From Onthophagus taurus (Eukaryota; Arthropoda; Insecta; Coleoptera; Scarabaeidae), in contig NC_091975.1 of the NCBI RefSeq assembly GCF_036711975.1, forward strand, positions 250,501 through 314,500: 64,000 bases of DNA, read 5' to 3'. The position numbers were made by a program, and so were the translations under genes. Under the pieces are notes generated by a model, which made no database searches, was not told the DNA's origin, and was given only the letters and a program-made list of their open reading frames with translations. Position 1 is the first letter of the stretch; every line of letters begins with the position of its first letter. Shown piece by piece: positions 1-64,000 of the stretch.

Positions 1-790
1 GAGAGAACTTGAAGAAGGAGCAACACTTTCTACGAGGCGTGCTGCAGAAGAATGGATACACTTCGAGGGACATCAACCAGGCCATCAAGCAGCGAAAGCA
101 GAAAGAGTCTGTCTTCCCTATGTTTCAGGTATAACGGAACGAATTGCTAGGCACCTCAAGAAGAACGACATCGTAGTGCGGAACAAAATTCGGAACACAC
201 TCCCGATAGCCAAGGACAAACTAACTCCATTAAAAGGAGCGGGAGTCTATCGACTATCGTGTAGTTGTGGGAAGGTTTATGTTGGCCAAACTGGACGCAA
301 CGTCGAGTGCCGCATCAAGGAGCATGAGAGGGATGTAAGGCTGAAGAAGATCCAGCAGTCGGCGGTTGCGGAACATTGCCATGCAGAGGGGCACCGAATA
401 GACTTCGAACAAACAAAGGTGCTGGCTAGGAACAACAGATACTACCAAAGACTGACAAGAGAAGCCATAGAGATCCACCGACATAAAAATAACGTTAACA
501 GAGAGGATGGCTGGGAGCTTAGCAGAACATGGAAGATGGTGGTGAACACGAAGACCTCTTCCCGCCTCACACCGGACGCGACGCAATTAGTTATTAATTA
601 GCTTGTAATTAGCGTTAACTGATTATTAATTAGTTTTTCCGACTTATATATAGTTACCGATTTTTGATCTCGTCACTTCGAACCAGTTTCTGAAGAAGGT
701 TGCAACATGGCATCCGAAACATCAAACCTTTTATTAAAAGACGCACGGCAAAACCCGAAAGTTTCTAGTTTTAGTTCTAATTTTAGTTTA
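1..790 (+). mobile_element. Penelope-like retroelement, 3' end
   Basis: This is the 3' part of a Penelope-like element (PLE), cut by the window edge. The coding part ends in a GIY-YIG endonuclease domain, the hallmark of endonuclease-bearing PLEs. The upstream end of the coding region shows a PLE-like linker that is not in the same frame as the endonuclease, so the copy looks broken at least once. After the stop there is an AT-rich tail, then the segment at 690-722 that resembles a hammerhead ribozyme core, a structure known from PLEs. The right boundary near 790 is approximate. Confidence 0.8.
176..601 (+). CDS. GIY-YIG endonuclease domain of a Penelope-like element (fragment)
   Basis: The frame is open from base 2 to the stop at 599-601. 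The GIY-like motif is GVYRLSC, followed by the CxC pair (SCSCGK) typical of PLEs, then YVGQTGR in the YIG position and the downstream Arg/His-rich stretch (CRIKEH). The domain nicks target DNA for target-primed reverse transcription. The reverse transcriptase itself lies outside the window to the left. GTG at 176 is not a real start; the domain is the end of a larger polyprotein. Family call is firm; whether the copy is active cannot be told, but its upstream part is out of frame. Confidence 0.78.
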   Translation: MRNKIRNTLPIAKDKLTPLKGAGVYRLSCSCGKVYVGQTGRNVECRIKEHERDVRLKKIQQSAVAEHCHAEGHRIDFEQTKVLARNNRYYQRLTREAIEIHRHKNNVNREDGWELSRTWKMVVNTKTSSRLTPDATQLVIN

Positions 791-816
791 ACAAACACTA
801 ACTGTTAAGCTGTGGA

Positions 817-1125
817 TTGTTAATCGAAAGTTGGAATGAATTTTTAATGAAAAAATCTTAGTAGGCTTTGCAATCTTTGTCAGAAATATTTTTGACGTTT
901 AAATGTCAGTGGTTTTCGTACTATTATTATTGTTTTATTTGAAATTTTGAAACGTCGAGTGAACGAGCGTAAATGCGATAGAACTTTATTTAAAAATTAA
1001 TTTGAAAAACAATAATAATAGTAAGAAAAACACTGACATTTTAACGTCAAAAATATTTCTGACAAAGATTACAGAGCCTACTAAGATTTTTTCATTAAAA
1101 ATTCATTCAAACTTTTGATCGACAA
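817..1125. repeat. Foldback MITE with ~120-bp terminal inverted repeats
   Basis: The left arm (817-936) and right arm (1007-1125) are inverted copies of each other with roughly 90% identity by eye, around a ~70-bp spacer. The arms share the stretch TTTTTAATGAAAAAATCTTA and an inner TATTATTATTG block. No coding capacity. This is the architecture of a non-autonomous foldback/MITE DNA element; superfamily unknown because no clear target duplication was found. Confidence 0.75.
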
Positions 1126-2370
1126 CCCCGATGTTTAAAGTGCAGTATTTGCTTTATTATTTTTTTTCTCAAAAATTAGTCGTTTTTGGAAAAATTTTAG
1201 AGAGACAAAAAAGTTTTAGGATACTTTCATCTACCTAGATAAAATTTTTTTAATGTATTTATCATCTGCATAAAAAAAATATTAGCAAAAATGTGAAGGG
1301 GGTGGTTACGTTTAGTAGTTTAGAAGGGTAGGTTGAAAGTACAAGTAGGGTCAAAACATGCCATATTATGAGTTAAACATATTCCCCAAATTTCATTTTC
1401 CTAGCGTTTATGGTTTTTGAGAAAAACAAATAGTACCCTTAAAATTCACTAAAGAATCACCCCTTGAAGTTTGTTGCAGTCATTCAAATACAGCCTGTAT
1501 AAAAGGAGATATTTTCATGTATAATTTTTTTACTTAATGTAAAGATACTTCATAATTAATGAAAATTTAAATTTGTCGTTTTGAACAAAGCGTTGCCAAT
1601 AGCCAATTGGAACAATTTAGCAATTGATGAAAATGCAACCTCTTTCTCCATTAACAATTACTTCGTAATCGAAAGAACGTGACTCGTATACAGAGAAAGA
1701 TCATTGTAAACCGTAGTTGTTGCGGAAATTAGGTTGTCGCTATTTTAAAAATAGTGATGTCACGAACGCAGAAGACCTCGGCTCCAAAAAGCAAAAAAAA
1801 AAAATAGAATTAAACTGTTGGTGAATTGTCGCCGCAATTAGTTCAATTGGTCGAGTTGGCTCAGAAACGAATGCTAAACGTTTATTAGTTTTAAGCTTAA
1901 ATCACCTTTTCTGTCTTCGAGATTTCACTGTTTACTACTACTGTTTTGTTCAAACCATTAAAGAAGGAGTAAAAACCGACCTCTCAAGTGGTTCAAGAGT
2001 TCCCATATTTTTTACAAACGTCTGGCGCTCGTTGAGACTGTGTTTATTTACAGAAGTTATGGAGATACACGCCAAGAAACCGTCGACGTTGGGGTCAAAC
2101 CGGGGTCAGAACGTCACAAACCTAATCAGCATCACAAATATTTTGTATTAAATTGATTTATACGAGCGTCAATGTCTCAAAAAAAATTTGAATTTTAAGA
2201 TCGCTTTTATTACTGCGTTAATTAGAGGAATACGTGGAAACGGAAGCTTTCAATTAATTCCTAGCAAAACTCTTTAAATCTACGGAAAAATTTATCTTGT
2301 TAAATTCTTAATTTTCGTTAAATTGTGGTATTTCCTGTGTGGTTAACGTTAATTAATAAAAATTAATTAC
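1126..2370. other. No gene recognised (AT-rich intergenic or intronic DNA)
   Basis: No convincing exon on either strand. The next exon of the minus-strand gene at 2371-11017 could lie here or beyond the left edge, but I found no phase-0 acceptor followed by cysteine-rich coding sequence. Confidence 0.5.
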
Positions 2371-5300
2371 CTGTTCGTGGCATTCCGTTTTGTATGCGCA
2401 AATATCACCAAAGTCCGTGTGATTCTGAAATTAAAAAAAAATTAAGACTTCAATACACAAAATTTCGATTATTATTAAACTAAAAGTAGAACTAACACTA
2501 GACCTAGAGCTAGAAAATCATTTGGGTTTAGTTCAATCACTTTTAGTTCAATAAAAATATACAACAATTTAGCGCTGCATAACAATTAAAACTAGAACTA
2601 GAATGTTTCTAGATGTAGTGTTATTTCTAATTTTAGTTGTCCCACAAATATCCGAGCTTATAGTGCAAATCGGTTAAGTTATACAGGGTGTCTCAGCGAG
2701 ACCGGTCATTAGACGTTTCTGGGGTTCTGGCGAAAATAAAAATTTGAGAATTCAGACTCAAGTATTATCAATTACGATCTATTCGTCTAAAATATTTTCA
2801 GATTTCTTGCACTTTCGGTTATACCGGAAGTCGCCACCAACTTTAAACTCAAATTTTTTGTTTGGCCAGAACCCCAGAAACGTCTAATGACCGGTCTCGC
2901 TGAGACACCTGTATATAATCAAAGGTGCAGACGAAAAATGTCAAAATGTTGAATGTCCATTTTTTTCGTTGATGTTGCGATATATCTTGGCAATCTACAT
3001 ATTGCAACTTTTATGCTGTTGCTAATAAATGTCTTTGCATTTAAAAACTCAGCCAATTCTATAGAGTTGCGTTGAAAGTCTTAATTTCGCAACAATGGTC
3101 TCTACTCAGTCAGGGGGATGAGCTTAACGGAGTTCTTCCATGGAGAATTTGCTGCGAGACCTACTCTTAGCCGTTTTAAACTGCAAGTGAATCAAATAAT
3201 TAAAACTATGTTTTTATTTTATTTTATTTTATAAGTCCAATTCGTTTAAAAATCGATATATCCACTTAATATAAAATTAATATGAAGATTTCATTAAAAC
3301 CACTTTTAGTTTTTGAGGAATAAATTTTTATCACATAAAAAAACTGTTAAAACCTAATTAACCCTAAAGGTCAGAATAGGTTGAGATTCGTTATAAGAGT
3401 TACAAGATATAAGGTTTGGATCTCCGTTTTATCTCGAACGTTGTATAAATATTCAGTACAAGGCGTTATTTTTACGATTTATCTTTCCTAGAGTCAAAAC
3501 AACATACTTAATTAAAAAAATGGGTTATATAAATTTAAGCGGGATTTTATTATGTTTTATACACGTTTATTTTTTTAGATTTGGGCTCCTACATGCCCCA
3601 TTATTAAAGAATTTCCATCCCAATTGGTTCTGTTCACATTGAACTATTTCAAAAACACACATATTTGCAAACATTTCTTTTTCACCATCGTTGTTTATAG
3701 CACAAATAGGGTTTCTGTCTTTTTTGCATCTTTTCACACAAGAACCATGAATCGAACTAAAAACTAATAATTTTATGTATAAGTTTTCGTTAGAAATGTT
3801 AAATAAATAAAATACCTGAGATCAATAAAGATAATGTAATTACCAATTTTGTTGTATTCATATTTTTAGAGAGTAATAATAAGAATAGTCCGTATTGTTC
3901 TTATTTAATTTATTATATTGGTGTTAAACACAATGGGTATTAAACTTTTTATTAATAATAACGCTTTCGGTATTATTCAATTTTAAAATTCATTCAACAA
4001 GAACCTTCTCTTAACCAAACGAAGCCAGCCTCGCGGTTTAAACATATATTTACTTCAAACTCGCATTGGTTTGAAAAAGTGTGCAAGTTTCCGAAACGAT
4101 CTGCCACACAAATTGGTCTAAATTCCATCGTACAAATTTGAGAACAACTCATTAAATCGCAATAAATAGGAAATAGAAAAACTAAAAAGTTCAAAAATAA
4201 AGAATCCACAAAAAAAGGAGCTAAAATACTTACTCGTTATAATTTTTAAAATTATCATTTTCATAACAAGATTTTTTATTGATGAGAAAGAAAGAAGTAA
4301 CTAATACAATGGAATGGGTTTAGCAAAGTTTTATACAACAATTTATAATAGGATTCAAATTTGCGAATCACTTCAGGGCAACGCAATTACCATTACATAA
4401 CGCTTCCACAAAACTTGTTACTTTGTTGTAAATAAAACGACGTAAATTAGAAGAAATGAATATTTTCTTTTAGTATGTGACCTCGAAACCCAACAACAAA
4501 AGTGGTAAAAAACACAAATAACTCGATGATTGTGGATCATTTTTCACTTAAGACCGATTCTAAAGAAGCTAAATATAAATTTATTGTTGCGTGACTCTTG
4601 ATGTTTACGCCATCGGGGCGACTCGAACTTGATTTTTCTTTTATAAAACGCCGTTAATGTTGTTGTTATGATTATGTACGGATCTTTGTCTCTCGCAAAT
4701 TAATTGTTCCGCCCATTCTTCATGTTCGCTCGTTATCAACGTGCACTTTAAAACTATAAAATCTTTCTGATTGTGACCACACGCACACAGACTCTCTTTT
4801 AAAAACTTTCCTTCCCATACAAAATTGTTTTTATTAAAAACGAATAAATTAATTTTAATTCAGTCGAATTAATAACGTAAAGTTTTTTGACAAAAAAACC
4901 ACCCCATCTTATGGTACTCAAAGTAGTAACCAATTAACTTGTTTATCATCGTCACGCTACTCTACCACGATGTTCGTTAAGAAACTTAACGTTCTTTTTA
5001 CCAAGTTCCGACAGAACAACCCGCATTGAATGTCAAATATTAAGGAACAAATAAAGTCTTTTTAACCTTCCAGTACATACGCTCTATTAAATTTAAAATT
5101 TATTATCAGAATTTTATTTTTGTAATAAATCCATACAGGGTGTCTCAGCGAGACCGGTCACTAGACGTTTCTGGGGTTCTGGCCAAACAAAAAATTTGAG
5201 AATGCAGACTTAAGTATTATCAATTACGTTCTCTTCATCTAAAATATTTTCAGATTTCTAGCACTTCCGGTTATAAATGGAACACCCTGTATATTTTTAC

Positions 5301-8300
5301 ATATTTGGATTTGTCTGTTTTGAAGGTTTATAAATAACTTTACTTTCTGCAATTTGATTCTGCCGTTCTCGAGTTATTCGATTTTTTCTAGAAAAATCTG
5401 CTCCAGCGGACATTTGTTCAAAAAATCATAAAACACTCAATTTTTGAGATATCAATTTAGGATTCAGAACATGCTTAAACAACATGATGGAGTATGTTTT
5501 GGTGCCGAGAATGGCTGTCTAGATCGTTTGGTCACTTTACTATGACACGTTAAGTTTTCGAAGATTGGAAGCACCATAACTTCATTTTTTTAAATGGCAC
5601 CCCCCATATTTTATTACTTACAAGGGAAGTGTCACAACTGTGTCTCACCGATTTCGATGCAATTTGGTACAGTCATAGAATGGGCCAAAATAAGGTTCGC
5701 TCATTTTTTTATACGTGCGGTAAAAGCCCCTGGGGCGAGTTATAGGGGTTGAAAGTTTGGAGAAAAAGTACGTTTTCACTTATATTTTGAAAACGAAAAG
5801 TGCTATCAAAATTTGGTAAATTGTAACTGATATTCATTTTAAAAGAGCTTTCTTTTGATGTGTCACACATATAGCAGAGGGTTAAAAAGGGCGAACTACC
5901 CCTATTTTTTTGGAATTATTTAAAAACCACCCTATCGATTTTGGCGGCATTAAGTATACTTCTAGTGCGTTCAAAAATATTAGTTAAGGGTTTTTTCCCA
6001 TTCGCCCTAGATCAACCCCAGTGAAGTTACGGGGGTTAACATGTAAGCACTTTTCGTAAGAATGATGTGATAAAATTGTCAGGTATTTTGAAAATACTTT
6101 AAACAAAACCGTAAATTAGTCGCACAATAAAATGTTTAGTGTAAAATAAGGCATAATACACCATATAGGGGTTGTTGGGGTTATCCACCCCCTTAAAAAT
6201 TAATTCTATCCCGGGCGTTATTTGTCGATTACGGCGAAATTTGGTACTGTGTTTGTTTTATATTTGAAGTAAAAATTTTTGAAAATGGTTATAAGGGTTA
6301 CAAATTAGGGGTAGTTTTTTGTTTATACCTCGAAGATGAAAACTGCCATCGTAACTGTGGTATTGTTTTTTAAAAATCTATCTATCGATGTTCCACGAGG
6401 TAAACTACCCTCATTTTCTTTAAATAATAAATATAAAACTACTAGATAAATAAGATATTTTATTTATTTATGAGTTAAAAAGCAACTGACAAAAAAAATA
6501 GTTCAATATACCAAAGAAGTTTATTCTACATTACTAATTGACGTTTTTTATGTATTATATTAATTTTCAATATTAAATTTATTTTTATTCTACGTAGTGT
6601 TGGCAAAAATGAAAGTCGTGGAAAAAATGTTTTAAACATAAGGATTTTTTACACCATGCACATGTTATGACCGCTATATCCCCACAGATATCACACGTTG
6701 GCTTCTCACTCGAAAAGCAAACTTCCACGGGATTTTCAAAATGGTCTGGTCTCTCCTCTATATAGCCACTTGCAAACCATGCGTATTTAAAAACATTTAT
6801 AAACCGAGGGGAAGCCAACTGGTTATGCGTCAACGATTGCAATTTTAATATGTTATCCCTCTGATGTAAAAGGAATTTTATAGAAGATAGGAAAAAAGTG
6901 TTAAATTAATGAAAGAATAAATTTAACATTGAACATAAAAAACGTCAATTAGTAATGTAGAATAAACTTCTTTGGTATATTGAACTATTTTTTTTTGTCA
7001 GTTGCTTTTTAACTCATAAATAAATAAAATATCTTATTTATCTAGTAGTTTTATATTTATTATTTAAAGAAAATGAGGGTAGTTTACCTCGTGGAACATC
7101 GATAGATAGATTTTTAAAAAACAATACCACAGTTACGATGGCAGTTTTCATCTTCGAGGTATAAACAAAAAACTACCCCTAATTTGTAACCCTTATAACC
7201 ATTTTCAAAAATTTTTACTTCAAATATAAAACAAACACAGTACCAAATTTCGCCGTAATCAACAAGTAATGCCCGGGATAGAATTAATTTTTAAGGGGGT
7301 GGTTAACCCCAACCACCCCTAAATGGTGTATTATGCCTTATTTTACATTAAACATTTTATTGTGCGACTAATTTACGGTTTTGTTAAAGTATTTTCAAAA
7401 TACCTGACAATTTTATCACATCATTCTTACGAAAAGTGGTTACATGTTAACCCCCGTAACTTCGCTGGGGATGATCTAGAGCGAATGGGAAAAAACCCTT
7501 AACTAATATTTTTGAACGTGCTGGAAGTATACTTAATGCCGCCAAAATCGATAGGGTGGTTTTTAAATAATTCCAAAAAAATAGGGGTAGTTCGCCCTTC
7601 TTAACCCTCTGGTATATGTGTGATACATCAAAAGAAAGCTCTTTTAAAATGAATATCAGTTACAATTTACCAAATTTTGATAGCACTTTTCGTTTTCAAA
7701 ATATAAGTGAAAACGTACTTTTTCTCCAAACTTTCAACCCCTATAACTCGCCCCAGGGGCTTTTACCGCACGTATAAAAAAATGTGCGAACCTTATTTTG
7801 GCCCATTCTATGACTGTACCAAATTGCATCGAAATCGGTGAGACACAGTTGTGACACTTCCCTTGTTAGTCGTCTTCGGCGTCTCATTTTATATCTTTTA
7901 TATTCCATATGTCCTATGCCTAACATTAATAGTTTGAGAAATAATTAGGGTTTTTTGAAAAATGCTCACATATCATATCGATATTAACCTAGTGTCATTA
8001 TATCATATCATTACCATTAAAAATAGAGATGATATGATTTTTTGAAAATTTGACGTTATGTTGTTTTTGCAAATTTGACAGTGTTTTCTTTAGTACCGTT
8101 TTCCAGGAAATTTTATTAATATTATCATACAGTTTTTGTATTATATCATAAACTAGAGTCTTCAAGCTTTAATTTAATATATACATCATATCATTACCAT
8201 TAAAAATAGAGATGATATGATTTTTTGAAAATTTGACGTTATTTTGTTTTTGCAAATTTGACAGTGTTTTCTTTAGTAGCGTTTTTCAGGAAATTTTATT

Positions 8301-11017
8301 AAAATTATCGTACAGTTTTTATATCATATGATAAACTAGAGTCTTCAAGCTTTAATTTAATATATACATCATATCATTACCAATAAAAATAGAGATGATA
8401 TGATTTTTTGAAAATTTGACATTATTTTGGTTTTGCAAATTTGACAGTGTTTTCTTTAGTACCGTTTTTCAGGAAATTTTATTAATATTATCATACAGTT
8501 TTTATATCATATCATAAACTAGAGTCTTCAAGCTTTAATTTAATATATACATCATATCATTACCATTAAAAATAGAGATGATATGATTTTTTGAAAATTT
8601 GACGTTATTTTGTTTTTGCAAATTTGACAGTGTTTTCTTTAGTACCGTTTTTTAGGAAATTTTATTAATATTATCATACAGTTTTTATATCATATCGTAA
8701 ACTAGAGTCTTCAAGCTTTAATTTAACATATACATCATATCATTACCATCAAAAATAGAGATGATATGATTTTTTGAAAATTTGACGTTATTTTGTTTTT
8801 GCAAATTTGACAGTGTTTTCTTTAGTACCGTTTTTCAGAAATAAAAATAAAAAACAAAGAAATAAAATATGGGGGGTGCCATTTAAGAAAATGAAGTTAT
8901 GGTATTTCCAAATTTTGAAAAGTTAACGTGCCATAGTAAAGTGACCTAACGTTCTAGACAGCAGTTCTCGGCACCAAAACATACTCCATCATGTTGCTTA
9001 AGCATGTTCTCAATCCTAAATTGATATCCCAAAAATTGAGTGTTTTCTGATTTTTTGAAGAAATGTCTGCTGGAGCAGATTATTCTAGAAAAATTCAAAT
9101 AACTCGAGAACGACCGAATCAAATTGCAAAAAGTAAAGTTATTTATAAACCTTGACAACAGACAAATCCAAATATGTAAAAATATACAGGGTGTTCCATT
9201 TAAAAAAATAAAGTTGGTGGCGACTTCCGGTGTAACCGGAAGTGCTAGAAATATGAAAATATTTTAGATGAAGAGAACGTAATTGATAATACTTAAGTCT
9301 GCATTCTCAAATTTTTTGTTTGGCCAGAACCCCAGAAACTTTTAATGACCGGTCTCGCTAAGACACCCTGTATAACAGAACTGAGCAAACTGTTTCTATA
9401 GTACAATTTGGTGAGCCCTAAAATATTTTAGTCCATTTTATGTAAGCCTGAAGCATTTGCACAACCCATAAACGTCAGTCGTTGCTTCGAAATTTTTAAT
9501 CCAGGAGCAGTTTTTTCTGCTAATGGGACATAAGTTTTTTAGATCCTCTTTAAAAGGTTGTACTGCATCTGGGTGGGCCAACGGTGTTTAAATCTTTGCA
9601 GCCAACCATCACTGACCGTGAAAGGATCAATATTCAATTGCTTTGATAATGACAATGCCTTTAATTTCAGCATATTTCCAAAAATCCGTTCATAATAAAA
9701 CTGTTCAAGAAATGGATTTTTAAATGTAATCGAAGATCGAAAATTATTAACCTGATATAATTTTCTGTCTTTATGACTTCTCTGTCTTTATGCAATCTAT
9801 TCGACCTCGTCTGTGCGTTCGCAGTGTTTTCTGTTTAATATCCAACCTTTGAACTATCTTACAACAGCTCTCTATATGTTACATCAAAAAGTTACTGGGC
9901 AATTATTACTTAAATTGCTTTTTAATACACGTATCACAGAAAAAGAAATCTAAAAAAAATACATAAATCCAGTCAAACCTGCTCTGTTACATAATCTAAA
10001 TAATGCAAAATCATCGTAATATAAATTGATAGAAAATTGTACTCCATGAAAAATTACGAAACGAAACCTTTAAAAAATAATTTAACAAGTGTTTATAATA
10101 ACACTTATCTTGAGATTACAAAGAAATAACGCTAATTAATACAGCTTCTTTCATCATAATAATTAATTTAGCGGTTGTTTATGGCGTTTAAACGTAAAAA
10201 AATAATAATAACATAAAAATAAAGAGAATATACAAGTACATCTGGGACAAAGATATATAAATAAATTTTCGACAATAAACAAACTTAAAAGAAACCGTGA
10301 GATAATTTATCAAAAGATTTATTCTTAGAGGGATCAAATTGCTTTAAAATGATAAAAATTTGTTCATGTTCACCACCTGACTCGCATAACATCACACTCG
10401 AGTAACTCTTCACCTGAACATCCTGTAGGCCCTTTTCCGTTTTATAAACGAACCAAACCGTGAAATTATAAAACGTCTTAACTTCCTATGGGGACAAGAT
10501 TTTTAAACGTCAAACCGAAACTCGTAGGTTCCGAGGATTTAAGGTTGATGGAGTTTACAGAACATCCTGTTTTATATGTATACAATGAACTATTCGTGGG
10601 TAATAATTATTTTGTTTGGTTTTAAAAAATGTTTTTTGTTCGAGTAGATCAAATAAGACTTATTTCAACATCGAAGATTAGTTTAAACCGGTACAAGTCA
10701 CGATCAAAATCGTGAACAACACTCGAAGGATAACCAAAATTAAGTAATTGGAAAACATTAAGAGATAGATAATGACCTCTTGGCGTTTAATTTAAGATTA
10801 TGTACGGTTAGCAATCATAAAATGTACAACGTCAATTGATTTCTTTTTAATTTACAAAACTATTGGGATTTTAAAATATTATTTCCTTTACCTTATAACA
10901 ATTTTCGACGCATTTTGAAGAGATATCGGCGTCATAAATTTGCGCACCGAAGGCCGACACTATTATTGCAGTCACACACCAGTACGCGAATAAAATGTTC
11001 ATAATGATGATGACCAT
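2371..11017 (-). CDS. Secreted cysteine-containing peptide, 5' exons (partial gene)
   Basis: Two exons join in phase 0. Exon 1 is complement(10892..11017), 42 codons, with a hydrophobic signal peptide (MNILFAYWCVTAIIVSAFG) and a donor GTAAAG. Exon 2 is complement(2371..2424), 18 codons, with acceptor TTTCAG and donor GTAATT. Together they read a signal peptide, an acidic stretch, then KCVENCYK and GDICAYKTECHEQ. The gene must continue to the left of 2371 or out of the window, since no stop is reached. I do not recognise the family; four cysteines so far suggest a disulfide-rich secreted peptide. The 8.5 kb intron carries two other genes and several transposons. The exon 1 call is strong; the link to exon 2 rests on phase, splice sites and cysteine content only. 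Confidence 0.5.
2475..2645. repeat. Dispersed CTAG-rich short repeat
   Basis: Contains the words ACTAACACTAGACCTAG and GCTGCATAACAATTAAAAC followed by TAGAACTAG. The reverse complement of the same words occurs at about 20845-20910, and shorter forms at about 755-805 and 45695-45725. Non-coding; probably a fragment of an unnamed dispersed element. Confidence 0.55.
2682..2913. mobile_element. MITE, family A (TIR TACAGGGTGTCTCAGCG)
   Basis: A 232-bp element with ~50-bp terminal inverted repeats that begin TACAGGGTGTCTCAGCGAG and include GGTTCTGG at the inner end. It is flanked by TA/TATA. The middle has the motif ATACCGGAAGT. The right end has lost one base of the CCC in the TIR. The same TIRs bound the 4.2 kb element at 5134-9372, so this is a short internally deleted relative. 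Confidence 0.85.
3567..3861 (-). CDS. Kazal-type protease inhibitor, secreted (Vasotab-like), gene 1
   Basis: Two exons: complement(3816..3861) and complement(3567..3763). The product is 80 aa. A signal peptide (residues 1 to about 22, MNTTKLVITLSLLIS then VFSSIHG) is followed by one Kazal domain: CVKRC, then NPIC in the P-x-C position, FANMCVF matching the N-x-C turn, and two further cysteines (six in all). Kazal domains inhibit serine proteases through a loop near the second cysteine. The length and spacing fit small single-domain insect Kazal peptides such as Vasotab. The acceptor giving the correct phase is ATTATTAG at 3764-3770. The stop TAA overlaps an AATAAA signal. It lies 3' of a second Kazal gene in the same orientation, so a tandem duplicate is likely. 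Confidence 0.85.
3994..4264 (-). CDS. Kazal-type protease inhibitor, secreted (Vasotab-like), gene 2
   Basis: Two exons: complement(4234..4264) and complement(3994..4181), with a 52-bp intron, giving 72 aa. The start is MKMIILKIIT, which with exon 2 makes a clean signal peptide ending near CDLMS. One Kazal domain follows: CSQIC, RPICVAD, TFSNQCEF, NICLN and a final EGSC, six cysteines with normal Kazal spacing. Starting instead inside the second exon would give a poorer signal peptide and ignore the good donor GTAAGT. Poly(A) signal AATAAA lies on the minus strand near 3948-3953. About 130 bp upstream of gene 1, same strand; both sit inside the long intron of the 2371-11017 gene. Confidence 0.85.
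4265..5133. other. Upstream region of the Kazal pair; no gene recognised
   Basis: AT-rich, no supported reading frame. It must hold the promoter of Kazal gene 2 (minus strand), but I could not place a convincing TATA box or initiator. Confidence 0.4.
5592..6557. repeat. Inner left arm of the palindrome, matching 6939-7866
   Basis: The left-arm sequence from TTTAAATGGCACCCCCCATA to AATTGACGTTTTTTATG is found inverted at 6939-7866 with only scattered differences (by eye well above 90%). The match stops where the right arm has the 183-bp array insertion, then resumes beyond 8860. High arm identity means recent origin or arm-to-arm gene conversion. Confidence 0.75.
6585..6860 (-). CDS. Element-borne zinc-binding C-terminal fragment
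   Basis: Minus-strand open frame in the loop of the palindrome, about 91 residues. It starts with RDNILKLQSL and SPRFINVFKYAW, then an acidic stretch, then a Cys/His cluster: CDIC, seven residues, CAWC, four residues, C, then LKHFF and HFC near the C-terminus. The pattern CxxC-x7-CxxC-x4-C with trailing His/Cys looks like a small treble-clef or MYND/B-box-type zinc site. An acceptor-like CAG stands just before the RDN codon (6861-6862), and the frame also runs open upstream of it. I infer it is the last exon of a transposon protein. I do not recognise the family with certainty, and no catalytic residues are present here. Confidence 0.55.
   Translation of the reverse strand, partial: RDNILKLQSLTHNQLASPRFINVFKYAWFASGYIEERPDHFENPVEVCFSSEKPTCDICGDIAVITCAWCKKSLCLKHFFHDFHFCQHYVE
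8000..8838. repeat. 183-bp tandem repeat, about 4.6 units
   Basis: The phase word TTACCATTAAAAATAG recurs at 8011, 8194, 8377 (with CAAT), 8560 and 8743 (with CATC), an exact 183-bp period. The last unit is cut at about 8838. Each unit has the inverted words ATCATATC and GATATGAT around the TTACCATT core. The array lies only in the right arm of the palindromic element. Confidence 0.92.
9395..9835 (-). pseudogene. Tigger/pogo-type transposase remnant
   Basis: On the minus strand two pieces of a Tigger/Jerky-type transposase are readable. One (plus coordinates about 9540-9725) gives KLKALSLSKQLNIDPFTVSD then GWLQRFKHR, matching the CENP-B-type DNA-binding domain (the GWLxRFKxR signature). The other (about 9437-9540) gives TAPGLKISKQRLTFMGCANA followed by SGLHK, matching the start of the DDE domain (the RLT..CANA.G.HK signature). 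The linker between DNA-binding and DDE domains is missing and a stop separates the pieces, so this is an inactive relic. It abuts the right end of the palindromic element. Confidence 0.7.
9836..10891. other. No gene recognised (intronic)
   Basis: AT-rich sequence between the transposase remnant and exon 1 of the secreted peptide gene. No supported features. Confidence 0.4.
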
Positions 11018-12156
11018 TGAGACACTTTTCGTAAATTTTCACTGAAACGAGCTGGATTATAAATTAAGCGCATTGCTCTTTCCCTTATTATAAAAACTAT
11101 TTTTTTAAATCTATTTCTTACAACATTTAAAGTCAATTATTTAACAGAATTCGTTAATACGATAGTTATTTTATTGTTAATTAATTATTTTAAACGTAAG
11201 CACGTTTCGACCGCTCTTTACCATAGTTCGTAAAGAACTGAAAGAGTTGCGGCGCTCCGCCACTTCAATCAACAGCCCCACACGTACCAGTTTGACGACA
11301 GAATGTGTGTACTGTGGGCGAGATAAATTGTTTTTGCACTAGAATCAAATTGTACTCTATGATCGACATCATTTTTGTTTAAACTATTTTATCATTATCT
11401 CGATACATTAACATCGCTATAAGTATCACATTATTTAGTTGAAAATACTAAAATTATTATATTCGATGATGAAAATTGATTTTTTATAAATATTTAAATT
11501 GATTTTGTAATAATTAATTTTTTATAACTGATTTCATTGCCACATACAGATGAAAGAGTTTATTTATGTATTTATGCACTTAAACTTATTAAAATTACTA
11601 AGGTCACTGATTGTGATTGAAGATCTTGTTTCTTCTACATTTTAGAAAATAATTTGGGAAATATTTTGCAATAAACATACAGTTTCCTGTAACAAAAAAA
11701 GATATCTAATTAATAAAATAAATAACAGATGGCGCTATAATAGAATTATTCTTCTAATTGTACAACTTATTACTGTACCTATTCCAACTACGTGTATTTT
11801 TAACGTCTATAAACAACGTTAAAAATACATTAAATATGCTTGAAAATCTTTAAAGATCGTTGAAAATGTTATGATTGCACCAGAAAAGTTTTAGAGACTC
11901 CTAATTTTACAAATCCTTGGAAATCTTTAAAAATCAACTGACATTTGCATAAATTCTTTAAAATTGTTGAAATCACTTAGGAAACCCCAGATATTTCGAA
12001 AATATTGGAAATACCAAGTAATTAATGCGATTTAGTTATAAAAAGTTGCGCGCCATCTATTGATATCTGAAACAAATATCGATAACAAAGATTCCTGCAG
12101 TTCAATTAATAAATCTCAAAAATTAAAATAAAATAAACAATTTTAAAATAACTTTA
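11018..12156. other. Upstream region of the secreted peptide gene; CTCF-like motifs
   Basis: Just upstream of the minus-strand start is a GC-richer stretch (about 11210-11340) that probably holds the promoter. Two copies of an AGATGGCGC-type word lie at 11726-11737 (plus) and 12050-12059 (minus). No coding sequence seen. Confidence 0.4.
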
Positions 12157-13359
12157 TTATTCATTTTTACATGCACAATAACAACCGGATGGATAACTAA
12201 ACTTCTCCACAATAATTTTATTTTCCATATCGTCCATTACAGCTAAAGGAACCTCAACATACTTTTGAATACATTTCGCTTTATACCCTTCCGGCCAATA
12301 GTTATGAAATTTACACGTAGCGTCCTTTCTGCACACTTCAGACTCGACGATTTGTTTGTACTCTTTTAAATTAACGACTATTCGATTTTTTCCTTCGACG
12401 TTCTGAGCCGTTTTGGGGGTCATCCGTTGCACGGTTACTTCGCAAATATTTTCAAACGAAGGAAAAGCCCTATCCACGACTACAGGCACGGCTGGTTTAA
12501 AAAACGCACTCAAAGCTGCGTTGTTTTTAACTAAATCAAAAAGCAATGCTTCGGGATAATTTTCAGCTTGTTCGCAAAATCCGTAAGCGCATTTTGAACC
12601 ATTTACTGTTAAAAATGACGTTTCTGTGTTACCTAAAACAAAGAAATATTAAAATAAAGTAAATTAAAAAGAAAAGAATTACCTCGATTAATATTTTCTC
12701 TTGATTTTCTGGGTTGATTCGTTATGGTTTCGTGTTGTTCAATGAAATGAGGTAAATTTGAGGGTGTCCAAACATTTGGTTTAAAATTTCTATTTGTATT
12801 TTCTGGATCATAGAAATGTTCACCATTATAATTGTTGGTGTTGAAATGATTTCTTTGGGCTATAGGAATTGGTTCTTTGGGGTCAGATTGTGGATAATTA
12901 CTATTTGGGATGTACTCTCCATTTGTCGTAGGATCTTTATACTCGTAATTGTATGTATGGAAAATACGGTATGTGTAATTATTGGCGAAATTAAATGCTG
13001 CGGGTTGCGCAGCTCCAAAAATACCAAACTAAAAAGAAATAAATATAAAAAAAGAACAAAAGTAGCTAATTAATATTTGTGTTGATTATGATTTATTGTT
13101 GTTTGAAACAACTAAACACAACCACGCGACTTAAAATAAAATAACCTTGGAATTCGAATTCGCGGTTTGTTTCTGTTATGATTGTAACAAGACTTTTTTC
13201 TTTACTTGTTAGCACTTTGCGGTTATATTGAAAGTGTGCGAAATAAAAAGGTTACACCTATAACCACTTTTTTGTTTGTTTTGTTAAAAGAAAACAAGCA
13301 CCTACCTGCAAACGCCAGTAGCAGTTTAACGTGAAAACGAATAAAACCAAATCGCGCAT
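12157..13359 (-). CDS. Spaetzle-family cytokine, paralog 1
   Basis: Three exons: complement(13306..13359), complement(12683..13028), complement(12157..12632); 291 aa. A signal peptide (MRDLVLFVFTLNCYW start) leads into an Asn/Tyr/Pro-rich prodomain, then a basic site (QPRKSR) before the cystine-knot region. The Spaetzle domain spans roughly the last 110 residues: ICEVTVQRMTPKTAQNVEG, VVNLKEYKQ, EVC, ATCKF, PEGYKAKCIQKYVE and a final SGCYCAC. Spaetzle proteins are secreted dimers, cut by a protease and then bound by Toll receptors. The final cysteines are CYCAC rather than the usual CCxC, so the pattern is slightly altered. AATAAA overlaps the stop. It is divergent from another Spaetzle gene with about 730 bp between start codons, suggesting an inverted duplication or shared promoter region. 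Confidence 0.9.
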
Positions 13360-14092
13360 ATTCGGTCGTTTCGTCCGACCAGAATGTTTCTCTCTATACT
13401 ACTCTCTGACTATATTATGATCTTGAACTGTACCCGCATAATTGTTTATGCGTTCACGTCACAAACTCTGACTAGATTTTAATGACATCATTAGCTTGAT
13501 GAGATCCATTGTTGCCATAAACAAAATTAATTAATTAATAAAAGAAAAAAATTAATAATTTAAGTGGGTTAGTGGCTCTTATTTCCGTTAGAAATCATCG
13601 TTTCATAATAAATGTAGAAAACAAATTTAAAGAGCCACAACGGTTCCGGTCGTTTAAAAGTAAACACCTTCACATCATCGCGACCTTCTTTTAAAATGTT
13701 ACAACATTTTTTCGACAAAACCAGTTTAGCGAGTATTTTATTTTGAGAATTATTGTCGTCACACGAAGAAGGTTCTCTTTTCTTTAAACGTGTATAAGGC
13801 GTTTTGACGCAATTCGATTAAAGTGCGTGGACATTTTTTCGATTCGGTTTTCTGTTCTTTCTTTTTCTTTCGTTTCGTATGCAGGAAAATGTAAAACGCT
13901 TCCGCGACTTCGACCGGCAACCGCGAGATCTTGGAAACGGGTCTGCTTTAACTTGGTCTATTTATAAAACCATGGTTCTTCGATGTTTCGCCAGTTTTGC
14001 ATGTGACAACGGTCTGTCGTGTTGTTTAGTTTTTTTATTTTAATTGATTTTATCAAGGACTTTAATCAAGTTCGTAATTTTTTTTGGAATCA
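13360..14092. promoter_or_regulatory. Shared intergenic region between divergent Spaetzle genes
   Basis: About 730 bp with two start codons pointing away from each other. The part near 13640-14020 is GC-richer than its surroundings. Both promoters must lie here; I see no clear TATA box. Candidate NF-kB-type sites were looked for and none was convincing. Confidence 0.45.
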
Positions 14093-15561
14093 ATGTGTTC
14101 AATTGGAAAGAAAAATTTAATCGTTTTTATTACTTTTATTTATTATTTACATTACTTGGTAAGTTAAAAATATTTAAACGAAACGATGAATCACTGATAA
14201 TTAAGTTTCCTCGTTAAAACAATAGTGGAAATTTGCTTTAAGCACGAAATGCGTACTGTTTATTGTATTTAAAACGCATTATTTCTTGTTGTTTTAAAAC
14301 TTTTAAATTGAGTTGTGTTGAAGTGTATATCTTTTCGTCTAAATGCACACTTATTACTCATTGAGAAACAAAAATTAAAGAGATACTTACAATAATCTCA
14401 AATTATTTTACATTTAAAAATATGCGCCCTCTAGCGACAAAATTTAATACGACAAGTCGGTAAAAGAGATAACGAAAATTTTATTATATTTTCTTCAAAT
14501 TCTCAATTTCATAACACAAAGTTCGTAATTAATTTGATTTAAATAATAAATATAATAACGATTACAAATACCCATCTCATCGACTTTCATATTCCTGTTA
14601 ACAAATGTCAAAATGAGGTTAGGTTAACGAAACGTCAAACTAATGACTTAATGACACAGATTTTCACCTAATTATTTTATTTTTAATGTTAAGGAATCTT
14701 TCACAAATGCTCGACCTGAACAAATAACACCACGAACATCCCTAAATATCACGAACATCACCAAAAGCGTTTCTCCATCAGAAAGGATTGTAACATCAGT
14801 AAGAATATTGGCAAAGCCAAAAATTCGACGAGGTGGTAGGTAAATACGACTATTTATAAATAACTATGAATTTAAACATATTCCTAAATTAATTTTATAT
14901 TTATATTTTAAGGTGTCTCTCAAAAGTATCGTCAGCAATCATCAAACAACCAAGCAATAATTTTCCCGGATGATGCGGACGAAGATGACTCAATAATAAC
15001 TCCAATAAAACCATACGAAAGACCGTCATGCGCGAAAGGATCAACTTATTGCGAGAAAATCGATGGTTATCCATCGGATTTGGTTGAGAGAATGTTACAA
15101 GTGCCCAGTCCTTTGGAAAATTTATTCGGTATTGATGATGGACCGGATGAAATAGCCAACCGATTGGGTGATGATGAGGACGTTTCTCTCTGCCAAACTG
15201 TAGACAGAATGATTTTTCCCAAAATAGCCAAGACCAAGAGTAATAAATGGAAGTATATTATTAATCAAGATGGGAGCGATAAATATGTTCAAGGAATTCG
15301 GGTTGAAAGCTGTTTAAAGTGAGTTGTAATACTTTTAAAAATTATATCTTTATAAAATTGTTTTTTAGTCCTGGTCAACCCTGTTCATTTTTATCTAACG
15401 AAACGTTGGGATATACATCTTATTGTAAACAGAAATACGTTTATAGAAGATTAATTAGTTTATCTGAAGAAGGACAACCCACTACTGATGTTTTTGAGGT
15501 GCCTTCAGCTTGTTGCTGTTCGTATAAAAAAATACCTTTGGATCGTTTATCTTTTGAGTGA
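14093..15561 (+). CDS. spz: Spaetzle (Toll ligand precursor), paralog 2
   Basis: Four exons: 14093..14158, 14694..14835, 14913..15318, 15369..15561; 268 aa, all junctions in phase. The signal peptide includes LIVFITFIYYLHYL. The prodomain is followed by an acidic stretch (DDADEDD-like) and a Cys pair (SCAKGSTYC). The C-terminal Spaetzle domain has SLCQTVDRMIFPKIA, WKYIINQ, VQGIRVESCLNPGQPC, TSYCKQKYVYRRLISLS and the end motif SACCCSY, the seven-cysteine arrangement of the cystine-knot cytokine. This matches the canonical Spaetzle more closely than paralog 1 does. After cleavage by a Spaetzle-processing enzyme the C-terminal dimer would activate Toll. Poly(A) signal at 15704-15709. Orthology to spz itself, rather than a numbered paralog, is likely but not proven. 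Confidence 0.88.
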
Positions 15562-15752
15562 ATTGGAAAGGAAAATCAGAATAATTTTTTAATTTAAAAA
15601 CTTCAATTTGTATTTTGTAAATATGTATTTATAATTATCTTTTAAACCTCATTTTTATTAATTCTAGTTGAATTGTTTTAAACCTTACCTATTTATTACT
15701 TCCAATAAAAACTAATACATTTAATTCTTACAAATTTTTTCCAAATGTCTTA

Positions 15753-16101
15753 GCCACGAGTTTTTTAGAGCTTTGTCTTATGGAACGTTTTTTATGCTAT
15801 TTTTTGTAATTCGCATTTTTATCCTTTTTTTTACAAAAATAAAATAACGACAATGAAGGGAAATAGGTATGTGACAGTTGGTGACACTGTAACACTTGAA
15901 AATAGAAATTTGAATTGACAATTAAAAATTGTCAAAACACAAAATGTATCCAAAATAAGAGAAATTGCTCAGAGTTCAATATCCTCATCATTATGGACCT
16001 TGTATACGATGCTAAGAACGTGTCTAAACATCCATAGACAAAAATTGTCACATTGACAACTAGAAAAATTAATGACCCAATGTCACCAACTTGAACTGGT
16101 T
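15753..16101 (+). repeat. Dispersed repeat, copy 1 (second copy at 49763-50154)
   Basis: Starts CACGAGTTTTTT and ends CCAATGTCACCAACTTGAAC then TGGTT. The same sequence with a 30-bp extra segment is found at 49763-50154 in the same orientation, about 85-90% identical by eye. It has no coding frame, no poly(A) tail and no evident terminal inverted repeats. Both copies lie 70-200 bp beyond the 3' end of a host gene (spz, Zw10). Confidence 0.8.
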
Positions 16102-16498
16102 CAAATTACAAAAAACATACATTTAAACATTCTCTTTTTAAAGAAGACATTTTCGATTTGAAAATAAACATCAACACACGCAAACGACATTTCGATTTAA
16201 GGTTAGAAACATTTCTACGGTTATTCTGTGGTTTAGAGTTGAATATTTTATTAAACGTGCGACTTATTAAAGTACTGCTATCTCTTTTTAACACACGTAA
16301 TTCTTAATGAATGGATGCATGCACGTATGCGCGATTTAACAACGAAAAACGATGAGTAATAGTAATACGCATGCGTCAAATAAAACTCGTATCACCGGAA
16401 ATACTCGTAGCAAGCAACCTTAACTTGTGTTGTTTACAATGGTAAAAACGTAAAATAACCATAAATAAGGCTATTTATAATTAAAGGATTTTATAAAA

Positions 16499-18867
16499 AT
16501 GACTTCAACACCATCAATAGTAAGTAAAGTTGTTGTTATATATTCTTATTTACTGTTTGTTTTTTAAATTACAGGTGGTGTCGACACAAGAAGAAAGGGG
16601 TCAATATATCACGAAATGGAATATGCTTTTTAATCGTAATCAAAGTCATTGGATGGTTTGTGATGCACGCGAAGGAAGTTATGTTTATGCTTGTTATTCA
16701 TGTAGGGATTTGTAAGTTTCTTATTTAAAGGAAAACGCTTTGACATTTGCTAAATGGTTTTATGCGCATGCTCTTTAAGAATCGATCATAATTATCGTAC
16801 CAGAGTGAAGTTAGTTACATGTAAAATTTTTTTGATCTTAACCTAACTTTAAATTCATTTTTTTATCATTTTCTTTTTAATTTCAGATTTTCTTCAAAAT
16901 CATCATTTATCGACCACATAAATCGCATAACGATAGGTTTAAAATATTATTGTTCGGACTGTATGTATACCTATAAATTTTACAACCCCTGTTCCTTGCT
17001 TTTACATGCTCGAAAACATTTCCAACCAACAATGGGTGTTATAAATTTCGACGATATCACGATTTTTCAACTTCCACCTGATTTAGTTGGATTTCCATTT
17101 TATCCACATGTTCCGATGGTTTTTAACATTGAAGATGAAGAATTAGGGACCACTTATTACATAAATAGTAGCTTTTATAATCCAGTTGCTGATCAGAAAG
17201 GGTTTAAATGCGTTGAAATGGTTGCAACTTTTATTTTATTTCTTAAAAATGGAAAGAAAGCTTTAGTTTTAAAACAGATTTGTAGTAACTTGCCGAAATG
17301 TGTTTTTGTTCAGACCAAAAGCGATGATAAAAATGTTAAAACGAATACGGTATTGATTTATTCTAAAAATGAAATGTTAAAATTGAATAATGATCAAATT
17401 AACAATAAAAAGGGTGAAAATATTGAGGATGACATCAAATCTAAAGAATTGCTTGGACTGTTTTCAAAATGTTCGGAATGTGGTGATGTTTTATCTGAAC
17501 CTGTAATGAAGCATTTTCAACGGAATTTTAATCCTTTAGATGACGACTTGAAATGTGAAGTTTGTAATTTTGTTTCAATTGGGATTTGTTCTTTTAAGGC
17601 TCACAAAAGATTGCACGAAGGTGAACCACCCTTTGTTTGCCCAGAATGTGGAATAAATTTTAAAACTTTCGTCGAAGTGATTAACCATCAAGATGATGGT
17701 TGTTATCATTTTGCAAAGCAAGTCCGATTAAAATGTACAAAAAAACGCTGTAAAAAGATTTTTTCTTATCACACAAATTATAAACAACATTTTTGTTCTC
17801 ACATAAAACATATTATAGGATGCTCAAGATGTTATATGATCGAATTTGATACTGAAGAAGAAATTTCTTTACACATTTTACAATTTCACAAAGACGAAGA
17901 AGTTATTCCTAATGATATTTATAAATGTACACTCTGCCAAGATTTAGTTTTAGATGATTTTACAAAACACATTGATTGGCATTGCGACCCAAACAAATTA
18001 ACAAATCGCGTTTACGTTTATATTTGTAAATTTTGTAGAAATTTTTTTAGAACATCGGCAACTTATGCAACCCATTTATCAAGATGCAATAAAAAATCGA
18101 TTTCTGTAGCGGAAATACTTTCGTCCAAATATTCCCCAGAAATGACATTTTGTAACAATTGCCAATTTTTAATACAATTTAAAATACCTTCAACAAAAAA
18201 TTGTCCAAAATGCGAATCACCAGATAAATTACTTTATCATAAACCAGAGCAACAAACTTCTAAAAAACCGAAATGTTCATTGTGCAACTTTTCTATTTTA
18301 CCCGCCACCCAACATAAATGTAAATTCGATAACCCCATCGTCATATTAAACAATATAAGCACCATCGATGAAACTCAAAAGTTACCGGAAAAAAGAAAAA
18401 AACGAAAATCATCTTCACCGAATAATTCCAAAAGAAAAGCTTCCAGATCAAATTCAGAAACTCAAGACTTATCGTTTGAATCGCCAAAACCATTCGATGG
18501 AACATATTTTTGTAAACTATGCGAATTCAAATCGGAAAATCGACCTGATTTTCACATTCATTTGAAAGAACATCGAGAGGGAGCCATTTATCAATGTTTG
18601 GAATGCGGCGAATCCTTCGTTGTTAAGCCAAGCTTTGAGAAACACCTTATTTATTTTCATCAAATAACAGATATCGATAAATACATTGAAGAAAACGGCG
18701 ATTGTTACGATAGAGAACTCGAAATCCAACTTGAAAATGACGTCGAAGATATCTTCGAACCAAATCAGTGTAAAGTTTGTAGAGCGAAATTTGAAGATGA
18801 ATTTGAACTAAAAAAACATTTTAGGGTTCATGGGATGGCATTTTTGTTAAATGGAACTAAAAATTAA
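16499..18867 (+). CDS. Multi-C2H2 zinc finger protein (ZNF592/row-like, tentative)
   Basis: Three exons: 16499..16519, 16575..16711, 16887..18867; 712 aa. Fingers in order: YACYSC...HINR (about 48-72) and YYCSDC...HARKHF (about 72-95), then a non-finger region with FQLPPDLVGFPF, then fingers starting near residues 275, 302, 335, 363, 400 and 434, CxxC pairs near 475 and 516, a basic nuclear signal (KRKKRKSSS, about 550), and three more fingers near 593, 621 and 679. Irregular linkers (no TGEKP) and CxxC-only ribbons recall the ZNF592/ZNF687/row group of chromatin-associated factors; this is a weak assignment. Start chosen because a 7-codon exon with a perfect GTAAGT donor joins in phase. AATAAA overlaps the stop. 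Probably a nuclear DNA- or chromatin-binding protein. Confidence 0.87.
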
Positions 18868-19239
18868 TAAAGATTGATGTTTATTTTGAAGACTATTTGT
18901 TTTTAATTTTGTTAGTTATGCAATTTATTTAACAGTATGTGGTATAAAGATAATTGTAAAAATATAATATAGTAGAAACCACGAAAGCTGGCAGTGACAG
19001 ATCGCTTAAAAATGGTATGAATCAAGATATGGACGTACGACTTAGATTATTTCACCACATACATTTAAATGTAGGTTATGTTAGTAATGGAGGTTATGTG
19101 TCAAAGATATTATTTAAATGATTTTCCTTTCAAAGAAAACATAGATTCATGACAACACTCACAAGACGTTTCGATTTGAGGTTATAATTATAGAGTTACA
19201 TCCCTTAGAAGAACTTTTTCGACGTGGCCATTTGAATTG

Positions 19240-20650
19240 TACAGGGTGGTTCAAATTCGATGTCCGAATAGGCTAACTCGAAAACTATAAGAGTTAGAAG
19301 AAAAGTAACTGACATGTCATCATCTCGTTTTTCGAGAAACTGCTAATGCCGAAAACCTCATAGCGCTATCGTCTTTTGTTTTTCCCCTAGAGGCCAAAAT
19401 TGAAAATATCGTAAAACCCGCAAATGTAGTTATCTTGGTTATTATTATAGGTGGAGTATTATAACTAAGACATTATATGGACACTTTTTTACAGAGAATT
19501 TGATGACGTAGTCAAAAAAGTTTTGTCGGTTTTAGATTTTGAGATATTATCACAATTTTCGTTTTTTTTAATGGAAACAACCACTGATTATTCGCTTAAT
19601 AAATTCGTTATTTGTTTCTGATTACAAAAATATAGGGTTTGACCGGTCTATTTGTTATTGTTTTAGAATAAAACTAAAAATAAACTTTTCTTTTAGTGTC
19701 GTCAAAGAAATTAAATTTACAGTTTCCTGTAAATTACGGTTCTATAACTAAAAATTAAAAAAAACATATTTCTGATATTTGAAACAAATATATTTGTTGA
19801 ACTGTTTAATTTATATATGTTTTACACAAAAGTTGGAATAGATTGCATTATTTCATATTGTTTATTACGATTTAATATTATTTTTAAATGACTTAATAAA
19901 TTATCGATAGATGGCGCTCATGTTTTTTTTTTTGAATTCAAATAAACATAGCAACATTTGTTTGTATTCAAAAATTTTCTTAAATGTCACTTTAAAAATC
20001 CTGTTTTTAAGATGAATTGCGAAAATTTTGAAAAGTTTGACATGTTAGAATATTACACATTAAAAAATGATTTGTTTTTAAATATCAGAAGTTATTTTCT
20101 TATTTAGTTGTTAACTTTTTAGATTTTACCTACCGCCCCGTAACTTACAGGAAACTGTAAATTTAATTTCGTCGACGACACTAGATGGAAATTTTATAAA
20201 AAAAGTTTATTTTTAGCTTTATTCTAAAACAATAAGAAATAGACCGGTCGAACCCTATATTTTTGTAATCAGAAAAAAATAACGAATTTAATAAGCGAAT
20301 AATCAGTGGTTGTTTCCATTTAAAAAAACGAAAATTCTCATGATATCTCAAAATCTAAAACCGAAAAATTTGTTTCGACTATGTCATGAAATTCTCTGTA
20401 AAAAAATGTCCATATAATGTCGTAGTTATAATACTCCATCTATAATAATAACCAAGATAATTGCACTTATTGGTTTTACGATATTTTCAATTTTGGCCTC
20501 TAGGGGAAAAACAAAAGACGATAGCGCTATGAGGTTTTCGGCATTAGCAGTTTCTCGAAAAACGAGATCATGACATGTAAGCTACTTTTTTTCTAAGTCT
20601 TATAGTTTCCGAGTTAGTCTATTCGGACATCGAATTTGAACCACCCTGTA
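19240..20650. mobile_element. Long-inverted-repeat DNA element, family D, copy 1
   Basis: 1.41 kb, bounded by TACAGGGTGGTTCAAATTCG and its inverse with TA borders. Arms of about 500 bp are inverted repeats; the centre (about 19740-20150) is unique and carries TAGATGGCGCTCATG. No transposase frame. Two more full copies lie at 23335 and 26297. Non-autonomous foldback-type element. Confidence 0.9.
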
Positions 20651-23204
20651 CAGCAGACATATTAAACTAATGCTATTTCTTTCTAACATACATTACTCTC
20701 TAGCGGTTTGTGAACTACGTATGGCATTTGTAAGAGCGGAAAACGATGATTTACTGCCAGCTATATCTTAATTATTAATTAAAGGTCTATTTTTATATCT
20801 TAGCTAGGTCAAAAGTTAATCGTTAGATTTATGAATGTTGATAGTTTTAGGTCTAGTGTTAGTTCTAGTTTTAACTGTTATGCAGCACTAGACCAAGAAC
20901 TAGATTTGTGGTAGCTCGTTTGTAAATATATTTAAAGAGAGCATCATATTATTTTGATATTCTGGATGATATTCCACTCTACCTGATGCAAAATACGTGG
21001 TACCAGCATGACGGGATTTCATCTCGTCGAGGACGGCGAGTGATAATTATATTATGAATTTAGTTTTTGTCATAATAAAAAGTCTAATTCTTAATTCGAG
21101 GAAAATAAATTAAAATTTTAAGATTTATTTAAAACGTTTTAGATAAATTCTTTATCCCCACATGCTTTTAAGATGTAGATTTCTCTGAAAGTCGTAAGTC
21201 CAACCCACTTCTTCCTGGAGAGACTTAACAAAGCCAGTTTTGCAGTTGACTTTATTTTGCCGACGTTCTTCGAATAAGGCAACACTCCCAGTTTATGTAG
21301 TTCATTCATATGTACTGGACTCAATGGTATTAGACTGACAGAGATATGCATCAAACAGCGCCTACGTGCCTAGAATGTTGTCCCTGTGATTTACTACTGT
21401 TACCGTTTACTAAAAGCCGACTCGATTTAGTGAAGTTATATCGACGATGGAAGAAAATCCGAAATAAAAAGCGTCGATCTTAACCACAGACAACCGCAAA
21501 CCAACTTTAGTTTATTTATTTATATAAACGCCAGCCACAAAGGTCAATTACGTATCATTTACATATACGGCGTTTTAACCGCAATCTTATGTAAAATCTA
21601 GTTAATGAGTAATAAGGTATTAATAAGTCCGGATTATATCTAAAAAGTCACTTAATATTGATTTGTTTATCTGAAATTATGTGGTGACATTCCGATAAAA
21701 AGTCTTCCGATTTTCTCTCTATCACACATTTCAAAATCTCTTACAACGAACATGCCGATGTCTGACACTGTTTGTGGACGCTAACATGCGGAATTGCCAA
21801 GAGGTCAGGTGAAAGGGCACTCACGACCGATGGAGAGCTTATTGGCATTAATTAAATCTGTGATAATGTGCTTTGTCTCGTTGCGCCGTCGTATTTTTCA
21901 AAGTTTAATCGTATAGAACGACCCCCGATGGAAAACTTTTTTTTATGTTTTTTATTACTTTAATTTACAAATTACACAACACAAATGTTTATATTACGAT
22001 AATAACTAAATCGTTTTAATAAAAAAATGTTTAATCGTTATCTTCTAAGGAAATACTTATTTCAATAACGATTCTTTCACGTGATGACCATCAATTTTTT
22101 TCAATCTTATTCAATTCTCGGGTCAATTATGGTGTTAAAAATCAGTCTATCAAAAACTATATTAAGAACAGCCAGAAACGAAAATGCAAATTTAATTTGT
22201 TGTCGCGATACTGGACAAAACCGGATTCTCAGAGGACGAACAAAACAAAAAATGCAAACGTCCATCAGGCGATACTAAAAATATCGCTTTGTTTACATGA
22301 GAACGTTATAATATCACCAACACGTTGGATTACTGAACACTTTTATTAGATAAACATAATGTTTCGATAATATAATAATTGGACTCAATTATTTATTTAT
22401 ATTTTAGAATAGTTTCTAATTCAAACACAATTAAACCTTAATAATCTTTTATTTACATGACATTAACAACCGAGATAAACTTTATCGACAAACTTATCTC
22501 TTCGTGTGCGAATAAAAGTAGTGAATCAAGCTGTGTCGAGATTTCTTCCAGATGTTATCGAACGTCTCTCTCGAGTCTACCAGAGTTTCCTCTACGAGAT
22601 AAGATATTATAAGTACTCTTGTTAACCTTTTTTCCCAATATTTTCTTATTTACATGTTCTTGTTACTTGCGTGCATCCCAACCGAACCATCTGGTAAACT
22701 CTTCGAGTTTAATCTGAGATAAATTGTCGACAGCAATTTCGCATGGTTATCATAAACTCTTCAACTACAAATCGTTTTCCAATTACTTTTACATTAACCA
22801 GCAAAAACAGGTTGCATTCGTGAACGTATATCAACGTTGTACTTAATTATAATACTGGGATTGTAGTAAAAATGTATGTTGTGGTGAATATGTTTTTAAA
22901 TTATCGGAGTTATCTGTGTGTAACTTATTTGATATGATTGATGATTACTATCATTTTATCGGTGACATAATCTGTAAAAAATCAGCGGTTACTTATTTTT
23001 ACGTATTGAGATATTGTCTTATATATCAAATTGATGCTAATAAATTTTAAAAATCAAGTTTTGTTGAACCCGACCATTTGGTAGCCCAGACTTCGAGAAA
23101 TGCCGAGTCACAGCAAGGCTATATATATACGATATGTTGTATTAAAGAAATACAGCAGGATTATGTGGAATTTATACCTGCTGTATTCAAAAGTGAATAC
23201 ATCA
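20651..23204. other. No gene recognised; CTAG-rich repeat fragment at 20845-20910
   Basis: About 2.5 kb without a supportable gene. The CTAG-rich repeat shared with 2475-2645 is at 20845-20910. A 71-codon minus-strand frame (21139-21354) has no recognisable domain and is not called. Confidence 0.45.
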
Positions 23205-23334
23205 CAACTAGTGATGGAACCGGTGTTGTATTTATTTTCAAGGGAAAATTCCCTGGATATATACCCGGAGGTATTTACCCAAGATGGGTATTTATAAAAT
23301 TTGATTTAAATTGAGTTGATGGCAGTTTTGCAAG
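23205..23334 (+). repeat. hAT-like MITE end (TAGTGATGG...), left fragment
   Basis: Begins TAGTGATGGAACCGGTG, close to the CAGTGATGG ends of hAT elements, and contains ATACCCGGAGGTATTTACCC. The reverse complement of 27680-27765 begins CAGTGATGGGCGCTGGGTAA and has the same GGTATTTATAAAA block. The fragment runs directly into family D copy 2. Confidence 0.45.
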
Positions 23335-24744
23335 TACAGGGTGGTTCAAATTCGATGTCCGAATAGGCTAACTCGGAAACTATAAGAGTTAGAAAAAAAG
23401 TAGCTTACATGTCATGATCTCGTTTTTCGAGAAACTGCTAATGCCGAAAACCTCATAGCGCTATCGTCTTTTGTTTTTCCCCTAGAGGCCAAAATTGAAA
23501 ATATCGTAAAACCAATAAGTGCAATTATCTTGGTTATTATTATAGGTGGAGTATTATAACTACGACATTATATGGACACTTTTTTACAGAGAATTTCATG
23601 ACATAGTAAAAAAAAATTTTTCGGTTTTAGAATTTGAGATATCATGAGAATTTTCGTTTTTTTAAATGGAAACAACCACTGATTATTCGCTTATTAAATT
23701 AGTTATTTTTTTCGGATAACAAAAATATAGGGTTCGACGGGTCTATTTCTTATTGTTTTAGAATAAAGCTAAAAATAAACATTTTTTATAGAATTTCCAT
23801 CTAGTGTCGTCGAGGAAATTAAATTTACAGTTTCCTGTAAGTTACGGGGCGGTAGGTAAAATCTAAAAAGTTAACAATTAAATACAAAGATAACTTCTGG
23901 TATTTAAAAACAAATAATTTTTTAATATGTAACATTCTAACATGTCAAACTTTTCAAAATTTTCGTAATTGATCTTAAAAACAGGATTTTTAAAGTGACA
24001 CTTCAGAAAATTTTTGAATACAAACAAATGTTGCTATGTTTATTTGAATTTAAAAAAAAAACATGAGCGCCATCTATCGATAATTTATTAAGTCATTTAA
24101 AAATAATATTAAATCGTAATAAAGAATGTGAAATAATGTCAATCTATTCCAACTTTTGTGTAAAACATATATAAATTAAACAGTTCAACAAATATATTTG
24201 TTTCAAATATCAGAAATATGTTTTTTTAATTTTTAGTTACAGAACCGTAATTTACAGGAAACTGTAAATTTTATTTCTTCGACGACACTAAAAGAAAAGT
24301 TTATTTTTAGTTTTATTCTAAAACAATAAGAAATAGACCTGTCAAACCCTATATTTTTGTAATCAGAAAAAAATAACGAATTTATTAAGCGAATAATCAG
24401 TGGTTGTTTCCATTTAAAAAAACGAAAATTGTGATAATATCTCAAAATCTAAAACCGACAAAATTTTTTTGACTACGTCATCAAATTCTCTGTAAAAAAG
24501 TGTCCATATAATGTCTTAGTTATAATACTCCACCTATAATAATAACCAAAATAATTACATTTGCGGGTTTCACGATATTTTCAATTTTGGCCTCTAGCGG
24601 AAAAACAAAAGACGATAGCCCTATGAGGTTTTCGGCATTAGCAGTTTCTCGAAAAACGAGATCATGACATGTCAGCTACTTTTCTTCTAACTCTTATAGT
24701 TTTCGAGTTAGCCTATTCGGACATCGAATTTGAACCACCCTGTA
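23335..24744. mobile_element. Long-inverted-repeat DNA element, family D, copy 2
   Basis: 1.41 kb with the same ends and arms as copy 1 but inserted in the opposite orientation: the central word reads CATGAGCGCCATCTA at 24062-24076, and the longer arm (with TTTCCATCTAGTGTCG) is on the left instead of the right. TA borders. Confidence 0.9.
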
Positions 24745-24849
24745 CTTCAAGAATGCAGAGTCCATTATCGATACACCAAACTTATTTATTACATTTAAAG
24801 GATTCCTACAATGACGGTAAAATTGCATGAAAGTACTGACCGAATACTC

Positions 24850-25065
24850 ATTGGGCGTGGGGTAAGATTATGTTGAACCCAAATTGTTCATCACAGTCCT
24901 GGAGAGTGCATTTAAACAACTGGATTGGACCCAAAAAGGTATAAACATTGATGGCAATACCTAAGTAATTTGCGCTACGCGGGCGATATAGTCCTTATTT
25001 CGGATAGTCTTGGAGAGATGAAACTGATGCTGAAGTATGCAACTGAGTCGGGCTAAATATCAACA
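24850..25065 (+). pseudogene. RTE-type LINE reverse transcriptase fragment
   Basis: Degraded plus-strand reading shows KLFITVLESAFKQLDW, then NLRYAGDIVLISDSLGEM. This is the catalytic RT box of RTE-like LINEs (usually RYADD; here the first catalytic Asp is Gly), so the copy is inactive. It stops at about 25065 where an opposite-strand LINE piece begins. Confidence 0.72.
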
Positions 25066-25099
25066 AAATTTAGGACAAATCTTGTTCCAAGCTCTAACA

Positions 25100-25890
25100 T
25101 CAATATTGGTGATAATGAATACTTCTATCTTGAATACTTTCGATGGTATGTCATTAATCCCTGATGCCTTTCCATGTTTTGACGCAGTGATTGCGTTTTG
25201 AACCTCACTAATTGATATAGGTTCCATGACACTATCCTTTCTTTGGCGGTTCTCAGCATAGAGCTACGTGCGATTTGTGCCTTTGTCTTAACTGTCTAAC
25301 AAATTTATACACATTCCTGGTGTTATTAGCTTTAAGTGTACATATATTCCTTTACGTAATACTCTTCGAAAATATTTAACGATTTCTTTAATGCTTGAAA
25401 AACAACTTTGAATGTCCTAAATTGAGTATCAGTCTAATATTAATGACTAAATTCAGTTTTTGTGCTTCATTAATTCTTGTTGTTTGATTCTTTTCTAGTC
25501 ATATTGCACTTCCATCAAATCCATGAGATTGTTGATTTCCAATTGAAAATTAAGTAGTTCGTTTAAGATCTTATTATTCTTCTTCTTTTATTCAGGTTGT
25601 AACCTGTTTTTTACGCATCATTCATGGTGTTTCATTAGAGCTGGAAATCCAACTTCTTGGTCTCCTGGGATCTCTTAGCTAATCTTTGGTCTCTTGCTGT
25701 CTTAATCTGCCAGGTTTCTTCCATTCTTTGGAAGTATTCATTAAATTTTTTTATTTTTCCCCTAGCAAATCTCATGAGATCTCCGAGTCCACAAAATTCT
25801 TTTACAATTTTGTTCCTTACTCTATCTCTTCTTGTCTTTTCCACTATTGTTCTTAAAGTACTCATCTCTGTTGGTTCGCATCGCAGCCAT
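25100..25890 (-). pseudogene. LINE fragment(s) on the minus strand
   Basis: Reading the minus strand, 25130-25240 gives ISEVQNAITASKHGKASGIN followed by DIPSKV, matching the early RT motif of non-LTR elements (GKAPGIDGIPAE in intact ones). 25640-25890 gives IWLRCEPTEMSTLRTIVEKT then RRDRVRNKIVKEFCGLGDL, like the C-terminal region of many insect LINE ORF2 proteins. Several stops lie between; old debris. Confidence 0.55.
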
Positions 25891-25892
25891 AT

Positions 25893-26168
25893 ATCTTGTC
25901 CATGAGGTTCATCAGGAAACTTAGAGACATCTTCATGAGCGATATTCCTGTATATTTGAAAAGAAAGGTTTTCAATCAATGCGTTAACATTAACGGTGGC
26001 CATTACCAGGAGGCTCAAAGTAACGCAAAGAAAGATGGAGAGGTCGATGCTGGGTGTAACCACATACGAAATGAAGACCTACGAAGAACTGGCGTAAATG
26101 ATGCGGTCAACATTGTGGCAAAGCTCAAGTGGAACTGGGCGGATCATCGTCGCAAGAATGTAGAATGA
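25893..26168 (+). pseudogene. RTE-type LINE ORF2 C-terminal fragment
   Basis: Plus strand reads RKLRDIFMSDIPVYLKRKVF then NQCV, and after a short internal loss IRNEDLRRTGVNDAV and AKLKWNWADH. These are the conserved post-RT motifs of RTE/related LINEs (usually LPVLTYGAETWTL between the two parts, and KLKWQWAGH). The middle is missing, so it is a dead copy, probably from the same insertion as 24850-25065 and later rearranged. Confidence 0.7.
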
Positions 26169-26296
26169 GCAGTGGTTACCTGATAATAATACGTCTTCGA
26201 TCGTTGACAATTCCTCGTCTTCAACGCTCATTTCATCATGTTCCTCTACATTTTTGTCCGAATCTGTTATATTTTTACTTGAATCACTTTTATATG

Positions 26297-27679
26297 TACA
26301 GGGTGGTTCAAATTCTATGTCCGAATAGGCTAACTCGAAAACTATAAGAGTTAGAAGAAAAGTAGCTGACATGTCATGATCTCGTTTTTCGAGAAACTGC
26401 TAATGCCGAAAACCTCATAGTGCTATCGTCTTTTGTTTTTCCGCTAGAGGCCAAAAGTGAAAATATCGTAAAACCTGCAAATGTAATTATTTTGGTTATT
26501 ATTATAGGTGGAGTATTATAACTACGACATTATATGGACACTTTTTTACAGAGAATTTGATGACGTAGTCAAAAAAAATTGTTCGGGTTTAGATTTTGAG
26601 ATATTATCACAAATTTCGTTTTTTTTAATGGAAACAACCACTGATTATTCGTTTAATAAATTCGTTATTTTTTTCTGATTACAAAAATATAGGGTTTGAC
26701 AGGTCTATTTCTTATTGTTTTAGAATAAAACTAAAAATAAACTTTTCTTTTAGTGTCGTCCAAGAAATTAAATTTACAGTTTCCTGTAAATTACTGTTCT
26801 ATAACTAAAAATTAAAAAAACATATTTCTGATATTTGAAACAAATATATTTGTTGAACTGTTTAATTTATATATGTTTTACACAAAAGTTGGAATAGATT
26901 GCATTATTTCACATTTTTTATTACGATTTAATATTATTTTTAAATGACTTAATAAATTATCGATAGATGGCATATGTTTTTTTTTTAATTCAAATAAACA
27001 TTTGTATTAAAAATTTTTCTGAAGTGTCACTTTAAAAATCCTGTTTTTAAGATCAATTACGAAAATTTTGAAAAGTTTGACATGTTAGAATGTTACATAT
27101 TAAAAAATAATTTGTTTTTAAATACCAGAAGTTATCTTCGTATTTAATTGTTAACTTTTTAGATTTTACCTACCGCCCTGTAACTTACAGGAAACTGTAA
27201 ATTTAATTTCCTCGACGACACTAGATGGAAATTTTATAAAAAAGTTTATTTTTAGCTTTATTCTAAAACAATAAGAAATAGACCTGTCGAACCCTATATT
27301 TTTGTAATCAGAAAAAAATAACGAATTTAATAAGCGAATAATCAGCGGTTGTTACCATTTAAAAAAACGAAGATTCTCATGATATCTCAAAATCTAAAAC
27401 CGAAAAATTTTTTTTTGAAATTCTCTGTAAAAATGTGTCCATATAATGTCGTAGTTATAATACTCCACCTATAATAATAACCAAGATAATTGCACTTATT
27501 GGTTTTACGATATTTTCAATTTTGGCCTCTAGGGGAAAAACAAAAGACGATAGCGCTATGAGGTTTTCGGCATTAGCAGTTTCTCGAAAAACGAGATCAT
27601 GACATGTCAGCTACTTTTTTTCTAACTCTTATAGTTTCCAAGTTAGCCTATTCGGACATCGAATTTGAACCACCCTGTA
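26297..27679. mobile_element. Long-inverted-repeat DNA element, family D, copy 3
   Basis: 1.38 kb, same orientation as copy 1. The central word is partly deleted (GATAGATGGCATATG) and a short piece of the right arm near 27410 is missing. TA borders. It lies about 130 bp after the LINE fragment. Confidence 0.9.
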
Positions 27680-27765
27680 CTGTTTGGGTATTTACCCTGA
27701 GCCGGGGTAAGTACCCATTTTATAAATACCTACCCGCCGGGTATTTACCCAGCGCCCATCACTGG
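27680..27765 (-). repeat. hAT-like MITE end, right fragment
   Basis: On the minus strand it begins CAGTGATGGGCGCTGGGTAA and carries ATACCCGGCGGGTAGG. It matches the inverted form of 23205-23334. It starts exactly where family D copy 3 ends. Confidence 0.45.
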
Positions 27766-28078
27766 ATGGAACGGATAGTGATTTTTTAAAAAGTCGGACA
27801 CCGGATATTCGGCATCCCCTTCGACTGGGATATGCTTTATCCGGCCATTATGGTTATAATTTCTGGTGCATTTCTGAATTTTCTCTTAACTCTAAAAAGA
27901 GGATACTTTAATTAATAGTTGGCGATATTTCCACAAGAATTCTTCAAAAAATTAATTTTATAGCGAATTTTGAAATATTATTTTCTCAAAAACTAAAAGT
28001 TATTGGTTCATTGGAAAGAAGACACTTTTATTAACACTTTGGAGTTAGTAGTTGCCGGATATCCGTTCCACCACTAAT
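27766..28078. repeat. Possible second hAT-like MITE
   Basis: The left end GGATGGAACGGAT and the right end ATCCGTTCCACCACTA are near-inverted copies about 310 bp apart, and both are followed inward by CCGGATAT-type words. No coding capacity. Target duplication not found, so tentative. Confidence 0.4.
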
Positions 28079-30000
28079 GATTACTATCTTTTTTATCGGT
28101 GACAAACTCATAATATATAATAGCCGCATAATTAAAATTCTTTCAAAAAAAGTCACCTTGACAAGATTAAAACTTGATTCAATTCATACGATTAATGATA
28201 AACATTCAGTGGGGTTTCCAAATTTTGTGTTATCAACATTTATCAACCAATGTTTATATAAATAATATAAAATTGCGTTCTCAGAATTACTGGTTTGAAA
28301 TGGTCTCTGTTAAACGTTAAAAGATTAAAAGTTTAAAGAGGTCATAAACTTTGAGATGGGTGATGGGGTCTCGGTTGAATTATTATGCCATTGTCGTTCC
28401 GACACGATTGCGGTACCTTTCGTCTTTTGTTTAAAGGGAGAAAAAAATTACATGACTTGAAAGGATGTTTATTAAATGGTAAACCGCTAAGAACCATTTT
28501 AGTACAAAAGTAATAGTACTTATTTGGTTTATTCAGTGGTGGTTATAAAATCAAGATAAGAAAAACCAGCTTAGGTAAGATGTGTTAAATTTAGAATTGA
28601 GATCGGTTAAGATTAAAAATGATTATGTTGTCATTTTAGTAATTTTTTAATGCAATTTTATTTTGATTATGAAATTGAAATAAAAGTTTTGTTGTTTTTT
28701 TTTTTTGATAACTTTTATAAAATAAACAGGATAATTTTTATCCAAATTAGTCTTCGTACCTCGGATTATGCACTTTAATATCTCGTTGTCGTCTTGACCT
28801 CTTGCGTTTTGCGACGTTGTCTTTGGGTCATTTCTTTTTTTAAGATTTAATCCGATATTTATTTCAGTACGTGTAAACATGAACATCTTTCTCGGCCTGT
28901 TTATGTTCAAAATTGGCTCGAGGTAAAAAAAGATTTCTTTCTCTCTGTGTATATCTCCATATCTTGTACAGGTCATGTTCCCTTTTTTAAACATTTATTT
29001 CGTTTTATTCGTAATAAATTATGATAAGAGATCATTGCATAATTTATTAATAAAACATTTTTGTAACGACACGTTTGACATTGAATTCTTTTTCTACGAT
29101 AAGATTAAAAAGATTTGGGAATTAGTTAAAAAAATAATCGGAAAAGAATGCACATCTGAAAATTTTAGATAAAAATAAATGTTATTTTGAGAATCATGCG
29201 TGATCAACGCATGTTTCTATTTTGACCTTTTAACATGAACAAAATTATTAGACGAAAAAATTTTTGTAATAAAGTAATCTTGATCTAAATTTATTTGAAT
29301 CTTTGCTTAAAGTTGACCTTTTTTACATATTTCTTCGGTTAATTTAAACCGATAAAATGTTGAAACGCTCTCGGCGCCTCCGCGAATTTTAATTGTTAAT
29401 TACCACTCTGTTGTAAACATGATAACAAGGGAAGAATATCGAAAGGTCAAACAGATTATTCAATAAATAATTTTCGATTTACTTTGGCACCATTCATCAT
29501 TCGTCCAACCTTATCATTGAAAATCGTTAAAAATAACTAACTCATCCACGAGGGAGTAACGGTATATGTATTGGACACATCCCAAAGAAATTTAAACAGA
29601 AATAGATTAAATGCGTAGGTCTTAATACTTATTTGGAAACTCATAAGACTATTAACTATTTTTATACTTTTTTTATTGGATTCAATTGAGCCAGATGACT
29701 TCAAAAATCATTTAGGGTCACTATCATGGCCATTTTAAATGAATTAATCGACTTTCATTGCGATTTCTTTCATAACTTTAACAATATTTAAAATCACATC
29801 TTAACAATAAGGTTCTATTTATTTATTCAAATTGCGAATGTCACCTTTAATTCTCCTTTACAATTGCATAAATAACCTTGTGAATGTCGATTTCAATACA
29901 ATTTAATTAAAATAATTTATCATGATTTTGTGTTAATTTAGTAATTCTCCACATTTTCGTTTTACGTCAAGAAATAAAATCAGGGGTCCCAGTTAAAAGT
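28079..30000. other. No gene recognised
   Basis: About 1.9 kb of AT-rich DNA. A 115-codon minus-strand frame at 28647-28994 is low-complexity at its end and shows no domain. Probably upstream or regulatory DNA of the PP1 subunit gene. Confidence 0.4.
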
Positions 30001-30120
30001 CGGTAAATAAACCGCGACCTTCAGTTTGTCGTGTCAAAGTCGCAGGAAATCGATCGTTAAATATTAATTTTAGAAGTGTTAATTACATATCCGTTATAAA
30101 ATTGCATAAACTAAAAATAA
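30001..30120 (+). promoter_or_regulatory. Candidate promoter/5' leader of the PP1 subunit gene
   Basis: A TAAATAAACC TATA-like word at about 30003 is followed after about 28 bp by TTCAGTTTGTCGTG at about 30021, which contains the arthropod initiator TCAGTT. A GC-richer leader follows. The next exon would be at 32525 or 32899, placing the palindromic element 30505-32183 in the first intron. Inference from motifs only. Confidence 0.35.
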
Positions 30121-30504
30121 AATGATCATTAGAATCGCTAATTGTTTATTTGTTCGCTATTAAGTGATTAAAATCATTTTAATGTTTTTGTGTTAACTCA
30201 AAAATAAAGCACTTAACATGGAATTGAAGAGTAATAAACATTACTTTAAGGTTGAAAATGATAATTTATATTTAAACAATTTGTTTATTTTTTTATACCT
30301 GTCAAATTGATGTGAAGTTAGTTTTGAAATCAATCTGTCATAATGACGTTTAAAGTTTATAACCCGTGGTAATACCAACACAAACCATAAAAATTTTACC
30401 TTCACAGATATATAAATTAAAATTTAAACATTTCAATTATAAACATTGACTTGATATTCAGGTTGATCTATTTAAATAAAAAATGTCGTTTGTGTCTTTT
30501 GCTA

Positions 30505-32183
30505 TACAGGGTGTCTCACGTAACTGGTTCGTTAGAACTTTTTCAGGTTCCACTATTCGTAGAGATTTGAAATTTTGGTAGCATGGGTTGCTCATGCGGA
30601 ACTTTCGATCTAAAATATTTTCAAGATGGCCGCCACTTCCGGTCTACCGGAAGTAGGCCATAACTTCGCTATTTTAAATGGAATGCTATACTTTTTATTA
30701 CACCGTTTAATTGTATGTAAAAAAATAGGTTGACTTTGATAAAAGTTATTGGTACCTAGCGTTTTTCGTTTTCGAGTTATTTTGGTTTTAAGCTTTTTTT
30801 TGGAAAAGTTCAACATACTCTTTAAAACTCCATATCTCAGCCAACGTTCATTCAAAAAATATCTACGTTGGCACGATTACTCTTCAGATGTTGTCAAATA
30901 GATTGTCATTTGTTGTATCGGAGTATCTTATACAGAGTGGTCAAAAATTGAATTACTGTTTCTCCATATTCAATGCTGGGAAAGTCGAAAATTTTAAATG
31001 GAACGCCCCATATTTTTTTAGCCTATCAGAAAGAGAATTTAATTCTCTACAAATTCTCTATAAACATTCCCATACCTATTTATTGCAGTTTGCCTCATAT
31101 TGCGAAATTTATTAAAACATGCACGAAATGCAGGTTTTTTTATTAGAAAGCTATGGAATTTTGACAGTTTTTGGTCCATGTTTGTATTATTGTTGTCATT
31201 TGAGTCATCAGTTACATTTGACGACGGGTGTAAGTCATTGAACATCATGATAAATTATTTCAACGCCGATATTTGAAATTTATTTTGTATTGATGGCGAA
31301 TGTAATAAACTTTTGGACAGGACGTGTCGAACACTAATGAGAGATGCCTAACAGACCAAATTCATGCAAATCTAATTTTTGTCATTAACTTTTTGTTTTA
31401 ATAGTTTCATTTATTTGATCTTCTGTTTATTATTTTTGGTAAGTAAAAGCTAGTAAACTAAAAGATTATCAATCGTAATTAATAGTACAAATAATAATAG
31501 AAATAAATTAAACAAAAAACTGTCCAAATGTCTTGGCCTTCTAATAAAAATACAAACGGTTTCCTGCATTTCCTGCATGTTTTGATAAATTTACGAATAT
31601 GAGAGAAACTACAATAGATAGGTATAGTAATGTTTATAGATAAATTGTAGAGAATTAAATTTCCTTTCATCTAGGTTAATAAAATATGGGGCGTTCCATT
31701 TAAAATTTTCGACTTTCTCCCCATTGAATACAGAGAAACGGTAATTCAATTTTTGACCAGCCTGTATAAGATACTCTGATACAAGATATGACAATCTATT
31801 TGAGAGCATCTGAAGAGTAATCATGCCAATTTAGAGCTTATTTGAATGAACGTTGGCTGGAATATAGGATTTTAAAGAGCATGGTGAAATTTGCCAAAAA
31901 AACCTTAAAATCAAAATAACTCGAAAACGAAAAACGCTAGGTACCAATAACTTTTATGAAAGTCAACATATTTTTTTGTGTACAATTAAAAGGTGTAATA
32001 AAAACTAGAGCATTCCATTTAAAATAACGAAGTTATGGTCTACTTCCGGTAGACCGGAAGTGGCAGCCATCTTGAAAATATTTTAGATCGAAAGTTCCGA
32101 CTGAACAACCCATACTACCAAAATTTCAAAACTGTACGAACCTAAAAAAGTTCTAACGAACCAGTTACGTGAGACACCCTGTA
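30505..32183. mobile_element. Palindromic DNA element, family C
   Basis: 1.68 kb. Ends are TACAGGGTGTCTCACGTAAC and its inverse, TA-bordered. Arms of about 640 bp (30505-31150 and 31540-32183) are inverted repeats around a ~390-bp loop. The arms contain the palindrome ACTTCCGGTCTACCGGAAGT at 30633-30652 and TTTTAAATGGAA boxes like those in family A. A short minus-strand frame in the loop (31039-31248) has no recognisable domain. Confidence 0.85.
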
Positions 32184-32524
32184 TAGATTTTAGTTGCTAA
32201 AAGCAACCCAACTCCTTCTAAAAGTGATCTCATTGGAAAAAGGTTTTGATGATTTTCAGGGATTTCCAGGTGTATATAAAGATTTCAAAGAAATTCCAGT
32301 TACTTCTTAGGATTTCTGGGGTTGATATGATATCCTGGATTTCTTTTGATTTGTAGAATTTATTTTGGATTTAGTTTCAATATTTCGATTCATGATGATA
32401 TTCTGTAATAAATACTTTTTGTGTTATCGAAAAATTTTTCTTGATATAATGAAGCTGTTCGAGTTAGTTGATATCGTTATAATAGAAAATTCTGTTAATC
32501 TATCTTAAGAAGAATATAGGATTC

Positions 32525-32770
32525 GTGAGAGTCTCTCGATCACGTCTTCCTCGCGTGGTCGAGAGCATTACGCCCCGGGCACCTTCTGGTTTACTGACAC
32601 TCGTGATAACGACGGCTACAAACGAACTGGCTTATCAGACCACGCCTTCATCGACGAGTGGCGGGGACACCTCGAAGAAATTCTCCCGGTTCGTACACCA
32701 AGGAACCAGTGCGTATCTCGTCCGCGAAACCGTTCAGCTCCATCGAACCAAACTTTCTTACACGTTAGAG
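32525..32770 (+). other. Candidate 5' noncoding exon of the PP1 subunit gene
   Basis: GC-rich compared with its neighbours and ending at a donor-like GAG/GTACCC; the next acceptor (TTTAATTTCAG at about 32888-32898) precedes the start codon of the PP1 subunit by 13 bp. A 12-bp hairpin lies at 32533-32565. It could be a leader exon from an internal promoter. Confidence 0.4.
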
Positions 32771-32911
32771 GTACCCACGTTGAAAATTCAACAGCATTTT
32801 AATTAGGAATGTGTAAAATTTAAATTGGATTTTTTGGTAATTTGATAAAAAAATCGTTTATCTTTCTTTTGTATTAATTATTTTATTTTTAATTTCAGCT
32901 ATAATATACAA

Positions 32912-33895
32912 ATGTGTTCTATTTTTATGCCAACCGACTACGAAATGTTGGTCAGTCATAGTCCACCAGTTTATGGAGGGTGTTTAAAAAAATATCCTTC
33001 CTACGGTTACCAACCGACCACTTCTTGTAAAGGTAATTTTACAACCGGAAAGAAGTCACCAAAAATGCCGTCAACAACAACACCACGCCGTCCATGTTTG
33101 GTGATAAGAACTGAATTAAACGGGAATGATTGTCCACCGCCTGAAGATGATCTTCCAAGTCCAACCAGGTTAAAGAAAAAAGTTGTCTTCGCGGATGACC
33201 ACGGTAGGCCTTTAACACAAGTCAGGATAATGACGGAACCTTCAAATGTACCACCATTATGGAGTTTTCGTTTTCTTGCCCAAGTCACTCGGGGTTTAAA
33301 TACGGAAGAATTTCCAACACCAGAAGAACCGTGGGAAGTGACGTTTTCGCAACCGGCTTCCGATTACGTGGAATTTAGAAAGAAGTTGGATGAAGAGAAG
33401 GTTTCTTTGGAAAATGTTATTATTAAAGAAAATGAAGATGCAGTTATTGGAACCGTTAAAGTAAGCAATTTAGCTTTTGAAAAAGAAGTTTTTGTTAGAT
33501 CAACATCGGATAATTGGGAAACCCATCAAGACACTTACTGTAAATTTGTACCAAACGCTTCAACAAATACTTCAAGTGCAGCTTACGTTCTTTACGACAC
33601 CTTCTCGTTTAAATTATCTTTACCGCCAAAGTCGAAAAGGTTGGAATTTTGCGTTTGCTTCAAATGCAATGTCGACGAGTATTGGGATAACAACGGTAAT
33701 AACAATTATGTTTTGATTAAAAAAATCAACACCTTACACAAATCGAAAAGTGAAAATCAACTGTTGAATTTAAAAAGTTTTGATAACGATCAAATTCAAA
33801 AATCGAAAAGTTATGATTCACTTTACATGAAAATGGATTCTTGGTCACAATTTGCATCCTGGACCTATGCAGATAATTCACACCCATATTGGTAA
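32912..33895 (+). CDS. Protein phosphatase 1 regulatory subunit 3 (glycogen-targeting)
   Basis: 327 aa in one coding exon. Residues 89-93 (KKVVF, in LKKKVVFADD) are the RVxF-type docking site for the PP1 catalytic subunit. A CBM21 glycogen-binding domain follows at about 163-268: SLENVIIKENEDAVIGTVKV, VFVRSTSDNWETHQD, then LEFCVCFKCNVDEYWDNNG with the conserved WDNN-type glycogen contact. Such subunits bring PP1 to glycogen to activate glycogen synthase and inactivate phosphorylase. The C-terminal tail has two repeats of KSKSEN/KSKSYDS, possible phosphosites. Start chosen because it follows directly after a good acceptor. The 3' UTR is about 700 bp with AATAAA at 34600-34605. Similar to Drosophila Gbs-type and vertebrate PPP1R3B/C/E proteins; which one is not decided. 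Confidence 0.93.
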   Translation: MCSIFMPTDYEMLVSHSPPVYGGCLKKYPSYGYQPTTSCKGNFTTGKKSPKMPSTTTPRRPCLVIRTELNGNDCPPPEDDLPSPTRLKKKVVFADDHGRPLTQVRIMTEPSNVPPLWSFRFLAQVTRGLNTEEFPTPEEPWEVTFSQPASDYVEFRKKLDEEKVSLENVIIKENEDAVIGTVKVSNLAFEKEVFVRSTSDNWETHQDTYCKFVPNASTNTSSAAYVLYDTFSFKLSLPPKSKRLEFCVCFKCNVDEYWDNNGNNNYVLIKKINTLHKSKSENQLLNLKSFDNDQIQKSKSYDSLYMKMDSWSQFASWTYADNSHPYW

Positions 33896-34605
33896 AGAAG
33901 AAAACGATTACGAAAACACTTGAGAGGAAATGATGTGCGACCTTGAGTTGACCTCGCATTAACCGTGAATTCAACGTTGCCAAACTGTGCCTCCATTGCA
34001 ACCGATTCGATTTGGCGAATGTTGTTTTGGCTTGTGACAACGTATCTGTGATAAATAGCGAACTATTTTTGTAATAAAAAAATATATCAACACGGTAAGA
34101 AGAATCTATATTTAAAAAATCATACTCTTGAAACATCTTTCGAGTTTGCGCACCACTATTTTCGATACCTTTAAAAGGTTTTGCGCAATCGCAAAAGAAT
34201 TGTTATAAGAATAAAGTGTTAAAACAGATTTTTTTTTAATAATCCTATCGCTGATTACGTATAAGACTGAGCTGTACATAACACGTTTATATACGATTAT
34301 TTTTTTGTAGTTTTTACTATGTGTTTCTAGTACGTATTATTAAAGTATCGTTTTTGTATGTAAATAGAAAATATTAAGTTACAATTAAGGAATTAAAAAG
34401 AAGTAGATTTAAATGTCAGTATGTTCCTTGTTTATATTTTTATTTTAATTTAATTAATTTAGGCCTTTTTTAAATATTTTTACGTTTATGCCTGTTATTT
34501 GCATGATTTTGTACATATAAATATAGCTTGCGAGCAAATATAGTAATCTTACATTAATTGTACCTACTCTATTTTTATTTTTTTTTCTTTTTGTTTTTGA
34601 ATAAA

Positions 34606-35639
34606 GGTGTTGCAATCCACTTTTATTTATTTAATTCGTTATTACTGAATGAACTTCCTAAATGTACCTAGAATATGGGACAAGAATATTTCTGACCATT
34701 CACAGTCTTCGGTCGTTGTCTGGAATTCTGAACACACATTCGGTGCGTGATCATTGAGGCCATTCACGTGGCACATGCGTGAACGTGCAGTTTAAAACTG
34801 ATAAAGAATTTCAATTGAAAGAGAGAGAACGAGTGAAGTTTAAGTCGCGAATGCACTGTAAACGTTTACGTTTGATATAAATAGATTAAAATCGGTGAAA
34901 ATATAAATGTTATATACTAATCATTAAAATAAATAAAGTAACATTTTGTTCTGATTCTATTGTTGGACGATTGAAAGCATTTGGCACTGATCTGGAGTGT
35001 TCTCAAATTTAACTCCAGCATTAAATAGAGCAGTCTAGAAAAAACCGCATTTTATTTTTTTAATTACGGATCATTTTCTCTAATTCCACTTCCAAAAATC
35101 AAGAAAAATCCTTGACATTTCATGCTAATACACGCTTTTATACAACTAGATATGGAAATCCACTTTAAAACCGTTAACGAAACGATTGAAACTATCGTCA
35201 GAGTCCAAAGATTTTTAATTTTTTGTTCCAAAGAGGACAGGTTAAAAATAGAGTTCTTTGTATGTACACAGGTAGCTTTTAAAATTTCTTCTCTCGTATC
35301 TCAAGACATTAAAGACCAAGTTAACTAATACCAGAAATGGAGAAGAATTTTTATTTAAATATTAGATACCATTAGAACGCTGTTATCCAAACGGCAAAAC
35401 CAGTTACCAGAAACCGCTTTCACTTTAATCTGCATTTACCTGTCGCGAAATCTAAAAGACCACAAAGACATCTTTATGTGAGATTTAGGACATTTCGTGA
35501 ATGAAATGTTTACTTATTGAAATTAACTCTCTTTGTGTCCCAAGAAGTCAAACATTTTGAAACTTTGTGACAGAATCAGACAGAATTAAAACGCTATCAA
35601 AATACACTCAGTAAAGGCCTAAAATATGCAATCCCCCTA
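34606..35639. other. No gene recognised; bHLH-PAS-type motif cluster at 34744-34790
   Basis: Between the PP1 gene 3' end and the satellite. TGCGTGA at 34744 and a TTCACGTGGCACATGCGTGA block at 34763-34782 give several ACGTG/GCGTG cores close together. Otherwise featureless. Confidence 0.4.
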
Positions 35640-38600
35640 TTTTCGCATAGTCTAAGTGTCAAAAAAGATGCTAATTCAAAAATTCCTGGAAACCGTGTTT
35701 ATTGAAATTAAGAAATAAAACTTATTTTAAATTGAAGCTTGAAGCTTTCTGTTTAAATCGATGTATAACAATCGATGGGTTGAATTAAAAAAATATTGAG
35801 AAAAAGAGTGTTGGGTTAAAACTAACATTTTCGAATAACCTAAAAGTGTCAAAAAAGATGCTAATTTAAAAATTCCTGGAGGCCGTATTTATTGAAATTG
35901 AGGAATGAAACTTATTTTAAATTAAAACTCAAAGCTTTCTTTTTAAAATGATGTATAATAATTGTTGGGTTGGATTGAAAAAATATTGACAAAAAACATG
36001 TTGAAACAAAACTTACATTTTCGTATAACCTAAGAGTGTCAAAAAAGATGCTATTTTAAAAATTCCTGGAAGCTGTATTTATTGAAGTTAAGAAATGAAA
36101 CTTATTTTAAATTAAAGCTCAAAGTTTTCTCTTTAAAATGATGTATAATAATTGTTGGGTTGGATTGGAAAAATATAGAGAAAAAATAAGTTGAAATAAA
36201 ACTTACATTTTCGTATAACCTAAGAGTGTCAAAAAAGATGCTATTTTAAAAATTCCTGGAAGCTGTATTTATTGAAGTTAAGGAATGAAACTTATTTTAA
36301 ATTAAAGCTCAAAGCTTTCTCTTTAAAATGATGTATAATAATTGTTGGGTTGGATTGGAAAAATATAGAGAAAAAAAAAGTTGAAATAAAACTTACATTT
36401 TCGTATAACCTAAGAGTGTCAAAAAAGATGCTATTTTAAAAATTCCTGGAAGCTGTATTTATTGAAGTTAAGGAATGAAACTTATTTTAAATTAAAGCTC
36501 AAAGTTTTCTCTTTAAAATGATGTATAATAATTGTTGGGTTGGATTGAAAAAATATTGACAAAAAACATGTTGAAACAAAACTTACATTTTCGTATAACC
36601 TAAGAGTGCCAAAAAAGATGCAAATTTAAAAATTTCTGGAAGCCGTATTTATTGAAATTTAAGAATCAGACTTATTCTATATTAAAGTTCAAGGCTTTCT
36701 CTTTAATGTATAATAATTGTTGGGTTGGATTGGAAAAATGTTGAAACAAAACTTACATTTTCGAATAACCTAAAAATGTTAAAAAGATGCTAATTTAAAA
36801 ATTCCTGTAAGCCGTATTTATTGAAATTAAGGAATGAAACTTATTTTAAATTAAAGCTCAAAGCTTTCTCTTTAAAATGATGTATAATAATTGTTGGGTT
36901 GGATTGGAAAAATATAGAGAAAAAAAAAGTTGAAATAAAACTTACATTTTCGTATAACCTAAGAGTATCAAAAAAGATGCTATTTTAAAAATTCCTGGAA
37001 GCTGTATTTATTGAAATGAAGGAATGGGACTTATTTTAAATTAAAGCTCAAAGTTTTCTCTTTAAAATGATGTATAATAATTGTTGGGTTGGATTGAAAA
37101 AATATTGACAAAAAACATGTTGAAACAAAACTTACATTTTCGTATAACCTAAGAGTGTCAAAAAAGATGCTATTTTAAAAATTCCTGGAAGCTGTATTTA
37201 TTGAAGTTAAGGAATGAAACTTATTTTAAATTAAAGCTCAAAGCTTTCTCTTTAAAATGATGTATAATAATTGTTGGGTTAGATTGGGAAAATATAGAGA
37301 AAAAAAAAGTTTAAATAAAACTTACATTTTCGTATAACCTAAGAGTGTTAAAAAAGATGCTATTTTAAAAATTCCTGAAAGCTGTATTTATTGAAGTTAA
37401 GGAATGAAACTTATTTTAAATTAAAGCTCAAAGTTTTCTCTTTAAAATGATGTATAATAATTGTTGGGTTGGATTAGAAAAATATAGAGAAAAAAAAAGT
37501 TGAAATAAAACTTACTTTTTCGTATAACCTAAGAGTGTCAAAAAAGATGCTATTTTAAAAATTCCTGGAAGCTGTATTTATTGAAGTTAAGGAATGAAAC
37601 TTATTTTAAATTAAAGCTCAAAGTTTTCTCTTTAAAATGATGTATAATAATTGTTGGGTTGGATTGAAAAAATATTGACAAAAAACATGTTGAAACAAAA
37701 CTTACATTTTCGTATAACCTAAGAGTGCCAAAAAAGATGCAAATTTAAAAATTTCTGGAAGCCGTATTTATTGAAATTTAGGAATGAGACTTATTCTATA
37801 TTAAAGCTCAAAGCTCTCTCTTTAAAATGATGTATAATAATTGTTGGGTTGGATTGGAAAAATATAGAGAAAAAAAAAGTTGAAATAAAACTTACATTTT
37901 CGTATAACCTAAGAGTGTCAAAAAAGATGCTATTTTAAAAATTCCTGGAAGCTGTATTTATTGAAGTTAAGGAATGAAACTTATTTTAAATTAAAGCTCA
38001 AAGTTTTCTCTTTAAAATGATGTATAATAATTGTTGGGTTGGATTGGAAAAATATAGAGAAAAAAAAAGTTGAAATAAAACTTACATTTTCGTATAACCT
38101 AAGAGTGTCAAAAAAGATGCTATTTTAAAAATTCCTGGAAGCTGTATTTATTGAAGTTAAGGAATGAAACTTATTTTAAATTAAAGCTCAAAGCTTTCTC
38201 TTTAAAATGATGTATAATAATTGTTGGGTTGGATTGGAAAAATATAAAGAAAAAAAATTTTGAAACAAAACTTACATTTTCGAATAACCTAAAAATGTTA
38301 AAAAGATGCTAATTTAAAAATTCCTGTAAGCCGTATTTATTGAAATTAAGGAATGAAACTTATTTTAAATTAAAGCTCAAAGTTTTCTCTTTAAAATGAT
38401 GTATAATAATTGTTGGGTTGGATTGGAAAAATATTGACAAAAAACATGTTGAAACAAAACTTACATTTTCGTATAACCTAAGAGTGCCAAAAAAGATGCA
38501 AATTTAAAAATTTCTGGAAGCCGTATTTATTGAAATTTAGGAATGAGACTTATTCTATATTAAAGCTCAAAGCTTTCTCTTTAAAATGATGTATAATAAT

Positions 38601-40490
38601 TGTTGGGTTGGATTGGAAAAATATAGAGAAAAAAAAAGTTGAAATAAAACTTACATTTTCGTATAACCTAAGAGTGTCAAAAAAGATGCTATTTTAAAAA
38701 TTCCTGGAAGCTGTATTTATTGAAGTTAAGGAATGAAACTTATTTTAAATTAAAGCTCAAAGCTTTCTCTTTAAAATGATGTATAATAATTGTTGGGTTG
38801 GATTGAAAAAATATTGACAAAAAACATGTTGAAACAAAACTTACATTTTCGTATAACCTAAGAGTGTCAAAAAAGATGCTATTTTAAAAATTCCTGGAAG
38901 CTGTATTTATTGAAGTTAAGGAATGAAACTTATTTTAAATTAAAGCTCAAAGTTTTCTCTTTAAAATGATGTATAATAATTGTTGGGTTGGATTGGAAAA
39001 ATATTGAGAAAAAAAAAGTTGAAATAAAACTTACATTTTCGTATAACCTAAGAGTGTCAAAAAAGATGATATTTTAAAAATTCCTGGAAGCTGTATTTAT
39101 TGAAGTTAAGGAATGAAACTTATTTTAAATTAAAGCTCAAAGCTTTCTCTTTAAAATGATGTATAATAATTGTTGGGTTGGATTGGAAAAATATAAAGAA
39201 AAAAAATTTTGAAACAAAACTTACATTTTCGAATAACCTAAAAATGTTAAAAAGATGCTAATTTAAAAATTCCTGTAAGCCGTATTTATTGAAATTAAGG
39301 AATGAAACTTATTTTAAATTAAAGCTCAAAGCTTTCTCTTTAAAATGATGTATAATAATTGTTGGGTTGGATTGGAAAAATATAGAGAAAAAAAAAGTTG
39401 AAATAAAACTTACATTTTCGTATAACCTAAGAGTGTCAAAAAAGATGCTAATTTAAAAATTCCTGGAAGCCGTATTTATTGAAATTTAGGAATGAGACTT
39501 ATTCTATATTAAAGCTCAAAGCTTTCTCTTTAAAATGATGTATAATAATTGTTGGGTTGGATTGGAAAAATATAGAGAAAAAAAAAGTTGAAATAAAACT
39601 TACATTTTCGTATAACCTAAGAGTGTCAAAAAAGATGCTATTTTAAAAATTCCTGGAAGCTGTATTTATTGAAATTAAGGAATGAGACTTATTCTAAATT
39701 AAAGCTCAAAGCTTTCTCTTTAAAATGATGTATAATAATTGTTGGGTTGGATTGGAAAAATATAGAGAAAAAAAAAGTTGAAATAAAACTTACATTTTCG
39801 TATAACCTAAGAGTGTCAAAAAAGATGCTATTTTAAAAATTCCTGGAAGCTGTATTTATTGAAATTAAGGAATGAGACTTATTCTAAATTAAAGCTCAAA
39901 GCTTTCTCTTTAAAATGATGTATAATAATTGATGGGTTGGATTGGAAAAATATTGAGAAAAAAAATGTTGAAACAAAACCTACATTTTCGTATAACCTAA
40001 AAATGTCAAAAAAGATGCTAATTTAAAAATTCCTGGAAGCCGTATTTATTGAAATTAAGGAATGAAACTTATTTTAAATTAAAGCTCAAAGCTTTCTCTT
40101 TAAAAGGATGTATAATAATTGTTGGGTTGGATTGGAAAAATATAGAGAAAAAAAAAGTTGAAATAAAACTTACATTTTCGTATAACCTAAGAGTGTCAAA
40201 AAAGATGCTATTTTAAAAATTCCTGGAAGCTGTATTTATTGAAGTTAAGGAATGAAACTTATTTTAAATTAAAGCTCAAAGTTTTCTCTTTAAAATGATG
40301 TATAATAATTGTTGGGTTGAATTGGAAAAATATTAAGAAAAAAAATGTTGAAACAACAATTACATTTAAAAGAGTCAAAAAAGATGCTAATTTAAAAATT
40401 CTTAGAAACCATGTTTATTGAAATTAAGGAATGAGACTTATTTTAAATTTAAGCTCAATGTTTTCTTTTTTAAAATGATCTGTAATAATC
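35640..40490. repeat. 190-bp satellite array, about 26 units
   Basis: The phase word around TAAGAGTGTCAAAAAAGATG recurs at 35652, 35841, 36031, 36221, 36411, 36601, 36771 and on to 40188 and 40368, mostly at exactly 190 bp (one unit is 170). The first two and the last units are clearly more diverged than the interior, the usual picture of unequal crossing-over. Interior units fall into several types by their A-rich linker and the gtgtc/gtgcc/atgtt start, which recur in a partly ordered way. Each unit has the word GTTGGGTTGGATTG. No coding frame. Confidence 0.97.
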
Positions 40491-42207
40491 ACACCTAATA
40501 ACCATTAAATTTATCAAAGAAATACCTTCTTGAACAACAAAATTCACTAAACTTCTAACCTCACATCTGGATGAATAAGTTTAAAGTGTACCTAAAAATC
40601 CTACAGTGCGGATTGCGACGTTTTTTATACAGATTATTTCTTGTATACACTTGTATAGTAGAAAGTACAGACAGTTCTAAATGCGCCGAATAGATAACTA
40701 CAGTTTAAAATGAGTGTTTAAAATTACCGGTACTTTAAAGTACCGTCGGGACACAAAGGGTTAAACAATAATTATGGAGAATTCGATTTTGAATGAATAA
40801 TCTTAATAAAAGAAATTGATTATTGCTAGAAAGTGATGATATCCCCATATTCGAATGATACCAAAAATACGTATAAACGTTTTATCACGTTTTGAAAAAT
40901 AACTTTAAGTTTTGGTTCACATTTTATTCTATTCAACTCTAAAATAAATATAATTTTCTCTCATTTTATATAAATCCATTATCGTTCAATGATAAATCTT
41001 TTATAAATCTTCCGAGGAGTTCATAATGTTCAATACGTGAGAGCGCTTCAAGATATTTCTATTAGAAAAAAATGTAAAGAGGTTGGTTGTGAAGAGTGGC
41101 TGTGTGTGTGTGAGTGTGGGAAGTCGGTTCTTGGGATCCGGACTCTGAAGAGGTCTCCGGAGTGCTATTGATTTATCAACCGGAGGACGGTCTTTTACTC
41201 ATTTTAATTGCTTTTCAATTTGCCATAAGCCGCCTCCTTCTCGTTCCTTCTTGTTCTTATTTTTCATCGGTGTTTTCTCTTTTCTTGGGACCTACATGAA
41301 GCTGCGTACTTGTTTTATTCCAAGATCTTTTTGCTAGGAGGATGCTATAAAAACAAGAATGTTAATGGAATTATAGTTATTTAATTAAAAATAAAAATTT
41401 GTTTTCTTGAAGGTTCCTAAAGCTGATAAAAGATCTAGATCAATATAGGCAAAGTTAACTTTCCTCAATTGATTTCAAGGCGATTTTATGTTTATGTAAG
41501 GTCGACTAATGAATATTTATGGATACTGTTTGAATAATTCAACTTCAACACGCATACATCTCGTGTCGATAACGTTTTAACTTCTAACGGGGCAATTAAA
41601 TACGACAACAGACATAACAAGATTTTAGATAACTACGTGAAATATGCAATGTTAAGGTTTTAAAAAATTGGGTTAGGTAATGATTCGGTTTTTTTAAACC
41701 GTTAGATTTTAACCGCAGTCTTTGATAAGTACAAAATTCCTAGAGATGGTATCTTGTGGAAGTGGAGGTGTTGGATATAGCCTCAAGTATATCGCCTTAA
41801 TTATTCTTACTGCGGACCTCCATTCGTTGCGATCAAGATAACCTTGCAATGGCATACAGGGTGATACCACAGCTCCAGTACCTATATCTTAAAGAGGCAA
41901 AGAGACGGTCGTTTACATTCCTACAAAGTCAACGAACGAATTCCATCCCTTTTAAGACGTTAGACAAGCTAAATAACAGCGATACAAAAGATTTTCTTAA
42001 AAAAAATTACTAAGTATATAAAAAAATGAAATCAATCAAAATAGCTGGATTATCGTCACTTTAACTTAACAGATTCAAAAAACATGTTAGTTAAATGGTT
42101 TTAAACGCCTAAAAACCACGCAACCAATTATACACAAATTAAAAGTATTAAAATTAATAGCTTATTGTGTTTTTATTAAAAAATCCTGCTTGAATTTATT
42201 TATAATT
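40491..42207. other. Intergenic; short TG repeat and a lone CAGGGTG end
   Basis: A (TG)n tract lies at 41099-41119 within a GC-richer patch (41090-41300). A single TACAGGGTG word at about 41855 has no inverted partner. No gene seen. Confidence 0.4.
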
Positions 42208-43247
42208 ATGATTTTCGTGCATTTTATCATTTTATTTTTATTAAGTGGTTGTGCATCAAGTAACAGTTACGGTGAAATTGCTAAAAAAAGTATCTTCTTT
42301 ATGAAATCATAAAATATTCTGCAACAGTTCCTTACTTTTTAGAATGTAAAGAATATGGAAAAGCTGTTTATGTAAAAACTATCGGTTTAGATGATAAAGA
42401 ACATGAAATTTCCGAATGCGGAATAACTTCGGTTCCTTTAATTGTTGGTGGAGAAGAAGCGAAAGAAAAGGAATTTCCTCACATGGCATTAATTGGGTTT
42501 GGATTAAAACCCGATGAGGATATTAATTGGAACTGTGGGGGATCTCTTATTAGCGAAAATTTCGTTTTAACAGCTGCGCATTGTTTATCAAGCCAAGAAT
42601 AGTACAGAGATTAAAATTTTTGATTAAAAATAGTTACTTATTTAATTTTTAGCGGTGAAGCTCAAAAAGTTCGATTTGGAATATTAAAATCGAACGAAAT
42701 CGATGATGAAACATTCCAAGAATTTAAAATAATCGAAAGAATAAAGCACGCAAATTATACGCGACCAGCAAAATACAACGATATAGCTTTATTAAAATTA
42801 GATGGAAATGTTAATTTTACACCATACGTTAGACCAGCTTGTATAAATATTGATTTTAATATAAAATCAATTAATACAGCTACAGCAATTGGATTCGGAA
42901 AATTAACTTATAGCAGTTCAAAAGGAAGCAATTATTTAATGAAAGTTGATTTACCAATTATCAATGAAATTAAATGCAAAGAATATTTTCCTTCCGATAG
43001 AAACATGCCAAAAGGAGTTATTAAGGAGACTTTATGTGCTGGGGAAATGAAGGGAGGGAAAGATACGTGTCAAGGAGATTCTGGGGGATCTTTAAATACC
43101 GTTTTAGAAGAACCATACTGTATGTATAGCATTTTGGGTGTGGTTTCTTTTGGGAGATTTTGTGGATATGCTAATTCACCATCAATTTATTCGAATGTTG
43201 TTCATTACGTTCCATGGATTGAAAATATCGTTTGGGGAGATAAATAA
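42208..43247 (+). CDS. Snake-like trypsin-fold serine protease, secreted zymogen
   Basis: Three exons: 42208..42289, 42343..42601, 42653..43247 (introns 53 and 51 bp); 311 aa. Signal peptide (FVHFIILFLLSGCASS), then a short N-terminal stretch CKEYGKAVY up to C53, probably bridged to the catalytic domain, and the activation site SVPL/IVGG (Ile61), i.e. cut after Leu as in Drosophila snake. Catalytic triad present: H107 (LTAAHC), D157 (NDIALLKL), S257 (GDSGGS). D251 in KDTCQGDSGG is the S1 pocket Asp, giving trypsin-like specificity. The N-terminal region is too short and cysteine-poor for a full clip domain. AATAAA overlaps the stop. A protease homolog gene lies 890 bp downstream in the same orientation. 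Likely role: extracellular protease cascade (Toll or melanisation). Confidence 0.92.
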
Positions 43248-44137
43248 AATAAATCTAACCTTTTTATTTAAAAATAAAAATTAGTTAGTTTAAATTTAGC
43301 AACGCATAATCGATTGACGTCAATCAAACTTTAAGATTTGTTGAATTGCCAAAATAAAATTTTGAACGTAAAAATAATTACTTTTATATTTTCTGAAAGA
43401 AACTTTAGTTTGGTGCATAAAGTTAAAGTTTTAATTTAGTGTAAAAGCTGTTCTATAGTTTTCAAAATAAAATTAATCTTAATATTATTATCAGATATAC
43501 ACGAGTGTAAATTTAGTTGCATAACTTAAAAAAAATTTTAAAAATATCTTAAAAATAATGTATCTAACATTTTTTTAAAGCTATTCCTTTATGATAATTT
43601 CCTTATAACTTAAAATCAATATAATCAATGAATAAATAATAAAATTATAACTATTTTTTTAGCCATGTCATTAAACCTTATCTAAAAAGGAAATTGTTAT
43701 TTCCTTTAAAGTTTACTATTTATAAAATGTTTTCAATATAGACACATCATTTGCTGTTTTATTGGATTATTTTTTTTACCTGATTCATTTTAGGCTGATA
43801 ATAATACGTAATAATCGTGATATTCAATAATTTGATGAGGAATCTTGTGAATTTTGAGATATTTTGTTATAAGACAATAAATTTTTCACAAATTACTTTT
43901 TATAATTAATTTACATCAAGTTTTGAAATTTCATTACCTAAGGTTACAGTTTTCTAGCAACGGGATTCCCAATTTTTAAATAAACCAAGTCGATTTCGTT
44001 GACATCACAGAAGAGAATCAGCCAATCACGACCCAAGTTTGTTTTAATGCTGCTCAATCAGCGTGTCTTTCATTATACGTTGACCTTCTTCGCTATCGAA
44101 TACGCTTCTCAAAAACAGAAAATTATTTACTCGTTCA
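43248..44137. other. Intergenic, no features
   Basis: AT-rich spacer between the two protease-family genes; must contain the promoter of the second. Confidence 0.4.
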
Positions 44138-45491
44138 ATGGCTAAATTCATGTGTTTACACGTTACATTAGTTTTAATTATATTTTTGCTGTTACAATCA
44201 TATTCAACATTATTCGAAGGTAAATAACTTATTTTTAATTTTTGATTCAATTTAAATTATTATAGGTGAATTTTGTCTTCTTCAAAACAATAAAACCGGA
44301 TTTTGCAAAAGCGTTCATGATTGTCAAAGTGCAAAAGATAGCTTACAATCAAAAGATCATCCTAGATTGTGTGGTTTTAATAATAACACACCAATTGTTT
44401 GCTGTGATTTTCCTAAAAATTCTACCTTACCGGATACGAAACCGGTTCAAACAAGTACTGAAAAGAACCAAGTCGGAAATGAAACCAGGTTATCGACCGG
44501 CCAAAAAAGTATAGTAAACAAATCTATTTCTACAATTTTATAATTTTGATATTTATTGTTAAAGAGTGCCAATTATTTGCGAATTACGTTTATAAAAATG
44601 AAACTTCGCCCGCTTTAATACCAGGAATTCAATATGTTATAATTAATGGTTGCATGGTGAAAGAAAATTTCGTTCCTGGATTGGTAGAACCAGGGGAATT
44701 CCCTCATTTAGTTTCTATTGGTTATTCTGACACAACAAACCCTATTTATAAATGTACAGGCGCCTTAATTAGTGGAAATTACGTTTTAACAACTGCATCA
44801 TGTACTTCAACAAATTAGTAACAATTAGTTGATTTAATTTAATTAATTCAACTTCCTCTTTTAACTTTTCAGTGGATTTCCTGTAATAGTTCGTTTAGGT
44901 ACCACCATAAAACAAGAAAATTACTATCAAGTTCCAGAAATACAACACATAAAGGTTGAGGAATTTGTTAAACATCCAAATTATGCTTCAAAAACAAGAT
45001 TAAATGACATAGCATTAATAAAATTAGCTGAACCAGTTATTATTAATGCTTTGGCAAGACCCGCTTGTTTGCCAGAAAAGAAAGATCAATTAAAAGAAGT
45101 TATTGCGGTCGGTTATGGGAGTTTGGGAAACTTTGGAAGATTTAGGAAAGACGTCGAAGAAGACATCTTAAAATTAACTGCTAGCAAAATATGTCCGAGG
45201 AGAACATCTAGGATAGATAACGGTTTAAATTGGTGTGGAGAGTTTGAAAATAAAAGTAGAAATAATCAATGTGTTGTAAGTAAATTGACCTATAAAGAAA
45301 CTACATTTATTTATTTTTCTTTTTAGCTGGATGAAGGTGCTCCTTTACAAATCATAAATAAATCACCTTATTGTACTTTTTCGATTATCGGGTTGATTTC
45401 TTCTTGGGATAATTGTGATCCCACAAAACCTATGGTTATAACAGATGTTTCTAAACATGTTGAATGGATAGAAAATAATATTTGGTATTAA
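44138..45491 (+). CDS. Clip-domain serine protease homolog (catalytically dead)
   Basis: Five exons: 44138..44219, 44266..44508, 44565..44817, 44873..45275, 45327..45491; 381 aa. Signal peptide (LVLIIFLLLQSYS), then a clip domain at about 31-75 with the six-cysteine pattern (FCLLQNNKTGFC, HDC, RLCGF, VCC). A Ser/Thr-rich linker leads to a trypsin fold. The active site is altered: the TAAHC box is TTASC (Ser187 for His), the GDSGGP box is LDEGAPL (Glu330 for Ser, Leu for Gly193), while the Asp box is kept (NDIALIKL, D238). IVGG is replaced by FVPG. Proteolysis is therefore not expected; such homologs act as cofactors for prophenoloxidase or Toll cascades. The product of a tandem duplication with the protease upstream is possible. 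Confidence 0.9.
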
Positions 45492-45504
45492 TTTATGAAA
45501 TTTT

Positions 45505-45533
45505 ATGTTCTATAATATATAATTATAGAACAT
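45505..45533. other. Perfect 12-bp inverted repeat just after a stop codon
   Basis: ATGTTCTATAAT and its exact inverse flank a 5-base loop (ATATA), starting 14 bp after the stop of the protease homolog. It could form a hairpin in the 3' UTR; function unknown. Confidence 0.5.
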
Positions 45534-45723
45534 CATAATTATAACATATTTATTTTATGTTCAAATTTTAAATAATTAAATGAAGTTGTATTTTTATTTT
45601 GAAAAAGAACTTGAATTTTGACTTTTAAACATCCTCATTTGGTTTAATTGAATATTAGAGAAGATATGTAGTATGACGCACACCAGTGTCATTTATTTAT
45701 TAGGTCTAGTGATAGTTCTAACC

Positions 45724-46077
45724 GTCAAATATTTAAAATTAAAAATAATTTTGCATTTTCTCTTAATTTTGCAGTTCTTAACGAAGTTCTCGTTTTTAAT
45801 CTCGTTTAAATTGTCTTGACATAAAACATTTACGCTAAAAACGTGATGTCATAATTGACGTTTCAAACTTAGGTTAACTTAGTGGATAACTTCACTCGAT
45901 TAATGGCATTATTCATGTTTTGAAACGTCAAATAAAAAAATTGAGGTTAAATTTGACATTTAAACGTCAAATATTTAAAATTAAAAATAATTTTGAATTT
46001 TCTTTTGAAAGCATTTTCATAACGAAGATTTCGTTTTTAATTTCGTTTAAACTGTCTTCACATAAAACATTTACGAA
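45724..46077. repeat. Direct duplication of ~115 bp, copies at 45724-45842 and 45963-46077
   Basis: Both copies read AAATATTTAAAATTAAAAAT, AACGAAG, TCGTTTTTAAT(C/T)TCGTTTAAA and ACATAAAACATTTACG in order. They are diverged by perhaps 15% and separated by 120 bp. Confidence 0.65.
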
Positions 46078-47592
46078 AGTGGAAATGCCCGATTCGAAAT
46101 CTCTTTCGAATTTCGAAGGTACACGAAAATAACACAAAAACAACATTCTTTAAGTAGTCATAACTCGTAAACGATGTACTCGATTATCAAGATCAATACG
46201 CCATTCGATTCGTCATAGTTTCTTCTATTGAAATCGGAAAAAGCCCGATCTCGATTCTTCCCCGTTAACTTTGTACAGCCCTAAATGGCTAAATGCAGGA
46301 TTTTTGAGTTTCAGATCATTTCAAGGATAGATATTGTGTCAACCAGTAACTTAGACAATCCACGCATCAACTTGGTTGAGGGACAATGTAACGATTATTT
46401 TTTATAAACAATTCTATTTAAATAAGTAAATATATCATGAAAACATATGCAAAAGATTAAATTGAAATACCACATAATTTGACAGCAATAAATTCCCAAA
46501 GAAATCATTTTATTTGATACAAAAAAGAGATTCCCCCCTTAAAACGCTTGAATTAGATTATACTAGTATTATTTGGAGTGGTTTACACTCAATTTTGTAA
46601 ATGGTACGGTTTTTCAAGCACAAATCCAATGAGTAGCGTTCAAACGAATTTTCCCGATATGTTTTGGTCAATTAATAAAATTAAAAACGACTCACCGAAT
46701 GGATGTTGTTTCCCTTGGATTTTACTTCGAAGCTCAGCTGGAAAGAAAAGATACATTAATTTATTGTGACAAAAAAAATGAATTAATACGATACCTTTTA
46801 ACATCCATAAAATAGCAATCCGATGATCTCAACATCACTAATTTCACCTAACACTTAGAATAAATATAGCACGTATTTATCACTTAATTCAAATAATAAG
46901 TTTTATTTTTTTAAACTACTTTATCACCCTTAAATGCCCGCATATCAACTAAAATGCGTTATTAGGGAATCAACTTTCAAACATCCCCTCCTTAATTTAT
47001 TGTGTGAAGAAGGAATAGTGGAGGTGAATAAATAAAAAGTGTAAAGACGACGGGGAGAAGCGGTTTTAAATCGTTTTTTGGTTTTAAAACTCAACCTTTC
47101 AATAAAAAAGTTATTCGTTTTCTCAAAACATTTCAAATAAAACTTACGTCATTTTACTAAAATAAAACGCATTAGTCGAATTTCAATGTTTGAAATATAA
47201 ATTATAAAAAAATCGTATCTTAAGAACGAATTGAGATATCATCATGAAATAAAGAACATTTAAAGTTTTAGTTCAGACAAGAAAAAAGACATGTAGAAGT
47301 CGAAGTAGCGCCATCTAACAATGAGAAGAGAGCAACATAGAAAAAGGAGTTAAGGTTATATAAAAGAAAGTAGTCATTACGTATATTTAATAAATTTGTT
47401 ATATTAAATGATGAACTTAATCAAAGATATTTAAAATATATTAATAAAACAAAATGAAAAATAAATCTAATCTTTAAATTCTATCTGAATCTATACAGTT
47501 GGTACTTTGAAAATTTTAAATTATCTGTCAACTTGTTGTGTTAACGGCTCATTTATTGAATATAAAAAAATAAAAGTTATATTTTACAAAGA
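46078..47592. other. Intergenic upstream of Zw10; weak evidence for a small spliced minus-strand transcript
   Basis: No firm gene. On the minus strand a TATATTTA box near 46870, a donor (AAAAG/GTATCG near 46790), an acceptor (TTTCTTTCCAG near 46742) and an AATAAA near 46508-46513 line up and would give a ~35-codon frame (MLKAELRSKIQGKQHPFG...). An AGCGCCATCTA motif sits at 47307-47317, shortly before the Zw10 start. Confidence 0.3.
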
Positions 47593-49692
47593 ATGAGTTT
47601 TCTAAGAGAAGTGCTATCTGCTGCGACTAAAATGGACGTAGATGCGATAATTAAAAAGACCCCCGATTTAGAACGTAGTGTGGAAAAAATTAAAAAAGAA
47701 TTTTTAGATTATTTGAACCATGTTTTTGTGCAATACACGTTTCCTGCGGGACATGGCCAAAATTTTAAGAAGAAAATTACATCAGCAGCGGCTACTTTAT
47801 CTGAGTTGGAGAAGTCTATAACTGATGTAACAAAACAAGGGATACAAACAGTTGAAATTAATGTGGTGAATTACAAGAAAACTTTGGTTAAAATTAAAGA
47901 AGAAATCGATATATTAAACCATTTAATTAGCATTGATGAGTTGCTTTTAGAGGTGGATAATTTATTTGAGAATCAAAAGTATTTGGATGTTATTAAATTG
48001 ATGAAGAAGATTGAGAAAGAGCTGGATGTTTTAAGATCGATTGAAAATTTAAACATTCTAGATAACATTCAAAGAGATATCAATTTAAAATTAACACTTT
48101 TGTTTTCAACAATGAATGAGGATATTTGTAAAACAATTAAGTATAAAAGTGAGAAGAAAATTGTTTCATTTACAATTATTAATGGTAATTTATTAAAAGA
48201 ATTATTGTTGGCGTATGCCGAAAATGATGATCACATCCAAATATTAAGTGATATCGCCAGATTTTTATGGAAATCGATTCTTTGTTCCATAATTAATTGT
48301 TCTGTTAAGATCAAAACATCAACTGATACTATAAAATCATTACAGTTAGAAGTTTTAAACAAAACTAAAAGCCCCTTTAAAGTTGTATTTGAAAATTTAA
48401 AAATTGTAATTGATTTTTTAGATAAATACTTTAAGTTTCCCTTAAAAATTGGTTCAACATTACAATATATAGGTAATGACATTAAAGATAATTTATCAGA
48501 ATTAATTATAAAAAATTGTTTAAATGATACAATTCCAAATACATCCGATGAATTCCAAAATTATCACTTAATAATAGAAGAAGTTAAAGAACTTGAAAAG
48601 ATTTTAATAGAAAGCGGATTATTTTCCAATGACATGCACTATTTATCCAGTCATGTTAAAAATGTTGATAACCTTTATGTTCAAAAGATATGTGAATCAA
48701 AGTTGAGAATAGCAAAAGAACTAATGAAGAAAGATCTTCATGATATGATTGAAGTTGGTGAACCTGTTGATTTAAATAATCCATTTAAAATTGACCTTGA
48801 TGTGTTTTATCAAAGATCGGTTTCTAAGTGTTGTATAGATTTAGTAAATTTTACTGAAAATATATTCAAACAAATCGTGAATAATGATTATAACACAGCA
48901 AAAGCATTATATGAAACTGTAACAAATATTTTTGGCATCTACAGTGATACTGTTTCAAACCATCACAAAAAACTCTTAGAAACAATACCCCAACAAGTTG
49001 CCTTATTTCTAAATAATTGCAATTATATTTCTTATAAAATAATGAAATTCGAAGAAATTTACGGAAATAAGATGAAATCAATTTTAAATATTGAAGATTT
49101 ATTTTCATTTGAAATATACAGTTTGAGATCAAAAGGAGATCAAATGTTTAATGAATTTATCAATCAACAAATTAATGAAATGGAGCAAATTATGAATGAA
49201 TCTGGATTAGTTAATGTTACTACTTTAGAAAAACTAGAACCAATTACTGAAAAATCAATACAACACTGTTTAAGGCAACAAGAATTATTAAGAACCGCAT
49301 GGAATAAAGTTTTATCTCATACAGATTATAACAAAAATCTTGGCAAAACCCTCAACTTTTTATGCAAAACTATAATTGATGCAGTTTTAAAATACACAGA
49401 TATTAACTCAGATGCAAAAGATCAATTAGTTGATGTCTTAAAAGTTATTTTTACAAGAGGACCTAAATTATTTGCTCATCAAACAGACGTTTCTGTACAC
49501 GTTGATCAATGGCATAAATTAAATGAATTGTCGTTTTTATTAAGTGCGAATTTATTAGAAATATCAGATCGTTGGGCGGATGGAAAAGGACCTTTAGCCT
49601 TGCATTTTAAGGGAGAGGAGTTGAAGAATTTAATTCGAGCTTTGTATCAAAATTCGGATATAAGAGCTGCTGTACTATCTAAAATACAATAA
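47593..49692 (+). CDS. Zw10: Zw10 kinetochore/RZZ and vesicle-tethering protein
   Basis: 699 aa, a single coding exon. It is recognised by the C-terminal signature HVDQWHKLNELSFLLSANLL, the GKGPLALHF motif and LIRALYQNSDIRAAVLSKIQ, and by an alpha-helical, coiled-coil-rich N-terminus (SVEKIKKEFLDYL onward). The length is close to the usual 700-780 residues. Zw10 is part of the Rod-Zw10-Zwilch complex that recruits dynein and checkpoint proteins to kinetochores; in interphase it works with the NRZ/Dsl1 tethering complex between Golgi and ER. No membrane segments. AATAAA (49688-49693) overlaps the stop codon. A dispersed repeat starts about 70 bp downstream. Confidence 0.95.
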   Translation: MSFLREVLSAATKMDVDAIIKKTPDLERSVEKIKKEFLDYLNHVFVQYTFPAGHGQNFKKKITSAAATLSELEKSITDVTKQGIQTVEINVVNYKKTLVKIKEEIDILNHLISIDELLLEVDNLFENQKYLDVIKLMKKIEKELDVLRSIENLNILDNIQRDINLKLTLLFSTMNEDICKTIKYKSEKKIVSFTIINGNLLKELLLAYAENDDHIQILSDIARFLWKSILCSIINCSVKIKTSTDTIKSLQLEVLNKTKSPFKVVFENLKIVIDFLDKYFKFPLKIGSTLQYIGNDIKDNLSELIIKNCLNDTIPNTSDEFQNYHLIIEEVKELEKILIESGLFSNDMHYLSSHVKNVDNLYVQKICESKLRIAKELMKKDLHDMIEVGEPVDLNNPFKIDLDVFYQRSVSKCCIDLVNFTENIFKQIVNNDYNTAKALYETVTNIFGIYSDTVSNHHKKLLETIPQQVALFLNNCNYISYKIMKFEEIYGNKMKSILNIEDLFSFEIYSLRSKGDQMFNEFINQQINEMEQIMNESGLVNVTTLEKLEPITEKSIQHCLRQQELLRTAWNKVLSHTDYNKNLGKTLNFLCKTIIDAVLKYTDINSDAKDQLVDVLKVIFTRGPKLFAHQTDVSVHVDQWHKLNELSFLLSANLLEISDRWADGKGPLALHFKGEELKNLIRALYQNSDIRAAVLSKIQ

Positions 49693-49762
49693 ATATTTTT
49701 TTCGAAAACTGCTATTAAAAGTCGATTAAAAGTTTGCACGAATTCAAGTTGAAAAACGAGTG

Positions 49763-50154
49763 GCGAAGCCACGAGTTTTTTAATGAATGAGTGCTTTAAG
49801 TCTTATGAAACGTGTTTTTTATGCTATTTTTTGTAATTCTCGTTTTTATCCTTTTTTTTCTCAAATATAAAATAAATTTTGACAAAGTAGGAAAATAGGT
49901 ATGTAGCAGTTGGTAACACCGTAACACTTGAAAATAGAAATTTGCATTGACAATTAGAAACTGTCAAAACACAAAATGTGTTCACCTGACAAACATGTTT
50001 CATGTACACCTCCCAAAATAAGAGAAATTGCTCAGAGTTCATCATTGTGGACCTTGTATTCGATGCTAAGAACGTATTTAAACATCCATGGACAAACATT
50101 GTCATATTGACAACTAGAAAAATTAATGACCCAATGTCACCAACATGAACTGGT
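49763..50154 (+). repeat. Dispersed repeat, copy 2 (first copy at 15753-16101)
   Basis: Begins AAGCCACGAGTTTTTT and ends CCAATGTCACCAACATGAAC then TGGTT. It has an extra 30-bp segment near 49980-50013 not present in copy 1. Same orientation, again just downstream of a host gene. Confidence 0.8.
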
Positions 50155-50565
50155 TCCATAAAATGTTACTAAAATCTCATTACAGCATCGGATGCTGTAA
50201 TGATGTACGGATAAATCAAATTAAATTATTAAGATCGTATTTTTTCATGATGTATTAGTTTGAGGGCGTTTAATATTTGAATTAGATTAATTTTTGATTT
50301 AATTATAAAATGTCAAAATTTAGCTTTATTGATTTAATTTATTATTTAATAATGATTTACATTAATCAAAGAGTAATTTAGGAAGGATTTTCCGAAAAAG
50401 AAAATCCTGTTTACTCACTAATCAATTAAACAACTTTTATTTTGAAGAAAAAGTAGCCAATGGGACAAAAAGTCACGAAAGTCCTTGGCATTAAATTGAG
50501 TGAACATCGTTGGTATCTCTTCATTCGTATGGGTTCAGTGCGTTCGTAAGAATCATACAGTTTAA

Positions 50566-52009
50566 ATGTTAAAGATGAACAAATCTTCGCTTTGTGGTTT
50601 TTTATTATTCATCGCGTTTACTTTAACTCAAGGTAACAAATAATTTTAAAAGATTTAAGTTAGAAGAAGTATTTTATTTTCTTTTCAAAGATAAAAGAAA
50701 TAACAATTTGTATAAAATTAAAGATAAAAAATTATGTTTTTCGATTATAACACATTTAAGTAAAGGTCACAAAATCAATTTTGGTGTGGTGCATCTACAA
50801 TTTTGGAAAAGAAACCTGTTTTACAACAATCAAAAACATTTAAAAAGTGATTGTCCTTCACTTTTACTTACGAAAAACGAAAAAATCGTTTCATAACGAT
50901 TGTCAATGAATTAATTAGCTTAAATTAATGTTAAAGGTTTGCCAAAAAAAATCTTCTTTTGAATTGACGTAACCAACAATCAATAACTTGAATAACTTTC
51001 ACTTTTGAAGTGAAGAAATCTTAAAATTAACTTTAGTATTTGTTGAATACTATTATCTTTTAACGAGATAAAAAGGGAAAGTTTATTTTAATAATTAAAT
51101 TTTTATTTGAGGTCAAAGATTTGCTACTTTTAATAGCAGAAATAGTCAATCTTTTCCTAATTCTCAACAATTTCAACAACAACAGCAAGGAAGTTTTCCG
51201 TGTCCAGAAAAAACGGGAAGATTTCCTACTGCACAATGTGATAGGTTATTTAAATTATCTTATAGGTATAAATTTCGCTTTATTTAAATTTTTTGATTTT
51301 TAGCTACATTGAATGTATTGATGGTGTTGGAGAAGAAAAATTTTGTCCGGACGGTCTCCTTTTTAACGCTTTAACGAATCCTTTGGCTTTTCCTTGTCAA
51401 TATCCCATCGATGTTGATTGCGTTGGACGAACAACAACACAACCAGCTCAACCAACTGAAGATTGTCCTCATCAATACGGTTATTATAAAATCGGTGACG
51501 AAGCAAATTGCGGCCAATTCAAAAATTGCGTCGCAGGAAGAGCTTTTACTTTCGATTGTCCGGAAGGGTTGGCTTTTAACGAAGAAAGTTATAGATGTGA
51601 TTGGCCCGATCAAGTTCAATCTTGTAATGCTGAAGGTTTGTTAACTTTATAATTATTTAAGAGTAGGCAACCAATATTACACTCGTGCTAATTTGATTGC
51701 GTAACAATTAAAATTTAAAAATTACTTTTTTAAATTAAATTTTTATAAATTTTTTTAGCCTTCTTAGGATTTACTTGCCCCCCAGAAGCAAAAACATTCG
51801 CCCCATCTGAATACAAATATTTCCGATCGCCCAATGATTGTCAACGTTATTTTATTTGCATCGAAAACAAACCAAGATTATACAATTGCGGGGAAGGACA
51901 AGCTTTTAACGATTTAACGAATAGTTGTGATGGTATTGAAAATGTTACTGGTTGTTTGCCACAATATAATCAAAATTATGATCAATCCAGAAGAAATTTT
52001 AGAGTGTAA
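50566..52009 (+). CDS. obst-E: Obstructor-E, chitin-binding cuticle protein (CPAP3-E)
   Basis: Four exons: 50566..50632, 51112..51244, 51304..51635, 51759..52009; 260 aa. Signal peptide (CGFLLFIAFTLTQ), a Gln-rich segment, then three type-2 chitin-binding domains (CBM14) at about 53-105, 121-173 and 185-245. Domain 1 has SYIECIDG and EKFCPDGLLF; domain 2 has CPHQYGYYK and CPEGLAFNEESYRCDWPDQV; domain 3 has AFLGFTCP, CQRYFICIE and RLYNCGEGQAF. These match Drosophila obst-E closely, including CDWPDxVxSCNAEAxLGFxCP. Obstructors with three CBM14 domains are secreted into the cuticle and organise chitin; obst-E shapes larval cuticle. Exon 2 uses a weak donor (GTTATT). Poly(A) signal AATAAA near 52055. 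Confidence 0.93.
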
Positions 52010-52681
52010 TTATATTTTTGTTGTAATTTTGAAAACTTATAATGATATTTTTATTATAATAAAAGGTTTTTAAATTTAATAAGCATTTTTAATTAAAATA
52101 AAACAAAATTTAATTAATATTTATTTATTTTTAAAAATATTTAATTCTAAAAACTAGCGTAATCTATTGTTGACGTCAAATAACACATAAAAAACAGAAT
52201 CCTGTAATTTTAATTATGTTACAAACAAAACTTTTTAGGTTATGTTTACTCAAAACATTCTTTTTTAAAACAGTTTTTAATCCAATCTTTTCAAAGAAAA
52301 CAGAATGAAACAATTAATTCGGTGGTTTTCTTTAAAAATTAAATGTGTGAACGAAAAATTAAATCGTGTGTTTATCCCAACGAACGTGTACGGTGGGCGA
52401 TTTTCAAAAAACCCGCCAAACAAAACGAGCAGATGCCGATGAGGCGGCGTCCGAAGGGGGCCAGGCGCAAGTCTGGCGACAACCACGTTCAGTTTCCGCG
52501 ATCGAGCCAACCGACAATACCTCCGCCGGTAAAAAACGGTTAACGGCGCCAGGAAACCGAAAACAACACGAATCTTTGACGTTTTTATTAAAACAGCGAG
52601 GCGATATTTGGCCCCCTTTTTTGATTACGATTGCGTTCCTAATTTTTTTTAGTGCGTGCGTGTACCCGGAGTGAAAAAAAT
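52010..52681 (+). promoter_or_regulatory. GC-rich promoter/leader of the ZAD zinc finger gene
   Basis: 52380-52660 is far richer in G, C and CpG than its surroundings and lies immediately upstream of the start codon. The reading frames in it have no domain and are treated as leader sequence. The 52070-52340 part is plain AT-rich spacer. Confidence 0.5.
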
Positions 52682-55099
52682 ATGGGCACGGTCGACGATT
52701 GGAGAGGTTACGCAACGATTTGTCGTCTGTGCTTACAACGAGATGGTTTTATGCTCGGAATTTTCAATCATATACAAGGAAAAGAAAAGAGTATTTATAA
52801 AAAAATTATGGATTGTACAGCTTTAGAGGTAACTCGAATTTTTTTATTCGTTTAACGTAAATTTGTATTTTTTAAATATAATTAATCGATTTGAGGTTAA
52901 TTTAAACGCTTTTTTTATGATTTTAATTCATAATTTAAAGTTATATTTACCTTAATCACCCTGTATAACTTGGTTATTTCCGGTTCTGTAACACTTCACT
53001 TTCTTTCCACCATGTTTGTTGATTTTTGTTTGTATTGAACACGATGGCAACGACATTTTAGTTGGTTAAACGAATATTTTCTTTTATTATAAAATACACG
53101 TTTTCGCCCTTTTTTAAAACTAAATTTATTTCCCAACACTCATTTAAACGTAAATATAAACACTTGTTTGTTTATTGATTATTCTTAAACTGGTTTGTTG
53201 TTAGAAAATTGGCAACTTCGTGTTTATTGATTCGTTGTCATGGTAACGAAATTATTTGAATTCAAAAATTAAATCTTCCCCAAACTGTGATGTAATGTTG
53301 AAATTGCTGTTTTGATAAATGTAAGTTGATCGTTTCCGAGTTGTAATATTTTACCGTACTTTTCTCGTTTTCAGCGTAATTTGAATTCAAACAGATCAAA
53401 TGTCAAATTAAAATATGACATTTCAATTCGTCACCATGACAACCAATGTAACCTAGAAAAGCTTCCCGAATAATTTAAAATTATATTTATATTCTTGTAG
53501 ATATCGTTTGGAGATGGTTTACCAACAAGCATTTGCCACCGTTGCCTTTATAAAATAGAATTTTGCCTGGATTTCCGGCAACAATGTTTCGTATCAGATG
53601 CAACACTTCGTCAAATAAACGGTTTGAATTCAAAGCACCTGGAGAATGCGACATCCGGAGCTGGTTATATGATGGCAGAGATCCCACCAGGAAATGAGGA
53701 CGACGTTGTGATGGTCGTCGACCCACACGCCCTAGATTACGATTCCGAATATGATACAGACAACAATGATGTTGTTGAGAATGTTGAAAACGTTGAAAAT
53801 GGATTAGAAGTAAACGATTTGCAAGAATTTAGAAACGTTTTTTTATGTAAATATTGTGATAGGGCATTTACTGAAAAATCGGAGTGTAATTTGCATGAAA
53901 ACTCAGAACATAACGTAAATGTTCCATATGATTGTGCGGTTTGTGACATGACTTTCGCTGATAGGATTAATTATTCGGCACATTTAAAAAGTGTTCATCA
54001 AAACGACAAACCCTACAATTGCCCGCAATGTGAAAGAAATTTCTCAAGAAGATCAGATTTAAGAAAACACACCGTTGTCCACACAGGAATAAAACCATTC
54101 ACCTGTTCAATTTGTTATAAATCATTTTCAAGAAACACAAATTTATCGAAACACATGAGGATCCACTCAGGACAGAAACCTTTTGTATGTCAAAAGTGTC
54201 CGAAAACGTTCATATCGAAAGGAGATCTCACAAGACATACCATAATTCATTCAGGACAGAAACCATTTTCATGTAATTATTGTAATTTAAGTTTCGGACG
54301 TAGAGATAAATTACTTCGACACGAAAAAAAACATTATAACCAAGAATCGAAAGAGAATTCTGAAGATTTTTGTAATTTAAACTTAACGAATTTTGATGCA
54401 TTAGAAAATTCACAAACTATAAACGAAGAAAACGAAGAAAAATCTGAATGGCCAAGCTCTGAAAACATGGTAATTAATCTCGACCCATTCAATAATTACC
54501 ACAACACATCAGGAACCCCACCTCATCATCAACCCGAAATCAATTCCAACATAAATTTAAACTTACCGTTCAACGATGATTTTCCACAAACGCAAATTGA
54601 AAATTCACATGAAAGTTTTTCAATTTTAGATGGAGAAAATAGAGATCTCCCGCAAATTCCGGAACACATAACCGGAGATAGTTTTACAAATAGTCCGCCA
54701 AATACAAATTCGTTTGATGATACCGAAAAAGTGAAACGGTTTCCTTGTTATACATGTCATAAACGTTTCTCCAGTTTCGAGGGATTAAAAATTCATATGC
54801 AAATGCATTCCGGAAATAGACCCCATCATTGTAATATTTGTAATAAATCTTTTATGAGAAAACGCGAACTTGATAGGCATATTGCCACTCACACGGGCAT
54901 GAAACCTTTCAAATGTACGAGTTGTGATAAAAGGTTTGGAAGAAAGGATAAGTTAATTAGGCATATGAGGATACACGAGGTGAATCGGGAACATATTTGT
55001 GTGATTTGTGGGGCGACTTTTAATCGTAAGGATGGGTTAACTCATCATATGAAGACTCATGTTAAAGATGAGAGCGAAATTTTGACCAATAATATTTAA
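52682..55099 (+). CDS. ZAD-C2H2 zinc finger transcription factor
   Basis: Two exons: 52682..52828 and 53501..55099; 581 aa. The zinc-finger-associated domain (ZAD) spans about 12-85 and is split by the intron: CRLC (14-17) in exon 1 and CHRC (61-64) in exon 2 supply the four zinc ligands. An acidic linker (about 110-155) has a VENVENVENG repeat. Fingers 1-6 run about 163-325 with HTG/HSGQKPF linkers, a Ser/Asn/Pro-rich linker follows, and fingers 7-10 run about 460-570. ZAD mediates dimerisation in these insect-specific factors, many of which bind promoters or insulators. The upstream in-frame GTG at 52652 is not needed; ATG at 52682 fits ZAD starts. The ~670-bp intron contains a lone CACCCTGTA end near 52957. 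Ortholog not identified. Confidence 0.92.
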
Positions 55100-55309
55100 A
55101 AGAATTCAAAATTGATGTGAAATTTGGTTTTTTAAGGTTAAGTTTTTTTTTAGGTTAGGTTTTTTTTTGATAACTATTTTTTGAAATGATTAATATTTAT
55201 ATTAATAATCAAATAGTGAATGTATAATGTTTTTAATTCATTTATAATATTTTCAATAAAAAAAAACAGTTAAATAAAGAATTATAGTTTGTACAAAAAT
55301 TTTTAATTT

Positions 55310-58045
55310 AACCTCTAAATACACATTTAATTGATTTTTGAGCCATTTTATTTAGGTTATGTTTGTTTTTGAGGTTAGAATTATTGACATTTTTTTGTAA
55401 TCTTTAATTAACAACAAATTCCTGTAAAAAATTAGCTTTAATGCTTTAAAAAATTTACCTTACAGGTGAAAAAAATGTAAAAATATTTTACATCAAATAT
55501 AAACGATAATTTATTTTACAAATATGCATAAAAAGTTGCCTATCTATATAAATATATTAAAATTAATTTAAATATTTTTTGGAGCTGGTTTCCTTGTTAT
55601 ACCTGTTATAAACATATATTAATTTATAGTTTCGTGTCGCTTTTTAATATGATTTATTAATACATATCTATGATAAGCCTTAAAATCACAGAATCACACT
55701 CATCTTATTATCTATCTTATATCTCTTCTAATTTTCCTAAACATACTGGATGATAGATTAAATCACAATCGTAGCAAATTACGTATGTTTTAACTTGTAC
55801 TTACACATTTTAATTGATTCTCGACCCATTTTACTTAGGTTATGTTTGTTTTTGAGGTTAGAATTATTGACATTATTTTTTTGTAATCTTTAATTAACAA
55901 CAAATTCCTGTAAAAATTAGCTTTAATGCTTTAAAAAATTTACCTTACAGGCGAAAAAAATGTAAAAATATTTTACATCAAATATAAACGATAATTTATT
56001 TTACAAATATGCATAAAAAGTTGCCTATCTATATAAATATATTAAAATTAATTTAAATATTTTTTGGAGCTGGTTTCCTTGTTATACCTGTTATAAACAT
56101 GTATTAATTTATAGTTTCGTGTCGCTTTTTAATATGATTTATTAATACATATCTATGATAAGCCTTAAAATCACAGAATCACACTCATCTTATTATCTAT
56201 CTTATATCTCTTCTAATTTTCCTAAACATACTGGATGATAGATTAAATCACAATCGTAGCAAATTACGTATGTTTTAACTTGTACTTACACATTTTAATT
56301 GATTCTCGACCCATTTTACTTAGGTTATGTTTGTTTTTGAGGTTAGAATTATTGACATTATTTTTTTGTAATCTTTAATTAACAACAAATTCCTGTAAAA
56401 ATTAGCTTTAATGCTTTAAAAAAATTACCTTACAGGTGAAAAAAATGTAAAATATTTTACATCAAATATAAACGATAATTTATTTTACAAATATGCATAA
56501 AAAGTTGCCTATCTATATAAATATATTAAAATTAATTTAAATATTTTTTGGAGCTGGTTTCCTTGTTAAAAAAGTTATAAACATGTATTAATTTATAGTT
56601 TCGTGTCGCTTTTTAATATGATTTATTAATACATATCTATGATAAGCCTTAAAATCACAGAATCACACTCATCTTATTATCTATCTTATATCTCTTCTAA
56701 TTTTCCTAAACATACTGGATGATAGATTAAATCACAATCGTAGCAAATTACGTATGTTTTAACTTGTACTTACACATTTTAATTGATTCTCGACCCATTT
56801 TACTTAGGTTATGTTTGTTTTTGAGGTTAGAATTATTGACATTATTTTTTTGTAATCTTTAATTAACAACAAATTCCTGTAAAAATTAGCTTTAATGCTT
56901 TAAAAAATTTACCTTACAGGTGAAAAAAATGTAAAAATATTATACATCAAATATAAACGATAATTTATTTTACAAATATGCATAAAAAGTTGCCTATCTA
57001 TATAAATATATTAAAATTAATTATTCTTTTTAAATATTTGTTGGTTTCCTTGTTATACATGTTATAAACATGTATTAATTTATAGTTTCGTGTCGCTTTT
57101 TAATATGATTTATTAATACATATCTATGATAAGCCTTAAAATCACAGAATCACACTCATCTTATTATCTATGTTATATCTCTTCTAATTTTCCTAAACAT
57201 ACTGGATGATAGATTAAATCGCAATCGTAGCAAATTACGTATGTTTTAACTTGTACTTACACATTTTAATTGATTCTCGACCCATTTTACTTAGGTTATG
57301 TTTGTTTTTGAGGTTAGAATTATTGACATTATTTTTTTGTAATCTTTAATTAACAACAAATTCCTGTAAAAAATTAGCTTTAATGCTTTAAGAAACTTTA
57401 CCTTACAGGTGAAAAAATCTAAAAATATTATACATCAAATATAAACGATAATTTATTTTACAAATATGCATAAAAAGTTGCCTATCTATATAAATATATT
57501 AAAATTAATTTAAATATTTTTTGGAGCTGGCTTCCTTGTTATACCTGTTATAAACATGTATTAATTTATATTTTCGTGTCGCTTTTTAATATGATTTATT
57601 AATACATATCTATGATAAGCCTTAAAATCACAGAATCACACTCATCTTATTATCTATCTTATATCTCTTCTAATTTTCCTAAACATACTGGATGATAGAT
57701 TAAATCACAATCGTAGCAAATTACGTATGTTTTAACTTGTACTTACACATTTTAATTGATTCTCGACCCATTTTACTTAGGTTATGTTTGTTTTTGCGGT
57801 TAGAATTATTGACATTATTTTTTTGTAATCTTTAATTAACAACAAATTCCTGTAAAAATTAGCTTTAATGCTTTAAAAAATTTACCTTACAGGTGAAAAA
57901 AATGTAAAAATATTTTACATCAAATATAAACGATAATTTATTTTACAAATACGCATAAAAAGTTGCCTATCTATATAAATATATTAAAATTAATTTAAAT
58001 ATTTTTTGGGGCTGGTTTCCTTGTTATACATGTTATAAACATGTA
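55310..58045 (-). pseudogene. Tandem array of decayed copies (~485 bp unit) of the adjacent PHD-like/C2H2 gene
   Basis: The word TAGGTTATGTTTG recurs at 55353, 55836, 56321, 56805, 57292 and 57778, a 483-487-bp period, and once more at 58430 in front of the intact gene. Minus-strand gene bodies lie at about 55610-55845, 56095-56330, 56580-56815, 57066-57302 and 57552-57788. Each keeps the start region (ATGGGTCGAGAATC), the CYDCDLIYHPVC coding part and the C2H2 end, but has lost 15 bp near the start, most of exon 1's 3' part plus the intron, and one base in the finger. Every copy shares these same changes, so one decayed copy was amplified. Between gene bodies is a diverged copy of the gene's own upstream region. 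Confidence 0.85.
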
Positions 58046-58423
58046 TTAATTTATAGTTTCGTGTCGCTTTTTAATATGATTTATTAATACATATCTATGA
58101 TAAGCCTTAAAATCACAGAAATCACACTCATATCTTGATTTTTTGTTTTCGTTTGGATTTTCTGCAACTTCATTTTTAAATAATAATAAAAATATGCCTT
58201 TTATGTTTTATTTACCTATATTTTCTGTTTGAGAGGACTTTGAAGTAGAAATATTTAAAGTTGGCTTCGAGCAGCAAAATAATTTCCCGGTTGAATCTAT
58301 AAAGAAACCTTCTAATTTTCCTAAACATACTGGATGATAGATTAAATCACAATCGTAGCAAATTACGTATGTTTTAACTTGTTTTAAACATGTATTACAC
58401 ATTTTAATTGATTCTCGAACCAT
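58046..58423 (-). CDS. Small PHD-like plus C2H2 zinc finger protein
   Basis: Two exons: complement(58216..58423) and complement(58046..58161), 54-bp intron (acceptor TTGCAG); 107 aa. N-terminus: CNTC, CYDC, HPVC and a later CC pair, the Cys4-His-Cys3 spacing of a short PHD-like finger (KTYVICYDCDLIYHPVCLG). C-terminus: YECDFCDFKAYHRYVLINHI then KKRH, one C2H2 finger. The codons have not decayed and the splice joins in phase, which supports a real gene, but it is small and I know no family with this pair. It sits at the end of an array of decayed copies of itself. Possibly a nuclear histone- or DNA-binding peptide; function is a guess. Confidence 0.62.
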
Positions 58424-58660
58424 TTTACTTAGGTTATGTTTGTTTTTGAGGTTAGAATTATTAATATTAATTTTTTTAAAATCTTTTGTGTCTTGTTGAT
58501 ATTAATTAATTAATAACAAATTCTTGTAAGAAGTTGTTTTACTAATACTATAAAGAAATTTTACCTTTTATAAAGAAAATAAATTTTAATATGATAAATG
58601 ATAACCAACTTAACACATGTGTGGAAAATGTTGCCTATCTATCAAAAAAATTTTTTTAAT
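58424..58660 (-). promoter_or_regulatory. Upstream region of the PHD-like/C2H2 gene
   Basis: This stretch has diverged counterparts in each unit of the tandem array (shared words GAGGTTAGAATTATT, AACAAATTC and GTTGCCTATCTAT). That it was copied along with the gene suggests the amplified unit included a promoter. Confidence 0.45.
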
Positions 58661-58739
58661 TCTTTTTATATCTTAAATGTTAAATCTTTTAATACTTGTT
58701 AATTGATTAATTTTTTTGTCGTTTTTATTTAAGTGTTTA

Positions 58740-59313
58740 CTTAGAGTTGGATTTTCGGTTGAATGAAACATTGCGGTACATTGCGGATCGCGTAGTTTCC
58801 GTTCATTAGCACGATAAAATAGTGAACGGCACCACCACTACGATGGAACGTGGTTTCGTTCTCTTCGTCGGCTCCGGTTTTCCTCTTCCTACGTTTACGG
58901 ATGTTGCGTTTTCCATCCTTTTTCGACGACGTTTCAAAGCCGGCACGGCACTAAAGGACCGAAAACCAGGCCCTCCTAAAACAACGTTCAGTTGGTCGTC
59001 GCGCAGCGAGCATTTCGTTCAAAGAAAAATTTAGAAATAAAAAAATTTGTTGATTAATAAATAAGTGGGAAATAAATTAATTTTAAAAAAATGACATTTA
59101 TTTTGACAGATAATTTGAAGGTTAATTTTTTTTAAAACCTTTAAAAACCCGTTATAGTTTAAATATTTACAAAAAAAAACGGTTAAATGTGAAACGAACT
59201 GCTTTTTCTTTTTCTTCACGTGTTCTTTAATTTTATTTTCGGTGGTGAAAATCGAAAAAAAAATTAATAATTTCCATTTTGGGTTGTTTCTTATAATTTT
59301 TATATTTGTTTAG
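58740..59313 (+). promoter_or_regulatory. Candidate promoter and noncoding first exon of a gene to the right
   Basis: A GC-rich block (58740-59030) contains GTTCAGTTGGTCGTCGC at about 58986, with the arthropod initiator TCAGTT. About 325 bp downstream a strong donor TTTAG/GTAAGT lies at 59314. No start codon with a domain follows, so this would be a leader exon whose intron contains the 181-bp array. Confidence 0.4.
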
Positions 59314-60299
59314 GTAAGTATTTTTCGATTTTTATCGTTTTTTGTTGCTGTTGTTAACGCAAAATCGGAAATTAATCTTTTTATCTTAATGGATGAATCA
59401 AGGTTTTTTTATAGAAGTAAGAGGGATGCTGGTTTTTAATCAATAATGTCCAACAATTCGGTTAGTAGTACTGCAAAATCGCTTTGTTCGTGAATAAAAA
59501 CGACATTAAATCGCGTTAAAAATAATCTTAAAATCAATTCACGTTGTTATAATCATTATACAATCACTAATCTTTTTAAATTCGATTATTTTTAGCTCAT
59601 TAGGAATTTAAATGAAGCTAAAAGAAAAATAAATTATTATATTTATTGTTATTAATTAATTAATCAATTTCTTCCTTAAAAATTATACAAAACAATTTCG
59701 TTGACGCAATCGTAACAGAATATGGATGATGATGTCATCTAATCATGTCTTTACTGCAAATTTACTGAGTAATTTTTATGTTTAATAAAGTTTTGTGAGT
59801 TGTTTAGTTTTTTTTATATTTTCATAATAAACGTATTAAGATGTTTTAGCTGTAATTTAATGTAAAAATCATTGTCGTTCAAATTACCTTAAATTATTGA
59901 AATCGTTTTGAATTACAACAATAAACCTTGTAAAATCATTTTAAAAATAGTTGAATCCTTTATGTTTCTATTTCGTTTTTTATTGCTTCATTGTGCTATG
60001 GTTCATTTGATATCGCAAAAGAGTGGTGTGTTCCTTTGAACTTTGTGTGGTTCGCAACACTTTCTTCAAATTGTTTATAAATCCTACTTATTCGATTCGT
60101 TGCCGTTATCGTTCTAATACCGCGAACTGTTAAAGCCGATTACCAGTTAAAATAATTTAGATATTATTTCCTTTCTATAGTTTAACTTCTTTGTTTCCGT
60201 TGAGTAATTGATAAGTAAACAATATAAAAGTAAGTAAAACATCTCTTTTTAAGCTAACGTAATTTCATTCAAAAAATATCAAAGAAAAACATCCACAAG
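59314..60299. other. No gene recognised
   Basis: AT-rich, probably intronic if the leader exon at 58740-59313 is real. Confidence 0.35.
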
Positions 60300-63200
60300 A
60301 AGAGGTTAACATAAACTTAATCATATCTATTTTATTTATAACAACTAAGAAATGATTTTGATATCAAATTAAAGTTTGAAATCTCTTCTTTAAAACGACA
60401 TAATTTATTTCATTCATTAATTAGAAAAATTTCGGAGAAAAACCCTTTCAATAAAAAGAGGTTAGGATTGACGACATTTTTTTAACATAAACTTAAAAAA
60501 ATCATATCTATTTTATTTATAACAACTAAGAAATGATTTTGATATCAAATTAAAGCTTGAAATCTCTTCTTTAAGACGACATAATTTATTTCATTCATTA
60601 ATTAGAAAAATTTCGGAGAAAAACCCTTTAAATAAAAAGAGGTTAGGATTGACGACATTTTTTTTAGCATAAACTTAAAAAAATCATATCTATTTTATTT
60701 ATAACAACTAAGAAATGATTTTGATATCAAATTAAAGCTTGAAATCTCTTCTTTAAGACGACATAATTTATTTCATTCATTAATTAGAAAAATTTCGGAG
60801 AAAAACCCTTTCAATAAAAAGAGGTTAGGATTGACGACATTTTTTTAGCATAAACTTAAAAAAATCATATCTATTTTATTTATAACAACTAAGAAATGAT
60901 TTTGATATCAAATTAAAGCTTGAAATCTCTTCTTTAAGACGACATAATTTATTTCATTCATTAATTAGAAAAATTTCGGAGAAAAACCCTTTAAATAAAA
61001 AGAGGTTAGGATTGACGACATTTTTTTTAGCATAAACTTAAAAAGTCATATCTATTTTATTTATAACAACTAAGAAATGATTTTGATATCAAATTAAAGC
61101 TTGAAATCTCTTCTTTAAGACGACATAATTTATTTCATTCATTAATTAGAAAAATTTCGGAGAAAAACCCTTTAAATAAAAAGAGGTTAGGATTGACGAC
61201 ATTTTTTTTAGCATAAACTTAAAAAAATCATATCTATTTTATTTATAATAACTAAGAAATGATTTTGATATCAAATTAAAGCTTGAAATCTCTTCTTTAA
61301 GACGACATAATTTATTTCATTCATTAATTAGAAAAATTTCGGAGAAAAACCCTTTAAATAAAAAGAGGTTAGGATTGACGACATTTTTTTTAGCATAAAC
61401 TTAAAAAAGTCATTTCTATTTTATTTATAACAACTAAGAAATGATTTTGATATCAAATTAAAGCTTGAAATCTCTTCTTTAAGACGACATAATTTATTTC
61501 ATTCATTAATTAGAAAAATTTCGGAGAAAAACCCTTTAAATAAAAAGAGGTTAGGATTGACGACATTTTTTTTAGCATAAACTTAAAAAAATCATATCTA
61601 TTTTATTTATAACAACTAAGAAATGATTTTGATATCAAATTAAAGCTTGAAATCTCTTCTTTAAGACGACATAATTTATTTCATTCATTAATTAGAAAAA
61701 TTTCGGAGAAAAACCCTTTAAATAAAAAGAGGTTAGGATTGACGACATTTTTTTAGCATAAACTTAAAAAAATCATATCTATTTTATTTATAACAACTAA
61801 GAAATGATTTTGATATCAAATTAAAGCTTGAAATCTCTTCTTTAAGACGACATAATTTATTTCATTCATTAATTAGAAAAATTTCGGAGAAAAACCCTTT
61901 AAATAAAAAGAGGTTAGGATTGACGACATTTTTTTAGCATAAACTTAAAAAAATCATATCTATTTTATTTATAACAACTAAGAAATGATTTTGATATCAA
62001 ATTAAAGCTTGAAATCTCTTCTTTAAGACGACATAATTTATTTCATTCATTAATTAGAAAAATTTCGGAGAAAAACCCTTTAAATAAAAAGAGGTTAGGA
62101 TTGACGACATTTTTTTTAGCATAAACTTAAAAAAATCATATCTATTTTATTTATAACAACTAAGAAATGATTTTGATATCAAATTAAAGCTTGAAATCTC
62201 TTCTTTAAGACGACATAATTTATTTCATTCATTAATTAGAAAAATTTCGGAGAAAAACCCTTTAAATAAAAAGAGGTTAGGATTGACGACATTTTTTTTA
62301 GCATAAACTTAAAAAAATCATATCTATTTTATTTATAACAACTAAGAAATGATTTTGATATCAAATTAAAGCTTGAAATCTCTTCTTTAAGACGACATAA
62401 TTTATTTCCTTCATTAATTAGAAAAATTTCGGAGAAAAACCCTTTAAATAAAAAGAGGTTAGGATTGACGACATTTTTTTTAGCATAAACTTAAAAAAGT
62501 CATTTCTATTTTATTTATAACAACTAAGAAATGATTTTGATATCAAATTAAAGCTTGAAATCTCTTCTTTAAGACGACATAATTTATTTCATTCATTAAT
62601 TAGAAAAATTTCGGAGAAAAACCCTTTAAATAAAAAGAGGTTAGGATTGACGACATTTTTTTTAGCATAAACTTAAAAAATCATATCTATTTTATTTATA
62701 ACAACTAAGAAATGATTTTGACATCAAATTAAAGTTTGAAATCTCTTCTTTAAGACGACATAATTTATTTCATTCATTAATTAGAAAAATTTCGGAGAAA
62801 AACCCTTTAAATAAAAAGAGGTTAGGATTGACGACATTTTTTTAGCATAAACTTAAAAAAGTCATTTCTATTTTATTTATAAGAACTAAGAAACGATTTT
62901 GATATCAAATTAAAGCTTGAAATCTCTTCTTTAAGACGACATAATTTATTTCATTCATTAATTAGAAAAATTTCGGAGAAAAACCCTTTCAATAAAAAGA
63001 GGTTAGGATTGACGACATTTTTTTTAGCATAAACTTAAAAAAATCATATCTATTTTATTTATAACAACTAAGAAATGATTTTGATATCAAATTAAAGCTT
63101 GAAATCTCTTCTTTAAGACGACATAATTTATTTCATTCATTAATTAGAAAAATTTCGGAGAAAAACCCTTTAAATAAAAAGAGGTTAGGATTGACGACAT

Positions 63201-64000
63201 TTTTTTAGCATAAACTTAAAAAAATCATATCTATTTTATTTATAACAACTAAGAAATGATTTTGATATCAAATTAAAGCTTGAAATCTCTTCTTTAAGAC
63301 GACATAATTTATTTCATTCATTAATTAGAAAAATTTCGGAGAAAAACCCTTTAAATAAAAAGAGGTTAGGATTGACGACATTTTTTTAGCATAAACTTAA
63401 AAAAATCATATCTATTTTATTTATAACAACTAAGAAATGATTTTGATATCAAATTAAAGCTTGAAATCTCTTCTTTAAGACGACATAATTTATTTCATTC
63501 ATTAATTAGAAAAATTTCGGAGAAAAACCCTTTAAATAAAAAGAGGTTAGGATTGACGACATTTTTTTAGCATAAACTTAAAAAAATCATATCTATTTTA
63601 TTTATAACAACTAAGAAATGATTTTGATATCAAATTAAAGCTTGAAATCTCTTCTTTAAGACGACATAATTTATTTCATTCATTAATTAGAAAAATTTCG
63701 GAGAAAAACCCTTTAAATAAAAAGAGGTTAGGATTGACGACATTTTTTTTAGCATAAACTTAAAAAAGTCATTTCTATTTTATTTATAACAACTAAGAAA
63801 TGATTTTGATATCAAATTAAAGCTTGAAATCTCTTCTTTAAGACGACATAATTTATTTCATTCATTAATTAGAAAAATTTCGGAGAAAAACCCTTTAAAT
63901 AAAAAGAGGTTAGGATTGACGACATTTTTTTTAGCATAAACTTAAAAAAATCATATCTATTTTATTTATAACAACTAAGAAATGATTTTGATATCAAATT
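60300..64000. repeat. 181-bp satellite array, more than 20 units, continues past the window
   Basis: The phase word CATATCTATTTTATTT recurs at 60322, 60503, 60684, 60866 and on every 181-182 bp to the right edge. Units are nearly identical; differences are mostly in the length of one T-run and one A-run, and a CATTTCTATT variant at about 61408, 62492, 62851 and 63758, spaced by multiples of the unit. Each unit has GGTTAGGATTGACGACATTT and AAATTTCGGAGAAAAACCC. No coding frame. Confidence 0.97.

Follow-up and report, generated by a model that had tools for sequence, protein, structure and literature searches.

A predicted two-exon gene lies beside five decayed units

We analyzed a window of 64,000 nucleotides of Onthophagus taurus DNA (250-314 kb of the 17.4-Mb contig C10, in a 290.8-Mb genome of 33 contigs). 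The window contains a small gene, here called gene B, and next to it an array of decayed units. Gene B (58423-58046, minus strand) has two exons and 107 codons, and its frame is open throughout. Exon 1 (58216-58423) encodes an N-terminal Cys/His finger, and exon 2 (58046-58161) encodes a single C2H2-type finger followed by the stop codon. The intron of the predicted model (58162-58215) is 54 bp long, begins and ends with GT-AG, and is a phase-1 intron. The upstream region of gene B, pB (58424-58668, minus strand), is 67-69% identical to the upstream region found in the units. Directly 3' of gene B is an upstream region of the unit type, pA (57767-58045, minus strand), that goes with the decayed copy beneath it.

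All five units have the same orientation as gene B. Cut at the start codon, they are arranged head-to-tail on the minus strand from 55342 to 57766: unit 1 (55342-55824), unit 2 (55825-56309), unit 3 (56310-56793), unit 4 (56794-57280), and unit 5 (57281-57766), with lengths of 483, 485, 484, 487, and 486 bp, respectively. Each unit consists of ~275 bp of upstream DNA (pA) and a decayed remnant of the gene. The cut point of unit 1 falls within codon 2 of an additional, truncated copy at the end of the array, and unit 4 has a private small rearrangement in pA. TRF reported a period of 485 (55320-58131, 5.8 copies, 96% matches). Pairs of units are 97.5-99.2% identical (gap columns excluded).

We found that the units share their lesions. 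In 5/5 units there is a loss of ~10 bp, a large internal loss with ~20 bp of filler, and a loss of 1 bp. Compared to the intact relative these lesions are disabling: the ~10 bp and 1 bp losses shift the frame, and the large deletion runs from the last part of exon 1 through the whole intron into the first part of exon 2. No ORF of at least 30 codons (ATG to stop) was found on either strand in 55300-58040, and stops are present inside the array matches of a six-frame search. A search for the template of the filler within 58000-59000 gave no match beyond 8 bases. The original prediction had described five ~485-bp units with identical internal losses beside an intact two-exon gene (58046-58423), and had taken the shared losses to mean that a single broken copy was amplified or homogenized next to its intact relative. 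Both descriptions agree with the three lesions in all five units.

The units are head-to-tail duplicates that carry upstream DNA, unlike retrocopies. The gene B intron falls in the part that is deleted from the units, and its absence there says nothing about retrocopying. An open frame of 491 aa with several C2H2 fingers (53624-55099, plus strand) lies immediately to the left of the array.

Gene B has two open paralogs

A six-frame search of the genome with gene B gave 22 matches at E ≤10, 12 of them at its own locus. Two open paralogs were found, one at C6:7873597 (39% identity over 72 residues, E 1.8e-11) and one at C10:1723978 (35% identity, E 8.8e-7). Both have an N-terminal finger of the gene B type and a C2H2 exon. 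Both paralogs keep residues C9, C12, C22, C25, H30, C33, C50, and C51 of the gene B finger unchanged. The deleted parts of the units include C12, C50, and C51, and because these cysteines are invariant in both paralogs, the units are the derived form.

A phase-1 intron between the finger and the C2H2 exon is possible in each paralog (55 bp at C6:7873597 and 54 bp at C10:1723978), picked among several possible introns for likeness to that of gene B. The match in length and phase is suggestive of a common gene structure, short of proof. By eye, each paralog has two C2H2 fingers compared to one in gene B, and the C2H2 histidines do not fall in the same columns of the alignment. Based on the two open paralogs with a common N-terminal finger and C2H2 exon, we suggest that gene B is probably a real gene.

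Differences at codon positions 1, 2, and 3 (43 codons in each comparison with gene B) numbered 13, 17, and 29 against the C6 paralog (p 0.0007) and 14, 19, and 21 against the C10 paralog (p 0.26). The two paralogs differ from each other at 14, 9, and 14 sites. These counts indicate constraint on gene B clearly in the comparison with the C6 paralog only, and not clearly in that with the C10 paralog.

The gene had been predicted to be "PHD-like/C2H2". The first part of this name is only descriptive, as the PHD-finger model PF00628 matched gene B at E 0.15 and 12.5 bits, below the Pfam cut-off of 24. For the second part, C-x2-C-x12-H-x3/4-H spacing can be picked out by eye, and the listed C2H2 models scored below their cut-offs (best 18 bits against 27). 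The C1 domain (PF00130) matched at E 0.00078 and 19.7 bits, also below its Pfam cut-off (26.5). NCBIfam assigned no family to gene B (2 matches, far under cut-off), and the PDB gave no solved relative (3 weak matches, E 0.17-0.56).

A weaker match in the genome, at C6:22854809 (E 2.8e-6), is ~5 kb from frames that resemble retrotransposon pol by eye. In this region (C6:22845000-22856958) a gene B-like finger opens a frame near the pol-like frames (by eye), hinting that the gene B type of finger may occur in mobile elements too.

Coding and upstream parts of the units differ in their divergence from gene B

We found that the units are nearly identical to gene B in their coding parts. In three coding blocks, a comparison that leaves out columns adjoining deletions, the five units have 2 substitutions in 910 compared sites, and the majority sequence of the units does not differ from gene B (0/182 sites). 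With filler and junction columns counted, there are 10-12 coding differences per unit. Codon 2, just beyond the three blocks, has one difference from gene B that is fixed in 5/5 units.

In contrast to the coding blocks, the pA consensus differs from pB at 76/261 compared sites (~70% identity). The difference between 76/261 upstream and 0/182 coding has p ~3e-20 if sites are taken as independent, although several of the differences may each be one multi-base event. Directly 5' of the ATG, the majority sequence of the units and gene B share an identical run of 39 bp. At 70% identity, the probability of 39/40 matching columns here is ~1e-5, for a stretch chosen post hoc. The claim that each unit contains a copy of the gene's upstream region fits the 39-bp run at the ATG; more than ~40 bp from the ATG, pA is only ~70% identical to pB.

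A 13-bp block conserved between pA and pB was considered as a promoter element and set aside; by our estimate such a block is not unlikely by chance at ~70% identity. The 7 upstream regions of this locus are the only places in the window that have it, and it is absent from the two paralog loci.

Among the units themselves, 3/206 coding columns are variable compared to 18/271 columns in pA (p 0.006). We considered continuing conversion from gene B as the cause and set it aside: p was 0.11 once multi-base changes were taken as single events (12, by eye).

With coding parts almost identical and upstream parts 30% diverged, one plain duplication of the gene and its promoter is strongly disfavored. 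A modified version of this history would have a recent tandem duplication of the gene with its own upstream region, and an upstream region of gene B that was later replaced or is fast evolving. It needs fewer steps and would explain why the coding parts are almost identical. However, pA and pB were alignable over ~240-250 bp at 67-69% in the genome search, which favors an ancient shared origin over replacement, and 30% divergence adjoining 0-1% would be a very uneven outcome of a single event. We consider this history unlikely.

The 485-bp unit is confined to one locus

DNA searches of the genome, in which very common words were skipped, found this locus only, with 11 matches for gene B, 9 for the unit, and 7 for pB. 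The original prediction would not have held if the unit were an ordinary satellite, present widely through the genome and with no link to gene B. We looked for such a spread, and the matches were confined to this locus. Around the paralogs we found no array like the 485-bp one at locus L030, and two unrelated short repeats at locus L029.

The neighboring array of 181/363-bp repeats (60319-64000, reaching the end of the window) belongs to a widespread satellite, unlike the 485-bp unit. Used as a query, the 181-bp array gave at least 273 matches (39/432 candidates scored). Among the matches listed, which include none of the window's own copies, its relatives are on at least 8 contigs (C1, C3, C5, C6, C7, C10, C11, and C15) and are 67-95% identical, the highest values being for short matches.

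Satellite DNA has many copies, usually at several loci. The array next to gene B has five units at one locus, and calling it a satellite, as had been done, is not warranted. It might still be a young satellite at birth, with a longer expansion present in other individuals or in sequence that the assembly lacks. The units are homogeneous and head-to-tail with a 485 bp period, and arrays of a widespread satellite are present in the same window. Against this, there are only five units in one place in a 291-Mb assembly and no sign here of continuing growth, and we regard a satellite at birth as improbable.

There are other repeats in the window and at contig ends. A 190-bp array (35655-40489, ~25.6 copies) has a unit size near the 181-bp one, and a 183-bp repeat (8002-8842) has 4.6 copies at 96%. 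A 153-bp satellite array of at least 27.6 copies takes up the final 4,230 bases at the right end of C10. Telomere-like TTGGG repeats are found at the right end of C6, in the 200 bases at either end of its final 3 kb; the available part of one report describes this motif from some scarabaeoid beetles (PMC8233369).

A proposed history of the array

We favor the interpretation that the array consists of amplified unprocessed tandem pseudogene copies of one broken version of the gene, with a probability of roughly 0.8. We infer the following sequence of events and mode of recombination. There would have been an old head-to-tail pair of the small gene, with upstream regions that diverged. Close to the start codon, a recent exchange by unequal crossover or by gene conversion would have placed the gene B coding part behind pA of the partner. 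The hybrid copy would then have decayed by the ~10 bp loss, the large deletion with filler, and the 1-bp deletion. Lastly, unequal crossing-over, alone or together with conversion, would have raised the resulting ~485-bp unit to five copies. The old tandem pair and the exchange near the start codon, both proposed from one assembly, are in our judgment slightly better than an even bet. They would account for the contrast between coding and upstream divergence and also for the diverged terminal copy.

The terminal truncated copy (55320-55346, minus strand) contains 27 bp from the start codon onward. Compared to gene B and to unit 1, it has 1 deletion and is substituted at 3 of 27 compared sites, and then breaks off. 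The pA of this leftmost copy is unit-like (2/271 sites differ), and the difference between its coding and pA divergence has p ~0.005 (computed as 3/26). The terminal copy is possibly a relic of the older tandem partner. Plain decay at the edge of the array, or patchy conversion, would also fit this pattern: the relic is short (27 bp), and immediately 5' of its ATG the sequence resembles both gene B and the units.

Under the interpretation of amplified pseudogene copies, the array most likely has no function and is a dead copy that was multiplied. A different possibility is that the array is a source of regulatory RNA, with the units transcribed and giving rise to small RNAs or a decoy against gene B, as in the Su(Ste)/Stellate system. 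The remnants are almost identical to gene B over ~180 bp, so that RNAs from them would match, and an upstream region is kept in each unit. However, pA is only ~70% identical to gene B's own upstream region. In addition, the units all run in the orientation of gene B, so that an antisense transcript would have to start from another promoter, which we did not see. We consider a regulatory role very unlikely. We give almost no credence to the more elaborate proposal of a battery of sense pseudogenes with hybrid promoters and ongoing conversion that tunes gene B via sense or small RNAs and represents the beginning of a transition from gene to satellite.

Amplified copies of a broken gene would nonetheless be instructive. 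An intact gene, a possible relic of its older partner, and five dead homogeneous units adjoin one another, and together they would show a short gene turning into a tandem repeat. The locus would be of wider importance only if RNA data showed the units acting on gene B.

Comparison with known systems

Unprocessed tandem pseudogene arrays have head-to-tail copies beside an intact relative, with upstream DNA, shared lesions, and homogeneous units. The array next to gene B is like these: its copies are head-to-tail, it has an intact neighbor, it includes upstream DNA, and its units have shared lesions and high homogeneity. It is unlike the usual arrays of this kind in its very short unit (485 bp) and in its mosaic of near-identical coding and diverged upstream DNA. 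Neither gene B nor the array was reported in the literature on gene-derived tandem arrays covered by our search, which took in a minority of the subscription journals.

The array is also like the low-copy satellite DNAs of the beetle Tribolium castaneum (PMC10218199) in being a low-copy tandem repeat in an insect. The terms "pseudogene", "exon", and "gene duplication" do not occur in that text, and we found no gene-derived case in the available part of it. The Sdic tandem gene family of Drosophila melanogaster impacts sperm competition, according to the part of the report available (PMC7475035). Like Sdic, the array appears to be a young tandem family; unlike Sdic, its units are broken copies.

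Su(Ste) and AT-chX of Drosophila are gene-derived repeats with small RNAs, as described in the available part of PMC7874207. There, AT-chX piRNAs of 76% similarity failed to repress vasa. The identity of the units to gene B is far higher than this, yet the units are sense-oriented.

The closest parallels in the same text are PCKR and Su(Ste)-Stellate of D. melanogaster, which include damaged gene copies that arose from gene duplication (PMC7874207). A total of 122 PCKR pseudogenes are on the Y chromosome, and a piRNA role is documented for Su(Ste) (PMC7874207). The array described here differs from these in having five local copies, in the orientation of gene B, that are known from sequence alone. 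It resembles them in containing damaged copies of a duplicated gene, and a chimeric promoter-gene copy, similar in kind to the hybrid that we propose, was suggested as an intermediate in their history (PMC7874207).
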